Shown: one piece after another, positions 1 through 54,844 of the stretch | Position numbering within the stretch: position 1 is the stretch's first letter | Layout: each line of letters starts with the position of its first letter | Origin: an uncultured Phycisphaeraceae bacterium | Lineage (GTDB): Bacteria; Planctomycetota; Phycisphaerae; Phycisphaerales; UBA1924 | NCBI GenBank assembly: GCA_937899905.1 | Contig: CALCCF010000113.1 | Coordinates: 1-54,844, forward strand | Direction: 5' to 3' | DNA length: 54,844 nt | The notes under the pieces: model-generated | Seen by the model: only the letters and a program-made list of their open reading frames with translations | Databases searched by the model: none | What the model was told of the DNA's origin: nothing | Made by a program: the position numbers and the translations under genes

Positions 1-187
1 CAAAGTCATCGAACTCGATGATCGCAAGATCGACGCCGACGGCCTCCTCGTCGGCGCTCTGCACGGCAATGATGTACTCATCGGGGGTGTCGTTGTATAG
101 CCGGTTGGAAACGCAGCCTGGTGCAAGGGCCGCAAAGAGCACAACGAATGTCAAGACTCTGAAGGGCGTGAACCTGCGCCAATTCAT
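1..187 (-). CDS. Lipoprotein, partial (runs off left edge)
   Basis: Reading leftward from an ATG at 187, the frame is open to the window edge and gives about 62 residues. The N-terminus is a basic start (MNWRRF), a hydrophobic stretch and a cysteine in ALAPGC, which fits a lipoprotein signal peptide with a loose lipobox. After the cysteine the chain continues VSNRLYNDTPDEYI. The ATG overlaps the TGA of the upstream phosphatase gene (ATGA at 184-187), so the two genes are probably translationally coupled and cotranscribed. The family cannot be named because most of the protein lies outside the window. Confidence 0.6.
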   Translation of the reverse strand, partial: MNWRRFTPFRVLTFVVLFAALAPGCVSNRLYNDTPDEYIIAVQSADEEAVGVDLAIIEFDDF

Positions 188-1596
188 GCTTGTCTCCCAG
201 AGGCGGCACTGGCCGTACGCCTGATGACAACGGCGGTGAGATCGTCCGGCTGCGGCGTGCCTCGTACAAAGTCCTCCAGCTCTCCAAGCAGGCCATTTAT
301 CAACTCGTCGGCAGGCCCTCGGCCAAACCGAGACAGAGCTGCCTCAAGACGCTCAGTCCCGAACTGCTCGCCTTCTGGATTCGCCCACTCGAAGAAGCCG
401 TCTGTGACGAGGAGAAACACATCGCCATCCTGCAGCGTGTGTGTGACGGCATCGACTTCCTCATCCGATCCGTAGATTCCAAGTGGAAGGACATCCGCAC
501 CGAAACTCTCGATTGCGCCATCTTCGTGGCGATGAACCAGCAGCGGACCATGTCCGGCCGAGGTAGATAGCACCTCACCTTCGTTCGGCGTAATCACCAG
601 TGCCGCGAACGTAACGAAGCGCCCGTCTCCGAGATCATTGACAAGCTCGGTATTGAGGCGCGTCATCGCGGAAGCCACGCGACTCTCTACTCGCAAAGCG
701 GTTCTCGCGTAGGCCCTGCAGAAGCAGGTGATCATCGCGGGTCCGAGGCCGTGCCCGGTGACGTCGGCGATACAGATCGCGACCCGACCATCATCGAGGG
801 GAACCCAGTCGTAGTAGTCTCCGCCGGTTTCGTCGGCGGGGCGATTCCAGCCGACTATCTCGTATCCTGGAATCTCCGGTGGCTCGCTAGGCATCAGGCT
901 TTGCTGAATGACAGCCGCGGCTTGGAGGTCCCGCTCGGCACGCATCCGCCCCTCTGCCTCCGCCACAGCGGTCACTAGGTACCGACGCATGCGGAGCGCC
1001 ACCAGCCCGGCAGCGGCACCGGTAAGCAGGACGACCGCCGCTGAGAACAACTCAAGAGAGCGCGGGCTACCGAGCAGCCTGCTAGCCTCGGCGTCTTCTA
1101 TGTTCAGCGATAACGTCACCATCGCGGCGAAGCCGATGGAAGAAACCGCGCCGGCCATCAACGATGCCCCCACTCGTACATGAAGCACGCTCAACACGAT
1201 GAAAATGCCGTAGAGATGACCGGCTGGACCGATCGCTGCCCCTTGAAGCGAGTGTGCGCTACTTAGGCCCACTGAAAAGCCGAGAATCGTGGGTGCCAAG
1301 GCTTCGGTAGCAGCATTTGAGTACACCCAAAGCGTTGATAGCGGCCTTCCATGATCTCGCCCTCGATACAACCATAGAAGCGTGGCGGCCTCGTACACCA
1401 AGAGGACACCCATGACCAGCGGTACTGCGATCGGTTCCTCGGCATTCTGTTGGCCGCCCACGGCAATGAGCCGGACTGCGTTGATGATCGCTGACGCAAG
1501 CAAAATGCCTAGGACGGCGGCGGTACGGAAGCGCACCGCATCGTTCATTGCCTCGGTAAGTGAACCGGCTTTCGGCTCCACTGGTATCTTGCTCAC
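184..1596 (-). CDS. Membrane-anchored SpoIIE/PP2C-type serine phosphatase
   Basis: A 470-residue protein. Roughly the first 210 residues hold several hydrophobic segments (for example AAVLGILLASAIINAV and VVLLTGAAAGLVAL), followed by a short linker with AEAEGRMRAERDLQAAAVIQQSLMP, the helix that usually precedes a SpoIIE domain. The C-terminal half has the PP2C metal-site motifs: GGDYYDW, the Asp of CIADVTGHGLG, and VTDGFFEWANPEG near the end. Family members dephosphorylate anti-sigma antagonists or similar Ser-phosphoproteins at the membrane. It starts with GTG, preceded by a GAGGACC stretch. It overlaps a lipoprotein gene downstream by 4 bp. No anti-sigma kinase or antagonist is visible beside it, so its substrate is unknown. 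Confidence 0.85.
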   Translation of the reverse strand: MSKIPVEPKAGSLTEAMNDAVRFRTAAVLGILLASAIINAVRLIAVGGQQNAEEPIAVPLVMGVLLVYEAATLLWLYRGRDHGRPLSTLWVYSNAATEALAPTILGFSVGLSSAHSLQGAAIGPAGHLYGIFIVLSVLHVRVGASLMAGAVSSIGFAAMVTLSLNIEDAEASRLLGSPRSLELFSAAVVLLTGAAAGLVALRMRRYLVTAVAEAEGRMRAERDLQAAAVIQQSLMPSEPPEIPGYEIVGWNRPADETGGDYYDWVPLDDGRVAICIADVTGHGLGPAMITCFCRAYARTALRVESRVASAMTRLNTELVNDLGDGRFVTFAALVITPNEGEVLSTSAGHGPLLVHRHEDGAIESFGADVLPLGIYGSDEEVDAVTHTLQDGDVFLLVTDGFFEWANPEGEQFGTERLEAALSRFGRGPADELINGLLGELEDFVRGTPQPDDLTAVVIRRTASAASGRQA

Positions 1597-1774
1597 GCGA
1601 GGTCCTCTCGTCCGTTCCTGCCTCCAAGTCCGTGGGGTCGGCTATGAGCATTCGAGCTCGTGAAACCCCGCGCTCGCGATCTGGCTGAAGTGGCCCAAGC
1701 GCCCATTTTTCGTGAAGGCCCAAATTCACGTTACGCGCTTTGCTCGCGAAGCGTATCAATCTCGACTGGTTATT

Positions 1775-1799
1775 TGTAACTGAAAGTGATACATATAAT
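1775..1799 (+). promoter_or_regulatory. Imperfect TGTAAC palindrome and TATAAT box before the Rrf2 gene
   Basis: TGTAAC (1775-1780) and GATACA (1788-1793) form an inverted repeat with one mismatch around a 7-nt spacer. A perfect TATAAT hexamer follows at 1794-1799, directly before the ATG at 1801. Rrf2-type repressors often bind such dyads and repress their own gene. The hexamer is too close to the ATG to serve an ordinary leadered mRNA starting there, so it may be chance or point to a leaderless or internal start. Confidence 0.3.
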
Positions 1800-1800
1800 C

Positions 1801-2265
1801 ATGAATAGTGATTTCCCCATAGCATTGCACATACTCGGCTTTCTCACAGCGCGCGGTGGCGGGCCTTTGACATCAGAGGAAATGGCTCGGACGTATGGCA
1901 CCAACCCGGTGGTGGTCCGTCGCGTCCAAAGCAAGCTCAGTAAGGCCGGACTGATCACTTCCAAGCGTGGCGTGGGCGGAGGGAGCGTTCTGGCTCGAAG
2001 GCCGGAGGAGATCACGCTTCGTAATGCATACGAGGCGGTGTCGCCCGAGCCCGACATCCTCCCGCGACACCCGACTTCGTGCGACGAAGTTGTACCGATA
2101 GTCGTGGGTGAATTTGTCAACGAGATCTGTCGGGACGCTGAGAGCGCGTTGCTGGAGCAGTTGGAGACTGTGACGGTAAAGGAAATGGATCGCACGGTCC
2201 GGCGTCGAATCCGGAAGGCACTAAATGCCTCTCGCGAAAGTCGAAAGAGAAAAGCCGCCTCATGA
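1801..2265 (+). CDS. Rrf2-family transcriptional regulator (YwnA-like)
   Basis: A 154-residue winged-helix regulator. The N-terminus (SDFPIALHILGFL), the recognition part (TNPVVVRRVQSKLSKAGL), the wing (KRGVGGGSVLARRPEEITL) and the following LRNAYEAV match the Rrf2 family. The Cys spacing of iron-sulfur members such as IscR and NsrR is absent: only two Cys occur, in TSCDEV and EICRDA. It is therefore more like the cluster-free YwnA branch. I chose ATG 1801 because YwnA-like proteins begin about there; a GTG at 1786 would add five residues. It is divergent from the phosphatase gene and may control itself or the exported cluster that follows on the same strand; no target can be proven. Confidence 0.8.
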   Translation: MNSDFPIALHILGFLTARGGGPLTSEEMARTYGTNPVVVRRVQSKLSKAGLITSKRGVGGGSVLARRPEEITLRNAYEAVSPEPDILPRHPTSCDEVVPIVVGEFVNEICRDAESALLEQLETVTVKEMDRTVRRRIRKALNASRESRKRKAAS

Positions 2266-2436
2266 CCGGCGTGCACTCCGTCTGCGAATTCGCGCCACTC
2301 GCGAGGAGGTCTTGTCGAAAACCACATCAACGCTCAGTAAGTCATATCGATAGTGCAGGCGCGGCACTTGGACTCGGGATCATCGGAAACCACGAAATCG
2401 CAAAAAACCTCGACTTGAATGTAGGAGGAGAGACCT

Positions 2437-4989
2437 GTGAGAGAGATCCGATACGGCATGATCACGGCACTCATTGCGGGGTGTGCTATTGCCCAGCCCA
2501 CACTCGCCCTCGACGAAGACGTCGTGCAGGAGCACAGTAATTCTCAAGGTGCTGACGAAACACCGACCAGCTCGCGCGATCAGTTGCAAAATCAGCGCAA
2601 TCGCATTCCCGAGAGTTTCGAGACGATCATCATCGCTCCCGATGCAAAGAGCCGTGAGCGAGCGATGGTGATCATCGAGATCTACGACACCTTTGTCCGG
2701 AACCCATCGCCAGAGGCGCTCTCCGAGTTCATCGCAGATGGATACATCCAGCACAGCTCGGCGGCACCCGATGGATACGACGGTATTGGGATGGTGTTCA
2801 GCCAGAGCGTGAAGCAGTATCCGGTCGAGATCGATGTCCACAAGGTGATGGTGGTCGGCGATTGGGCTATGGCACACGTCAACTTCAGGAACCTCGACAG
2901 GCGCGATGAAGGCGACATTGGCATGACGGCTGTCGACATGTTCACCTTCAACGATGAAGACAAGGTCACCGAGCACTGGGACGCGGTGCAGGGCATCCCG
3001 ACGTACTCCGTCACACCGCGTCACGGCATGTTCCGACGCGTGCTCGATCACCCTGTGTGGCCGTACGAGACCGTGACGCCCATCGCTCCACCCGAGCGCG
3101 ACATCCCGTGGGACAAGTGGTGGGAGGCGCCGAGAGCTGACGAGCGCGCCGCCGACCAGAGAATCCGCGAGCGACCAACCGGGACTCAGCCCGCGACCTA
3201 CTACGACCGGCACAAGATCGACGTCAGCAATCTGCGCGACTTCTACGACGGCCTACTGATGGCCGACGTCATGATCCATGCGAATGGGATGTTCGACGCT
3301 GAGACCAAGTGGAAGCTCACGCTATTCCAGATGATCCAGAGCGGGAGCCGCCACCACCAAGCCCGTTCGGCATGGCAGCTCGAGTACATGGGCGTGCCGA
3401 TGTCCGAGATCCATTCAATTTATGACCCGGACTTCATCGACACCCTCGATGATGAGCGGCTCCGAGCTGCCTTTGAGTACATCAGGCAGATCGGTAGCCG
3501 ACCGACCGCGGTGACCGCCGACACGCACGCCATGCTCCGTATGCAGTACACCGATCGCCAAATCGCCGAGCTCATGGATCTCGCTGGTGTAAATGCGGCT
3601 GTGGCAACACACGACGCGATCACCCCCATCGTGACGGATCAGCGGACGCTTGACTGGGCACGCGCGAACCTTGGTGCCGTAGGCTGGGACCCCGGCGCAA
3701 GCCTTGGTGCGCCTGAGGAGCAACGTCAAAACATCTTTGCGGGCGAGGCCCTTGAGCGTGCGTTCGAAGAGCTGAACGCAAAGTGGCAGCGTGACGATAT
3801 CTCGGCACCCGATCCATACTTCGACACAGACTGGGTGAATTATCTGACCGGGTACGACGTCCCGATCGTCACCTTCGACTTCGACCGCGATGGCATCGAG
3901 GATCCCTTCGACCACTACCGCGACGACTATCTGCTTTGGGAACGGCCGGGCCTCGCAGAGGAGAATCTGCCACCTGCCGCGATCGCGCCGTTCGATGTGG
4001 CGAAATTCGATTACGAGTTCTTCCAGCCAAAGACTCAGGACGTCACTCGATTCCCACTCAGCGATCGAAACTTCTTTGATACCGAGTGGACGCGTCAGTC
4101 GAGCATTGGCACCATCAAGATGGACCAGTACTTCAACTTCTTCGATCGCGCACTGACTCTTGAGGAGAAGTGGTCGACCTTCCTCGTGTTCCAGCTTGCG
4201 AGCGGGTGCGTGCACTGCCAGGTCCATGGTGCCTACGGAGTCTTCGACGCCATCGAAGAGGACTTCCCTTCCGACGAGGTCCCAAAGAGCGTGCTCGAGC
4301 AGGACATCCTCCCCAAGATTCATGCGCTCTTCGACTTCGAGCGATCTGATCTATTCAGCGATGCCGAGAAGTCGTATCTCCGACTCGCTCGTGATGCTGG
4401 CCCGATCCCGGCGCGAGTCGCGCCGGATCACATCGAGGAGCTGCGTCGCCACTACACGGACCGTGAGATCCAAGAGCATGTCGCCACTCTTGTGACCTGC
4501 GCGTGGCTCACCACGGTGATGCAATCGCAGATTACGGTCACAGACAGGCTCAGCATGTCGTGGGCTCTCCGGAATCTGACGTCGATCGGTTGGCGCCCGG
4601 GTGATCACATCGGCTTGCCTCAGGAGCAACGTCCCCATCACATGGTTGAGCTCAACGATCTGTCCACTTTCGAGATTGGTATGGGCGAAGTAACCGACAT
4701 CTCGTCGGAGTGGGTAGACATTCGTATCCCGCTTGCCACTGACGCAGACATGGATGGCGTTGATGATGCCTTCGACGGCTTTCCGAACGATCCCAGCCGC
4801 TGGGCGGACACAGATCGGGATGGTATCGAGGATCGGCTTGATGATGACATCGATGGCGACGGCATTTCGAATGCCCGCGAGCGACGACTCGGCACGTTCC
4901 CATACAAAGCGGATTCTGATGGCGATGGCATCGACGACCCCACGGAGTTGGAGGCGGGAACCGACCCAGTCGACCCGCGAAGCATGTGA
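2437..4989 (+). CDS. Exported SnoaL-like / double AhpD-like / TSP3-repeat protein
   Basis: An 850-residue protein with a short signal peptide (ITALIAGCAIAQPTLA). The GTG start is fixed by a strong AGGAGGAG just upstream. About residues 73-186 resemble a SnoaL/NTF2-like fold (FIADGYIQHSSAAPDG, DMFTFNDEDKVTEHWD). Two copies of a carboxymuconolactone decarboxylase/AhpD-like helical unit follow. The first begins near residue 289 with S304-R-H-H307 at the active-site position. The second begins near 577 with C591-V-H-C594 and H597. Each is followed by an acidic thrombospondin type 3 calcium-binding stretch, short after the first (about 479-490) and long at the C-terminus (about 767-850, DxDxDG loops). 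AhpD-type CxxC motifs act in thiol peroxidase or redox chemistry, so an exported redox enzyme is inferred. First gene of a four-gene cluster. Confidence 0.8.
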   Translation: MREIRYGMITALIAGCAIAQPTLALDEDVVQEHSNSQGADETPTSSRDQLQNQRNRIPESFETIIIAPDAKSRERAMVIIEIYDTFVRNPSPEALSEFIADGYIQHSSAAPDGYDGIGMVFSQSVKQYPVEIDVHKVMVVGDWAMAHVNFRNLDRRDEGDIGMTAVDMFTFNDEDKVTEHWDAVQGIPTYSVTPRHGMFRRVLDHPVWPYETVTPIAPPERDIPWDKWWEAPRADERAADQRIRERPTGTQPATYYDRHKIDVSNLRDFYDGLLMADVMIHANGMFDAETKWKLTLFQMIQSGSRHHQARSAWQLEYMGVPMSEIHSIYDPDFIDTLDDERLRAAFEYIRQIGSRPTAVTADTHAMLRMQYTDRQIAELMDLAGVNAAVATHDAITPIVTDQRTLDWARANLGAVGWDPGASLGAPEEQRQNIFAGEALERAFEELNAKWQRDDISAPDPYFDTDWVNYLTGYDVPIVTFDFDRDGIEDPFDHYRDDYLLWERPGLAEENLPPAAIAPFDVAKFDYEFFQPKTQDVTRFPLSDRNFFDTEWTRQSSIGTIKMDQYFNFFDRALTLEEKWSTFLVFQLASGCVHCQVHGAYGVFDAIEEDFPSDEVPKSVLEQDILPKIHALFDFERSDLFSDAEKSYLRLARDAGPIPARVAPDHIEELRRHYTDREIQEHVATLVTCAWLTTVMQSQITVTDRLSMSWALRNLTSIGWRPGDHIGLPQEQRPHHMVELNDLSTFEIGMGEVTDISSEWVDIRIPLATDADMDGVDDAFDGFPNDPSRWADTDRDGIEDRLDDDIDGDGISNARERRLGTFPYKADSDGDGIDDPTELEAGTDPVDPRSM

Positions 4990-6158
4990 ACTGCCAGAGG
5001 CCAGGTGATGTCCGTGCGGGGAGTAGTGGCCGGTGCCGGGTATCTGTGATGCTTGCATGGGTTATTGCCGCCTCGTCATCGGCAGCAGCCTCTCAGAGTT
5101 CAGATACTGAGGTTCATCGGACGGAGACAGCACTGGAACTGGAGGCTGCGGATGAGGTCGAGCGCTTTCCCCAGCTAGCCGGAGATATCGTGGTTCGGCT
5201 TGGTGGAAACAACGTGTATTCCGCAGAGGAGCCTCGGCTGACGACAATTGACGAGTTTGTTCAGGTGATTGCCTCACCAGAATTACGGCTTATGGAGGGC
5301 TTGTCCGTGTTTGCAGAGGTGCGGTTGGAAACGACCGCGCCGCCCGAAGAAGACCGGCGGTTTCAGGATGAAGGCCTCTTCGTCCGCTCGCTTTACGGCC
5401 GATTAGCTCCATCAGAGCGAGTCGCCGTACATGCAGGAAAGTTTACGCCCTCTTTTGCACTTGCTTCTCTCGTCACGCCAGGCATGTATGGCAACAACTA
5501 CAACAAAGAGATTGAGCTAATCGAACGAGTCGGATTCGGTGCCGAGTACACTCTGGGCTCTCGTGATGTGGGGCTGCACAAGTTAAGCGCCAGTACGTTT
5601 TTTGAGGACACGAGCTTTCTCTCTGAATCACTCGGCTCCAATCGAGGAACAACCACGCTCGATGATGGAGGTGCCAGCAACACCGAGTCTTTCGAATCAT
5701 TCACGCTGTCTCTGGAGGGCTCGGACTTTGCAGAGCTGTCCGGACTGAGATACAAGCTTGGCTTTGTCCACGAAGCGGCGGGCCGAGGCGATGATGGTGA
5801 CGAGACCGGGTTGGCGTTCGCCGCCATGCACTCCTGGAAGCTGGGCGATAGATGCTCACTGGTTGCCATCGGTGAGATCGCACCGCTATGGAACTTCCAA
5901 GGAACTGCGGACAACATCGTCTATTCAAGCGCAGGATTAGTCGTGCAAGTTGATAGATGGACCGCAATTGTTTCTGGCACGTACCGTCGGCGAGACCTTT
6001 CTTCGGGCGGCACTTGGGATGATTATCAAGTCCAAACTTCTCTTGAGTATGCCATTGGAAACGGGTTTTCCGTAGCTCTCGCGCACGAGTTCAACCGCTC
6101 AGAAGACCTCGATTCCCGGCAGATTGGCATTCGCATCAGCTATCAGTATGAATTCTAA
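4986..6158 (+). CDS. Outer-membrane beta-barrel (porin-like) protein
   Basis: A 390-residue protein with alternating polar/hydrophobic strands (for example LSVFAEVRLETTA, RVGFGAEYTLGS, FSVALAHEFNRS, IGIRISYQYEF) and a terminal Phe, the usual mark of outer-membrane barrels. The GTG start overlaps the stop of the upstream gene (GTGA, 4986-4989). This start gives an Arg-containing n-region before the hydrophobic core VSVMLAWVIAASSSAAA; an ATG at 5049 would leave no positive charge, so I prefer 4986. It resembles general or substrate-specific porins without a named family. Its position suggests it acts with the redox/TSP3 protein upstream. A broken second copy lies at 8381-9000. Confidence 0.7.
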   Translation: MNCQRPGDVRAGSSGRCRVSVMLAWVIAASSSAAASQSSDTEVHRTETALELEAADEVERFPQLAGDIVVRLGGNNVYSAEEPRLTTIDEFVQVIASPELRLMEGLSVFAEVRLETTAPPEEDRRFQDEGLFVRSLYGRLAPSERVAVHAGKFTPSFALASLVTPGMYGNNYNKEIELIERVGFGAEYTLGSRDVGLHKLSASTFFEDTSFLSESLGSNRGTTTLDDGGASNTESFESFTLSLEGSDFAELSGLRYKLGFVHEAAGRGDDGDETGLAFAAMHSWKLGDRCSLVAIGEIAPLWNFQGTADNIVYSSAGLVVQVDRWTAIVSGTYRRRDLSSGGTWDDYQVQTSLEYAIGNGFSVALAHEFNRSEDLDSRQIGIRISYQYEF

Positions 6159-6257
6159 GGGAACGAGAGTAGCGATGGTCGTTCATCCCCGGGTCAGCAG
6201 TGCAGATAGAGTGCTGGGGTTGAGTGTACACACTAGAAACACATAGGAGATGAAACG

Positions 6258-7517
6258 ATGACTCTGTGGAGAGCAGTTGCTGCCGGCACTATGGGAGCGG
6301 TCCTAGTTGGGACTGCCGTAGCCTCCGAGCTTCGTGAATCGCCCGAATCGGTAAGTTCAATCACGTTCGGCGACGAGCGCACGCTCTTTGTCGCCGACTC
6401 GCATGGAGCTCGTGTCTATGCATATCAACTACCGGCTATGGAAGCTGCATCCCGCTCCCAGGCTTTCAACCTCCGTGACTTTGGCAGCGCCGTGTCGAGT
6501 CGATTCGGTGTTGCCGAGGCGAACATCCTTTATCACGACATTGCGGTGCATCCACGATCGGGTCACGCGTACATTGCCCTTTCGGTCGTGAATGATGGTC
6601 AGATTGAGCCGTACGTCATACGAGCCGATCCAGCCGGCGAACTCAGCGAAGTTGGCTTGGACACCGTGGAGTCGACATCCTTCCCGCTTTCGGAGACTCC
6701 GGACGAGAGCGTGGTGTTTTGGCGTGATATCCCGGCGACAACGTTTACGATTACCGACATCGATTATGCATCTGGATCGTTGTTCATCGCTGGCCTCTCG
6801 AGCGGCGAGTTTGCTTCAACGTTGCGCCGAATCTCGTATCCGTTCGAAGGACGCGAGAGCATCTCCCGGATTGAGATGTACCATGCGGTCCATAACCAGA
6901 TTGAAACACGAGCTCCGATCAGGGCCATGGCCGTCATGGAACTCGATGGGGCGGAAACCATCGTCGCGGCGTACACCTGCACTCCTCTGGTCACTGTTCC
7001 CGTTGACCAACTCGTGGACGGCGCTCGAGTTCGTGGAAAGACAGTAGCGGAACTCGGGTATGGCAACACGCCGCTTGAAGTCGTCCCGTTCGAAGCGATG
7101 AACATGACTGGCGAAAGCGAGTCATTCGTCCTGGTGGTCAATCGCGAGCGTGCGGCCGACCTCATTCGGCTGCGTGATCTCGAAGCGGGTCATCTGGGCG
7201 ATGGATTGACCGAACCGAGCAAGTCGGTAAAGGCAGGCGTGCCATCTCAGAGCACTCCTCTAGCTGGCGTACTACAAATGGCAGATCAGGATCCACAGTT
7301 TCTGCTCGTACTGCAGAGGAATCTCGATACCGGCGGAGTAGATCTCGTTTCGATCCGGAAGGGGGCGTATCTGCGCCTAAGCAATTTCGTGAGCGAGTAC
7401 AACTTTCCAGACTACACATATTCGCCCGAAGGCGCCCAGATCCGGCAGTTTCAGAACATGCTCAAGATCGACGAGGGGTTCCCGGAATTGCTGCGGGATG
7501 CGGAGCCGGAGAAGTGA
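6258..7517 (+). CDS. Exported protein of unknown function, possibly beta-propeller-like
   Basis: A 419-residue protein starting at an ATG with AGGAGA upstream. The first 23 residues are a signal peptide (VAAGTMGAVLVGTAVASE). The rest has repeating blade-like strands such as SSITFGDERTLFVADSHGARVYAYQL, ILYHDIAVHPRSGHAYIALSV and ITDIDYASGSLFIAGLSSGEF, which recall LVIVD or YncE-type propellers. No catalytic motif is seen. It lies about 100 bp after the barrel gene and overlaps the next gene by 4 bp. A role in the same exported complex is inferred from the context only. Confidence 0.6.
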   Translation: MTLWRAVAAGTMGAVLVGTAVASELRESPESVSSITFGDERTLFVADSHGARVYAYQLPAMEAASRSQAFNLRDFGSAVSSRFGVAEANILYHDIAVHPRSGHAYIALSVVNDGQIEPYVIRADPAGELSEVGLDTVESTSFPLSETPDESVVFWRDIPATTFTITDIDYASGSLFIAGLSSGEFASTLRRISYPFEGRESISRIEMYHAVHNQIETRAPIRAMAVMELDGAETIVAAYTCTPLVTVPVDQLVDGARVRGKTVAELGYGNTPLEVVPFEAMNMTGESESFVLVVNRERAADLIRLRDLEAGHLGDGLTEPSKSVKAGVPSQSTPLAGVLQMADQDPQFLLVLQRNLDTGGVDLVSIRKGAYLRLSNFVSEYNFPDYTYSPEGAQIRQFQNMLKIDEGFPELLRDAEPEK

Positions 7518-8380
7518 GCGCCAAACTCCCGCTCGTGTGTGCGATTGTAGTGGCGTGGCAGACTTTGACGGAGTTCACGTGCATCGGGACGCTCCCGCTG
7601 AGTAGTGCCGGCGACCAGCGTGAGATCGTCGTGAATCACGAGACTCTTGTTCGGGTGGAGGCGGTCTACCCCACTGCATCGGAGTTGCCAGAGAACCTTC
7701 TGCGGTTCTACGTGTACTTTTCGAAGCCCATGCGGCCCAAGACTACAAACTCTTCGATCAAGCTCGTCGATGAGGGTGGTCAGTATGTGGAAAACGTCTT
7801 TCTGCCGACGCAGTCCGGTTTATGGAGCAGTGATCGACGACGCCTGACCATTTACTTCAATCCTGGGCGCGTGAAGAGTGGACTGCAGGCCAACAATACG
7901 TTTGGGCTGGCCATCCGTTCGGGTCAGAGGTACTCGCTCGTCATCGAGGGCAGTGCCCAGGCGCTTGATGGATCCACACTGCGGCACTCATTCACCAAGA
8001 CCTTCCGAGTCACTAATCCGGATCGGGGGTCGCCGAGTCCATGTGATTGGGAGCTTTCGCAACCGCAGCGCGACTCGATGGACCCGCTAGAAGTCACACT
8101 TGACGAGCCGCTGGATCACACTTCGCTCGCCTTCCACGTGCGCGTACTTGACAAACACGGGGTGGCCGTTCGCGGACGAATAAGACTCTCTCAGAACGAA
8201 CAGCGATGGTCATTCACGCCGCAGTCATCTTGGCGCTCCGGACCCTACTGGTTGCGAGTAGCTGCCGAACTCGAAGATCTGGCAGGCAACCGTTCAGGTG
8301 GCCTGTTCGAAGATGTGGCGCAGACAGGGTTCGAGAGCAATGATTGCCTAGTCCCCGTCGCGCTCACAGCCACCGAATAG
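7514..8380 (+). CDS. Exported Ig-like (SbsA/Big_5-type) protein
   Basis: A 288-residue protein whose GTG start overlaps the previous stop (GTGA, 7514-7517), so it is translationally coupled. The first 20-30 residues are hydrophobic (LPLVCAIVVAWQTLTEFTCIG) and act as a signal peptide. The segment YPTASELPENLLRFYVYFSKPM followed later by GLAIRSGQRYSLVIEGSAQALDG matches the SbsA-type Ig-like domain found in surface proteins. A second Ig-like part (residues about 180-265) ends with LEDLAGNRSG, also typical of the family. It is the last intact gene of the exported cluster, directly before the degraded barrel copy. Confidence 0.65.
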   Translation: MSAKLPLVCAIVVAWQTLTEFTCIGTLPLSSAGDQREIVVNHETLVRVEAVYPTASELPENLLRFYVYFSKPMRPKTTNSSIKLVDEGGQYVENVFLPTQSGLWSSDRRRLTIYFNPGRVKSGLQANNTFGLAIRSGQRYSLVIEGSAQALDGSTLRHSFTKTFRVTNPDRGSPSPCDWELSQPQRDSMDPLEVTLDEPLDHTSLAFHVRVLDKHGVAVRGRIRLSQNEQRWSFTPQSSWRSGPYWLRVAAELEDLAGNRSGGLFEDVAQTGFESNDCLVPVALTATE

Positions 8381-9000
8381 AGATTCTGACCGAGTAGCTA
8401 TCTGGTCTACTGGTACCTTGGGGCGACACTTGCCGAGAGTAAGCACGTTCTTTGCCGACTCAAGCTCCCTTTCCGATTCTCTCGGCTCGACTCGTGGTTG
8501 GCCCATCATCGACGATTGTTGCTCGCCTAACGCCGAGTCGTGTGAGTCGTTAACAATGTCAATCGAGTGCACCGAGATCGAGGCGCTTCATGGTTTGTCG
8601 TACAAGCTCGGGCTTGTACATGAAGCCGCGGGACGCGGCGACGCAGGAGACGAGACTCGCTTGGCATTCGACACCATGCAAGAGTAGGAGACCGGTGATG
8701 GCGGCAAGCTCGTGGTGATCACCGAGGGTGTCACGCTATGGAGCTCTGAGCGAACTGTTGACTCCATCATTTATGCAAGCTCAGAGATTGCCTAGTTTGG
8801 CGGCCCTGGTCGGTAGTCGTCTCGGGGACGCCTAAGTGCAGAGCTCTGGCTTCCGGTTGGGCATGGCACGACTGGCAGCTGCAATCATCGCACGAGTACG
8901 AACTCGATCACGGAGCCTCCGTTGCTGTCACCGATGAGTGTAGTCGATCGTTGTACGCGGACGGGACGAAACTGCGGTGGGCGCGTGAACTACTAGTTTG
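8381..9000 (+). pseudogene. Decayed, 5'-truncated copy of the barrel gene at 4986-6158
   Basis: Three translated stretches match the upstream barrel in order and at the same spacing. At 8440-8690, STFFADSSSLSDSLGSTRG and GLSYKLGLVHEAAGRGDAG correspond to STFFEDTSFLSESLGSNRG and GLRYKLGFVHEAAGRGDDG. At 8735-8795, VTLWSSERTVDSIIYASS corresponds to APLWNFQGTADNIVYSS. At 8860-8955, WHDWQLQSSHEYELDHG and SVAVTDECSRS correspond to WDDYQVQTSLEYAIGNG and SVALAHEFNRS. In-frame stops (8685, 8792) and frame changes break it, and the N-terminal half is missing. It is a remnant of a duplication, not a functional gene. Confidence 0.85.
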
Positions 9001-9079
9001 CATGTTGAATTGAGTGGGGGGAGCGCGACGGCCTTGCGAACTGGACGAGCGACTGAACTCATATTCAGGGAGTGTACTT

Positions 9080-9772
9080 GTGCCACAGCATAGCGCAATC
9101 ATCACCGGGGCCAGCCGAGGCATCGGCCTTGGCCTGGTCCGTGCCCTAGCCGACAAGGGGTTCAGTGTAATAGCGACCGCACGAGACCCCAATGCGTCCG
9201 ATGGGTTGCAAGAACTGGTCAGCGGAGGGTTGGTGGAAGCGCATACGCTCGATGTTGACGACCCCGTCTCGATCAATGCTCTCGCCAAGGCCGTTAAAGA
9301 TCAGCCGATCAGGCTCCTCATCCACAATGCCGCGATTCTGAAGGGACAGGAGGATTTGGCCGCGTTTGATACCAGTGACTTCCTGAGTTCGATGCGCACG
9401 AATGTGGTGGGTCCTGTCCTGTTGACACGAGCCCTGCTATCCAACCTAAAGGCGGCCGGGAACGCAACCATCCTGCATGTTTCAAGCCAAATGGGCAGCG
9501 TGGAGGGCAACAGCTCGGCCGGCGACTACCCATATCGTGCATCAAAAGCTGCGATGAACATGGTGTCCAAGGGGCTCGCAAACGAGCTGCGAGATTACGG
9601 AGTCGTCTCGGTCGCAATGCACCCCGGCCGGGTGAAGACAGAGTTGGGCGGCAAGGAAGCGCCGCTGCTGCCTGACGTCGCCGCCCGCGAGATGATCGAA
9701 ACCACGTTGGGGCTGACACTCGACCACACCGGTTCGTTCATCCAGCGGTCGGGTGAGGTGATCCCGTATTGA
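9080..9772 (+). CDS. Short-chain dehydrogenase/reductase (SDR)
   Basis: A 230-residue classical SDR. Visible are the cofactor motif TGASRGIG near residue 9, the HNAA version of the NNAG motif, the Ser of HVSSQMGS, and the catalytic Y152-R-A-S-K156. The tail VSVAMHPGRVKTELGG is typical of the C-factor/carbonyl-reductase-like branch. I take the GTG at 9080, preceded by AGGGAG, rather than the longer frame from 9014, because the Rossmann fold then starts within ten residues. The substrate is not predictable. It is monocistronic between the barrel remnant and the IS element. Confidence 0.85.
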   Translation: MPQHSAIITGASRGIGLGLVRALADKGFSVIATARDPNASDGLQELVSGGLVEAHTLDVDDPVSINALAKAVKDQPIRLLIHNAAILKGQEDLAAFDTSDFLSSMRTNVVGPVLLTRALLSNLKAAGNATILHVSSQMGSVEGNSSAGDYPYRASKAAMNMVSKGLANELRDYGVVSVAMHPGRVKTELGGKEAPLLPDVAAREMIETTLGLTLDHTGSFIQRSGEVIPY

Positions 9773-9835
9773 GCTTGGTAGGCAGGCGTCCCATTTGTCG
9801 CCGGTGTGACCTTTCCCCGGTAAGCAGTCTACGGT

Positions 9836-10699
9836 CTATGTGAGTGTTCCGACTGTTGCTCCGCGCTGCTGGGCCGCCCGGAGCGAAGCGGAGGGCGGGC
9901 CAGCAGCGATCGCCTCGGGCGCCGGCGGGTGGTAGCCCAGCGACGAGTGCGGCCTCACCGTGTTGTAATGACGACGTCAACGCTCGATCAGCACCCGGGC
10001 CTCCAGCAGCGTCTCGAAGCTCTCCCGGTTCAGTAGCTCGTCTCGCAGCTTGCCGTTGAAGCTCTACACGTACCCGTTCTCCCACGGCGAGCCGGTCGTG
10101 ATGAAGAGCGTCTCCACGCCCACCTTACCCAGCCAACCGCGCACCGCCTTGGCCGTGAACTCGGCCCCGTTGTCTGAGCGGATATGCCCGGGCACACCCC
10201 GCGTCGCCATCAGCCACGCCAGACGCTCGAGCACGTCGTCGCTCGTCATCCGGCGAGCGACGACGATCGCAAGACACTCGCGGGTGTACTCGTCGACGAT
10301 CACCAGCAGCCGCAGCGGCCGGCCCTCCTTCGTCCGCGCGTGCACCAAGTCGTACGCCCACACGTGATCCTTGTGCTCGGACCGCAGACGCACGCAGAAT
10401 CCGTCGTTGAGCCAGAGCCGGCCACGCTTTGGTTGCCTCCTCGGCAACTTCAGGCCCTCACGCTTCCAGATCCGCTCTACGCGTTTATGGTTCACGATCC
10501 ACCCTTCACGCCTTAGCAACGCTGTGATCCGCGGCGTCCCGTACCGGCCGTACACAGACGCCAACACCACGATCCGTTTCGTCAACGCGTCCTCGTCGTC
10601 ACGTTCGATCGGCGCGTACCGCTGCACCGCCCTCGCCTGGCCGAGCACGCGGCACGCGCGACGCTCGCTCACGCCCAAGACCTCCTGAGCATGGCTCAC
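9836..10699 (-). pseudogene. IS3 transposase orfB (DDE), broken by two nonsense codons
   Basis: The frame encodes an rve/DDE integrase core: HVWAYDLVHARTKEG (first Asp), HIRSDNGAEF (second Asp) and GSPWENGYV, then a TAG at 10064-10066. The conserved continuation SFNGKLRDELLN and HYNTVRPHSSLGYHPPAP is readable in the same frame beyond the stop, with a second stop (TGA, 9977-9979) where the family has Trp. The natural end would be the TAG at 9836, giving about 287 residues, normal for orfB. The amber codon replaces the catalytic Glu, which lies 36 residues after the second Asp. Confidence 0.85.
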
Positions 10700-10722
10700 G
10701 GCACGCCGCCGTCTGCCCGGGC

Positions 10723-11001
10723 TCAGAAGTTTCCCGAGGCCGCTTCCTTCAGAATCGCCTTGTCCAGCTCCGCGTCCGCGAGCAGACGCTTCAGCCGGGC
10801 GTTCTCCTTCTCGATCTCCTTGAGACGCTTCGCCTGGTCCGTCTTAAGGCCGCCGTACTCCTTCCGCCAGCGGTAGTACGTCGGCTCGGTCACACCAAGC
10901 AGCCGGCAGACCTCCATGACAGACTTCCCACGACCGAGCTCGACGTCAGCCTGACGCAGCTTCCCAACGATCTCCTCAGCAGAATGACGCTTCGTCGACA
11001 T
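10723..11001 (-). CDS. IS3-family transposase orfA (helix-turn-helix)
   Basis: A 92-residue protein typical of IS3 orfA. The N-terminal helix-turn-helix reads HSAEEIVGKLRQADVELGRG and MEVCRLLGVTEPTYYRWRKEYGG. It is followed by a leucine-zipper-like helix (LKEIEKENARLKRLLADAELDK) used for oligomerisation. In active elements a programmed frameshift joins orfA to orfB to make the transposase. This orfA is itself intact, but its partner frame is broken, so at most it could act as a DNA-binding regulator of related copies. Confidence 0.85.
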   Translation of the reverse strand: MSTKRHSAEEIVGKLRQADVELGRGKSVMEVCRLLGVTEPTYYRWRKEYGGLKTDQAKRLKEIEKENARLKRLLADAELDKAILKEAASGNF

Positions 11002-11071
11002 GCCCAGATCCTCCTTGATCCAAGCCCGAGGCTATCACTCGGGTCGGATCGGGTTCTGGGGGAAAGGTCAC

Positions 11072-11911
11072 CCGTACTATTGGGATCCCAGGCGCGCTGA
11101 TTGGGATGAGCACAGCCAGGAGATGATGACTCTGGAAGCGGGGCTCAGTGCGCCGCATTCTGCGCCGCAGATCCTCGATACTTGGGTTTCAATCGGAGAA
11201 TCCTGAGCATGTTCAAGTCCGGGTCTGCCCATTCCGGCGTTTCGCGAGCCGCGGAATGGCCTCCCCGCTTTGTCTCGTCTGCAGTCGTCCTCTACTGCGC
11301 CGTCGGATCGCGCTGTGAGAGTGCTAGCAGCGGTCGGAGCTGAGTGGGTGCACTCTGCGTGCCCCCATGGCCACGCTCTCGGTTGGGCTCCCGATCTGGC
11401 CACGGCTCACCACAACCCAACGACGTCGGCAGCACTCACCATGGGCGATGGGACAAGCAGGGCTGTTCTCGTGCATAACTCGAGATCCGGACGACCGTCA
11501 CATCGAACTTTCATTATAGGACTTGAGGGCTTACGGATCGATGGGTTTGGTGGCAGTCGTGACTGCATCACGCAGTGAATCGGTTGTCCTCTGGCAACGA
11601 CCCGTGCAGTAAGAAGTCTACAGCGAGGTCGTGCTGCCCGGTGCCGCTGGAGGTTCATCGATGATCTCATCGATTGAGGAACTCCCGAGTGTTGAAGCAG
11701 GCAGGACTTCGTAGCGAGCGCATCCCTGTCAACTGTTCGCGATGTCATGCGAGTCAGCGAGTGGTGTTCTCTCGCGTTTCGACTCACTATGAGCACCGTC
11801 GACGACTCCAGGCTCTGGTGCTAGTCTGCGAATTACATTCGGTGTGCCGCAAGCCGATACATATTGTGAACCAAACTCAGAATCGAATACTCACTTCAGG
11901 AGGAGCGCTCA
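11072..11911. other. Gene-free stretch of about 840 bases
   Basis: Between the IS end and the ClpP-like gene no convincing coding region is seen. The open frames here (for example 11270-11578) lack family features and have composition unlike the neighbouring genes. The last part carries the ribosome binding site AGGAGGAG at 11898-11905 for the next gene. The stretch may be decayed coding DNA from the same accessory region. Confidence 0.5.
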
Positions 11912-13261
11912 ATGTTCAGGCAAACCGTAGTGGCAGGCATGATGGCAGCGTGTGTCGTCGCACAACCCGTGATGGGCCAGGAAACCACCAGCGGCGCGAC
12001 GCAGGAGAAGTCCAAGGTCGAGCAAATGAAGGAAGAGCTCGACCGCCTGAGCACGGAGTACCGGCTCATGCAGCAGCGGCAGAAGATGCGTCTCGCGCAA
12101 GCAGAATTGGAAAAGTCTGAGATCGATGCCAAGCAAGCCCTGCGCGAATCTCGACTCAAAGACGAACTTGCTGCCAGCCGGGCCGAAACAGCGAGGTTGA
12201 AGGCCGAGGCAGAAGCTATCAAGGCACGAGCCGCCCTCGAGTCGGCCAGGCAGGCCCAACAACTCGCCGAGATGCGAGCCCAAATCGAGCGGCGTGAAGT
12301 TGAGCAGCGCCTGGCAGATGCTGAGGCGGGTGAGGGCGTGGCCGAAGCCCGCCGCCGCGCCATGGAGATCGATGCGGAGACATCAGTCGCCAGGGGCGAG
12401 CTCGCCGCGCTCAAGACGCGATACGACATGATGACCCTCGACTTGAAGTCTCAGCTTGCCACGCTTGAGCGCGAGATCGATCTTCGTGAGCAAAAGGACA
12501 AGCTGGCTCGAGTCGTTACCAATGACATGTCGTACCGCGAGGAGCCCTTCCGCGACGGCACGCTATACATCTCTGACCGGCGCATCCCGCTCAACGGTCC
12601 GATCTGGTCGGGCACCGGAAGCTATGTCGCCGATCGCATCCAGTTCTTCAACAACCAGTCGGAAGAGCAGCCGATCTTCATCGTGATTGATTCGTCACCC
12701 GGTGGCTCCGTTATGGAGGGGTACCGGATCCTCAAGGCGATGGAAACGAGCCGTGCACCGATCCACGTTGTCGTGAAGTCCTTTGCCGCATCAATGGCGG
12801 CCTGCATCACGACCCTGGCCGATCACTCCTATGCCTACCCAAACGCAATCTTGTTGCATCACCAGATGTCTAGCGGCATGCGCGGCAACATGACCCAGCA
12901 GAAGGAGCAGTACGAGAATTCACTCGAGTGGCAACGTCGCCTAGCAGAGCCAATCGCCGAGAAGATGGGCGTGTCGCTCGACCGATTCGTCGAGTTGATG
13001 TACGAGAACAACTCGAATGGTGACTGGGAAGAGTTTGCCCAAGAAGCCGTGAGTCTCCGCTGGGTGAACCACATCGTCACTGAGGCCCGTGAGACCGGTT
13101 TGCGTGATCACCCCGGAAGTGCCGGCCCCACGTTGCCCATGTTCTTCGAGGCCATGAAGACCGACGAGAACGGCCGCAGGTACATCGAACTGCCGCCGCT
13201 CCAGCCTTTTGACCACTACTTCATGTACGACCCGAACAACTTCTATCGCGAAGCGCGCTGA
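11912..13261 (+). CDS. Exported coiled-coil protein with ClpP-fold serine protease domain
   Basis: A 449-residue protein with a signal peptide (VVAGMMAACVVAQPVMGQ) and a strong AGGAGGAG before the ATG. Residues about 30-205 form a long charged coiled coil (repeats such as ETARLKAEAEAIKARAALE). The C-terminal part is a ClpP/crotonase-fold domain. It shows the oxyanion motif SSPGGSVMEGY, the nucleophile S294 in SFAASMAAC, H317 in PNAILLHHQ and an Asp (D371) in NGDWEEFAQEAVSLRWV, aligning with the ClpP triad Ser-His-Asp. ClpP itself is cytosolic, so the signal peptide and the lack of any Clp ATPase nearby suggest an envelope protease with a different partner. It stands alone between the IS region and a convergent dockerin gene. 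Confidence 0.8.
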   Translation: MFRQTVVAGMMAACVVAQPVMGQETTSGATQEKSKVEQMKEELDRLSTEYRLMQQRQKMRLAQAELEKSEIDAKQALRESRLKDELAASRAETARLKAEAEAIKARAALESARQAQQLAEMRAQIERREVEQRLADAEAGEGVAEARRRAMEIDAETSVARGELAALKTRYDMMTLDLKSQLATLEREIDLREQKDKLARVVTNDMSYREEPFRDGTLYISDRRIPLNGPIWSGTGSYVADRIQFFNNQSEEQPIFIVIDSSPGGSVMEGYRILKAMETSRAPIHVVVKSFAASMAACITTLADHSYAYPNAILLHHQMSSGMRGNMTQQKEQYENSLEWQRRLAEPIAEKMGVSLDRFVELMYENNSNGDWEEFAQEAVSLRWVNHIVTEARETGLRDHPGSAGPTLPMFFEAMKTDENGRRYIELPPLQPFDHYFMYDPNNFYREAR

Positions 13262-13445
13262 AGAGCTATCGAGGCACGATCGAGGCGGCTGCTCCAGGGC
13301 AAGCTCGCGAGGTGAACCTCGTGCTTCGTGCGCAGGTCGAAGACCGTCCTTCCTGATATCGGCAGCTTCTCGCCGAAATCCCGCCGTTGAATCGATCGGG
13401 ATGGAGACGGTATCTCGTCACGCCGGCCCGCAATGAACGGAACAA

Positions 13446-13473
13446 GCCTGCCCGGACCGAAGCCCGGGCAGGC
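13446..13473 (-). terminator. Terminator hairpin for the minus-strand dockerin gene
   Basis: GCCTGCCCGG (13446-13455) pairs perfectly with CCGGGCAGGC (13464-13473) around an 8-nt loop. On the minus strand the stem is followed by TTGTTCCGTT. It lies between two convergent genes and could also slow the plus-strand transcript. Confidence 0.6.
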
Positions 13474-13546
13474 AGCTGGGGGGACGACGCTTCTTGAATC
13501 GCCGCGGTAGCACATCATGGCTGCCGCGCGACGATCTCAATCAGGC

Positions 13547-14506
13547 TTACGGGCAGCCGCCGTCGAAGCCGTTCTGGAAGCACAGGAAGTCCCAGAGCTC
13601 GAGCCGGCCGTTGCCGTCGCAGTCGGCCGCCAGATCGCCGGCGTCGAAGTTGTTCTGGAACGCCAGGAAGTCGAAGATGGTCAGGTCGCCGTCCCCGTCC
13701 TGGTCGGCGAAGCACGGCAGGAACACCGGCTCGCCGAAGATGAAGTCGTCCATTACCACCAGGTCGTTGGCGGGCCACGCCTCGGTCACGCCCTCCTCCA
13801 GAGCGGTGTCGCCCGAGACGATGCGGACGCGGGTCACGATCGCCTCGTCGAACTTCACGCCCAGGAACGAGAGCGACTCGTTGTCGGTCGAAGCCGCCGG
13901 CACGTAGTAGGTGCCCAGCAGCTCGTCATCGAGGCCGTAGAACGTCAGGCTGGTCAGGCGAGCGGTGTCAACATCGCTGAACACGGCGCCGAAGCCGGTG
14001 CTGGCGGCGGGGCGGTCCTCGCCGGGGATGCGGAAGTGCACGTCCAGGACGTTGTCGCCGATGGGCGTGAACAAACGCTCGGGGCTGAAGGTCGAGAACA
14101 GGCCGTCGTAGGTCGAGTCGATGTTCGAGAACTCGACGCCCACGCCGCTGGCCTGCGTGGCCGAGAGCTGGAAGCCGGTGCCGGCGGTGGTAAAGACCAC
14201 GCCGCGGGCTCGGGGGAAGGCCGGGAAGTTGAAGAAGTCGCCCGGGAAATCGTTGGGTGCGCTGACGGCGTCGGGGGCCGCGTCCCAGTCGATCTGGCGG
14301 CGACCGCTGCCCACGCTGCCCGGCTCGGGGCGGTTGAGCTCTCCAAGGGCATCGCGGTAAGCATCGACCGTGTCGGCGATGTCGTCGGCTTGGGCGCCCC
14401 AATCGCTGAAGACCTGGGGGTCATCCGCCATCGCGACGGCGGCGAGCGCGGCCACGGTGGTTCCGGCAACGGTGCGGGCAATGCTGATGCGGTTCGAGCG
14501 GGTCAT
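13547..14506 (-). CDS. Secreted GC-type dockerin-tailed protein
   Basis: A 319-residue exported protein. I chose ATG 14506 because it opens the signal peptide (SIARTVAGTTVAALAAVAMA) behind an AAGGATA; the upstream in-frame extension is not signal-like. The middle (about 60-260) has a beta-sandwich look (RGVVFTTAGTGFQLS, DVDTARLTSLTFYGLDD) but no named family. The C-terminus carries two calcium-loop dockerin-like repeats, DQDGDGDLTIFDFLAFQNNF and DCDGNGRLELWDFLCFQNGF, and ends in GGCP. This is the GC-type dockerin module of Phycisphaerae, thought to serve in surface anchoring or sorting. A related module ends the protein at 31430-32101. Confidence 0.8.
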   Translation of the reverse strand: MTRSNRISIARTVAGTTVAALAAVAMADDPQVFSDWGAQADDIADTVDAYRDALGELNRPEPGSVGSGRRQIDWDAAPDAVSAPNDFPGDFFNFPAFPRARGVVFTTAGTGFQLSATQASGVGVEFSNIDSTYDGLFSTFSPERLFTPIGDNVLDVHFRIPGEDRPAASTGFGAVFSDVDTARLTSLTFYGLDDELLGTYYVPAASTDNESLSFLGVKFDEAIVTRVRIVSGDTALEEGVTEAWPANDLVVMDDFIFGEPVFLPCFADQDGDGDLTIFDFLAFQNNFDAGDLAADCDGNGRLELWDFLCFQNGFDGGCP

Positions 14507-14570
14507 GGTGTATCCTTTCAAAGCGGTGCGGGGCCCCGGCAGTGCAGTGCGGGGCTGGGGTTCGGGGTCG

Positions 14571-14595
14571 CACACCACCTCCCTCCGGTGGTGTG
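14571..14595. other. Intergenic hairpin
   Basis: CACACCACC (14571-14579) pairs with GGTGGTGTG (14587-14595) across a 7-nt loop. It lies between the divergent starts of the dockerin gene and the ECF sigma gene, so it could be a regulator binding dyad or a leader structure. Nothing further can be said from the sequence. Confidence 0.4.
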
Positions 14596-14714
14596 TCGCT
14601 CGGCCCACTCGTCACGCGACGGCTGGGCACGGGTCTGGCCCGAGATATGCAAACCGCCGCAGGGGGGCGCAAGACGTTCGCGACTTTTTTCGAGGGCCGT
14701 CACGGTCTCGCGCG

Positions 14715-15296
14715 ATGAACCACGAACTCACCCAACTCCTGGACCAGGTCGGGTCTGGCGATGAACGGGCCCGTGAGGTGCTCGTCGAGCGTGTGTACGA
14801 CAGGCTTCGTGCGATGGCCGGTCGCCAGCTCCGCGGCTCGAACGCCCACTCGCTGCACGCCACCGCCCTGGTGCATGAGGCCTATGAGAAGCTCTTCGGC
14901 AGCGAACGGCCCAGCTTCGAGGGACGCAACCACTTCTTCGGTGCCGCGGCGAACGCGATGCGTCAGGCCGCAGTGCAGCACGCGCGCGAGCGCCAAGCCC
15001 AGAAACGCGGCGGCGACTGGCAACGCGTCACGCTCACCGGGCTCGACCTCTCGGGTTCCAACACCCCCGGAGCCGGCGAGCAGGTCGAAATCTTGGCCCT
15101 CGATGCAGCGCTTCACGAGTTGGCACACCTCAGCCAAAGGCAGGCCCGCATCGTCGAGCTGCGGTTCTTCGCGGGCCTCACGGTCGACGAGGCCGCCGCC
15201 GTGCTCGGCGTGTCCCCGCGGACGGTCGAGCTCGACTGGCGAACCGCACGAGCCTGGCTTCGCGATCGGCTCGCCGGCGGTGAAGGACACGCGTGA
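14715..15296 (+). CDS. ECF-type RNA polymerase sigma factor (planctomycete kinase-linked group)
   Basis: A 193-residue sigma-70 family factor. Region 2 is visible as LVERVYDRLRAMAGRQL to LVHEAYEKLFG and NHFFGAAANAMRQAAVQHARERQAQKRGG. Region 4 has LSQRQARIVELRFFAGLTVDEAAAVLGVSPRTVELDWRTARAWL. The MAGRQL/ATALVHEAYEKL pattern belongs to the Sig-70_X6-like group, often encoded beside Ser/Thr kinases in planctomycetes. I start at ATG 14715, where the family begins. The stop overlaps the kinase start (TGATG), so both are made together and the kinase probably controls, or is part of, this signalling pathway. Confidence 0.9.
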   Translation: MNHELTQLLDQVGSGDERAREVLVERVYDRLRAMAGRQLRGSNAHSLHATALVHEAYEKLFGSERPSFEGRNHFFGAAANAMRQAAVQHARERQAQKRGGDWQRVTLTGLDLSGSNTPGAGEQVEILALDAALHELAHLSQRQARIVELRFFAGLTVDEAAAVLGVSPRTVELDWRTARAWLRDRLAGGEGHA

Positions 15297-17785
15297 TGGA
15301 CGCCATCCGATACGAGCGCGTGACGGAGATCTTCCAGTCCGTGTGCGACCTTGCGCCTGAAGAGCGTGATGCGGCGCTACGGATGGCGTGCGGCGACGAC
15401 GCCGAACTGCGCACCGCGGTCCAGCGATTGCTTACCAACGACGGCGAGTCTCGGGGCTTCCTCGAGCCGCGGATCGGCACGAGACCGCCCAGTCCGCAGC
15501 CCACGCGGAGCCATGCCGAGAGCGATCACCACGCGATCAGCCGGGTCGGCCGGTATCGCATCGTCGGCGAGCTCGGCCGCGGGGGCATGGGCGTGGTCCT
15601 GCGAGCGATCCAGGAAACACCAAGGCGCGAGGTCGCCATCAAGCTGATCAAGGCCGAACTGTTCGGTCGCGAGTCCGACGACCGCCTCCAGCGCGAGGCC
15701 GAGATGCTCGGTCGGCTTCGCCATCCGGGCATCGCGCCCATCATCGAGGCCGGCCGGGCGCCGGTCGTCGACGCCTCGGGCGATAGCGAAGATCGTCCGT
15801 TCATCGCGATGGAACTCGTCGAAGGCGTGCCGCTGAACGCGTTTGCCGAGGCTCGGCAGCTGCCCACTCGCAATCGCGTGCGAATCCTGGCCGAGTTGTG
15901 CGACGCGATGCAGCACGCGCACCAGCGCGGCGTGGTCCACCTGGACCTCAAGCCGGCCAACATCCTCGTCGACGACGGCGGTGTGGCTCGCGTGCTGGAT
16001 TTCGGCGTGGCCAAGGCGCTCGACCACGGCGTCGAAGCCCGTCTCGCGGAAGGCGGAAGCGTCGTGGGGACGCTCGCCTACATGCCGCCCGAACAGCTCA
16101 CGGGCCATCTGAGCGATCTCGACACCCGCGCGGACATTTTCGCCCTCGGCGCTGTAGGCTTCGAGCTGCTCACCGGGCAATCGCCCCGCCGAATGCCATC
16201 GATGCGTGTGCAAGCCGGGGCCGGCGACGCCCACCAGGCGGCTCGGGACGCGCTCCTCGGTGCGCTCGTCGCTCCAACCCCGGCCGCCCATGAGGCAGAC
16301 GCCGGCATCGATCACGAACTCAGCGCCGTGCTGTCCAAGGCGATGGCCGCCGATCGCGAGAACCGCTACGCCTCGATCGGACAGTTCGGCAACGACCTGC
16401 GGAGGTGGCTGGCCTACGAGCCTGTCGAAGCACGCGATGCCGGCGTGTTAAGGCGTGCGCGGTTGTACGCGCGCAGGCATCGTCCGGTCGTTATCGCGGG
16501 GTCGATCGCGGCCCTGATTGGCCTCGGCGCTTTCGGCCTGATCGCCGCCAGCGTGGTCAATGCCCATGCCCTCGCCGACCGAGAGCGCGAGGCAACACGC
16601 ATCGCGGAACTGGCCATCATCGAAGCCAAGGCGGAAGCCGAGCGTGCTGGACGCATGGGCGCGTTCCTGCAGAACGCGATCTTCGGCGTCGATCCCGAGG
16701 AGGTAGGCCCGGACGCGAGCTTCTTCGATGCGCTCGAGTACGCGTCGCGACGCATCCATCGTGACCTCGCCGACGCGCCGCTGGTCGAGGCCGAGGTGCG
16801 GTACTCGCTCGGATTTGTGTATCGAAGGCACTCCATGTTCGGCCCAGCTCGGAGGAACATCGAGGCGGCGTTACGCACCTGGCGTGAGCAGCTTGGAGAG
16901 GCCGATCCCAAGACGATCATGGCCGCCGAGGAAGTGGCATACCTCATGCTGCTCGTCGACGGACAGGCCGAGGCCGCCGCCGACCGGTTCCAGCACATCC
17001 TCGAACTCCAAGCCGCCAACGGCCGCGAGACATCCGCCGAGGCCGGCTGGCAGCATCTCAAGCTGGGGCGTGCGCTGCTCGCGCTCGACCGTCTCGGCGA
17101 GGGCAGGCCAGCGCTGGCAGTGTCGGGCGATCTGCTGGCGCAGCACTATGGGGAGCCGTACCGAGCTCGCGCGATGGCCTGGGATGCGCACACCGTGCTC
17201 GCGAGCGGAGACGCGACCCAAGCGGTCTCGATCGCTCGCGAAGCGTTGGGCCTGATCGAAGGCGCCAGCGAGCAGGCGTACGCGGAAGCCCACGTCCGGA
17301 CCGTGCTGGCGCGGGCACTCGTGCGAGCGGGACAGGTCGCCGAAGCACGCGATCACGTCGGTGCGAGCTTCGCGATCTTGCGGGCGCGGCTGCCCGACGA
17401 CCACATCGACATCGCCGATGCGCACGAGGTCGCCGCGCGGCTGGAACTCGCGGCGGGCGACCCCGAGGCAGCGGCTCGCCACGCGGAGGCAAGCCATCGA
17501 ATCCGTTCCAGCCGCCTCGGACCGGACCACCCGGACCTGATCATCGCCAAAGCGCTACGCATCATGGCCAGCATCGCGCCAACCCAGCCGCTGGACGCGA
17601 TGCACCAGCTCGACGGCCTGTTCCATAGCGCTGAGCAACTCGTCGGTTCGGACCATCGCCTCGCGCTGGAGTTGCTGGAAATGTCCGTGCAGGTTGCCGA
17701 AGCCGGCGGAGACTCGCTCGCGGCGAGGAACAAGCGGCTCGTCATGCGCGATCTCGGCGAACGGCGGCTCGAGCGGATGCCGTAG
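15296..17785 (+). CDS. Transmembrane Ser/Thr protein kinase with TPR-like repeats
   Basis: An 829-residue kinase. After an 80-residue lead common to this group (VCDLAPEERDAALRMACGDDAELR), the Hanks-type domain spans about 86-385. It has the glycine loop GELGRGGMGVV, the Lys of VAIKLIKAEL (about 116), the catalytic loop HLDLKPANIL (about 215), DFGVAKAL, and MPPEQLTG in place of APE. A membrane segment follows (VVIAGSIAALIGLGAFGLIAASV, about 400-422). The rest, about 440-815, is helical repeats of TPR character (ARRNIEAALRTWREQLGEADPKT; VSIAREALGLIEGA). The repeats probably sense or bind a partner outside the membrane. ATG 15296 overlaps the sigma stop; a GTG at 15293 is possible too. Confidence 0.9.
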   Translation: MDAIRYERVTEIFQSVCDLAPEERDAALRMACGDDAELRTAVQRLLTNDGESRGFLEPRIGTRPPSPQPTRSHAESDHHAISRVGRYRIVGELGRGGMGVVLRAIQETPRREVAIKLIKAELFGRESDDRLQREAEMLGRLRHPGIAPIIEAGRAPVVDASGDSEDRPFIAMELVEGVPLNAFAEARQLPTRNRVRILAELCDAMQHAHQRGVVHLDLKPANILVDDGGVARVLDFGVAKALDHGVEARLAEGGSVVGTLAYMPPEQLTGHLSDLDTRADIFALGAVGFELLTGQSPRRMPSMRVQAGAGDAHQAARDALLGALVAPTPAAHEADAGIDHELSAVLSKAMAADRENRYASIGQFGNDLRRWLAYEPVEARDAGVLRRARLYARRHRPVVIAGSIAALIGLGAFGLIAASVVNAHALADREREATRIAELAIIEAKAEAERAGRMGAFLQNAIFGVDPEEVGPDASFFDALEYASRRIHRDLADAPLVEAEVRYSLGFVYRRHSMFGPARRNIEAALRTWREQLGEADPKTIMAAEEVAYLMLLVDGQAEAAADRFQHILELQAANGRETSAEAGWQHLKLGRALLALDRLGEGRPALAVSGDLLAQHYGEPYRARAMAWDAHTVLASGDATQAVSIAREALGLIEGASEQAYAEAHVRTVLARALVRAGQVAEARDHVGASFAILRARLPDDHIDIADAHEVAARLELAAGDPEAAARHAEASHRIRSSRLGPDHPDLIIAKALRIMASIAPTQPLDAMHQLDGLFHSAEQLVGSDHRLALELLEMSVQVAEAGGDSLAARNKRLVMRDLGERRLERMP

Positions 17786-17960
17786 CTGCGAGATCGCAAA
17801 CATCTTGGCGCCGTTGGGCTAGGCATGAGTAGAGGCTCCGGCGTTGTGCCACCGAACACCGGTCAACCCCGGAAGTAAACTCGGCCGTAGTGCTGAGCCT
17901 TGGGATTTCGCGCCGGCGCGCCCGAACCCAGAAAAACCAGCATGTACACATGCCTGCGCC

Positions 17961-18446
17961 CTAGGCGTCAAGCCGCATCAGCGATTCTTCGCACGCCGGG
18001 AATCGCGGAGTCTCCTCGGACATCATGCGTGCGTGCTCAACAAACCCACACTTCTCCAACACACGCGCCGACGCTGCGTTGCTGATGGCAACTCGGGCCC
18101 AGAGTGGCCGCGTCGCAACCTCGTCCAGGAACAACTCAAGTGCGCGCGTCGCAATGCCCCGGCCCCAGGACTCCCTGGCGATCCAGTACCCGACGTAGGT
18201 CCGCTCGTCCAACTCGAAGCACGAGATTGACCCGGAAACGCGGCCGCCCATGACGATGGTCCGCGCAATGACCGCAGGATCGGCAAGTACTCGACGCCAG
18301 TGCTCGAAGAACTCGTCTCGAGTGCGCGGGTTTGCCACCGCCATCGCGTTGGCTAACGGATCGATTTGGATCTCGTACAGGATTCCAAGGTCTGAGCCTT
18401 GAACCCGACGCAAGCAGAGTGGCAAGTCGACCTTGTTCGTCTCCAT
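17961..18446 (-). CDS. GNAT-family N-acetyltransferase (RimJ/RimL-like)
   Basis: A 161-residue protein with the order typical of GNAT enzymes: LCLRRVQGSDLGILYEIQ at the start, FFEHWRRVLAD, the strand GSISCFELDERTYVGYWI, the acetyl-CoA loop ESWGRGIATRALELFLDEV, and SNAASARVLEKCGFVEHARM near the end. This resembles the RimJ/RimL branch that acetylates N-termini or small amines; the substrate is unknown. It stands alone. The 175 bases before it (17786-17960, after the kinase) hold no gene. Confidence 0.85.
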   Translation of the reverse strand: METNKVDLPLCLRRVQGSDLGILYEIQIDPLANAMAVANPRTRDEFFEHWRRVLADPAVIARTIVMGGRVSGSISCFELDERTYVGYWIARESWGRGIATRALELFLDEVATRPLWARVAISNAASARVLEKCGFVEHARMMSEETPRFPACEESLMRLDA

Positions 18447-18580
18447 ATGCTCACACAGCTTAGACCAGCTTCCTCGGCGACTCGTTCAAGAAGAGAATCG
18501 GTATGGAGGTGCCACGAACGAGCGTGATTGTGGTAGAGAAGCGAGGGAGTGAGCACAGTCCTCGAGTGATGAAGTGAAAC

Positions 18581-18609
18581 ACGGCACGCCTGACTTTAAG
18601 GCGTGCCGT
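18581..18609 (-). terminator. Terminator hairpin after the PEP-CTERM gene
   Basis: ACGGCACGCC (18581-18590) pairs perfectly with GGCGTGCCGT (18600-18609) across a 9-nt loop. On the minus strand it follows the PEP-CTERM gene at 18660 and is trailed by GTTTCACTT. Confidence 0.65.
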
Positions 18610-18659
18610 CCGTGTAGAGACTTGAGTTGCTGCGAAGAGTCCGTCTGGATGGGTTCTAT

Positions 18660-19385
18660 CTAGCGACGCCGGCGGCCGACGAACGCCGCGATACCGCCGA
18701 GCGCCATCAGCGAAGCGGGCGCCGGAACGACGACGATCTCAGCCGTGACCAGCGACGGGTCGAGGCCGGCGAAGCTCGAGTTCACGAAGCCAACCGCCGC
18801 CTCCTCCGGGTCGAGCAAGGCGCTCATCCCAACGGTGAACGCGAAGTTCGCATCACCGTTGGCGATCCAGTCGTTCACCACAGCCGTGACGTCCCATTCG
18901 AAGACATCGAGCCCGTCAACCGTGGTGGTTGAGATGATGCTGCCAGGGATGATCTGGGTGTCGCGAAAGTCCAGCCAGGAGCCCGGGCCGTCCGGTAGCG
19001 ACTGGTCGACCACCAGTAGCGGATCAGCGGTCAGCGTGTGGACCGAGATCTCCGCCGGGTTGCTCGGGTCGGGATCCGGGAAGAAGCCGTTGGCCACTGT
19101 CTCGACGCGGAGCGTCGCACCAGGTACCGAGCCACCGAGGCTGGCCCAGTCGAAGTCGAAGCCGAAGTACGTCGTCTCGCCGGTCACGCCGGAGATCACC
19201 GGGCTCGTCGTGCGATGCACAGAACGGCCACTGTCCATCTCTTCACCGCGCAGGAAGTCGCTACGGAAGAAACCCGACGACATGTAGTCCTGAGCAAGGG
19301 GAACGGTCGTTTGACCGAAGGCCGAGCCGGCGACGGCGAGCACCGCGGCCGACATGGCCAGCCCGGTTTTGATAATGGTCTGCAT
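18660..19385 (-). CDS. PEP-CTERM-type exported DNRLRE-like protein
   Basis: A 241-residue protein with a signal peptide (TGLAMSAAVLAVAGSAFG) and a C-terminal sorting tail: VPAPASLMALGGIAAFVG followed by RRRR. This is the PEP-CTERM pattern with PAP in place of PEP, a signal for exosortase-type processing. The body (RSVHRTTSPVISGVTG, FDWASLGGSVPGATLRVETV, VFEWDVTAVVNDWIANG, FAFTVGMS) resembles the DNRLRE beta-sandwich found in many secreted proteins. Its upstream region carries two near-identical 15-bp dyads and a hairpin, described separately, so it may be tightly regulated. Confidence 0.75.
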   Translation of the reverse strand: MQTIIKTGLAMSAAVLAVAGSAFGQTTVPLAQDYMSSGFFRSDFLRGEEMDSGRSVHRTTSPVISGVTGETTYFGFDFDWASLGGSVPGATLRVETVANGFFPDPDPSNPAEISVHTLTADPLLVVDQSLPDGPGSWLDFRDTQIIPGSIISTTTVDGLDVFEWDVTAVVNDWIANGDANFAFTVGMSALLDPEEAAVGFVNSSFAGLDPSLVTAEIVVVPAPASLMALGGIAAFVGRRRR

Positions 19386-19430
19386 GGTCTCTGCTCCTCA
19401 ACGAGCCTCTTGGCCAACACATACGGCAAC

Positions 19431-19445
19431 TGAGACTCAGTCGCA
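19431..19445 (-). promoter_or_regulatory. Fur-like 7-1-7 operator, promoter-proximal copy
   Basis: On the plus strand TGAGACT-C-AGTCGCA forms a 7-1-7 inverted repeat with one mismatch per arm pair. It lies about 45 bases upstream of the PEP-CTERM gene start. The geometry is that of Fur-family boxes (TGAGAATNATTCTCA in other bacteria); the assignment to Fur is an inference. Confidence 0.4.
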
Positions 19446-19481
19446 ACAATAGTCCGCGCAAGGAGGATTCTGCCCCGATCG

Positions 19482-19516
19482 TGCTGCGAAATGGGAAAAA
19501 ATCTCGTTTCGCAGCA
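19482..19516 (-). other. Hairpin between the two operator-like dyads
   Basis: TGCTGCGAAA (19482-19491) and TTTCGCAGCA (19507-19516) form a perfect 10-bp stem around a 15-nt A-rich loop. On the minus strand the loop contains ATTTTTT. It could be a terminator for an upstream minus transcript, or a leader element of the PEP-CTERM gene. Confidence 0.45.
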
Positions 19517-19558
19517 TGGACTGCGCGCTTATCGGCGACTAGGCTCCGTCGATGCGAT

Positions 19559-19573
19559 TGCGACTCAGTCTCA
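19559..19573 (-). promoter_or_regulatory. Fur-like 7-1-7 operator, distal copy
   Basis: TGCGACT-C-AGTCTCA, the same 7-1-7 dyad as at 19431-19445 with the mismatch on the other arm. The two copies are in the same orientation, 128 bp apart. The repetition argues for a real binding site. Confidence 0.4.
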
Positions 19574-19719
19574 ACTATGACACGTCGGGACGAGTCAGCA
19601 AGTCTCGGAGACAGGATCAGCGCCATCGTGCTCGATCCCGGCCGGCCGAGACTTGAGCCTCCCAAACCGTCCGGGATGCGTGAGGAGAGCACCCCGGCGG
19701 TAGACCACGTGTTCCCCGC

Positions 19720-19789
19720 CGTGGCGGCGGGGCGGCGCGTCGGCGCGGTCCTGGTGCGTCACCATCCGCTCCGTAGCCCCGCCGCCACG
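19720..19789. other. Long GC-rich inverted repeat in intergenic DNA
   Basis: CGTGGCGGCGGGGC (19720-19733) is the exact complement of GCCCCGCCGCCACG (19776-19789), a 14-bp stem with a 42-nt loop. The left arm can also fold with the preceding CCCCGCC. It lies in the 579-base gap between the PEP-CTERM gene and the small protein at 19965. No function is evident. Confidence 0.45.
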
Positions 19790-19964
19790 AGTCTTGTGCC
19801 CCGGTTGTCGTACCCAAGTCCGGCCCGAACCACGCTTTGAGGACGATCAATGCGAGTGACGACACGAGCGACCACACGTTCCAACGACTGGCGATGCGTC
19901 CCGACCGATGGGACCGGGGGCGACTGAGTTGAAGTGGTGGACTGTCATCAGCGGAGGGTGGGGC

Positions 19965-20273
19965 ATGCCTTGGGATGAATACGGCTACGGCCCGGGATTC
20001 AAAGACGAGCCCGCGCATGACACGGCACGAGATGCGGCGAGCGACGCGGAGGGAGAGTCGCTAGACCCCGACCGCCTGTGCGAGGTCGCCTCCTCCGTGT
20101 ACTACGCGATCGCGCGCAACCAGGCACTGCGGGAAGGCCGTCCCCCGTCGCTGCCAATGCTGCTCTCGCCGAAGCACCTGCCGACCTGCCCGCACGAATA
20201 CAGCGTGAGCGAGCTCCGAGAGGCTGAGAAGTTCCTGCTACGCCTGGGCGTCATCGAACCCCGGCAGGCCTGA
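19965..20273 (+). CDS. Small conserved-looking protein of unknown function
   Basis: A 102-residue soluble protein starting MPWDEYGYGPGF. The ATG has a good ribosome site (GGAGGGTGGGGC). The first 40 residues are acidic and Gly/Asp-rich; the second half is helical (LCEVASSVYYAIARNQAL, SELREAEKFLLRLGVIE) with PMLLSPKHLPTCPHEYS between. The composition follows that of neighbouring genes and supports a real gene, but I do not recognise a family. The frame extends upstream to 19908 without a better start. Confidence 0.5.
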   Translation: MPWDEYGYGPGFKDEPAHDTARDAASDAEGESLDPDRLCEVASSVYYAIARNQALREGRPPSLPMLLSPKHLPTCPHEYSVSELREAEKFLLRLGVIEPRQA

Positions 20274-20437
20274 TCAAGTCCTTGAAATCCTCGTTCTAGA
20301 AATCCGTGGTAATGCACGCACGCGACTCGCACCCGTGCGCGATGTCTCCCACACGATACTGATGGCGACACAGTGTGCCACTCCGGCTCTATGCTCTGGA
20401 ACGATTTGCCCCCAGTTCCATGGCATCGGAGCACGGC

Positions 20438-21874
20438 ATGCGACTACCCATGAGCCTTCGGCAAGCCTGCGGCTGCGCGGCGTTGACCACCATCGCGGCA
20501 CTCGCGGCCTGCCACGGCCCTCCCCGCGCCGACCTCGCGGCGATCTATAACGAGCCCGCCCAAAGCATCGGCGACGACCGGACGCCCGTCCTCGTTATCC
20601 CCGGCATCCTGGGCTCCCGCCTCGAGAACGCCGAGACGGGCCAGAAGGTCTGGGGCTCGTTTACCTATGGCGCCGCCGACGCCGACACGCCCTCGGGCGC
20701 GCGAGAGATCGCCCTGCCCATGGCCAAGGGCGTCCCGCTCTCCGAGCTCCGCGACTCGGCGTACAGCCCAGGCGTGCTCGACCTGCTCGTCGCCGACATC
20801 ACGCCCTTCCGGCGCATCCGAATCGGTGCATACGTCGACATCCTGATGACGCTCGCCGTCGGCGAATATCGCGATGAAGAACTCGGCAACGCCGGCGCGG
20901 TCGACTACGGCGGCCTGCACTACACGTGCTTCCAGTACGCCTACGACTGGCGGCGAGACATCTCCGAGAACGCGACAATCCTGCACGAACGCATCCTCGA
21001 TGCCCAGGCCCAGGTCCGCATCGGCCGCGGCATGCCTGCAGACGCACCCGTCCGCGTCGATGTCACCGCACACTCGATGGGCGGCCTCGTGCTTCGGTAC
21101 TACCTCCGCTACGGCACGGCCGTGCTTCCCGAGGATGGCTCACTGCCCGAGCTGACTTGGGCTGGCGCGGAGAACGTGCGCAAGGCGATCCTCATCGGCA
21201 CGCCCAATGCCGGCTCCGCCAAGGCCTTGGAGCAGCTCGTCAATGGCCTGAACCTCAACCCCCTCTTCCCGAACTACCGCCCAGGCGTCCTGGGCACCAT
21301 GCCCGCGATCTACCAGCTCCTGCCGCGCGACCGGCACAACGCCGTCATCGACATCGAGTCCGATGAGCCCGTGGACGTGTTCGATGTCGAAACTTGGCAG
21401 CGATACGGGTGGGGGCTCGCAGGCGATCGCGCCGATGGCGTGCTCCGCTGGTTGCTGCCCGATGTGGAGACCAGAGCCGAACGCCGCGAGATCGCCCTCG
21501 ACCACCTCACCAAGTGCCTCGCGCGTGCCGAGCAATTCCACCGAGCGCTTGACGTTCCCGCGTCGATCCCTCCTGGCACAGAGCTCTCGATCTTCGTCGG
21601 CGATGCCGAGCCGACACTAGCCGTCCTCGGCGTGCGTCCCGACGGACGCCTGCGAGAGCTGGAGAAGCGGCCCGGCGACGACACGGTGACAAGGGCCAGC
21701 GCCCTCATGGACGAGCGCGTCGGCCGCGGGTACTCCGCGGGCCTCGACTCGCCGGTCGCGTGGTCACGCGTCCAGTTCGTCAGCGCCGATCACCTCGGCC
21801 TCACGCGCTCGCCCGACTTCGTGAACAACCTGCTCTACATGCTGCTCGAAGATCCCCAGGACCCGTTCGAGTAG
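20438..21874 (+). CDS. LCAT/PDAT-like alpha/beta-hydrolase lipoprotein
   Basis: A 478-residue lipoprotein. The signal ends in TTIAALAAC. The body begins with DDRTPVLVIPGILGSRLENAETGQKVWG, the lid/oxyanion start characteristic of lecithin:cholesterol acyltransferase-like hydrolases. The nucleophile elbow is AHSMGG with S213; ILIGTPNAGSAKALEQL follows, and H452 in SADHLGL is the likely catalytic His. LCAT-type enzymes move or hydrolyse acyl chains on phospholipids, so a role in outer-envelope lipids is inferred. I chose ATG 20438, seven bases after GGAG; ATG 20420 and 20450 are alternatives. It stands alone, convergent with the next gene. Confidence 0.8.
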   Translation: MRLPMSLRQACGCAALTTIAALAACHGPPRADLAAIYNEPAQSIGDDRTPVLVIPGILGSRLENAETGQKVWGSFTYGAADADTPSGAREIALPMAKGVPLSELRDSAYSPGVLDLLVADITPFRRIRIGAYVDILMTLAVGEYRDEELGNAGAVDYGGLHYTCFQYAYDWRRDISENATILHERILDAQAQVRIGRGMPADAPVRVDVTAHSMGGLVLRYYLRYGTAVLPEDGSLPELTWAGAENVRKAILIGTPNAGSAKALEQLVNGLNLNPLFPNYRPGVLGTMPAIYQLLPRDRHNAVIDIESDEPVDVFDVETWQRYGWGLAGDRADGVLRWLLPDVETRAERREIALDHLTKCLARAEQFHRALDVPASIPPGTELSIFVGDAEPTLAVLGVRPDGRLRELEKRPGDDTVTRASALMDERVGRGYSAGLDSPVAWSRVQFVSADHLGLTRSPDFVNNLLYMLLEDPQDPFE

Positions 21875-21900
21875 CTAGCCATCAGCCAGCCAAATGAAAT

Positions 21901-21936
21901 GGGCCGCGGCCGTCCTCCCTTCGACGACCACGGCCC
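21901..21936 (-). terminator. Terminator hairpin after the spondin-domain gene
   Basis: GGGCCGCGGCCGTC (21901-21914) pairs with GACGACCACGGCCC (21923-21936), a 14-bp stem with two wobble pairs and an 8-nt loop. On the minus strand it is followed by ATTTCATTT, so it fits the end of the PEP-CTERM spondin gene. Confidence 0.6.
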
Positions 21937-21965
21937 TTGAAACCAAAGGCGATCCTGTCGTCGCG

Positions 21966-22751
21966 TCAGCGACGGCGGCGAGCTGCCAGACCAAAGCCGG
22001 CGATCAGGCCGACCGACGCCACACCCGGCGCCGGCACGATCGTGATCCGGCCGATCAGTTGGTCCTCGGTGAACACTCGCGTGATCTCATCGCCCGGCGC
22101 CGTGGTCGTGCCGATGATCGACGCCAAATACGCATCCGCACCGGGACGCGAGAAGAAGCGTTCGATGTCGACAAACTCATCGGTGCCGCCGGTCGCGTCG
22201 ATGCCAGCGACGAACGCCGGGCCGTCGGTGATGTCGTTCACCTCGGTGCCGTTGTCCCACACGCTGCGACCGAAGATATCGATCGTGATCGGGCCAAGGA
22301 AGTTGCCCGACGCGTCGAAGATCTCGCGCCCGTTGTCATTCCCAACGAACAGGTCGTTGGTCGGCACGACCATCGAGGCGTAGTTGAAGAACCGGTTCAC
22401 GGTCGCGTCGCCCACGTCGTAGTTCATCGTCGCGCTCTCACCCGGGCTGAACACTGGCGGGCCGCTCGGATCGGCGAATGTCGCATCAAAGCCACCGGGC
22501 TGCTCCATCGCGAAGCGGGCGGTGAGTGGGCCGGTGTCGCCAAGCTCGGCGATCTCCGTGATGCCGCCCGAGGCCATCGAGCCCGCGTCGAACACGTCGA
22601 ACGAGCCGTCGTGGAAGCCAACCCAGAACGGCGTGAAGGCCATCCCGCCGCTCTCCTGGAGGTTCTCGATGCGGATCTGGACGGTCTGAGCCAAAGCCGG
22701 GCTCGCGACGACGGCCGCGAGCGCGGAACACAAGACAGCGTTTCGTATCAT
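21966..22751 (-). CDS. PEP-CTERM-type exported spondin-domain protein
   Basis: A 261-residue protein with a signal peptide (AVLCSALAAVVASPALAQ) and a sorting tail VPAPGVASVGLIAGFGLAA followed by RRRR. The body follows the bacterial spondin_N pattern: VQIRIENLQESGGMAFTPFWVGFHDGSFDVFDAG, then TARFAMEQPGG, FFNYASMVVPTNDLFVGND and IFDASGNFLGP. The ATG at 22751 has GGAGAAGAAG upstream. It lies 117 bp downstream of an ECF sigma/anti-sigma pair on the same strand, which suggests that sigma factor drives it. Confidence 0.8.
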   Translation of the reverse strand: MIRNAVLCSALAAVVASPALAQTVQIRIENLQESGGMAFTPFWVGFHDGSFDVFDAGSMASGGITEIAELGDTGPLTARFAMEQPGGFDATFADPSGPPVFSPGESATMNYDVGDATVNRFFNYASMVVPTNDLFVGNDNGREIFDASGNFLGPITIDIFGRSVWDNGTEVNDITDGPAFVAGIDATGGTDEFVDIERFFSRPGADAYLASIIGTTTAPGDEITRVFTEDQLIGRITIVPAPGVASVGLIAGFGLAARRRR

Positions 22752-22868
22752 CTGCTTCTTCTCCGTGTGTTGCGCCTCTCTCCTGGCCGCGAGCAACCAC
22801 CCGCAGCCGAGTGCCGGACTTGGTCGCCCGACCGCCGCACGCCTTACACAAGAAAGCAGAATTTCTTT

Positions 22869-23162
22869 TCAGTCGTGTCCCGAGTGCTCGCGCAAGCGCT
22901 GGGCCATACGCTCACGAACGCCATCGGGCATCGGCTGCGCCGGCGAGTGCTGCTCGAGGTCGCCCACCGCGTCGCTGATCTCGCGCATCGTCTTGCGCGC
23001 CGCACGACAAGAGCCGCACAGCGCGCTGTGCATCTGCTCGCCAACCTTCTGCGCACGGGTTGTGGCCGGGTCGGAGAAGTTCGCGCGGATGCGATCGGCT
23101 TCCTCGCATTGCAGGGTCAGCACGTACCAAACAGTGGCAGGAAGAGCGAGGAGGCGCTTCAC
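22869..23162 (-). CDS. Zinc-binding anti-sigma factor (ZAS-like)
   Basis: A 97-residue protein with CEEADRIRANFSDPATTRAQ and the H-x3-C-x2-C motif HSALCGSC followed by RAARKTMREISDAVGDLEQH. This His/Cys arrangement is that of zinc-finger anti-sigma factors that hold an ECF sigma factor inactive. Its ATG overlaps the sigma stop (ATGA, 23159-23162), the usual arrangement. No membrane segment follows, so it is a soluble member and the signal must be cytoplasmic or passed by another protein. Confidence 0.75.
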   Translation of the reverse strand: MKRLLALPATVWYVLTLQCEEADRIRANFSDPATTRAQKVGEQMHSALCGSCRAARKTMREISDAVGDLEQHSPAQPMPDGVRERMAQRLREHSGHD

Positions 23163-23785
23163 GACGCACCCCCGTGATCCTCGCCGCCGAGCTCCCGACG
23201 GAGCCGGGCCTTGGCGCGATGCACCAGCGTCCAGACTTGCGAATCGCTGACGCCCAATGCTTCCCCTATCTCGGCGGTTATCAATCCTTCGACTTCGAGG
23301 AGCACCAAGACCACCCGCATCGCCTCGGGCATTCGCTCCATCGCGGCGGCAACCGCCCGCGCGAACTCGGCCCGTTCCATCCGGGCCGCCCCACCTTGGT
23401 CGCTCAGTATGGGTAATACTTGCTGCCGCTCACGCCACAATCCTCCAGAAAAGTCCTCCATCTGGCCTTCCATCAGCGTCTGGAGGCTCCCCGCCTGGTC
23501 CTTCCGCCGATATCGGGCCCGCAGCATGTCCAGCACCTTGTGCTTCAGGATCCCCGTCAGCCACGTCCGCTCGGCCGAATCCCCGGCAAATCGCCGGGCC
23601 GCGCCGAGCGCCGCCAGCAGGCACTCCTGCACCGCATCCTCGGCGTCGGTCTCCGAACCCAGCCGCCGCAGTGCGTATGCATACAGGGCATCGCCGTGGG
23701 CGCGCAACCACACCTCGGGGTCCACAGTCGGGCCAATCGCCGACGTCTGCGGCTCCGATCCTGCGGATTTGGGCGGTCGCTTCAT
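23159..23785 (-). CDS. ECF-type RNA polymerase sigma factor
   Basis: A 208-residue sigma factor. Region 2: EVWLRAHGDALYAYALRRLGSETDAEDAVQECLLAAL and RTWLTGILKHKVLDMLRARYRR. Region 4: RMPEAMRVVLVLLEVEGLITAEIGEALGVSDSQVWTLVHRAKARLRREL. I take ATG 23785 (MKRPPKSAG) because the upstream extension has no sigma character. It is cotranscribed with the zinc anti-sigma factor and perhaps with the spondin-domain gene. It is divergent from the MscS channel gene with about 130 bp between starts. Confidence 0.9.
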   Translation of the reverse strand: MKRPPKSAGSEPQTSAIGPTVDPEVWLRAHGDALYAYALRRLGSETDAEDAVQECLLAALGAARRFAGDSAERTWLTGILKHKVLDMLRARYRRKDQAGSLQTLMEGQMEDFSGGLWRERQQVLPILSDQGGAARMERAEFARAVAAAMERMPEAMRVVLVLLEVEGLITAEIGEALGVSDSQVWTLVHRAKARLRRELGGEDHGGAS

Positions 23786-23914
23786 AAGGGCAGGCGGCGG
23801 TTCTATGCGGGCACCCGAGGGTGAACCAGCCACCTCTCGCGTCCGTCCGGTGACGTCCCCGCACACGGGCCTCAGCCCGCAAGCTTCCCCCCAGGCCAGC
23901 TTAGACTCCCCGCG

Positions 23915-26900
23915 ATGAACCCTGTTCCCCTCCGATCAGCGATACTCGCGGCCCTCGCCGTGCTGCTGGCGCTCGCCTTCGGCACCTTCGCCCAAGACGG
24001 TGGGCAGCCCCAAGAACAGCCTGCCGCCGAGTCCCAAGCCACGGCCTCCGATCCGGCCGAACCGATCGATCCACCAAGCCTGGCGCAGGTCGAGGCCCGC
24101 ATCGCCGAGGTCGAAGCCGACGAGTCCGCCGACGACGCCGCGAAGGCCGCACTGCTCGCGCCGCTCCGCGCGGCCCTGGACTCGCTCAAGGCTCGCGACA
24201 CCGCCCAGGCCGATCGCCAGAGATTCCTCGACGCCACCGCCGAAGCGCCCGCCACGATCGAGCGGCTCCAACAAGACGTCGATCGCCCGACGCAGCTCCC
24301 CGAGCTCGAGGACTTCGACCTCCGCCCGCCACAGGAGGCACTCGAAGCCCTTCGGGCCCTGCTGAGGGAAGCGCGAGCGCTGCTCGATGCGGCCACCAAG
24401 GAGCAAAACGACCTCAAGACCGAGGCCGAGAGGCGTGAGGTCCGCCTCGCTCGGGGGTCAACCGAACTCGTCAGCGTCCGTGAGCAGCTCGCCGAAGCCC
24501 TGACGTCCCTGGCGGCACTGCCCGCAGACCCGCAAGATCCGCTGGCCGAAGCTCGCCGCTGGCAGGTCGAATCCCGCGCGGTCGAGCTCCAGGCCCGCAA
24601 CGCCAGCCTTGAGGCCGAGCTGGCGAGCTACGCGGCACGCCGGGAACTCCTGCCGCTCCGCCGCGCACTCGCGCAGCGCAAGGCCGCAACAGCCGGCACG
24701 GCGATCGAGCGCCTCGAAGAACTCGAAGCCGACGCCGCGAACCGGGTCGCCCTCGAGGCACAGCAGCAGGCCGAGCAGCAAGCCGATGAGGTCGACGATC
24801 CCGAGCTCCAACGCCTCGCCGAGCGGACAAGCGAGCTCGCAGCGCAGCGGCTCGGGCCGGACGGAACGCTCGCGAACCTCGAATCGATCGGCGCTCGCTT
24901 CAACCGCGTCGACCAGGAACTCAAGAACCTCCAACGCCGCGCACGCAGCACCGCAGCCCGCGTCAACGCCGCGGGCCTCACCGAGGTCGTCGGCGCTTCC
25001 CTCCGAGAAGAGCTCCGCCGCCTCGACACGCCCGATCTCCAGGACCAGGACGAGCTCGACGCCCTCATTGGCGCAACACAGCTCGCCCTGATCGATGTCG
25101 AAGACGAGCTCGCACAGTTCGCTGGCGAGCAGGTGGTCATCACGCGAGCCCGCCAGCGACTCGCCGAGGATGGCGAGCCGCTCTCGTCGCGCGTCGAGCA
25201 GCAGATCACCAGCATCATCACCAACTACGTCGAGACGCTGCGTGATCTCGAGTCCGAGTATCGCACCCTCTACGACGCCTCGCTCAACCTCCAGACCTCG
25301 CAGGCCACGCTCGCCGAGACCACCGATGCGTTCCGCGAATACATCGAAGAGCGCATCCTCTGGACACGCAGCGTGCAGGGCCCCCTCGTGCCCAGCGCAC
25401 GAGACCTCAGCCGCGGCGGCGTATGGCTTCTCGGCGGCGCGACAACACCTCCAGAAACCGCTCCCATCGGCACGCGGTGGCGCGACGCGATCCCAGGCCT
25501 TTGGCCACCGCCCCTCGCGTCCGTGCTGGTGCTCATCGCGCTCCTCGCGTCCCTCGGCCTCCGCCGCTACGCCGTCCGCACCCTCGAGCGTTCCGCCGGC
25601 GAGGTCCGCCGCTTCAGCACCGACCGCATGTCGCTCACGTTGGCCGCGTTGCCGCTCACGCTCGCCCTGAGCCTGCCGCTGACGTTCGCGCTCGTATTCG
25701 TCGGCCTCATGCTCGGCGGCACCGGGAGCCAAGTCGCGCAGGCCGTGGGCTCGGGCCTCGTCCAGGCGTCGATCCTCGTCTTCGGCCTCGAATCCATCCG
25801 CCACATCGCACGACCCGACGGCCTCGCCGAGGCGCACTTCCGCTGGCGTCGAGAAGGCTTGGTGCACCTCCGCCGCAGCGTCTTCTGGCTCGAGGTCACG
25901 CTCGTACCGCTGGCCGTGGTCGCCCACGCGTTCTCGCAACAGCCTGACGCGACCCTGGACGACGGGCTCGGCCGCCTGACGTTCATCGCCGCACAGCTCG
26001 TGCTCGCGGTGTTCCTCGCACGGATCTTCGCACCATGGCTCCCGTTCGTTCGTTCGTACACCTCGAAGCGCGCGGGCTCGCTGGCAAACCAGCTGAAGTG
26101 GCTTTGGTACCCGCTGCTCGTGCTCTCGCCCCTGGCCATGATCGTGCTTGCCGGCCTGGGCTTCTACTACAGCGCCGTCCAACTCGACCAACGCCTTTAC
26201 CTCACCACGTGGCTGCTCTCATCCATCCTGGTCGTGTACAGCATGGTCCTCCGATGGTTGTTCATCGAGCGGCGGCGCCTGCTCATCCAGCGTGCCCAGC
26301 AGAAGCGCGAGGCCGAACAGGAAGATCAGACCACCGGCGGTGGCGAGGTCGAGGGCATCGAATTCGAAGAACCTGCCGAGCTCGACGCCGCCGAGGTCGA
26401 CGCGCAGACCCGCCGCGTGCTCTCCGCCGTGGTCATGGTCAGCGTCGTCGTTGGCATGTACGCCTTGTGGACGCAGCAGCTCCCCGCCCTGCGGATGCTC
26501 GATCAGGTGCAGCTGTATCCGTCGGTGCGATTCGTTGAAAGCGACGATCGCGCCGAAGTCGCCGCCCCAACGCTCACCGCTGCCGAAGACGTCGCCGAAG
26601 GCGGCGAAGATCCATCCACCGTGAACCAAACCAACCCCGCGAATCCGCTCGGGCTGACCAACACCGAGGCCGCGAGCGAGCCCATCCGCGCGATCACGCT
26701 CGCCGACGTCGGCCTGGCGCTCATCTTCTTCGCCCTCACCTGGATCCTCGCGAGAAACCTGCCCGGCCTGCTCGAGATCACGCTGCTCAAACGCCTCCCG
26801 CTCGACGCCGGCGCTCGCTTCGCCGTCACCAGCATCCTGCGCTACTTCATCGGCATCGTCGGGATCGTGCTGGGCTTCGGCGCCGTCGGCATCGGCTGGT

Positions 26901-27553
26901 CCCAGGTCCAGTTCCTCGCCGCCGCGCTCACCTTCGGCCTGGCGTTCGGCTTGCAAGAGATCTTCGCCAACTTCATCTCGGGTCTCATCATCCTGGTCGA
27001 GCGACCCGTACGCGTCGGCGACACCGTGACCGTCAACGGCGTCGACGGCCGCGTTACCCGTATCCGCATGCGCGCAACCACGGTCCTCGACTGGGAACTG
27101 CGCGAGCTGGTCATCCCAAACAAGGTCTTCATCACCGACCACTTCATCAACTGGACGCTCTCCGACCCGCGCATCCGCGTCACCGTGCCAGTGGGCGTCT
27201 CGTACGGCTCCGACGTTCGCCTCGTGCAGCGCACGCTGCTCGAGATCGGCGAGGGCTACGAGCACACCGTCGCCGAGCCGCGCGTGCGATCACTGTTCCT
27301 CGGCTTCGGCGACAACACGCTGGACTTCCAGCTGCGCATCTACGTCGAGCACTTCGACTACTACATCGAGGCAAAGAGCTACCTGCACATGCAGATCTGC
27401 GAGCGGTTCCGGGAGCTGGACATCGAGATCTCCTTCCCGCAGCGAGACCTGCACATCCGTGACATTGGGCCGCTGGCCGACGCGCTCTCGCCGCGTAGCA
27501 CGCACGAGCCCAACCAGACTGGCGACGATCATCCAACGCGAAGTCCATCATAA
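23915..27553 (+). CDS. Large MscS-type mechanosensitive channel with long periplasmic coiled coil
   Basis: A 1212-residue protein, in the size range of MscK/MscM-type channels. A signal peptide (LAALAVLLALAFGTFA) leads into about 480 residues of Glu/Ala/Arg-rich coiled coil in the periplasm. From about 530 there are many membrane segments (LASVLVLIALLASLGL; LALSLPLTFALVFVGLML; LVLSPLAMIVLAGLGF). The MscS core starts near 930: pore helix FLAAALTFGLAFGLQEIFAN (about 1000-1020), then FISGLIILVERPVRVGDTV, VTRIRMRATTVLDWELRELV and VIPNKVF. The channel relieves turgor after osmotic downshift. An acidic loop (EQEDQTTGGGEVEGIEFEEP) separates the last two membrane groups. Confidence 0.9.
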   Translation: MNPVPLRSAILAALAVLLALAFGTFAQDGGQPQEQPAAESQATASDPAEPIDPPSLAQVEARIAEVEADESADDAAKAALLAPLRAALDSLKARDTAQADRQRFLDATAEAPATIERLQQDVDRPTQLPELEDFDLRPPQEALEALRALLREARALLDAATKEQNDLKTEAERREVRLARGSTELVSVREQLAEALTSLAALPADPQDPLAEARRWQVESRAVELQARNASLEAELASYAARRELLPLRRALAQRKAATAGTAIERLEELEADAANRVALEAQQQAEQQADEVDDPELQRLAERTSELAAQRLGPDGTLANLESIGARFNRVDQELKNLQRRARSTAARVNAAGLTEVVGASLREELRRLDTPDLQDQDELDALIGATQLALIDVEDELAQFAGEQVVITRARQRLAEDGEPLSSRVEQQITSIITNYVETLRDLESEYRTLYDASLNLQTSQATLAETTDAFREYIEERILWTRSVQGPLVPSARDLSRGGVWLLGGATTPPETAPIGTRWRDAIPGLWPPPLASVLVLIALLASLGLRRYAVRTLERSAGEVRRFSTDRMSLTLAALPLTLALSLPLTFALVFVGLMLGGTGSQVAQAVGSGLVQASILVFGLESIRHIARPDGLAEAHFRWRREGLVHLRRSVFWLEVTLVPLAVVAHAFSQQPDATLDDGLGRLTFIAAQLVLAVFLARIFAPWLPFVRSYTSKRAGSLANQLKWLWYPLLVLSPLAMIVLAGLGFYYSAVQLDQRLYLTTWLLSSILVVYSMVLRWLFIERRRLLIQRAQQKREAEQEDQTTGGGEVEGIEFEEPAELDAAEVDAQTRRVLSAVVMVSVVVGMYALWTQQLPALRMLDQVQLYPSVRFVESDDRAEVAAPTLTAAEDVAEGGEDPSTVNQTNPANPLGLTNTEAASEPIRAITLADVGLALIFFALTWILARNLPGLLEITLLKRLPLDAGARFAVTSILRYFIGIVGIVLGFGAVGIGWSQVQFLAAALTFGLAFGLQEIFANFISGLIILVERPVRVGDTVTVNGVDGRVTRIRMRATTVLDWELRELVIPNKVFITDHFINWTLSDPRIRVTVPVGVSYGSDVRLVQRTLLEIGEGYEHTVAEPRVRSLFLGFGDNTLDFQLRIYVEHFDYYIEAKSYLHMQICERFRELDIEISFPQRDLHIRDIGPLADALSPRSTHEPNQTGDDHPTRSPS

Positions 27554-27699
27554 AGGTCGAGCCGACGGCCCTAGGTTCAAGCCTGTTCCCTTTGCAATGC
27601 CGGGACCGAGGTAGCCTGCATCGAACTCTCGGGCTCTACGCGATGGTGATCATCACCGCCATCTTTCTGCGGATGTCGTGCCTCACCGGCTGGCTCTAG
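27554..27699. other. Short convergent gap without a gene
   Basis: About 146 bases between the convergent ends of the MscS channel and CYTH genes. No clear hairpin terminator or other element was found. Confidence 0.4.
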
Positions 27700-28224
27700 C
27701 TAGCCGATGGCCCGCTCTGGCTCGCTGGCGTCGAGCATGTCGGCATATGTCCCGGTCAGCGGCTCGCCCAGCGTTGGCCCCAAGATGTGCCGCAGCTCGC
27801 CGATGTTCTCGTAGCACCGTGCAACGTTATACGACGGGCTGACGAGCGCCTGCAGCTTGCAGAACTGACCGAGCCCGTCGATCTCGTCGAGGTTGATCCG
27901 AACGTTGGCGCGCATGAGGGCGATGCGCGTCTTGCACACGATCCGCCAGATCGGTGGGTCGGTTTGCCCGTATCGCAGCCGCATCTGCGCCTCGTCGTAG
28001 CTGATGAACTGGCACATGTGCGGCGAAGGCCGATCCTTGCGATCGGTGAAGATGTACTCCACCGGCTCGTCGGGCGCCTCGCGCTTCTTAAACGCCCCGC
28101 TGGGCACGCGGTAGTAGGTATCGCGCAGCTCGAGCGTCACGAGCGGCGATGCGCCAGCGCGCACAAGGGCGGCCATCGCCGTCTCCGGATCGCGTAGCTC
28201 GCTGCGGAACTCCACGCTCTGCAT
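27700..28224 (-). CDS. CYTH-domain protein (class IV adenylate cyclase/ThTPase-like)
   Basis: A 174-residue protein. The N-terminal MQSVEFRSELRD replaces the usual ExExK strand. The centre has LELRDTYYRVPSGAFKKREAP and WRIVCKTRIALMRANVRINLDEIDGLGQFCKLQA, matching the CYTH pattern of basic and acidic residues along a triphosphate tunnel (family form VRIHLDxVxGLG). The end GPTLGEPLTGTYADML is also typical of class IV adenylate cyclase-like proteins. Substrate may be an adenosine or thiamine phosphate, or polyphosphate; this cannot be decided here. I start at ATG 28224 rather than GTG 28263 because the motif begins directly after it. It lies just downstream of ligA on the same strand. Confidence 0.75.
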   Translation of the reverse strand: MQSVEFRSELRDPETAMAALVRAGASPLVTLELRDTYYRVPSGAFKKREAPDEPVEYIFTDRKDRPSPHMCQFISYDEAQMRLRYGQTDPPIWRIVCKTRIALMRANVRINLDEIDGLGQFCKLQALVSPSYNVARCYENIGELRHILGPTLGEPLTGTYADMLDASEPERAIG

Positions 28225-28318
28225 GCCACCGGGCCCTCCGATGGGCGCACGGATTGCGCCCACGAGGAGCCATCGGGCGTCCAGAATGCCGGCTTGAGGC
28301 CGAATATCGGGACTCGGC

Positions 28319-30505
<2,187 letters not shown>

Positions 30506-30532
30506 CTAGGTGTGGCTCCGTACGATGGCTCC

Positions 30533-31408
30533 GTGGCAGAGGCACACATCATCGATGGGAAGGCCCTTGCGGCCAAGTTTCGCCGGGACATCGCGACCCG
30601 CGTGGAGGCCCTCAAGGCCCAGGGCCGTCCGGTCCGCCTGGACGCGTTGCTCGTAGACGACGGCGACAGCGCCGCCCGGCAGTACGCCGACAGCCAGCGG
30701 CGCACGTGCGAGAAGCTGGGCATCGAGTATCGGCTTCACAGCCTGTCGATGGCATCGGGCTTCGACGAGATCGCCGGCCGCGTGCTGCTGCTGAACACAA
30801 AGGCCGAGTGCCACGCGATCATGGTGCACCTGCCGATGCCCGATGGCGTGGACGCCTACGAGGTGCAGCGGCGAATCGACCCTGATAAGGACGTCGAGGG
30901 CGTCAACCCGGCCAACATCGGCAACGTCGTGTACGGCCGCAGCAGCCTCGCCCCGTGCACCGCTCTGGCCACGCTGCGGATGGTCAAGTCCACCGGCATC
31001 AACCTCGCAGGGGCTCGATGCGTGGTCGTTGGTGCCGGAGATGTCGTTGGCAAGCCGATCGCGGTGCTGCTCATGCGAGAGGAGGCCACCGTCATCAGTT
31101 GCAACGCCGACACACATGGCATGCAGGAACTCGCGCGATCGGCCGACGTGCTGATCGCCGCCGCGGGTGTGCCCGAGCTAGTGCGCGGCGACTGGGTGAA
31201 GCCCGGCGCGATCGTCGTCGACGTCGGCGTCAATCGCGTCCAGCAGGGCGACGGCTCGACCACGACCGTTGGCGACGTCGCATTCGACGAAGTCAAAACG
31301 GTCGCGGCCCACCTCAGCCCGGTGCCGGGCGGAGTTGGGCCAATGACCGTTGCGATGCTCTTGCGGAACGTGGTCGCCGCCGCAGAGGGCGGCGTGAGCG
31401 ACCTCTAG
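30533..31408 (+). CDS. folD: FolD-like methylenetetrahydrofolate dehydrogenase, catalytic residues replaced
   Basis: A 291-residue FolD-family protein from GTG 30533. The fold is clear: AEAHIIDGKALAAKFRRDI, IDPDKDVEGVNPANIGN, CVVVGAGDVVGKPIAVLLM, GAIVVDVGVN and LSPVPGGVGPMTVAMLL. The residues needed for the bifunctional enzyme differ. The Lys of YxxxK (human Lys56) is Q55 in Y51-A-D-S-Q55; the Gln of the QLPLP motif (Gln100) is H99 in VHLPMP; the Asp of DVDG (Asp125) is E122. CTP of the folate site is CTA and the usual GRS is GAG. It may be a monofunctional dehydrogenase or have changed substrate; cyclohydrolase activity seems unlikely. Divergent from ligA. Confidence 0.8.
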   Translation: MAEAHIIDGKALAAKFRRDIATRVEALKAQGRPVRLDALLVDDGDSAARQYADSQRRTCEKLGIEYRLHSLSMASGFDEIAGRVLLLNTKAECHAIMVHLPMPDGVDAYEVQRRIDPDKDVEGVNPANIGNVVYGRSSLAPCTALATLRMVKSTGINLAGARCVVVGAGDVVGKPIAVLLMREEATVISCNADTHGMQELARSADVLIAAAGVPELVRGDWVKPGAIVVDVGVNRVQQGDGSTTTVGDVAFDEVKTVAAHLSPVPGGVGPMTVAMLLRNVVAAAEGGVSDL

Positions 31409-31429
31409 TGCGATGGGTTTCCGTCTGGC

Positions 31430-32101
31430 TTACGGGCAGCCGGCGTCGAACTCGTTCTGGAACGCCAGGAAGTCGAAGATGGTGAGGCTGCCGTCGCCGT
31501 CGAAGTCGGCGAGCGGATCGCCGGCGTCGAACAGGTTCTGGTACTCCAGGAAGTCGAAGATCGTGAGTGCCCCGTCGCCGTCGAGGTCGGCCGGGCAGTC
31601 GGCCTCGACCGTCACGATGATCGAGCCGGTCATGCCGCGGTGGCCGGTGACGCGGCATGTGTAGTAGTACTGGCCCGCGTCGCCCACGCCGGGCGTCCAC
31701 TCGATGAAGTCATCGGTGGGCGCAGGATCGGCGGTGAAGTCCTCGATGGGCTTGAGCGTTGAGGCATCGATCACGCCGCCGTCGGTGGTTTCACGGCGGT
31801 AAGAGCCGTCGGTACCCGAGACGGGCAGCGTGTCGTCGGTGATGACGAACGGGTGTGCGCTGGAGATGCGGCGGAAGCGGTAGGTCTGGCCGGCGACCAG
31901 GATGAATGTCGGGTCGACGATGTCCTCGAAGCTGCCACCGGAATCGCTCCAGTTGAACGTGTAATCGCTCGCGCCGATGTTGTCGAGCGTGAACTCGACG
32001 CCGCCGGGTACGCGGTAGATGTTCGGCTCGGGCTGGGTGGTCTGGGCGAGCGCGGGGGCGGCGGCGACGGCCGCGATCAGCAGCGGGGCGGTACGCAACA
32101 T
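31430..32101 (-). CDS. Secreted cupredoxin with GC-type dockerin tail
   Basis: A 223-residue exported protein with signal peptide LRTAPLLIAAVAAAPALAQ; ATG 32101 follows a GGAGAG site. Residues about 28-163 form a plastocyanin-like domain with a full set of type 1 copper ligands: H83 in SSAHPF, C149 in YYYTC, H154 and M157 in TGHRGM. The C-terminus holds two dockerin-like calcium repeats (DLDGDGALTIFDFLEYQNLF and DFDGDGSLTIFDFLAFQNEF) and ends DAGCP. It would be a copper electron carrier or copper-binding protein fixed to the cell surface. Its tail is very similar, also at DNA level, to that of 13547-14506. Convergent with folD, 21 bp apart. Confidence 0.85.
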   Translation of the reverse strand: MLRTAPLLIAAVAAAPALAQTTQPEPNIYRVPGGVEFTLDNIGASDYTFNWSDSGGSFEDIVDPTFILVAGQTYRFRRISSAHPFVITDDTLPVSGTDGSYRRETTDGGVIDASTLKPIEDFTADPAPTDDFIEWTPGVGDAGQYYYTCRVTGHRGMTGSIIVTVEADCPADLDGDGALTIFDFLEYQNLFDAGDPLADFDGDGSLTIFDFLAFQNEFDAGCP

Positions 32102-32232
32102 GGGGTCTCTCCATTCTTCTCGGGATGGGGCTTGCGTTCTGTCATGTGGCATAGGTGTACTACACCGCGCCGCGTTGCAACGCGCGGGCAGAATTACTGT
32201 GTTCGGGGCGTGGGGGATTCCGCTCGTGCGGC

Positions 32233-33261
32233 TCAGCTGAATCGGCTGAGAAGCTCGCGAACACGCGGCTGGCGGTGCTCGATCTGCAGGCTGCGGCGGA
32301 AGAAGTCCAGGGCCTGCTGCAGCGCGGTCGTGTCGGTGTTGTCGCTGCGGATGAACTCGTTGAGGTTGTGCACGCCCTTGCCGTTCAGGGCCGGGTAGTG
32401 CTCGGGGTCGAGCTCAAGGGACCTGTCGAAGCTGGTGAGCGCCCCCTCGAAGTCGCCGATGCGGAACAGGGCGGCGCCGCGCCGCTCCCAGGCCAGGGCC
32501 GACTCGTTGGTTCGCAGCAGCTGGTCGAGCACGTTGACGACCTGGGCATCCTCACCGAGGGCGCGGAGGCTCTCGGCCAGGTTCACCAGCAACTCTGGGG
32601 AGATAGGGTCGACCAGTTCGGCCGCCTGCTGGTACTCATCGACGGCGCGTCGGTGCTCGTCCATCGCGGCGTAGATCGAGCCGAGGTTGATACGAGCCGC
32701 CGCGTTATTGGGCTCAACGAAGACCGCACGCTCGGCGAATGGACGGGCGAGCAGGGGCTCTTCGGCCTGCATGTAAGCGACCGAGACGTTCATGTTGGCC
32801 AGACCGTCGGTGGGGTCGAGCTCGAGGGACGTGAGGTACGCGCGGATGGCCTCGCCGATGCGGCCGAGCACCTGCAGTGCCTGCCCGCGCTTGAAGTGGA
32901 TGCGAGGATTCTCGGGATCCAGCCGGACGGCCTCGGTGTAGCGCACCTCGGCGGTTTCGGCGTCGTTGAGCGCCATGTACTGGTCGCCGGCCCCGATATA
33001 GGCCCGGGTCATGAGCGGGTTGAGCTCGATGGCACGCTCGAACTCGGTGAGCGCGGACTCGGTGTCGCCCAGGCGCACGTGGGCCGTGGCCTGATCGGCG
33101 GCGTCGTCGGCCGCCTGCGAGGTGGCCTGCTTCTTCATGGTGACGGTCCGGCCCGCGTTGCAGCCAGCCAGCAAGGGGCCCGCAGCCATGAGTGCGGCCG
33201 CCGCGATGAGCGCGGCCGGCGCGGAAGTCCGGAGTCGGGTGCGTGCTTGCCTGTCGATCAT
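32233..33261 (-). CDS. TPR-repeat lipoprotein
   Basis: A 342-residue protein. The signal peptide ends in the lipobox LLAGC. After a Gln/Ala/Asp-rich linker there are about seven TPR units, for example GDTESALTEFERAIELNPLM, NDAETAEVRYTEAVRLDPEN, GRIGEAIRAYLTSLELDPTD and GDFEGALTSFDRSLELDPEH. TPR lipoproteins act as scaffolds for envelope assembly, secretion or cell division complexes; no partner can be named. I start at ATG 33261, which opens the signal peptide; the frame upstream to 33828 has no protein-like character. It is monocistronic. Confidence 0.8.
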   Translation of the reverse strand: MIDRQARTRLRTSAPAALIAAAALMAAGPLLAGCNAGRTVTMKKQATSQAADDAADQATAHVRLGDTESALTEFERAIELNPLMTRAYIGAGDQYMALNDAETAEVRYTEAVRLDPENPRIHFKRGQALQVLGRIGEAIRAYLTSLELDPTDGLANMNVSVAYMQAEEPLLARPFAERAVFVEPNNAAARINLGSIYAAMDEHRRAVDEYQQAAELVDPISPELLVNLAESLRALGEDAQVVNVLDQLLRTNESALAWERRGAALFRIGDFEGALTSFDRSLELDPEHYPALNGKGVHNLNEFIRSDNTDTTALQQALDFFRRSLQIEHRQPRVRELLSRFS

Positions 33262-33559
33262 CCGCTGCCCCTTCTTCACTCGCACGCCTTCTCTCAAGCG
33301 TCTGTCGCTGCCGAATCCCGCCGAATCCGAGTCGAGCCCTTCCAACGATCGGCAGGGCGGACATGTTCGGCCCACCGAACCGAGAGAGGCCATTATCGCA
33401 CCCGTTTTGGCCCCTGGGCGGGGTTGGGTGGCGTTTTGGCGACGAACCGGGCGTTCTGTGGCCCGAACGCGCAAAATCGGCCGATAACGCGCTCCTGACG
33501 GGGCGCCGAATCCCGGATCTTGAGCACCCACACACGGGCTACGCCCGTCCGAAGGCCGC

Positions 33560-34402
33560 ATGTCGAACTTGAGATCGTCCATCTCGGTCTTCCAGATCAG
33601 TCCGATCGCGTCCCGTGCCGGCTGGCTTCGAGTGCCCAGGCCCGTTCTGGTGCTGGCCCTCTTGCTGGGGTCTTTGCTGGTGTGCGCCTCGGGTTGTGCC
33701 CGCAGGTCTGAATTGCCCGTCACGCTGAGCTTTCGGAACGTCCGGGCCGTCGTGGTCGCTGGAGAATCGACCGAGGGCCGGACACGCTTCACGCGGAGCG
33801 AATGGGACCAGATCTGGCCCGTGGTCATCCGCCATCACAAGGTGTCCAACCGGCTGGCGATGAAGCCCACGTTCGACGCTGGTCCGCCGACGACAGACTC
33901 GATCGCGGGCGTCGAGGTCCGAGACTACACGGCGACCATCGTGGTCGACAGCTTCACGGGACTCTCGAAGCTGCATCGCAGCCTGGAGTCGCTCCAGGGC
34001 CAGCCCATTGCGCCCGGACGGCGGCTGCAGCTCTCGCTCAGCGATGTCTCGCTGGGCTTCTCGGGCAACTTCATCAGCGCCCGGCGTACGGAGATGCTCC
34101 AGGGCCGAACGCTGGCGGGGGCCACCGTCGTGCTGTACGACCGGGATGCCGACCGGCCGAGGATCGTTCGGGCCGACGAGAACGGCGAGTGGATGGTCCC
34201 GATCATCACCTCGCCCGGCCAGCGATCGGTGGTCGGGTACAGCGTGCCGCCCGGCGTGCGAGATCGCCCCGAAACTCGGCGGTACTTCCGCATCGACCTG
34301 ACGACGAACATCGGCGAGGACATCGACCAGCGCCGCTTCAACAGCGAGATCGATGCGATGCGCGGCGGCATGAGCGGCTTCATCAACCGCATCACCGGCT
34401 GA
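33560..34402 (+). CDS. Lipoprotein of unknown function
   Basis: A 280-residue protein with an unusually long n-region, a hydrophobic core (PVLVLALLLGSLLVCAS) and a lipidation Cys in CASGCARR. The mature part is mostly beta (LPVTLSFRNVRAVVVAG, VRDYTATIVVDSFTG, RRLQLSLSDVSLGF, AGATVVLYDRDADRPRIV) and ends with FINRITG. The stretch GATVVLYDRDADRPRIVRADENGEWMV looks like a carboxypeptidase-regulatory-type fold. No family is recognised. It lies 35 bp before the SDR gene and may be cotranscribed with it. Confidence 0.6.
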   Translation: MSNLRSSISVFQISPIASRAGWLRVPRPVLVLALLLGSLLVCASGCARRSELPVTLSFRNVRAVVVAGESTEGRTRFTRSEWDQIWPVVIRHHKVSNRLAMKPTFDAGPPTTDSIAGVEVRDYTATIVVDSFTGLSKLHRSLESLQGQPIAPGRRLQLSLSDVSLGFSGNFISARRTEMLQGRTLAGATVVLYDRDADRPRIVRADENGEWMVPIITSPGQRSVVGYSVPPGVRDRPETRRYFRIDLTTNIGEDIDQRRFNSEIDAMRGGMSGFINRITG

Positions 34403-34437
34403 CGGCCCTCGCCCTCCGCGGGCCATACCGTCGCCGT

Positions 34438-35205
34438 ATGGCAGACTTCATCGAACGTGTGGCCGTCGTGACGGGCGCGAGCGCCGGCATCGGCTTGGCC
34501 TGTGCGCGCATGCTGGCCGAGGGTGGGGCGCGGGTCGTCGTCAACGCGCGCCGGGCCGGCAGGCTGGATGAGCTGGTCGAGATCGATCCGCAGCGCATCA
34601 AGCCGGTGCCTGGCGACGCGGCCGAGCCGAAAGTGATCCATGGCATGCTCGACGCCGCGCGCGAGCTTGGCGGCCGAGAGACCGACCTTGTCATCGCCAA
34701 TGCGGGCCGGGGCTTGCGCGGCTCGCCGCTGGACTCCGACGAGGCCGAATGGGAGGACGTGCTGCGGATCAATACGCTGGCGGCGGCGAAGCTCATGCGC
34801 GCATCGATCGCACGCATGATGGCGGAAGTCGGGGACTACGACGGCCCTCCCAAGCAGCCACGCGATGTCGTGGTGCTAGGTTCGACCGTCGGCCGGAACC
34901 TCAGCCCGTTTAGCAGCTTCTATGGCGCAGCGAAGGCCGCCGTCCACATGATGGCCGAAGCGATGCGCCGCGAGGCCGGGCCGAGAGGCATCCGCGTGAC
35001 GACGATCGAGCCTGGCGTTGTCGCCAGCGAGTTCCAGTCTGCGGCGGGATACGACCCCAAGGCCTTCGGCGAATTCATGGCGTCGATGGCGCCCGTGCTG
35101 ACGCCCGAGGACGTCGCGCGGTCGATCCTCTTCGCGTGCGGCCAGCCCGCGGGCGTGCATCTCAACGAGATCATGCTGCGCCCGACGCGTCAGGCGTATC
35201 CATAA
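34438..35205 (+). CDS. Short-chain dehydrogenase/reductase (SDR)
   Basis: A 255-residue classical SDR: cofactor motif TGASAGIG, VVVNARRAGRLDELV, the ANAG of VIANAGRGLRG, catalytic Ser in VVLGSTVGRN, and Tyr/Lys in SFYGAAKAAVHMMAEAM. The tail VTTIEPGVVASEFQSAAGYD and LTPEDVARSILFACGQPAG is as in YdfG-like 3-hydroxy acid dehydrogenases. Start ATG 34438 is placed directly before the Rossmann strand. Substrate unknown. It probably ends at the hairpin at 35209-35230. Confidence 0.9.
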   Translation: MADFIERVAVVTGASAGIGLACARMLAEGGARVVVNARRAGRLDELVEIDPQRIKPVPGDAAEPKVIHGMLDAARELGGRETDLVIANAGRGLRGSPLDSDEAEWEDVLRINTLAAAKLMRASIARMMAEVGDYDGPPKQPRDVVVLGSTVGRNLSPFSSFYGAAKAAVHMMAEAMRREAGPRGIRVTTIEPGVVASEFQSAAGYDPKAFGEFMASMAPVLTPEDVARSILFACGQPAGVHLNEIMLRPTRQAYP

Positions 35206-35208
35206 GAA

Positions 35209-35230
35209 AACCCGGGCGTAGACCCGGGTT
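35209..35230 (-). terminator. Terminator hairpin between SDR and FKBP genes
   Basis: AACCCGGG (35209-35216) pairs perfectly with CCCGGGTT (35223-35230), loop 6 nt. On the minus strand it is followed by TTTTCTT, a good intrinsic terminator for the FKBP genes. It may also serve the convergent SDR gene. Confidence 0.75.
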
Positions 35231-35252
35231 GAGCGCTGCGATCAACGCTGGC

Positions 35253-35594
35253 TTACTGGACGCCGAGGAGCTCGATGTCGAACACCAGATTCGCGCGCGG
35301 CGGGATGCTCGGCGGTGCGCCGCGCTCGCCGTAGCCGAGGCTGTAGGGGATCTCAAGGCGACGCTTGCCGCCGACCTTCATGCCGGGAATGCCGATCTGC
35401 CAGCCTTGGATGAGGTTGCCCAGCGGGAAGGTGATGGGCTCGCCGCGATCGTAGCTGGAGTCGAACTGGGTGCCGTCCTCGAGCGTGCCGCGGTAGTGCA
35501 CCTTGACGGTTGCGCCGTGCGGGCATTCGGCGCCGTCGCCCATCTCGATGTCTTCGGCCACGAGGCCACCGGCCAATTCCTGTCGTTCGGTCAT
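35253..35594 (-). CDS. FKBP-type peptidyl-prolyl isomerase
   Basis: A 113-residue single-domain [63 protein letters not shown] and [19 protein letters not shown]. The active-site Tyr and Asp (HY and FDSS) are present, so it should isomerise prolyl bonds. There is no signal peptide, so it probably works in the cytoplasm. It follows the exported four-domain FKBP at 35678-37489 on the same strand, 83 bp apart, and may share its transcript. Confidence 0.92.
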
Positions 35595-35677
35595 TGAGGA
35601 AGGGTCCTTTCTCCCACTTGCATGCGTGGTGTGTGCTTTCTCTCAGTCTGTGTTTTAGCCGCGGCGAGTTCGAGCGA

Positions 35678-37489
35678 TTACTGTGCGCCCATCAGCTCGA
35701 CCTCGAACACCATCGGGCTGTCCGGCGGCACGAGCGGGGCCATGCCTTCCGAGCCGAAGGCCTTCTCGGCGGATAGCTCGATACGGCGGACGCCGCCTTT
35801 CTTCATGCCGACCACGGCGCGACGCAGTCCGGGCAGCGGCGGCTGGTTGTCCAGCGGGACGACCTGCATGTCGCCGGCGTCGAACGTGTTGGCCACGATG
35901 GTGCCGTCGGTGAGCTGGGCGAGGTAGTGGATGAGCGCGATCTGGCCGGCTACTGCCTCGGGGCCTTCGCCGATTTTGATGTCGCGGATCGTCACGCCCT
36001 CTTCGATCTCCTCTGCTTCTCCGACGAACTCGGTCGAGAATTCGCGCGGTTCACGCCAGTCGATCAGCTCGACCTCAAACACGAGCGTCGAGTTGGAGGG
36101 GATCATCGGCGGCTGACCTTCTTCGCCGAAGCCGAGCTCGGGCGGGACGACGAACTGGCGGACCTCGCCGGGCCGCATGCCGACGACCGCCTGCTTCCAG
36201 CCCTCGATGACCGCTTGCTCCAGCGGCACGGTGGCCGGCTGGCCGCCATCGAAGGTTGAGTCGAACTTCTGGCCACCCTCGACGACGCCCAGCGTGTGGA
36301 TGACGGCGATCGCGACCTCGGGCATGGGCTCGCGCTCCGGGTCACCCTCGGTGATGGTGCGGACGATCACGCCGTTCTCGCGCGTTTCTTCGCTGAGCCA
36401 CTCGGCGCTCAGCTCGCGCGCGTTCTTAAAGCTGAGGACCTCGACCTCGAAGATCAGGTCGGCCATCGGCGGGATCGATGGCGGGCTGCCGCGCTCGCCG
36501 TAGCCCAGGGCCGACGGGATCTCGATGCGACGCGAGCCGCCGGCCTTCATGCCCATGAGCCCTCGGCTGAATCCTTCGATGAGCGCGCCGGGGTCGAGAC
36601 GGAAAGTCGCCGGCTGGCCGCGGTCGTAGCTGGAGTCGAACTGCTCGCCGGTCTGCGCGAGCACGCCGCGATAGTGGGCGATGACCGTGGCGCCGGGCTT
36701 TACCTCGCCCTGGCCCGAGCCGACGGCGATGTCGCGGATGACCAGGCCTTCGCCCATGGCTTGCGGCTCGCCCTCGAACTCGGTCTGCAGCTCGGGCACC
36801 GGCGGGGGCTCGGGGTTGTCGACGCCGATGAGCTCGATCTCGAACACGAGGTCGGCCCGCTCGGGGATGATCGGCGGCCGGCCCGACTCGCCGTACGCCA
36901 AGGCCCACGGGATCTCGAGGCGCCTCGTGCCACCGACCTTCATGCCGGGGATGCCCAGCTGCCAGCCGCGGATCAGGTCGTTTAAGGGGAAGGTCGCGGG
37001 CTGGCCGCGGTCGAAGCTCGAATCGAACTGTTCGCCGGTCTCGCGGAGCGTGCCCCGGTAGTGGATGGTGACGGTGGCGCCCTCTTCGACGAGTTCGCCA
37101 TCGCCGACGACGGTGTCGATGATGCCGAGCTCGGTGAACGGCGAACTGGTCGTGGCACCGGGCTCGCCGGGGGTCTCGTCGGCCGGCTCGGTCACAGGCT
37201 CGGTCGCCGGTGCGGCCTGCGCGGCACTGCCGTCGGTCCCCATCTCGTCAGTCGATTGGTCGGCCGCCTCGTCGTATTCGGGTTCCACGGCCATCTCGAT
37301 GTCACCGGAGGCGTCGCGGGGCGTCGGCGTGATGTCCGGTGCGGGCTGCGCTGCGTCGCTGCCGGATGTGGCGTCGGCGTCGGAGGTGGTCTCGGCGGAG
37401 TTCTCGCAGCCGGTGGCGACGGCCAGGCCGGCCACGGCGAGCAAGGCGGCGACGCGCAGGGGCTTCCAGAAGGGCGTGATCTTGGTCAT
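35678..37489 (-). CDS. Lipoprotein with four tandem FKBP domains
   Basis: A 603-residue protein. A lipoprotein signal (LAVAGLAVATGC) and an acidic Thr/Ala/Pro-rich linker to about residue 115 precede four FKBP domains at about 120-220, 245-355, 370-475 and 497-600. Domains 1 and 2 keep the active-site Tyr and Asp (IHYRGTLRETGEQFDSSFD; AHYRGVLAQTGEQFDSSYD). Domain 3 has lost the Tyr (VIHTLGVVEGGQKFDSTFD). Domain 4 has lost the FDS motif (IHYLAQLTDGTIVANTFD). The first two probably catalyse prolyl isomerisation in the periplasm, the last two may only bind chains. ATG 37489 opens the signal peptide. Confidence 0.88.
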   Translation of the reverse strand: MTKITPFWKPLRVAALLAVAGLAVATGCENSAETTSDADATSGSDAAQPAPDITPTPRDASGDIEMAVEPEYDEAADQSTDEMGTDGSAAQAAPATEPVTEPADETPGEPGATTSSPFTELGIIDTVVGDGELVEEGATVTIHYRGTLRETGEQFDSSFDRGQPATFPLNDLIRGWQLGIPGMKVGGTRRLEIPWALAYGESGRPPIIPERADLVFEIELIGVDNPEPPPVPELQTEFEGEPQAMGEGLVIRDIAVGSGQGEVKPGATVIAHYRGVLAQTGEQFDSSYDRGQPATFRLDPGALIEGFSRGLMGMKAGGSRRIEIPSALGYGERGSPPSIPPMADLIFEVEVLSFKNARELSAEWLSEETRENGVIVRTITEGDPEREPMPEVAIAVIHTLGVVEGGQKFDSTFDGGQPATVPLEQAVIEGWKQAVVGMRPGEVRQFVVPPELGFGEEGQPPMIPSNSTLVFEVELIDWREPREFSTEFVGEAEEIEEGVTIRDIKIGEGPEAVAGQIALIHYLAQLTDGTIVANTFDAGDMQVVPLDNQPPLPGLRRAVVGMKKGGVRRIELSAEKAFGSEGMAPLVPPDSPMVFEVELMGAQ

Positions 37490-37590
37490 CGGCGATCGTA
37501 GCAGCCGGTCCGGGAACGCCCGATCGCGGTCCTCCTTGCTTCGTGGTTCCCCGGATGCTGGGAAGGTGGCCCGCGACACTACGATCCGCC

Positions 37591-38619
37591 GTGGCTGCAC
37601 CCAGCGATCAACCCGGCCCGTGCATCGCCGTTTCCATGGGTGACCCTGGGGGCATCGGCCCCGAGGTGCTGGCGGCGGCACTGCGCGGCGGGGCGGCCGA
37701 AGGTGCACGCGTGGTCATCTATGGGCCGGCTCGGGCGATGGGCGACCAGCGATGGCCGGTCGTGCACGCTCTGGATGATGTGCCGGTTGACGCGGCGGTG
37801 GCCGTCTGCCAGCTCGATGATGCGGACATCGCCGACGATGGGGCGCCGTTTGAGCGGGCCGCGACCGCACGTGGTGGGGCGATCAGCCACCGTCAGGTGC
37901 TCCACGCGATCGATGCCACCAAGCTGCCCGCCGGCCATCCGGCCCGGGCCGACGCGATCTGCACGGCCCCCATCAGCAAGGCGGCATGGGTCGCCGCGGG
38001 CTTGGCTGAGCATCCCGGGCACACCGAGCTACTGGCTCAACGGCTCGGTGCGCCGCGGTATGCGATGGCGTTCGTGAGCCAGCCGCTGCTCGTCGCCCTC
38101 GCGACGGCGCACGTGCCTCTGCGACGCGTGCCCGAGGTGCTGACCACGGCGCGGGTTGCTGAGGTGATCGAACTCGCCGGTAAATTGTGCAAAGACCTGG
38201 GCATCGACAAGCCACGAATCGTTGTGGCGGGCTTGAATCCCCATGCGGGTGAGGGCGGGGCGCTGGGTGATGAGGACGACGCGATCATCGCGCCCGCCGT
38301 TGCCGAAGCCCAGGATCGGGGATTCGAGGTCACCGGCCCGCTGCCGGGGGACACGGTGTTCCGCGATGCGCGGCGGCCGGGCGGGGAGTTCGACATCGTG
38401 GTGGCGATGTACCACGATCAGGCGCTCGCGCCGCTGAAATTGGTGGCCTTCGACCATGCGGTGAACATAACCTTGGGGCTCGGCGTGCCGCGAACCAGCC
38501 CCGACCACGGAACCGCCTTCGGCATCGCTGGCCGCGGCGTGGCCGACGCGGGCTCGATGGCCGCCGCCCTGCAACTGGCCGCCCGACTCGCCTCGAATCG
38601 ATCCGCCTCGACGTCCTAG
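37591..38619 (+). CDS. pdxA: 4-hydroxythreonine-4-phosphate dehydrogenase
   Basis: A 342-residue PdxA. Motifs: IAVSMGDPGGIGPEVLAAAL at the start, ICTAPISKAAWVAAGLAEHPGHTELLA with the metal-binding His, ATAHVPLRRVPEVL, GLNPHAGEGGALGDED, and MYHDQALAPLKLVAFDHAVNITLGL with PRTSPDHGTAF. It catalyses the NAD-dependent step to 3-amino-1-hydroxyacetone phosphate in the DXP-dependent vitamin B6 pathway. The start is uncertain: GTG 37591 gives the family length; ATG 37555 or GTG 37543 would add 12-16 residues without signal character. It lies about 100 bp from the divergent FKBP lipoprotein gene. Confidence 0.92.
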   Translation: MAAPSDQPGPCIAVSMGDPGGIGPEVLAAALRGGAAEGARVVIYGPARAMGDQRWPVVHALDDVPVDAAVAVCQLDDADIADDGAPFERAATARGGAISHRQVLHAIDATKLPAGHPARADAICTAPISKAAWVAAGLAEHPGHTELLAQRLGAPRYAMAFVSQPLLVALATAHVPLRRVPEVLTTARVAEVIELAGKLCKDLGIDKPRIVVAGLNPHAGEGGALGDEDDAIIAPAVAEAQDRGFEVTGPLPGDTVFRDARRPGGEFDIVVAMYHDQALAPLKLVAFDHAVNITLGLGVPRTSPDHGTAFGIAGRGVADAGSMAAALQLAARLASNRSASTS

Positions 38620-38620
38620 A

Positions 38621-38640
38621 GCGCCGCTCGCGAGCGGCGC
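38621..38640. other. Perfect 20-bp palindrome between pdxA and the MATE gene
   Basis: GCGCCGCTCG and CGAGCGGCGC adjoin without a spacer directly after the pdxA stop. In RNA it would form a GC-rich hairpin, perhaps a weak terminator or a processing signal, just before the MATE gene start at 38653. Confidence 0.45.
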
Positions 38641-38652
38641 GGAAGCCCTCGC

Positions 38653-40083
38653 ATGACCCTCCCCGGCGCACCACAAGAAGAACGCGACTTCCTGCGGCAT
38701 CCGCTGCTGGACATGCTGTTCATCGCCGCGCCGAGCATCGTCCAGATGGTCAGCTACTCGGCGATGCAGTTCGTCGACACGGTGATGGTGACCAACTGGG
38801 GCGACGACCCGATCTACGTCAGCGCCCTGGGCAACGGCGGCATGCTCGCGTGGATCCCGATCTCGCTGGTCATCGGCATGGCCGGCGTGGTTTCGAGCTT
38901 TGTCTCGCAGAACCTCGGCGCGGGCACGCCTCGGGTTGGTGCGAAGTACGTCTGGGCGCAGCTGTGGATCTCGGTGTGTGCGGCGGCGCTGCTGCTCGGG
39001 TTGGTGCCGCTGCTGCCCACGGTGTACGGCGCGATGGGGCACTCACCCCAGCTCGTCGAGCTCGAGAGCACGTACGCGGGCATCGTCATCATGGGGGCCA
39101 TCTTCCCCATGGGTGCTCGCAGCATCGCGCAGTACTTCTTCGGCATGCACAAGCCGATTATCCCGATGATCGCGGCGATCGCCGGCAATGTCGTGAACGT
39201 GCTTGGCAATTGGGTGCTGATCTTCGGTCACTTCGGCTTCCCGGAGCTGGGGCTCACCGGCGCGGCCATCGCCACGGTGCTTGGTGGCGCGATCGAGTTC
39301 ATCGTGCCGCTGGCGAGCTTCCTGCTGCCGTGGTGGCACACCAACTACGCGACGCGCACGCCGTGGCGGCCGAACTGGAAGCCGATCAAGGAGATCCTGC
39401 GCATCGGCACGCCCGCCGGGCTGATGTTCATCAATGAGATGATCTGCTTCGGCTATCTCTTAGTGGGGCTCGGCGGGAGGTTCGGCGAAGACCAGCAGGC
39501 GGCCGGCTGGATCGCGCTGCGCTACATGAGCCTCTCGTTCATGCCGACGGTGGGGCTCTCGATCGCGATCACCGCCATCGTCGGGCGGCTCATTGGCATG
39601 GGCCGGGTCGACCTGGCCGAGAAGCGGGCGTGGCTGGGCATGGGCCTGGGCGTGGCGTACATGGGCACGTGCGCGACGTGCTTCATCCTGTTCCGCCACG
39701 AGCTCATGGCGCTGTTCGTGACGGCGGACATGGCCGAGGAGAGCGCGGCCGAGCTGATCCGCGTGGGCTCGATGATCCTCATCGCCGCCGCGGTGTTCCA
39801 GGTGTTCGACGCCGTGGCGGTGACCATGACCGGTGCCCTGCGCGGCGCGGGCGACACGCTGGTGCCAAGCATCCTGCCCATCGGGCTTTCGTGGCTGCTG
39901 ATCGTCGGCGGCGGGCATCTGGCCGTCGAGTTCGTGCCCCAGTGGGGCGCCCTGGGCCCATGGATCTTCGCGTCGGCGTACATCGTGGTGCTGGGGCTGT
40001 GCCTGCTGGTCCGCTTCAGGATGGGCGCGTGGAAGAAGATGCGGCTTGCGGGCGATGAGGTCGCCGATCCGGCGGATTCGTAG
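38653..40083 (+). CDS. MATE-family multidrug/metabolite efflux transporter
   Basis: A 476-residue membrane protein with about twelve hydrophobic segments. The two MatE halves are visible: DMLFIAAPSIVQMVSYSAMQFVDTVMV with NGGMLAWIPISLVIGMAGVVSSFVSQNLG, and IGTPAGLMFINEMICFGYLLVG with RYMSLSFMPTVGLSIAITAIVGRLIG. MATE proteins export cationic compounds using a sodium or proton gradient. The ATG at 38653 has GGAAG upstream. It is probably cotranscribed with pdxA. The substrate is not predictable. Confidence 0.9.
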   Translation: MTLPGAPQEERDFLRHPLLDMLFIAAPSIVQMVSYSAMQFVDTVMVTNWGDDPIYVSALGNGGMLAWIPISLVIGMAGVVSSFVSQNLGAGTPRVGAKYVWAQLWISVCAAALLLGLVPLLPTVYGAMGHSPQLVELESTYAGIVIMGAIFPMGARSIAQYFFGMHKPIIPMIAAIAGNVVNVLGNWVLIFGHFGFPELGLTGAAIATVLGGAIEFIVPLASFLLPWWHTNYATRTPWRPNWKPIKEILRIGTPAGLMFINEMICFGYLLVGLGGRFGEDQQAAGWIALRYMSLSFMPTVGLSIAITAIVGRLIGMGRVDLAEKRAWLGMGLGVAYMGTCATCFILFRHELMALFVTADMAEESAAELIRVGSMILIAAAVFQVFDAVAVTMTGALRGAGDTLVPSILPIGLSWLLIVGGGHLAVEFVPQWGALGPWIFASAYIVVLGLCLLVRFRMGAWKKMRLAGDEVADPADS

Positions 40084-40170
40084 CCCGTCTCGTAGCGGGT
40101 CTGACCCGTAGCCGGCCCGCCTAGAATTGTGATCCAGTCGCTCGATTTGCCCCTGCTTGGAGGTCTCGCC

Positions 40171-41109
40171 TTGAGTTCCAGTTCGTCGCCCAGCGCTCTC
40201 GACATGGTCATCGGTTCCGGCGGAGACTCGGCCCAGGCCGGCAAGCTCCTCGAAGAGGCCCGCCAGCAGGCGTCCTCCGGTGAGCGGCTCACGGCGATCG
40301 AGACGCTCCGCAAGGCCGTCCAGGCCGATGCCGGGCACGACGACGCGGCCTTCCAGCTGGCCTACCACCTCGATCTGGCCGGTGAGGAAGAGGAAGCGAT
40401 CAGCCTCTACGAGCGGCTGTGCGAGAAGACGCCCGCCCCGGTCAACGCGCTCATGAACCTGGCCGTGCTCTATGAAGACCGCGGCGAGTACGGCCGGGCG
40501 GAGCGGTGCCTGCGCCAGGTGCTCGACACCGACGCGAACCACCCGCGTGCCCGCCTCTACATGAAGGATGTCATCGCCAGCCGCGACGAGGGCACGGTCG
40601 ACGACGCCGAGAGCGATCACCTCAAGCGTCGCCAAGAGATGGAGATGCAGGTCACCGACTTCGACCTGTCGGTGCGCACGCGTACGGCCCTGAAGCGGAT
40701 GAACATCCGCACGCTGGGCGACCTGCTGCGGACGACCGAAGCCGAGCTGATGAGCTACAAGAACTTCGGCGAGTCGAGCCTGGACGAGATCAAGAAGATG
40801 CTCGCCGGCAAGAGCATGGCCCTGGGCCAGGGCGTCGACGATGGGCATCGTTCCGGCCGCCGCACCGCCCTCGACCGCTTCCGCGGCACCAGCCAGGAGG
40901 CGATGCTCAACAAGCCGGTCACCGATCTGGCGCTCTCCGTGCGTGCCCGCCGGGCCCTGCAGCTGCTGAACATCCAGACGCTGGGCGATCTGGTGAGCCA
41001 CACCGAGGCGGAGCTCATGGGCGTGAAGAACTTCGGCGCAACCTCGCTCACCGAGGTGAAGGAGCGTCTGTCCGATATCGGGATGTCCCTGAGAACGATC
41101 GACGGCTGA
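40171..41109 (+). CDS. TPR protein with two RNA polymerase alpha-CTD domains
   Basis: A 312-residue protein. I choose the TTG at 40171 because GGAGGT sits six bases before it; a GTG at 40129 would add 14 residues. About residues 20-135 are TPR-like helices (LLEEARQQASSGERLTAIETLRKAVQ; YGRAERCLRQVLDTDANHPR). Then come two alpha-CTD-like helix-hairpin-helix domains at about 161-223 and 250-310: FDLSVRTRTALKRMNIRTLG and LALSVRARRALQLLNIQTLG, each followed by NFG and a S-L-x-E-I/V-K helix. Counterparts of alpha Arg265, Asn294, Gly296 and Glu302 are kept, Asn268 and Lys298 are changed. The fusion suggests a DNA- or RNA-polymerase-associated regulator; the true rpoA is not in the window. Confidence 0.85.
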   Translation: MSSSSSPSALDMVIGSGGDSAQAGKLLEEARQQASSGERLTAIETLRKAVQADAGHDDAAFQLAYHLDLAGEEEEAISLYERLCEKTPAPVNALMNLAVLYEDRGEYGRAERCLRQVLDTDANHPRARLYMKDVIASRDEGTVDDAESDHLKRRQEMEMQVTDFDLSVRTRTALKRMNIRTLGDLLRTTEAELMSYKNFGESSLDEIKKMLAGKSMALGQGVDDGHRSGRRTALDRFRGTSQEAMLNKPVTDLALSVRARRALQLLNIQTLGDLVSHTEAELMGVKNFGATSLTEVKERLSDIGMSLRTIDG

Positions 41110-41250
41110 GGACGGCCAAACACGCTTCAAATTGGGTAAAACCACCTAGTTTCCACGCCAAAGCACGCGCAGAATTTGCGTAGATTGCCGTTCGGACCCC
41201 CTCGATTCGGGTGCGGACGTTCTTTTTCGTGCGCAGACCAAAAAAGGTCT

Positions 41251-41279
41251 TTACAAGGGTGGGTGCTTTCGGGTAAATT
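41251..41279 (+). promoter_or_regulatory. Sigma-70-like promoter inside the gap after the alpha-CTD gene
   Basis: TTTACA at 41251-41256 and TAAATT at 41274-41279, spaced 17-18 bases, resemble -35 and -10 boxes. It points toward the hairpin at 41323, with no coding frame between, and so may drive a short RNA. The preceding AGACC-A6-GGTCT hairpin could end the upstream transcript. Confidence 0.4.
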
Positions 41280-41284
41280 ATCAG

Positions 41285-41362
41285 GGTTCCGGGTCTCGCC
41301 CCGGGATGCATTCCTCGCAACAGGCGACCCGGCGTCTCGTGGAGTCGGGTCGCCTTTCTTGT
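41285..41362 (+). ncRNA. Candidate small RNA with its own terminator
   Basis: A transcript from the promoter-like boxes at 41251-41279 would start near 41285 and run about 75 bases. It contains a CCGGG/CCCGG hairpin at the 5' end, a single-stranded stretch and a strong terminator hairpin. No coding frame or known RNA family (SRP RNA, 6S, tmRNA) is recognised. This is an inference from promoter and terminator spacing only. Confidence 0.35.
41323..41360 (+). terminator. Intrinsic terminator
   Basis: GGCGACCCG (41323-41331) pairs perfectly with CGGGTCGCC (41346-41354), followed by TTTCTT on the plus strand. Outer GCAAC/GTTGC can extend the stem. The T-tract side shows it acts on plus-strand transcripts. 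Confidence 0.7.
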
Positions 41363-41435
41363 TGCTGCGGCCGGGTTTAGGCGTCTGGCCTCGCCCGGCT
41401 CGAACCGTCTCCGGTTTCGCTCTCCCACCCTGTCT

Positions 41436-41798
41436 CTACGTGTCGGTTCCCGCCGCGGATCCACCGGGATTCGGGGGCTGATCGCCATCGGGCTGATGTG
41501 CGTCAGCACCATGGGACCGCGGGCGCTCGCCGGTCTTCCGGTAGGAGCGTCGGCCGCTGGCGTAGAGATCGGGATCGACGCGGACCTCCATCGGCTCTCC
41601 TCGGGCGTGCTGGCGGTGGAGCTGGCGGAGCACCGGGACACACCAGCCGCACCCGGTGCCGGCGCCCAGGCACTCGCTGATGAGCGAGGCGACCTTGGGT
41701 TCTTCGCGTTGGATGTACCGGGTGATCTTGCCGAGCGGCACGTGGAAGCACAGGCAGACGTTGTCGTCGGGGCCCATCTTGTTCTTGGGGCCGTTCAT
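41436..41798 (-). CDS. BFD-like [2Fe-2S] ferredoxin
   Basis: A 120-residue protein. Residues about 15-55 match the bacterioferritin-associated ferredoxin domain: [15 protein letters not shown], then [21 protein letters not shown]. The four ligands are in C-x-C and C-x2-C pairs about 30 residues apart. BFD proteins pass electrons, for example to bacterioferritin to release iron. The C-terminal 50 residues are Arg/Gly/Pro-rich and probably disordered. The ATG overlaps the stop of the upstream phosphatase-like gene (TGATG), so both are translated together. Confidence 0.8.
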
Positions 41799-42400
41799 CA
41801 GGGGCTCTGCGCGTCTTCCGATTCGAGCGGCTCGCCGAGGCGGTAATAGATGCGGCGCCCGAGGAGCCGCTCCATCGCCGTCGGCTGGCCGCCGACCTCT
41901 TGCATGCGCAGCATTGCCTCGTCGACGGGTACGCCTTCGTGGTCGATCTGGTACGCCGCCCAGAGCAAACGGGCTCGGCCGCCGGAAGCGCAGTGCAGCA
42001 GGACCGGGCCCTCGACGCCGTCCATCGCCGAGGCGAGCGCCCCAACCTGCTCGGTGGTATACCCGTCGTCGCCGCCCATGGGAATGTGCACGTAGCGCAT
42101 GCCGCGTGCCTCGGTCTCTGCCGCGGGATCGAAGTCGAGGCGGTCGATCTCCGCCTGTGTGCGCAGGTTGATGACCGTCGTCGTGCCCGAGCGGGCGATG
42201 CGGTCGAGGTCTGCGGGCACGGGCTGGCCAGCAATGCGCCAGCGATCCCACGAATGCACGGTGATCGGCTTGAACTCGTCGTCGGCAGCTTCGGCCTGGC
42301 TGGCGGATCGGCTCGCGGCGCAGCCTTGAAGGGCAAGGCTCGCGAGCACGACGAGGAGCAGGACGAGCAGACGATGGGTGAGAGGGCGCGAGATGGTCAT
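41798..42400 (-). CDS. DSP/PTP-like phosphatase lipoprotein
   Basis: A 200-residue protein with a lipoprotein signal ([17 protein letters not shown]). The domain starts [37 protein letters not shown] and has the active-site loop [19 protein letters not shown]. The C-x4-R spacing after HC is that of the DUF442/BLH-like branch of protein tyrosine phosphatases rather than classical C-x5-R enzymes. It would act on the outside of the cell membrane. The start ATG 42400 opens the signal. It is coupled by overlap to a BFD-type ferredoxin gene. The substrate is unknown. Confidence 0.75.
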
Positions 42401-42457
42401 GCCCAAGCGTACCATGCCCGCCCCGGCGAGCGGGGAGGCTTGGAAAGGACGTGGCCC

Positions 42458-43851
<1,394 letters not shown>

Positions 43852-43855
<4 letters not shown>

Positions 43856-45228
43856 ACCTCGTCGGTGGCGACCTGCTTGATCGCCCCCGCCAGCATGAAC
43901 GACCCACAGGCCAGGATGGTGCCCTTGCCATCGGCGTGCTCACGCGCAGCATCGAGGGCGTCCTTGGGGTCGCGTGCAACCCGTGAGATACCGCCAAGCT
44001 CGCGATACATCGAGTCCAGTTGTGCTGCAGATGTCGCCCGAGGCCCCGCTTCGGTGAAGATGGTGAGTCCAGCTCGGGTTGCGATGTGGGCGAGCATGCC
44101 GGCGGCGGCCTTGTCCGAAGCGCAGCTGAAGATGGTGACGAGCGGACATTGATCGTGCGGCAGTGCGTCGAGCGCGGCGCGCACCGAGATGGGGGTGTGT
44201 GCGCCGTCGACGATCGTCGTTGGTTGCGTGTGAACAACCTCCATTCGGCCGTCGGACGGCGTTTGCGCGAGTCCCTCACGGATCGTGCGCTCTCGTAGTT
44301 CGTCGTCGAGGAGGACGGTGCACGCCGCGATTGCCGCCGCGGTGTTCGCGGCCTGGTGCGCACCGGGGAATGGGCACCGCACGTCCGTCAGGATGCGATC
44401 GCCGGTATTGATACGAATCACGGCGCGCCGCCCCTCCATCTCGTACGAGAATTCGATGTCCTCACCGAGCACGGCGAGGGGGGCACCCACGCGGCTCGCG
44501 CTCTCGCGAAACACGCGGAGCACGTTCGGCGGCTGGGGCACGCTGATTGCCGGCACGCCGGGCTTGAGGATGCCTGCCTTCTCGGCGGCGATCGCCTCGA
44601 GCGTGTCGCCCAGGATCTCGGTGTGTTCCAGTTCGATAGAGCCAAGCACGCACACGGCCGGCTTGAGGATGTTGGTCGAGTCGAGCCGCCCGCCGAGACC
44701 CACCTCGTAGACCGCCGTGCCGCAGCCGGCATCCGCAAAGTGGTCGAACGCCGCGGCGGTTATGGCCTCGAAGTAGGTGGGGGTGCCGAAGCGTTCGGTC
44801 ACGCTTGCTGGCAGCCGGGTCTCGGCCTGGGACACGTTCCAGAGCGAACGCGCGAAGTCCCCGTCACCGATCGGTTCGCGATCGACGGCAACGCGCTCGT
44901 TGGGGGCGACCAGGTGCGGGCTGGTAAACGCGCCGGTGCGGCGGCCCGCTGCCGTGAGCATGCTCGCGGCCATTTTCGTGATGCTGCCCTTGCCCTTGCT
45001 GCCCGCGACGTGGATGGCCGGTACCGTGAGCTGCGGGTTGCCCAGGGCATTGGCCAGGGCCGTCATGCGCTCGAGCTTGAGGGCCCGCGCTGCCTCGGAT
45101 CGATCGGGCGTGCGCTCGAAGTTCACCTTCGAGTTCAGCCACGCCAGGGCGGCGTCCAGCGTCCAATCTGGCGGTGGTGGGGCGCGTCCGGCTTGCTTCT
45201 GATCGGCGGCGGCCGATGATCCTGCCAT
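43852..45228 (-). CDS. folC: Folylpolyglutamate synthase / dihydrofolate synthase
   Basis: A 458-residue Mur-ligase-like enzyme. Seen: [25 protein letters not shown], the P-loop [109 protein letters not shown] and the late [16 protein letters not shown]. It adds glutamate to dihydropteroate and/or folates. FolD at 30533 belongs to the same pathway. Its ATG overlaps the ATG of the divergent LOG gene (CATG, 45226-45229) and its stop is shared with asnS (CTAG, 43852-43855), so it has no intergenic space at either end. Confidence 0.93.
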
Positions 45229-46072
45229 GACCGAGCATAGAAGCGGCGGCAATCCAGAGTTCCTCGGCCCGTTCCCCGAACGCGATCCCGATCGCGGGCA
45301 CGACTCGTGGCGGGTTCTTCGCATCATGAGCGAGTTCGTCGATGGGTTCGACACGCTCGAGCGGCTGCCGCCGGCCGTGACGGTGTTCGGCTCGGCCCGA
45401 ACGGGCGAAAGTGACGAGATGTACGCAGCCGCACGAGGCGTTGGCGCGGCGCTTGCAAGGGCGGGCCTGACCGTGGTGACCGGCGGCGGCCCGGGCATCA
45501 TGGAGGCGGCCAATCGCGGCGCGTTCGAGGAGGGCGGCCGCTCGGTCGGCATGAACATCGTGCTGCCGATGGAGCAGGAACCCAACGCCTACCAGACCGA
45601 CGAACTGGTGTTCGAGTACTTCTTCGTGCGCAAGGTGATGTTGGTGAAGTACGCCAGGGCGTTCGTGATCTTTCCGGGCGGCTTTGGCACGATGGACGAG
45701 TTCTTCGAGGCTATGACCCTCATGCAGACGCTCAAGGTCAGGCCATTCCCGATCATCCTGTTCGGTTCGTCGTTCTGGGCCGAGCCGGTGCGTTGGATCC
45801 GCGAGGTCATGTGCGAGCGGTTCAAGACCGTGTCGGAATCCGATCTGAGCCTCTTCCACCTCGTCGATACCACCGAGGAGGCGATGACGCTGGTGCGCCG
45901 CGCGCTCGATGGCACCTACGAGACCACGCTCCCCAGCGTTATCGGGACGGCCGCTCGAGAGACTGGCGAGGGCACGCGTCGGGGTGTGCATCCCCGGCGC
46001 GCAACCAATCATGCCCCTGTGGCCCCGGAGAAGCCGGCGCAAAAAACTCTTGGCCATTTCCGTGCAGACTGA
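45227..46072 (+). CDS. LOG-family protein (putative nucleotide phosphoribohydrolase)
   Basis: A 281-residue protein with the LOG (lysine decarboxylase-like) fold: RVLRIMSEFVDGFDTLERLPPAVTVFGSARTGES, VVTGGGPGIMEAANRGAFEEGGRSVG, VRKVMLVKYARAFVIFPGGFGTMDEFFEAMTLMQT. The PGGFGT and GGPGIME motifs are those of cytokinin-type nucleoside 5'-monophosphate phosphoribohydrolases; in bacteria they may clear purine nucleotides. The last 40 residues are Arg/Pro/Ala-rich and probably disordered. The start codon overlaps that of folC on the other strand. Confidence 0.88.
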   Translation: MTEHRSGGNPEFLGPFPERDPDRGHDSWRVLRIMSEFVDGFDTLERLPPAVTVFGSARTGESDEMYAAARGVGAALARAGLTVVTGGGPGIMEAANRGAFEEGGRSVGMNIVLPMEQEPNAYQTDELVFEYFFVRKVMLVKYARAFVIFPGGFGTMDEFFEAMTLMQTLKVRPFPIILFGSSFWAEPVRWIREVMCERFKTVSESDLSLFHLVDTTEEAMTLVRRALDGTYETTLPSVIGTAARETGEGTRRGVHPRRATNHAPVAPEKPAQKTLGHFRAD

Positions 46073-46073
46073 A

Positions 46074-46102
46074 TTGATTTTCGCGACGAAATCCGCGATA
46101 CT
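46074..46102 (+). promoter_or_regulatory. Sigma-70-like promoter before the HU gene
   Basis: TTGATT (46074-46079) and GATACT (46097-46102) with a 17-base spacer lie about 118 bases upstream of the HU-type gene. The spacing is ideal and the boxes are moderate matches. Confidence 0.4.
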
Positions 46103-46219
46103 CCACGACCGGGTGCGTAACTCCTCGCGAGCGCCGGCCCGTAGTATCCAGCGGCCGGACTCGTCGTGGGGGATGGCCTGTTCACGCCCGAGTTCGGGCC
46201 GTACCGTGCAGGAGTGGCC

Positions 46220-46714
46220 ATGGCTTCAGCAGGCAAAGCGGGCAAGGACGGCAAGACCGGCGAACGGAACGTGACCAAGAAGGACTTGGTGGACTCGATC
46301 GTCCGCCAGACCGGTCTGGCGCGCGGCGACGTGCAGAACGTCGTGCAGAAGGTCCTAGAGGAACTCATCGACTCCGTGCGCCACGGCAAGCGGGTCGAGC
46401 TTCGCGACTTCGGCGTGTTCGAGGTGAAAGCCCGGGCCGCACGGACCGCCCAGAATCCAAAAACCATGGAGCCCGTCCCCGTGCCGCCCAAGCTCGCGGT
46501 CCGCTTCAAGGCCGGCCGGCTCATGAAGTCCGCCCTGGAGGAGCGCTCCAAGGAAGCCATGCTCTCCAACGGCTCGGTAGCGCCGGTGGTGGAGACTGCG
46601 GCTGCCTCGCCGATGCCCGACCCTTCGAGCAACGGCCACGCCCCCAAGACGCTCGATCTGCCACCGATGGTGGAGATTCCGGCTCGTGAGCCGGCGGCCG
46701 CGAGCTCGTCCTGA
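46220..46714 (+). CDS. HU/IHF-type DNA-binding protein with long tail
   Basis: A 164-residue protein. Residues about 16-112 are a bacterial HU/IHF domain: VTKKDLVDSIVRQTGLARGDVQNVVQKVLEELIDSV, RHGKRVELRDFGVFEVKARAARTAQNPKTMEPV and PPKLAVRFKAGRLMKSAL. The DNA-intercalating arm NPKT replaces the usual NP(R/K)TG region. The tail of about 50 residues is Ala/Pro/Ser-rich, longer than in ordinary HU. It compacts and bends DNA. The ATG follows AGGAG by five bases. Confidence 0.9.
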   Translation: MASAGKAGKDGKTGERNVTKKDLVDSIVRQTGLARGDVQNVVQKVLEELIDSVRHGKRVELRDFGVFEVKARAARTAQNPKTMEPVPVPPKLAVRFKAGRLMKSALEERSKEAMLSNGSVAPVVETAAASPMPDPSSNGHAPKTLDLPPMVEIPAREPAAASSS

Positions 46715-46762
46715 GCCTAAAGCTCCGATGTCCGGGCTAGCCCTGACAGGGATTCCAAGCAA

Positions 46763-46779
46763 TCTAGAATGCTTCTAGA
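46763..46779 (+). promoter_or_regulatory. TCTAGAA dyad upstream of the ferredoxin gene
   Basis: TCTAGAA (46763-46769) and TTCTAGA (46773-46779) form a perfect 7-bp inverted repeat with a 3-base centre, 64 bases before the ferredoxin start and after the HU stop. It could be an operator; the short AT-rich stem makes a terminator less likely. Confidence 0.35.
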
Positions 46780-46842
46780 CTTAGCCTGCCGCGGTAGCGC
46801 TCGTGCCTTGTGGCACCGCCGGAACGGCGACGGAGTTCATGC

Positions 46843-47106
46843 ATGCCCCACATCATTGCCGAGCCCTGTGTTGGTACGAAGGACACCTCGTGCGTCGAGG
46901 TCTGCCCCGTAGACTGCATCCATCCCGGCAAGGACGAGGGCGACTTCGAGGCCGCCGACCAGCTCTACATCGACCCGGACACCTGCATCGACTGCGGGCT
47001 GTGCGTCGACGAGTGCCCCGTTCAGGCGATCTTCCCAGAAGAGGATCTGCCCGAGCAGTGGAACAAGTTCGTCGAGATCAACCTCGATTTCTACAAGGAC
47101 AAGTAG
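46843..47106 (+). CDS. 7Fe ferredoxin (3Fe-4S/4Fe-4S)
   Basis: An 87-residue ferredoxin. The Cys pattern is C9-x7-C17-x3-C21 and C48-x2-C51-x2-C54-x3-C58. This matches Azotobacter-type FdI: C9, C17 and C58 bind the 3Fe-4S cluster and C21, C48, C51, C54 the 4Fe-4S cluster; C25 is the extra free Cys also found in that family. The segment ILPEQWNKF-type end is present as [17 protein letters not shown]. It carries low-potential electrons in the cytoplasm. The start is the ATG at 46843. Confidence 0.92.
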
Positions 47107-47188
47107 GCCAAACGGCCGCGCCTGGGGTTCCTCCGCTGCGCCAGGCGCACCGGGCTGATGTGCCGGCGAGTCCGAAAGTGAGCCCGCG

Positions 47189-47923
47189 TTGGCCAAGCGA
47201 CCATGCGAGGTACCAGCCCGGGTTGTCCGTGAGCTGAATCGCGGCACGCGCGAGACGGCGAACCTCGCTGAAGGCCTCGCGGTCGACTTTGCCGTCCTGG
47301 CTGAGCACGCGGGCCTTTCGACACACGCCATCGGCCGCCTCGCCCAAGCCGGAGCCGACGGAGTCACCAAGCGGATGCGGCTGGCTGGAGAGTTGGTCGC
47401 GAAAGAGGAGATGACGGCGCGGTGTGCGTCGCATCCTTCAGATACCGTGCGCGGCTGGGCGTGCTTCGCAATTGGCCATGTCTCGGATTCGCTCGATCGG
47501 GCGATCGACGCTATCCGCCCGCTCGCCGACGACCGTCACTTTGGCGTGCGCGAGTGGGCGTGGCTTGGCATCCGGCCGCACGTTGCCCAGAACGTTGAGC
47601 GTGCGATCGAGTTGCTCGCGCCTTGGGCGCACGACGACAGCGAAAACACCCGACGGTTCGCGAGCGAAGCGACACGCCCTCGAGGGGTCTGGTGTGCTCA
47701 TATCGCACTGCTCAAGACCAAGCCCGCTCTGGGGCTGCCGGTGCTCGAGCCGTTGCGCGGTGATCCCACTCGCTACGTGCAGGACAGTGTGGCCAACTGG
47801 CTCAACGACGCGTCAAAGACCGAGCCGGAGTGGGTCGCCTCGCTGACCGAGGCCTGGCTAGACGCTCGGCCGGATGACCCACACACCGCTCGAATCTGTC
47901 GCCGGGCCCGCCGCTCGTTGTAG
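47189..47923 (+). CDS. HEAT-like DNA alkylation repair protein (AlkC-like)
   Basis: A 244-residue all-helical protein starting at TTG 47189. The centre and end match AlkC/AlkD-type glycosylases: VRGWACFAIGHV, FGVREWAWLGIRPHV, DDSENTRRFASEATRPRGVW, and VLEPLRGDPTRYVQDSVANWLNDASKTEPEW. The RRFASE-x-TRPR and SVANxLND signatures are those of the AlkC group, which removes 3-alkylated purines. It is shorter than the usual AlkC (about 370), so the N-terminal part may be missing or the subfamily compact. No adaptive-response gene is nearby. Confidence 0.7.
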   Translation: MAKRPCEVPARVVRELNRGTRETANLAEGLAVDFAVLAEHAGLSTHAIGRLAQAGADGVTKRMRLAGELVAKEEMTARCASHPSDTVRGWACFAIGHVSDSLDRAIDAIRPLADDRHFGVREWAWLGIRPHVAQNVERAIELLAPWAHDDSENTRRFASEATRPRGVWCAHIALLKTKPALGLPVLEPLRGDPTRYVQDSVANWLNDASKTEPEWVASLTEAWLDARPDDPHTARICRRARRSL

Positions 47924-47935
47924 GGGACAGTCTGT

Positions 47936-48511
47936 TCAGGCGGCATCGCCCTGACGCTTGAACGCGGCGCGGGCGGCCGCGTTGCGTTGGAGCTGCTTGT
48001 CGGTGCGCACGTTGTGCGGTGCTCCAGAGGGCTCGGTCCAGTCGTCCGCACGCCCGAGATCGACCGCGCTCTTCTGGACCTTGCGGTAGCCGAGCAGGCG
48101 GACGATCTCCAGCACATCGCTCCACGCTGGGAAGGTGACGTCGTTGCCCTTCTTGAACGCATCGATGGCCATCAAGAACATGAACTGCTCCTGGGTCATC
48201 TCGCCCTCTTCGGCTGAGCGATGGAAGTCGCTGAGGCGGCGACCACGCCCCCTCCGCCGCTCAAGGCCGGTCGGCGCAGCGGCGCCAGGCATGTTCCGTC
48301 GGTCCAGGCCCAGGCGGCGGTCGACGACCTCGGCCCGCCGAGGCTCGGGTGGGGCCGGTCCATCGTCATCGTGGATCGATGCATCGCTGGCCAGGGGCCC
48401 AATGGCCTCATCCAACGAGGCCGATTCGGCTTCGTTGAGCTCGTGATCGCTGTCGCTGGGCACTGGCGATCGGTTGGCGTTCGAATCGTCGTGTCGTGCG
48501 TTGCGCGGCAT
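47936..48511 (-). CDS. Conserved-looking protein of unknown function
   Basis: A 191-residue soluble protein. The first 100 residues are disordered and rich in Asp, Ser, Pro and Arg (LERRRGRGRRLSDF). The C-terminal half is ordered: MTQEQFMFLMAIDAFKKGNDVTFPAWSDVLEIVRLLGYRKVQKS, which looks like a small helical domain that could bind a PilZ-like or response partner. I know no family for it. I start at ATG 48511 (MPRNARHDD). It is convergent with the AlkC-like gene, 12 bp apart. Confidence 0.6.
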   Translation of the reverse strand: MPRNARHDDSNANRSPVPSDSDHELNEAESASLDEAIGPLASDASIHDDDGPAPPEPRRAEVVDRRLGLDRRNMPGAAAPTGLERRRGRGRRLSDFHRSAEEGEMTQEQFMFLMAIDAFKKGNDVTFPAWSDVLEIVRLLGYRKVQKSAVDLGRADDWTEPSGAPHNVRTDKQLQRNAAARAAFKRQGDAA

Positions 48512-48572
48512 GGTCGGCGTGCTCCTGGCCGCCGGCCGTGCTCGCGAGCCCGCCGCCACCGGGCGGGGGTAC

Positions 48573-48884
48573 TCAGAGCGTGTGACTCGCCGAGGCCTTA
48601 GAGGTCTTCGTCCTCCTCATCGGCGTCGTCGTCGTCGCTGGCCACGTCATCGTCATCGTCGTCGAGGAGTCGGCGTCGAAGTCCTCATCCTCCTCCTCAT
48701 CGTCGTCGTAGTCGAGGTCGTCAAAATCCTCGTCGTCGTCATCCTCGTCATAGGCGGCAAGAACCGCAGCGCCTCCGGGCGTGTGCTGGGCCCAGGGCTG
48801 TTCGGGAGTAGCGAGGATTGGGCCGGGCGCCCAGGGGGCGGGGGCCGAGATGGGCTGGAAGTCTTCGGTCGTCAGCGTGGGCAT
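48573..48884 (-). CDS. Small highly acidic protein, probable frameshift
   Basis: The frame from ATG 48884 gives 103 residues: a Pro-rich start (MPTLTTEDFQPISAPAPWAPG) followed by an Asp/Glu run (DEDDDDEDFDDLDYDDDEEE). After about residue 74 the frame changes character to Thr/Met/Arg. The neighbouring frame from about 48665 to a TAA at 48598 instead continues the acidic run (DDDDDDVASDDDDADEEDED) and ends cleanly. One base appears lost around 48661-48675, in a repetitive GAC tract. This may be a sequencing error, a true mutation or frameshifting. Function unknown; such acidic tails bind cations or basic proteins. Confidence 0.55.
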   Translation of the reverse strand: MPTLTTEDFQPISAPAPWAPGPILATPEQPWAQHTPGGAAVLAAYDEDDDDEDFDDLDYDDDEEEDEDFDADSSTTMTMTWPATTTTPMRRTKTSKASASHTL

Positions 48885-49142
48885 GTCTGGTCGTCCGCGG
48901 GGTGCCGAAGGATGGTTCCCCGGCGCCCTCGATCCGTGTGCGGGAGGGTTCGCGATCCGTCGCCGCGGGACGGTCTGCCGCGGCCCAAAACCGTGCTCGC
49001 ACCGGCTTCGCTCGCCGGGTCGCGCCGCAAGGCTACACCGCTTGCGGGCCGTGTCAACCGGGGGCGTTGTGGCTTCGCCGCGTCGCATGGATTGGATGAG
49101 CGATTGGGTGCGTTCGGCGGGCCCAAGGCTACCATCGCGTCC

Positions 49143-49796
49143 ATGTCCGATGCCGCGTCCGAAGCCGCCTCTACCGCCACTCCCAGCCCGCCGCCGCAGG
49201 CGAAGCCCGAACCTGGCTCGCCGTTCGCGCCGGGCCCGGAGCGGTTCCACCCGATCGCCGGCGGGGTGACCTGGGTCCTCCCCGGGCTGGGGCACGTGCT
49301 GCTCGGCCAACCTCGGCGTGGCGCGGCGATCGCGTTTGGTGTGCTGGGCCTCTTCTTCGGCGGGCTGCTGGTGGGCGGTATCGACACCGTCGACAGCCGC
49401 GAGGACCGATTGTGGTTCTACGTCCACGCCCTGACCGGGCCGGTCGCCTTCGGGGCCGACTGGCTGAACCAGAATCGGCACAAGGCCTGGGCTCAGGAGG
49501 TCGGCCCGATGCGCGCTGTGGAGGTCTTCCGGTCGGCCCACGCGGGCGAGGTGCGCGTCAACGAACCGCAGAACGGCCGCATGCCCTGGCCGACGCTGCA
49601 GCAGCGGCCGCAGTGGGGTGACCCCGACCAATTTACCGGGCCGCGGGGCGCGAGCAAGTCCATCGGCAAGGTCAACGAGGTTGCGCTGCTGATGTGCGCG
49701 CTGGCGGGCATGATGAACGTCGTGGCCCTGCTCGATGCCGTGTTCAATCGGCGGCGCCCAGAGTCGCAGCTGTATGGCAAGGGGGCGAGAGCATGA
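49143..49796 (+). CDS. Small membrane protein (DUF6677-like)
   Basis: A 217-residue protein. A Pro/Ala-rich lead precedes FHPIAGGVTWVLPGLGHVLLGQPRRGAAIAFGVLGLFFGGLLVGG, two membrane segments with a GLGHxxLGQxxRG motif seen in several small planctomycete membrane proteins. Further segments follow (LWFYVHALTGPVAFGADWL; VALLMCALAGMMNVVALLDAVF). It begins a tight three-gene operon: its stop overlaps the next start (ATGA). The role is unknown, probably in the cell envelope. Confidence 0.65.
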   Translation: MSDAASEAASTATPSPPPQAKPEPGSPFAPGPERFHPIAGGVTWVLPGLGHVLLGQPRRGAAIAFGVLGLFFGGLLVGGIDTVDSREDRLWFYVHALTGPVAFGADWLNQNRHKAWAQEVGPMRAVEVFRSAHAGEVRVNEPQNGRMPWPTLQQRPQWGDPDQFTGPRGASKSIGKVNEVALLMCALAGMMNVVALLDAVFNRRRPESQLYGKGARA

Positions 49797-50062
49797 CGAC
49801 GCCGACCCTCGCGTACACGCTCGCTTGGCGGCCGTTCATCGATCCGATGGATGCCCATAGCTGGTGGTTCCTGCTGATCTTCCCCGTTGCGTTCCTGATC
49901 AGCGTGGCGTGGAAGGCCGTTCGCGTCGACGACATCCGCCAGCTGCCCCGAGCGGTGGGCGTCATGACCCTGCAGGTCGTTATGGCAATGCTGGGGCTCG
50001 GTTTGGCGGCGTACATCGGCCTGATCGTGGTGCTGCCGATCCTCGCGGGGCTTTTCAGGTGA
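49793..50062 (+). CDS. Small two-segment membrane protein
   Basis: An 89-residue protein with two hydrophobic segments: SWWFLLIFPVAFLISVAW and VGVMTLQVVMAMLGLGLAAYIGLIVVLPILAG. The loop between them is basic (KAVRVDDIRQLPR). ATG 49793 overlaps the stop of the upstream gene, and the stop of this gene overlaps the GTG start of the next (GTGA). Unknown function; the coupling suggests a complex with the neighbouring membrane protein and lipoprotein. Confidence 0.65.
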   Translation: MTTPTLAYTLAWRPFIDPMDAHSWWFLLIFPVAFLISVAWKAVRVDDIRQLPRAVGVMTLQVVMAMLGLGLAAYIGLIVVLPILAGLFR

Positions 50063-50520
50063 TCGCCTTCCGCTTGGTCGCGATCGTGCTTATCGCCGCC
50101 CTGCTCGGCGGGTGTGTCACGCGGCCGACCGCGCGTGTCGAGATTGCCGAGGTCGCGGGCACGACCGAAGAAGCGGTCGTGCTCACATGTACCATCATCG
50201 CGTCGAACACGGGCGAGACCGAGCTCCCGCTCCGCATGGTCGACTACACGCTGGTGATCGACGGTCGCCGGGTGTTCCGGGGTCGGCGCAGCGCCGAGGC
50301 CACGCTGTCGCGCCAGGCCGAGCACAGCATCGAGCTGCCCGTGCCCGTGCTCTGGACCGACCTACCCGAGGGCGAGGTCGAGTTCCGCCTCGAGGGCCAA
50401 CTCGGCTACACGCTTCCGGGCATCTTTCTTGAGGCCATGTACGACGCCAGGCTGTATCGGCCGACCGTTGGCTTCGAGTACGAGGGCACGCTGGATGGCA
50501 CCGCCCTGCGCGGCGGCTGA
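50059..50520 (+). CDS. LEA2/WHy-like lipoprotein
   Basis: A 153-residue lipoprotein: signal FRLVAIVLIAALLGGC with a good lipobox. The mature part, VVLTCTIIASNTGETELPLRMVDYTLVIDGRRVFRG and LSRQAEHSIELPVPVLWTDL, matches the LEA14/WHy-type beta-sandwich, found in stress and envelope proteins. The GTG start overlaps the upstream stop. Third gene of the small envelope operon. Confidence 0.7.
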   Translation: MIAFRLVAIVLIAALLGGCVTRPTARVEIAEVAGTTEEAVVLTCTIIASNTGETELPLRMVDYTLVIDGRRVFRGRRSAEATLSRQAEHSIELPVPVLWTDLPEGEVEFRLEGQLGYTLPGIFLEAMYDARLYRPTVGFEYEGTLDGTALRGG

Positions 50521-50547
50521 CTAAGTCCGGCTTGGATCAGGCCACGC

Positions 50548-52449
50548 TCAAACGAAGTACATGCCCGCAACGTACTCGCGCACCATGCGCTGGGTCGTGA
50601 AGTGCGAGCCGTTGATGGCGATGGTGTTGGCCATGATGTCGCCCCAGGCTTCGCTCGACTCGAACGCCGGCAGGATGGCCTGGTCGAGCTTGTCGTAGAG
50701 GTCCTGCGCGTGGTTGCGGTCCTGCGTGTTCGTTGTGGGTGCCTTGCGCTTGCGGCCGGGCGCAAAGTCGTCCTTGCCGATGGCCCAGCCGGTGAGCCCC
50801 TCGACACAGCCCTCCAGCCACCAGCCATCGAGCGTGCTCAGGCTGGGCACGCCGTTGATGGCGGACTTCATGCCGCTGGTGCCGCTGGCTTCCAGCGGCG
50901 GGCGCGGCGTGTTCAGCCAGATGTCGCTGCCGGCGGTCATCAGGCCGCAGAGGTCCATGTTGTAGTTGGGCAGGTACACGATGCGCGTGTGCTTGAGCTT
51001 CTTGGCCTTGCGCAGCGTGTCGACGATCATGGCCTGCCCTGGCTCGTCCTTGGGGTGGGCCTTGCCGGCGAGCACGACCTGGATGCCGTCGTGATTCTCG
51101 GCGATTTCCTCGAGCCGCTTGGGAGTGCGCAAGAGGAGCGTCAAGCGCTTGTACGCCGTTGCGCGCCGGCCGAATCCGATCGTGAATGTATCGAGGTCGA
51201 AGTCCGCGTCGGTCAGCTCGTTCACGCGATCGATAAGGGCTACCTTCGCGCGCAGGTGGGCCTTGAGCAACAGCTTGCGATCCAGGCCGAGAGCGTTGCG
51301 CAGCTCGGTGTTGTCCTCGCGCCAGGCCGGGATGTGCTTGTCGAAGAGCTTGGCCATGTCGCCGCAGACCCACGTGTTCGCGTGGATGCCGTTGGTGACC
51401 GAGAGGATGTCGTCGCGGCCGAACATGGTGCGCGAGACCTCCGCGTGGCGGCGCGCAACCGCGTTGATGCGGCCGCTGCCCCAGAAGCCCGTCAGCGTCA
51501 TGTTGAGCGTGCCCACGGGCGGTGGGAGTTCGATGGTGCCTCCGCCGTACCGGCGGCGAGTGCGTTGGAGCACGGGTGTCGCGACCGCGGTGGCCGTCGC
51601 CGAACCGGAGTCGTTGGCTGGAGCTTCCTGCGCCGGTCGAGATTGCGTCGGGTTGGCCTGCGTGGGCGCCTCCTGCATGGCGTCCTCTGGCTCGGGGTGC
51701 AGCAGGCAGGCGATCTCCGGATCGAGGATGGCGTGGGCCATCTCCATGGGGAAGCGGTCGTGGCCTGCGGGCACCGGCGTGTGCGTGGTGAAGACGCACT
51801 TCTCCTGGACCTCCTGCAGCACGGCGGGGTCCTCGGTCTTCTTGGACAGCTTGCGCGCGGTGCTACGGACCAACTCTGGCACGAGCAGGCTCGCGTGGCC
51901 TTCATTCATATGGAAGATCTTGAGGTCGCGGCAGCCCAGCGCCTCGAGCATGCGCACGCCGCCGATGCCCAGGATGGCCTCCTGGCGCAGCCGAAGCTCG
52001 TCATCGCCGCCGTACAGCCGCTCGGTGATCGTGCGATGCGCGACCTTGTTCTGGGGCAGGTTGGTATCGAGGAAGATGACCGGCGTCTCGTGGCCGTGCC
52101 GCCTGTCCTTCACCCTGCTCATCCAAGCGCCGACGCGGACGGTGCGCCCGTCGAGCTTGACGCTGACTTCCTTGGGCAAGCGCGTCAGGTGCTTCTCGGG
52201 CTGCCACTTGATTGGCGCGTCGCTCTGGTGGCCCTTGGCGTCGAGGGTTTGCTTGAAGTAGCCGCCGCGGTGCAGCAGGCTGACGGCAACCAGCGGCACG
52301 CGCAGGTTCGTCGCCGAGCGGATGGTGTCTCCGGCCAGCACGCCCAGGCCGCCCGAGTAGGTCGGGATGCGAGCGCTCAGGGCGATCTCCATCGTGAAGT
52401 ACGCCACGCTCGGGGCGATGCCCAGGTGCTGGTTATGGCTCGGCGGCAT
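50548..52449 (-). CDS. glgP: Alpha-glucan (glycogen) phosphorylase
   Basis: A 633-residue GT35-type phosphorylase of the short bacterial form. Seen: YFTMEIALSARIPTYSGGLGVLAGD, FHMNEGHASLLVPELVR, VFTTHTPVPAGHDRF, LTGFWGSGRINAVARRHAEVSR, SVTNGIHANTWVC, TIGFGRRATAYKR, QVVLAGKAHPKDEPGQ and EASGTSGMKSAINGVPSLSTLDGWW with the PLP Lys of GMK near 525. It releases glucose-1-phosphate from glycogen with phosphate. A low-complexity Ala/Thr/Pro insert lies at about 250-300. ATG 52449 follows AAGGAAG. It is downstream of the glycogen synthase on the same strand, 82 bp apart. Confidence 0.92.
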   Translation of the reverse strand: MPPSHNQHLGIAPSVAYFTMEIALSARIPTYSGGLGVLAGDTIRSATNLRVPLVAVSLLHRGGYFKQTLDAKGHQSDAPIKWQPEKHLTRLPKEVSVKLDGRTVRVGAWMSRVKDRRHGHETPVIFLDTNLPQNKVAHRTITERLYGGDDELRLRQEAILGIGGVRMLEALGCRDLKIFHMNEGHASLLVPELVRSTARKLSKKTEDPAVLQEVQEKCVFTTHTPVPAGHDRFPMEMAHAILDPEIACLLHPEPEDAMQEAPTQANPTQSRPAQEAPANDSGSATATAVATPVLQRTRRRYGGGTIELPPPVGTLNMTLTGFWGSGRINAVARRHAEVSRTMFGRDDILSVTNGIHANTWVCGDMAKLFDKHIPAWREDNTELRNALGLDRKLLLKAHLRAKVALIDRVNELTDADFDLDTFTIGFGRRATAYKRLTLLLRTPKRLEEIAENHDGIQVVLAGKAHPKDEPGQAMIVDTLRKAKKLKHTRIVYLPNYNMDLCGLMTAGSDIWLNTPRPPLEASGTSGMKSAINGVPSLSTLDGWWLEGCVEGLTGWAIGKDDFAPGRKRKAPTTNTQDRNHAQDLYDKLDQAILPAFESSEAWGDIMANTIAINGSHFTTQRMVREYVAGMYFV

Positions 52450-52531
52450 GCGGGGCTTCCTTCCGATGGGTGTTTGACCGATAACGGGTCGGTGCTCTTT
52501 CGGTCGTGCATCTGCTCGGGCGACGGGTCGC

Positions 52532-54430
52532 CTATTCCACTTCGGCAGGTTGCGGGCCGCGGTGTAGCGCAAGCTCGTGGGCCAGGACATACGACTCGCC
52601 CATCTCGATCCAGTCGAACAGCCACGAGCGTTGTTCGGCGGCGTTGCGCACCCGCACCCGCTCACGCTGGCTGAGCTCGCAGAACTGGAGCATGCGCTGG
52701 GCGAGGGACTCCACGGCCTGCTCCGTGGTCTTGTTCTTCCGCTCCAGTACCCAGGGGGCCCAGCCGGCGGGCTGGGCGTGGCGCTCTATCACGAAATCAC
52801 CGAAGCCGGACATGTCGGTGGTGATGGCCGGCACGCCGAGTGCCAGGCATTCGAGGGGCGTGTAGCCCCAGGGCTCGTACGTGCTCGGGAAGACGCCCAG
52901 GTGGCAACCGCGGACGAATTGGTCGTACTCCATGCCCCAGAGTGGGTTGGTCGGGCTGATGAACTGGGGGTGGTAGACGATCTTGACGCGGTCGTCGGGG
53001 TCGTTGCGCAAACCAGCGGTGGTGATCTCGGTCAGGATCTCGTCGCGCGGGTCGCCCTCGAGCGTGTGGGTGATGACGCTGGGCCAGCCCTTGGTGCGGA
53101 AGGCCGCCTGCGTGCGCTTGAGCCGGAGCATCCAATACTCCTCGGCCATCGCGTCGAGCGAGACTCGGCCCTCGCTGGCGGCGGTGCGGAAGAGCTGAGC
53201 GCGCAAATCGTTTGTGATGTGCTCGCACACGTCCTCGAGCTCGTCGAGCACGGCTCGGTTCTGGAGCACGACCGGGTCGATGGAGCGCACGTCCCGGCGT
53301 GTGACGATGAACGAGACGACCGTCTGCGGGTTGTCGGTCTCGCGCAGGAGCTCGTTCAGACGCGCGTTGGCGCGGATGAAGATGTCGAAGCCCTTGTTGC
53401 GCGGCTCGTACCGGCCGCTGGTGAAGAAGTAGAGTGTGCGGTCGAGGTCGATCGGCTTGGTGGGGAAGAAGTGCCCCATCGTAAAGTGGTGGACCTTCTC
53501 CTTGAAGACCGCGTGCAACGTCTGAAATTCGTGGCCGACGCTGAGGCGGCCGATGTCCAGCCCGTTGGGGAGGATCGCGTCGGGCTTGCGGCCCAGCAGG
53601 TGCTCGCACTCGATGCCGGTGAGCGGGCTGATGGTGGTCATCACGTCGCAGTCGCGCGTGGCCAGCCGCTCGTATTCGTGGCGCGGGCGGATGCCGAAGC
53701 GGTCGGCCTCGGCGGCGGCGTTCACGCCCTCGATCGTTTCGGGCGGATCATCGCTGCTGGCGAGGTATCGGCCCAGGAGCGTGGCGTGCGTGGTGAAGAC
53801 CGTCGAAACCGGCTGGGCCTCGCGCTTCATGAGCGGGATGGCCAGGCCGCCCATCCATTCGTGGAAGTGCGCCATGACCCGGCGCTGGTGCCGGCGGGCG
53901 GGGCGCTGGTCTCGCCAGGCCTGGGCGGCGGCCCGCATGAAGTGCCGCGTGAGGTCGGCGAAGGCGATGACGTCGTCAACCATCTGGTCGTCGCTGGGCG
54001 AGCCGACGCCCTCGTTCTCCCAGAGGTAGAACTTCTCGCTGTTGATGCGCTCTTCGGGCAGGTTGATGTCGAGGAGGACCACGCGCGGGCGCCCGGGGAC
54101 GAGCCAGCGGCCGGTGTGGCAGACGATGCCGGCTTCGTCCAGAGCGGCGACGGCGCGGGCCAGCCAGCCGGTGGGGCGGCGGGGCTCCATTTCCAGAGCG
54201 GCCTGATCGGGGACGTACGGGCCGACCATCAGGTAGCGATCGTCCCAGTGGTCGACCATGGTGGCGGCCTTGGACCGCAGGACTTGGTAGATTCCGCCAA
54301 TCGGGTTGCAGACCTCGAAGCCGACCTCGACGAGCAGCGCGCCGGGCATGCCGCGGCCGCCGGGAAGCACCGTTCTCTCCAGGTCGTTGTCGTTCCGGGT
54401 GGGAACCACGTCGCTCTCCGTACGAGGCAT
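52532..54430 (-). CDS. Glycogen synthase, eukaryote-type (GT3)
   Basis: A 632-residue enzyme of the GT3 type, not the ADP-glucose GlgA type. The start EVGFEVCNPIGGIYQVLRSKA is the characteristic N-terminal motif of fungal and animal glycogen synthases. Next are MVGPY, RVVLLDINLPEERIN, HFHEWMGGLAIPLMK, VFTTHATLLGRYLA, VMTTISPLTGIECEHLLGRKPDAILPNGLDI, FFTSGRYEPRNKGFDIFIRA and the catalytic STYEPWGYTPLECLALGVPAI (E-x7-E). GT3 enzymes use UDP-glucose. ATG 54430 is the best start; a GTG at 54445 would add five residues. With the phosphorylase it makes a glycogen synthesis/degradation pair. Confidence 0.9.
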   Translation of the reverse strand: MPRTESDVVPTRNDNDLERTVLPGGRGMPGALLVEVGFEVCNPIGGIYQVLRSKAATMVDHWDDRYLMVGPYVPDQAALEMEPRRPTGWLARAVAALDEAGIVCHTGRWLVPGRPRVVLLDINLPEERINSEKFYLWENEGVGSPSDDQMVDDVIAFADLTRHFMRAAAQAWRDQRPARRHQRRVMAHFHEWMGGLAIPLMKREAQPVSTVFTTHATLLGRYLASSDDPPETIEGVNAAAEADRFGIRPRHEYERLATRDCDVMTTISPLTGIECEHLLGRKPDAILPNGLDIGRLSVGHEFQTLHAVFKEKVHHFTMGHFFPTKPIDLDRTLYFFTSGRYEPRNKGFDIFIRANARLNELLRETDNPQTVVSFIVTRRDVRSIDPVVLQNRAVLDELEDVCEHITNDLRAQLFRTAASEGRVSLDAMAEEYWMLRLKRTQAAFRTKGWPSVITHTLEGDPRDEILTEITTAGLRNDPDDRVKIVYHPQFISPTNPLWGMEYDQFVRGCHLGVFPSTYEPWGYTPLECLALGVPAITTDMSGFGDFVIERHAQPAGWAPWVLERKNKTTEQAVESLAQRMLQFCELSQRERVRVRNAAEQRSWLFDWIEMGESYVLAHELALHRGPQPAEVE

Positions 54431-54844
54431 GGGCCGTGCCGGCACCCGGATTGTTGGGCGACGGATCGTGGCGGGTCTGTCTTCGGCTCCAGAAATGGTC
54501 GGCTGACCTGGGGAGCGCCGCGTGTGGGCTATCGGTCATTCATGAGTCGGTCGTGAGGCGGAGCGTGATGTGGATGATCGATGCGAGCGTGATGCGAACA
54601 GCCGTGCGATGTTTACGAAGCCTTCATGAAGACTGCACGATTTGGTGTGCAAGTTGGGCGATTCGTCTGCCGATATCCCCAGCGGTACGCTAAAATAACA
54701 CCGGTCGGTGATGTTTGGTGTTGCGGTCGCCGATTGGAGTGCGGAAAGGTTGAGTTTGGGCGGTTCGCCGGTTGTGAGAGCCGGTGATGATCGGGGACGC
54801 GAGCCGCTCGTGAAACACAGGCATGGAGGTGGGCCGTGGTGGGC
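54431..54844. other. Upstream region of the glycogen synthase; possible next gene start
   Basis: About 410 bases without a supported gene. A TAAAAT box occurs at 54691-54696 without a convincing -35 partner. At the extreme right GGAGGT (54825-54830) is followed by a GTG at 54836, which could begin a plus-strand gene outside the window. The frame is too short to judge. Confidence 0.35.

Follow-up and report, generated by a model that had tools for sequence, protein, structure and literature searches.

A FolD homologue with Gln, His and Glu at the Lys, Gln and Asp positions of the bifunctional enzyme, proposed as a monofunctional methylene-THF dehydrogenase

The folD-type gene at 30533-31408 (+ strand) of the window, i.e. 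of the whole stretch of 54,844 nucleotides that was analysed, encodes a protein of 291 aa (P0001) that has Gln, His and Glu where bifunctional FolD has its catalytic Lys, Gln and Asp. The changes of Lys to Gln and of Asp to Glu are linked and mark a whole FolD clan (Q-x-E, here Q/E), within which the position of human Gln100 is variable. P0001 is probably a monofunctional 5,10-methylene-THF dehydrogenase that is partnered by an FchA-type cyclohydrolase.

The protein and its active site

The reading frame starts with GTG and its product is a full-length FolD homologue. Both FolD domains of Pfam, PF02882 (THF_DHG_CYH_C, 191.8 bits) and PF00763 (THF_DHG_CYH, 86.6 bits), match above the gathering cut-off over almost their complete length, which places the protein in the FolD family. 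The AlphaFold2 model of P0001 (mean pLDDT 95.5, pTM 0.92) has the FolD fold, as FolD and MTHFD1 structures rank at the top when this predicted model is searched with Foldseek (C. jejuni FolD 3p2o, TMq 0.90; human MTHFD1 9isl, TMq 0.92). Among the best 25 of the 30 NCBIfam models matched, P0001 reaches the cut-off of no FolD model, the best score being 271.5 bits against a cut-off of 396. Since the FolD models look lineage-specific, this shortfall is weak evidence against bifunctionality. Members of the Q/E clan are probably annotated as bifunctional, because the NCBIfam models matched by P0001 are so named. On the 5' side folD is flanked by a ligA-like gene in the opposite direction (28319-30493) and on the 3' side by a convergent cupredoxin-like gene (31430-32152, − strand), both named by inspection, so that folD lies in no obvious operon. 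The cupredoxin-like protein looks secreted and carries two DxDGD dockerin-like repeats close to its C-terminus; a similar dockerin-like end was seen in a protein on contig C102 of the same genome (L244:9756-11525:+), again by inspection.

In human MTHFD1 the folate lies stacked on Tyr52 and is bound at its pterin head by Asp125; Lys56 and Gln100 support hydride transfer, and Lys56 may in addition transfer a proton in the cyclohydrolase step (PMC3368264; PMC6443876). Ser49 is named as a further, possibly catalytic, active-site position (PMC6443876). Simulations of MTHFD2 assign the Lys more to binding in the dehydrogenase step, and could not exclude a catalytic role of Lys in the cyclohydrolase step (PMC9173628).

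The first-pass annotation had equated Lys56, Gln100 and Asp125 with Q55, H99 and E122 of P0001, and this assignment is confirmed. HMMER alignments to FolD of E. coli (5o22, and 5o2a, which is the Q98H mutant and so has His at 98 already) and of C. jejuni (3p2o) place K54 at Q55, Q98 at H99 and D121 at E122, leaving E. coli Y50 unchanged as Y51, and the MAFFT columns for the three positions agree. The Lys, Gln and Asp set of bifunctional FolD is thus absent from the equivalent positions in P0001. The codons are also as clear as had been claimed: Gln55 is CAG at 30695-30697 (human K56, E. coli K54, the cyclohydrolase Lys), His99 is CAC at 30827-30829 (human Q100, E. coli Q98) and Glu122 is GAG at 30896-30898 (human D125, E. 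coli D121), all on the + strand. Tyr51 (TAC, 30683-30685, +) keeps the Tyr of human position 52 and E. coli position 50, and the position of human Ser49 is occupied by Ala48 (GCC, 30674-30676, +). Misalignment of the three positions was rejected on the concordance of HMMER and MAFFT. Sequencing error is excluded because the residues are conserved in the family and in its sisters: all 32 genomes typed in this family read Y-Q-H-E, and so do 17 of 17 and 2 of 2 of those typed in two sisters within the order. The idea of a pseudogene was rejected too, as the residues are conserved in the genus, the family and the sister families, the frame is open and the structural model is of high confidence.

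The Q/E clan and its pairing with FTCD_C

A dehydrogenase-only FolD would need another cyclohydrolase, as the first-pass annotation pointed out, and the host genome (3.63 Mb, 95% complete) contains a candidate for it. The PF00763 search of this genome gave a single FolD match, so that a second FolD was rejected, and no match was found there to formate-THF ligase (FTHFS/Fhs) or to the methanopterin cyclohydrolase Mch (PF02289), the marker searched for the methanopterin pathway. One FTCD_C gene is present. It lies on contig C102, at L032:1402-2058:-, and is not a neighbour of folD; its product of 218 aa matches PF04961 with 135 bits and is stand-alone, i.e. a separate FchA-type protein that has no formiminotransferase domain. 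PDB relatives of the C102 protein are 1o5h, 1tt9 and 7vg4 (E 3.7e-16), the last being named methenyltetrahydrofolate cyclohydrolase in the PDB. With 83.3 bits against a cut-off of 275 it does not pass the NCBIfam FchA equivalog NF045657 and is divergent; fchA genes that adjoin folD in other genomes stay below this cut-off as well (212.7 bits in G222, 147.7 at L289 and 127.9 at L293). The PurH domain is present in the host genome, and PurH requires 10-formyl-THF.

The class was sampled with 397 genomes, 380 of which gave a match in a search with P0001. FolD typing covered 194 of these, a non-random set picked for spread and for suspected disagreements. Among the 210 FolD copies of these 194 genomes 133 are Q-x-E and 73 are Y-K-Q-D; the remaining four comprise one Y-R-L-E copy, one Y-E-Q-D copy and two that are incomplete. 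Wherever Gln stands in place of the Lys, Glu stands in place of the Asp (133 of 133 copies), and Lys goes with Asp in 73 of 73. The Gln position of the 133 Q/E copies is occupied by His (75), Gln (43), Asn (8), Met, Ser and Leu (2 each) or Tyr (1), and one of the 75 His-type copies has Phe at the Tyr position. The Y-E-Q-D copy (L221) is the second FolD of G176, which carries a Q/E FolD besides; here Lys54 is replaced by Glu, and Gln98 and Asp121 are kept. Two genomes have a response-regulator receiver domain and a Q-Q-E FolD in one ORF, with the receiver domain N-terminal (G244, L198:970-2391:+, by Pfam; G384, L202:1003-2391:+, by inspection), and both also carry a K/D FolD and give no FTCD_C match.

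A FolD tree was computed by a quick method and without the three diagnostic columns from 182 of the 288 longer rows, partial copies and rows at least 72% identical to a kept row having been dropped. In this unrooted tree a single branch (SH-aLRT 98) separates the 96 Q/E rows, together with Y-R-L-E, from the rest. The state changes once on the tree, and the Q/E copies are one clan. Other positions distinguish it as well: at the position of human Ser49 all 84 K/D rows have Ser, whereas 71 of 96 Q/E rows have Ala or Gly; Gln112 of P0001 is shared by 87 of 96 Q/E rows, the K/D rows having mostly Ile, Leu or Phe there; and Ala146 is conserved in 94 of 96 Q/E rows.

FTCD_C was found in 274 of the 397 genomes, and a genome is said here to lack FTCD_C when it is absent from these 274. 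An FTCD_C domain is present in 126 of the 133 genomes that carry a Q/E FolD, and 2 of the other 7 have a canonical FolD. Genomes with Q/E FolD only have FTCD_C in 115 cases and lack it in 5, as compared to 5 with and 53 without among the 58 K/D-only genomes. Where both FolD types are present, 11 genomes have FTCD_C and 2 do not; the 3 genomes with partial or odd FolD copies only all have it. Fisher's exact test on the single-type genomes gives p 2e-33, a value that takes no account of relatedness and is not to be read literally. The Q/E change falls on one branch of the gene tree, so the class counts are not independent and the association is inflated by related genomes. The contrast is plainest in the order of the host. 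All 79 genomes of families f1, f4 and f5 have FTCD_C (the match in G344 being weak, E 4e-4), and all 51 typed ones are Q-H-E; none of the 19 genomes of f2 and f3 has FTCD_C, and all 19 are K-Q-D. Formate-THF ligase occurs in only 5 of the 79 genomes of f1, f4 and f5, once weakly, and FolD plus cyclohydrolase is thus the apparent route to 10-formyl-THF in the rest. The two traits also switch together at shorter distances. Within one genus G146 has Q/E FolD and FTCD_C, whereas G158 has K/D FolD and lacks FTCD_C; in family f10 a single genome, G086, has K/D FolD without FTCD_C and carries formate-THF ligase, the 9 other typed members being Q/E.

FTCD_C occurs also in the formiminotransferase-cyclodeaminase of histidine breakdown, and for this reason a subset of the genes was read. 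The domain is stand-alone in 20 of 20 Q/E genomes, hand-picked from listed places in ten families (f1, f4, f6, f8, f10, f13, f14, f15, f21, f24), with a formiminotransferase domain neither in the same frame nor elsewhere in the fetched stretch; at least eight Q/E genomes of f7 and f21, picked for long-looking frames, have it solely in a fused, histidine-type enzyme, and neither number is a rate. These eight (G136, G160, G204, G212, G299, G176, G358 and G302) are 84 to 99% complete and none is among the genomes listed with an FTHFS match. Pairing with a stand-alone FchA fails in them, and the cyclodeaminase domain would have to serve as their putative cyclohydrolase; one such fused gene of f7 lies at L365:1050-2540:+. 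FTCD_C is missing from five Q/E-only genomes, namely G092 (79% complete), G163 (58%), G178 (53%), G162 (67%) and G117 (93%), the last of which has formate-THF ligase (Fhs). Conversely, FTCD_C is present in five K/D-only genomes. It is solely of the fused type in G142 and G229, and in G319 it is fused at the place read, one of two; G334 is 76% complete. The fifth, G337, has a stand-alone FTCD_C; since it is 88% complete, a Q/E FolD may be missing from the assembly. In two genomes of f18 and f21 (G239 contig C10, G089 contig C51) a K/D FolD lies near an FTCD_C gene with a frame of 644 and 592 aa, respectively, which suggests a dedicated FolD for histidine breakdown.

Gene order provides a further link. 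The fchA gene is found immediately 5' of a Q/E folD in four genomes, namely G222, G146 and two Omnitrophota (L289, L293). In G222 and G146 fchA (207 aa) overlaps a Q-M-E folD by one base, and formate-THF ligase is a few kilobases away; in G222 folD is followed on the 3' side by a glutamate-synthase-like oxidoreductase and then by a gene that is MetV-like by inspection and has no NCBIfam match. When named genomes were scanned with a Q/E alignment, 80 loci were obtained, of which 9 are Q/E: one in Planctomycetota, three in Omnitrophota, one in SAR324, three in Mesorhizobium and one in Hyphomicrobiales. With our own HMM, built from five proteins, FchA was detected in the fetched flanks of 2 of the 9 Q/E loci versus 0 of the 71 others. 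Genome-wide, FTCD_C is present in 4 of 9 Q/E versus 3 of 41 other genomes among the first 50 of the 80 loci in listed order. Each of the four named Q/E genomes in which FTCD_C is present gave a single FolD match, and the five without it each have at least one canonical Y-K-Q-D FolD besides. With FTCD_C or a canonical FolD in all nine, none of this set depends on Q/E FolD alone.

Some loci deserve mention in their own right. Beside the fchA-folD pair at L245 and L246 there are genes that by inspection resemble a hexulose-phosphate synthase/RraA fusion and a phosphohexuloisomerase, i.e. formaldehyde-linked sugar genes next to a C1-folate cluster. The Q/E FolD of SAR324 (L253) lies between dimethylglycine/sarcosine dehydrogenase-like and Rieske oxygenase-like genes (by inspection), which suggests a role in betaine demethylation. 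A Q-Q-E folD of family f14 (L333, G043) is located just 3' of formate-THF ligase and of a gene that by inspection is methylene-THF-reductase-like. Paenibacillus mangrovi (G423) has a 498-aa ORF (L369:969-2465:-) with FolD and a C-terminal FTCD_C domain by Pfam; in its FolD part Q98 is replaced by Glu and Lys and Asp are kept, and there is a separate canonical FolD in the genome. In a Bipolaricaulota genome (L262/G409) the sole FolD match is Y-K-E-D, with the same Q98 to Glu change, and a stand-alone FTCD_C gene is present.

Proposed division of labour and rival explanations

We propose that the FolD-fold enzyme would oxidise 5,10-methylene-THF to 5,10-methenyl-THF with NAD(P)+; preference for NAD or NADP is not distinguishable from the FolD loop sequences. 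For hydride transfer the folate would still be held in place by the retained Tyr51 and by the Glu122 carboxylate. The methenyl-THF cyclohydrolase activity is presumably lost in P0001 because Gln55 takes the place of the Lys that this step needs, His99 that of its partner Gln, and Glu122, with its longer side chain, that of the pterin-binding Asp. The separate FTCD_C-family, FchA-type enzyme encoded on contig C102 would take over the intermediate from FolD and hydrolyse methenyl-THF to 10-formyl-THF, which would then feed PurH.

In E. coli FolD the K54N change leaves about 19% of dehydrogenase and no detectable cyclohydrolase activity, and Q98H leaves about 8% and about 1%, respectively (PMC5688156). 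K54N cells grow very slowly and are carolacton-insensitive (PMC5688156). The proposal of a monofunctional dehydrogenase, made already in the first-pass annotation, gains support from these mutants, which lose cyclohydrolase and keep part of the dehydrogenase, and from the pairing of Q/E FolD with FTCD_C, which holds in the majority of the class genomes that were typed. The published mutants are single changes to N and H, unlike the Q/H/E set of P0001; the simplest inference from them is that a natural Gln/His/Glu enzyme, adapted over a long period, acts as a dehydrogenase only.

It is improbable that the Q-x-E enzyme is still bifunctional, using Gln55, His99 and Glu122 together with clan-specific neighbours, and that FchA is accessory or belongs to the histidine pathway. 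Gln112 and Ala146, as conserved positions of the clan's own, would fit such an enzyme, as they indicate a site that is re-organised and not decayed; so would the eight Q/E genomes with only the histidine-type fused FTCD, and G117, which lacks FTCD_C at 93% completeness. Against this, the single K54N change abolishes detectable cyclohydrolase in E. coli (PMC5688156), FTCD_C co-occurs with the clan and adjoins folD in four genomes, and the named Q/E genomes without FTCD_C carry a canonical FolD in five of five cases.

That cyclohydrolase was lost and not replaced, with spontaneous hydrolysis of methenyl-THF being fast enough and FTCD_C being otherwise employed, we hold to be quite improbable. 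Carolacton-resistant E. coli without cyclohydrolase do survive, which the authors attribute to spontaneous hydrolysis, but the K54N strain grows very slowly (PMC5688156). Moreover, the co-occurrence of FchA with the clan and the gene neighbourhood speak against an unreplaced loss.

Some planctomycetes have methanopterin genes, which counts for another pterin, tetrahydromethanopterin, as the substrate instead of folate. This substrate, considered also in the first-pass annotation, found no support and is hardly credible: Asp125, the pterin-edge binder described as invariant (PMC6443876), is indeed Glu in P0001, but there is no Mch match in the host genome, for which the methanopterin reading was set aside, the best fold matches of P0001 are folate enzymes, and the partners elsewhere are FchA-type, formate-THF ligase and, by inspection, methylene-THF-reductase-like proteins.

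Returning to a dehydrogenase paired with FchA, a wider generalisation can be offered tentatively. FolD may comprise two old clans, of which Gln/x/Glu would be an ancient dehydrogenase-only one that always draws on an external cyclohydrolase, be it FchA, the cyclodeaminase domain of an FTCD or a canonical FolD as second copy. Because the tree has no root, the two-step FolD could even be derived, having arisen from a one-step dehydrogenase with FchA as its partner.

FolD is the textbook example of a bifunctional enzyme, and it is a drug target. If our reading is true, a whole clan, ranging over the class of the host and, among named genomes, over Planctomycetota, Omnitrophota, SAR324 and rhizobia, is expected to lack an activity promised by the family name. 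Genomes that lack Fhs would then be predicted to reach 10-formyl-THF by way of FchA, and K54 and D121 would be a simple first sequence test for one versus two activities. Natural insensitivity to carolacton is also predicted for the clan, because E. coli K54N is insensitive (PMC5688156).

Comparison with known systems

P0001 shares both Pfam domains, the Tyr and the fold with the bifunctional enzymes of E. coli (1b0a, 5o22) and with the DC domain of human MTHFD1 (1a4i), at TMq 0.86 to 0.92 and about 37% identity in structural alignments. It differs from them by Gln/His/Glu in place of Lys/Gln/Asp and by Ala in place of Ser49. The E. coli K54N and Q98H (5o2a) mutants are changed at two of the positions that are changed in P0001, Q98H being identical in kind; they are lab-selected single changes with impaired dehydrogenase, whereas the P0001 set is natural and conserved. 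Yeast Mtd1 is a monofunctional dehydrogenase of the FolD superfamily. Its structure (1edz) is remote, the weakest of the 27 PDB sequences matched by P0001 (E 3.6e-15), and the likeness is best taken as an analogy.

Separate dehydrogenase and cyclohydrolase are known from Methylobacterium, as MtdA and Fch. The C102 protein is homologous to 7vg4 (E 3.7e-16), which we take to be the Methylobacterium FchA; on the dehydrogenase side P0001, in contrast to MtdA, has both FolD Pfam domains. The FolD of Clostridium perfringens is reportedly (Aluri, 2016) a dehydrogenase only, with FchA supplying the cyclohydrolase. That system consists of FolD, FchA and Fhs, while the host genome of P0001 gave no Fhs match. 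In the open-access library that was searched we found no description of a Gln/x/Glu FolD clan, and nothing on point for K56Q or for Phycisphaerae with FolD/FchA. The principle of a dehydrogenase-only FolD with FchA is thus already known and the Q/E clan looks undescribed; what looks new here is the clan, its linked residue signature and the rule of its pairing with FTCD_C.
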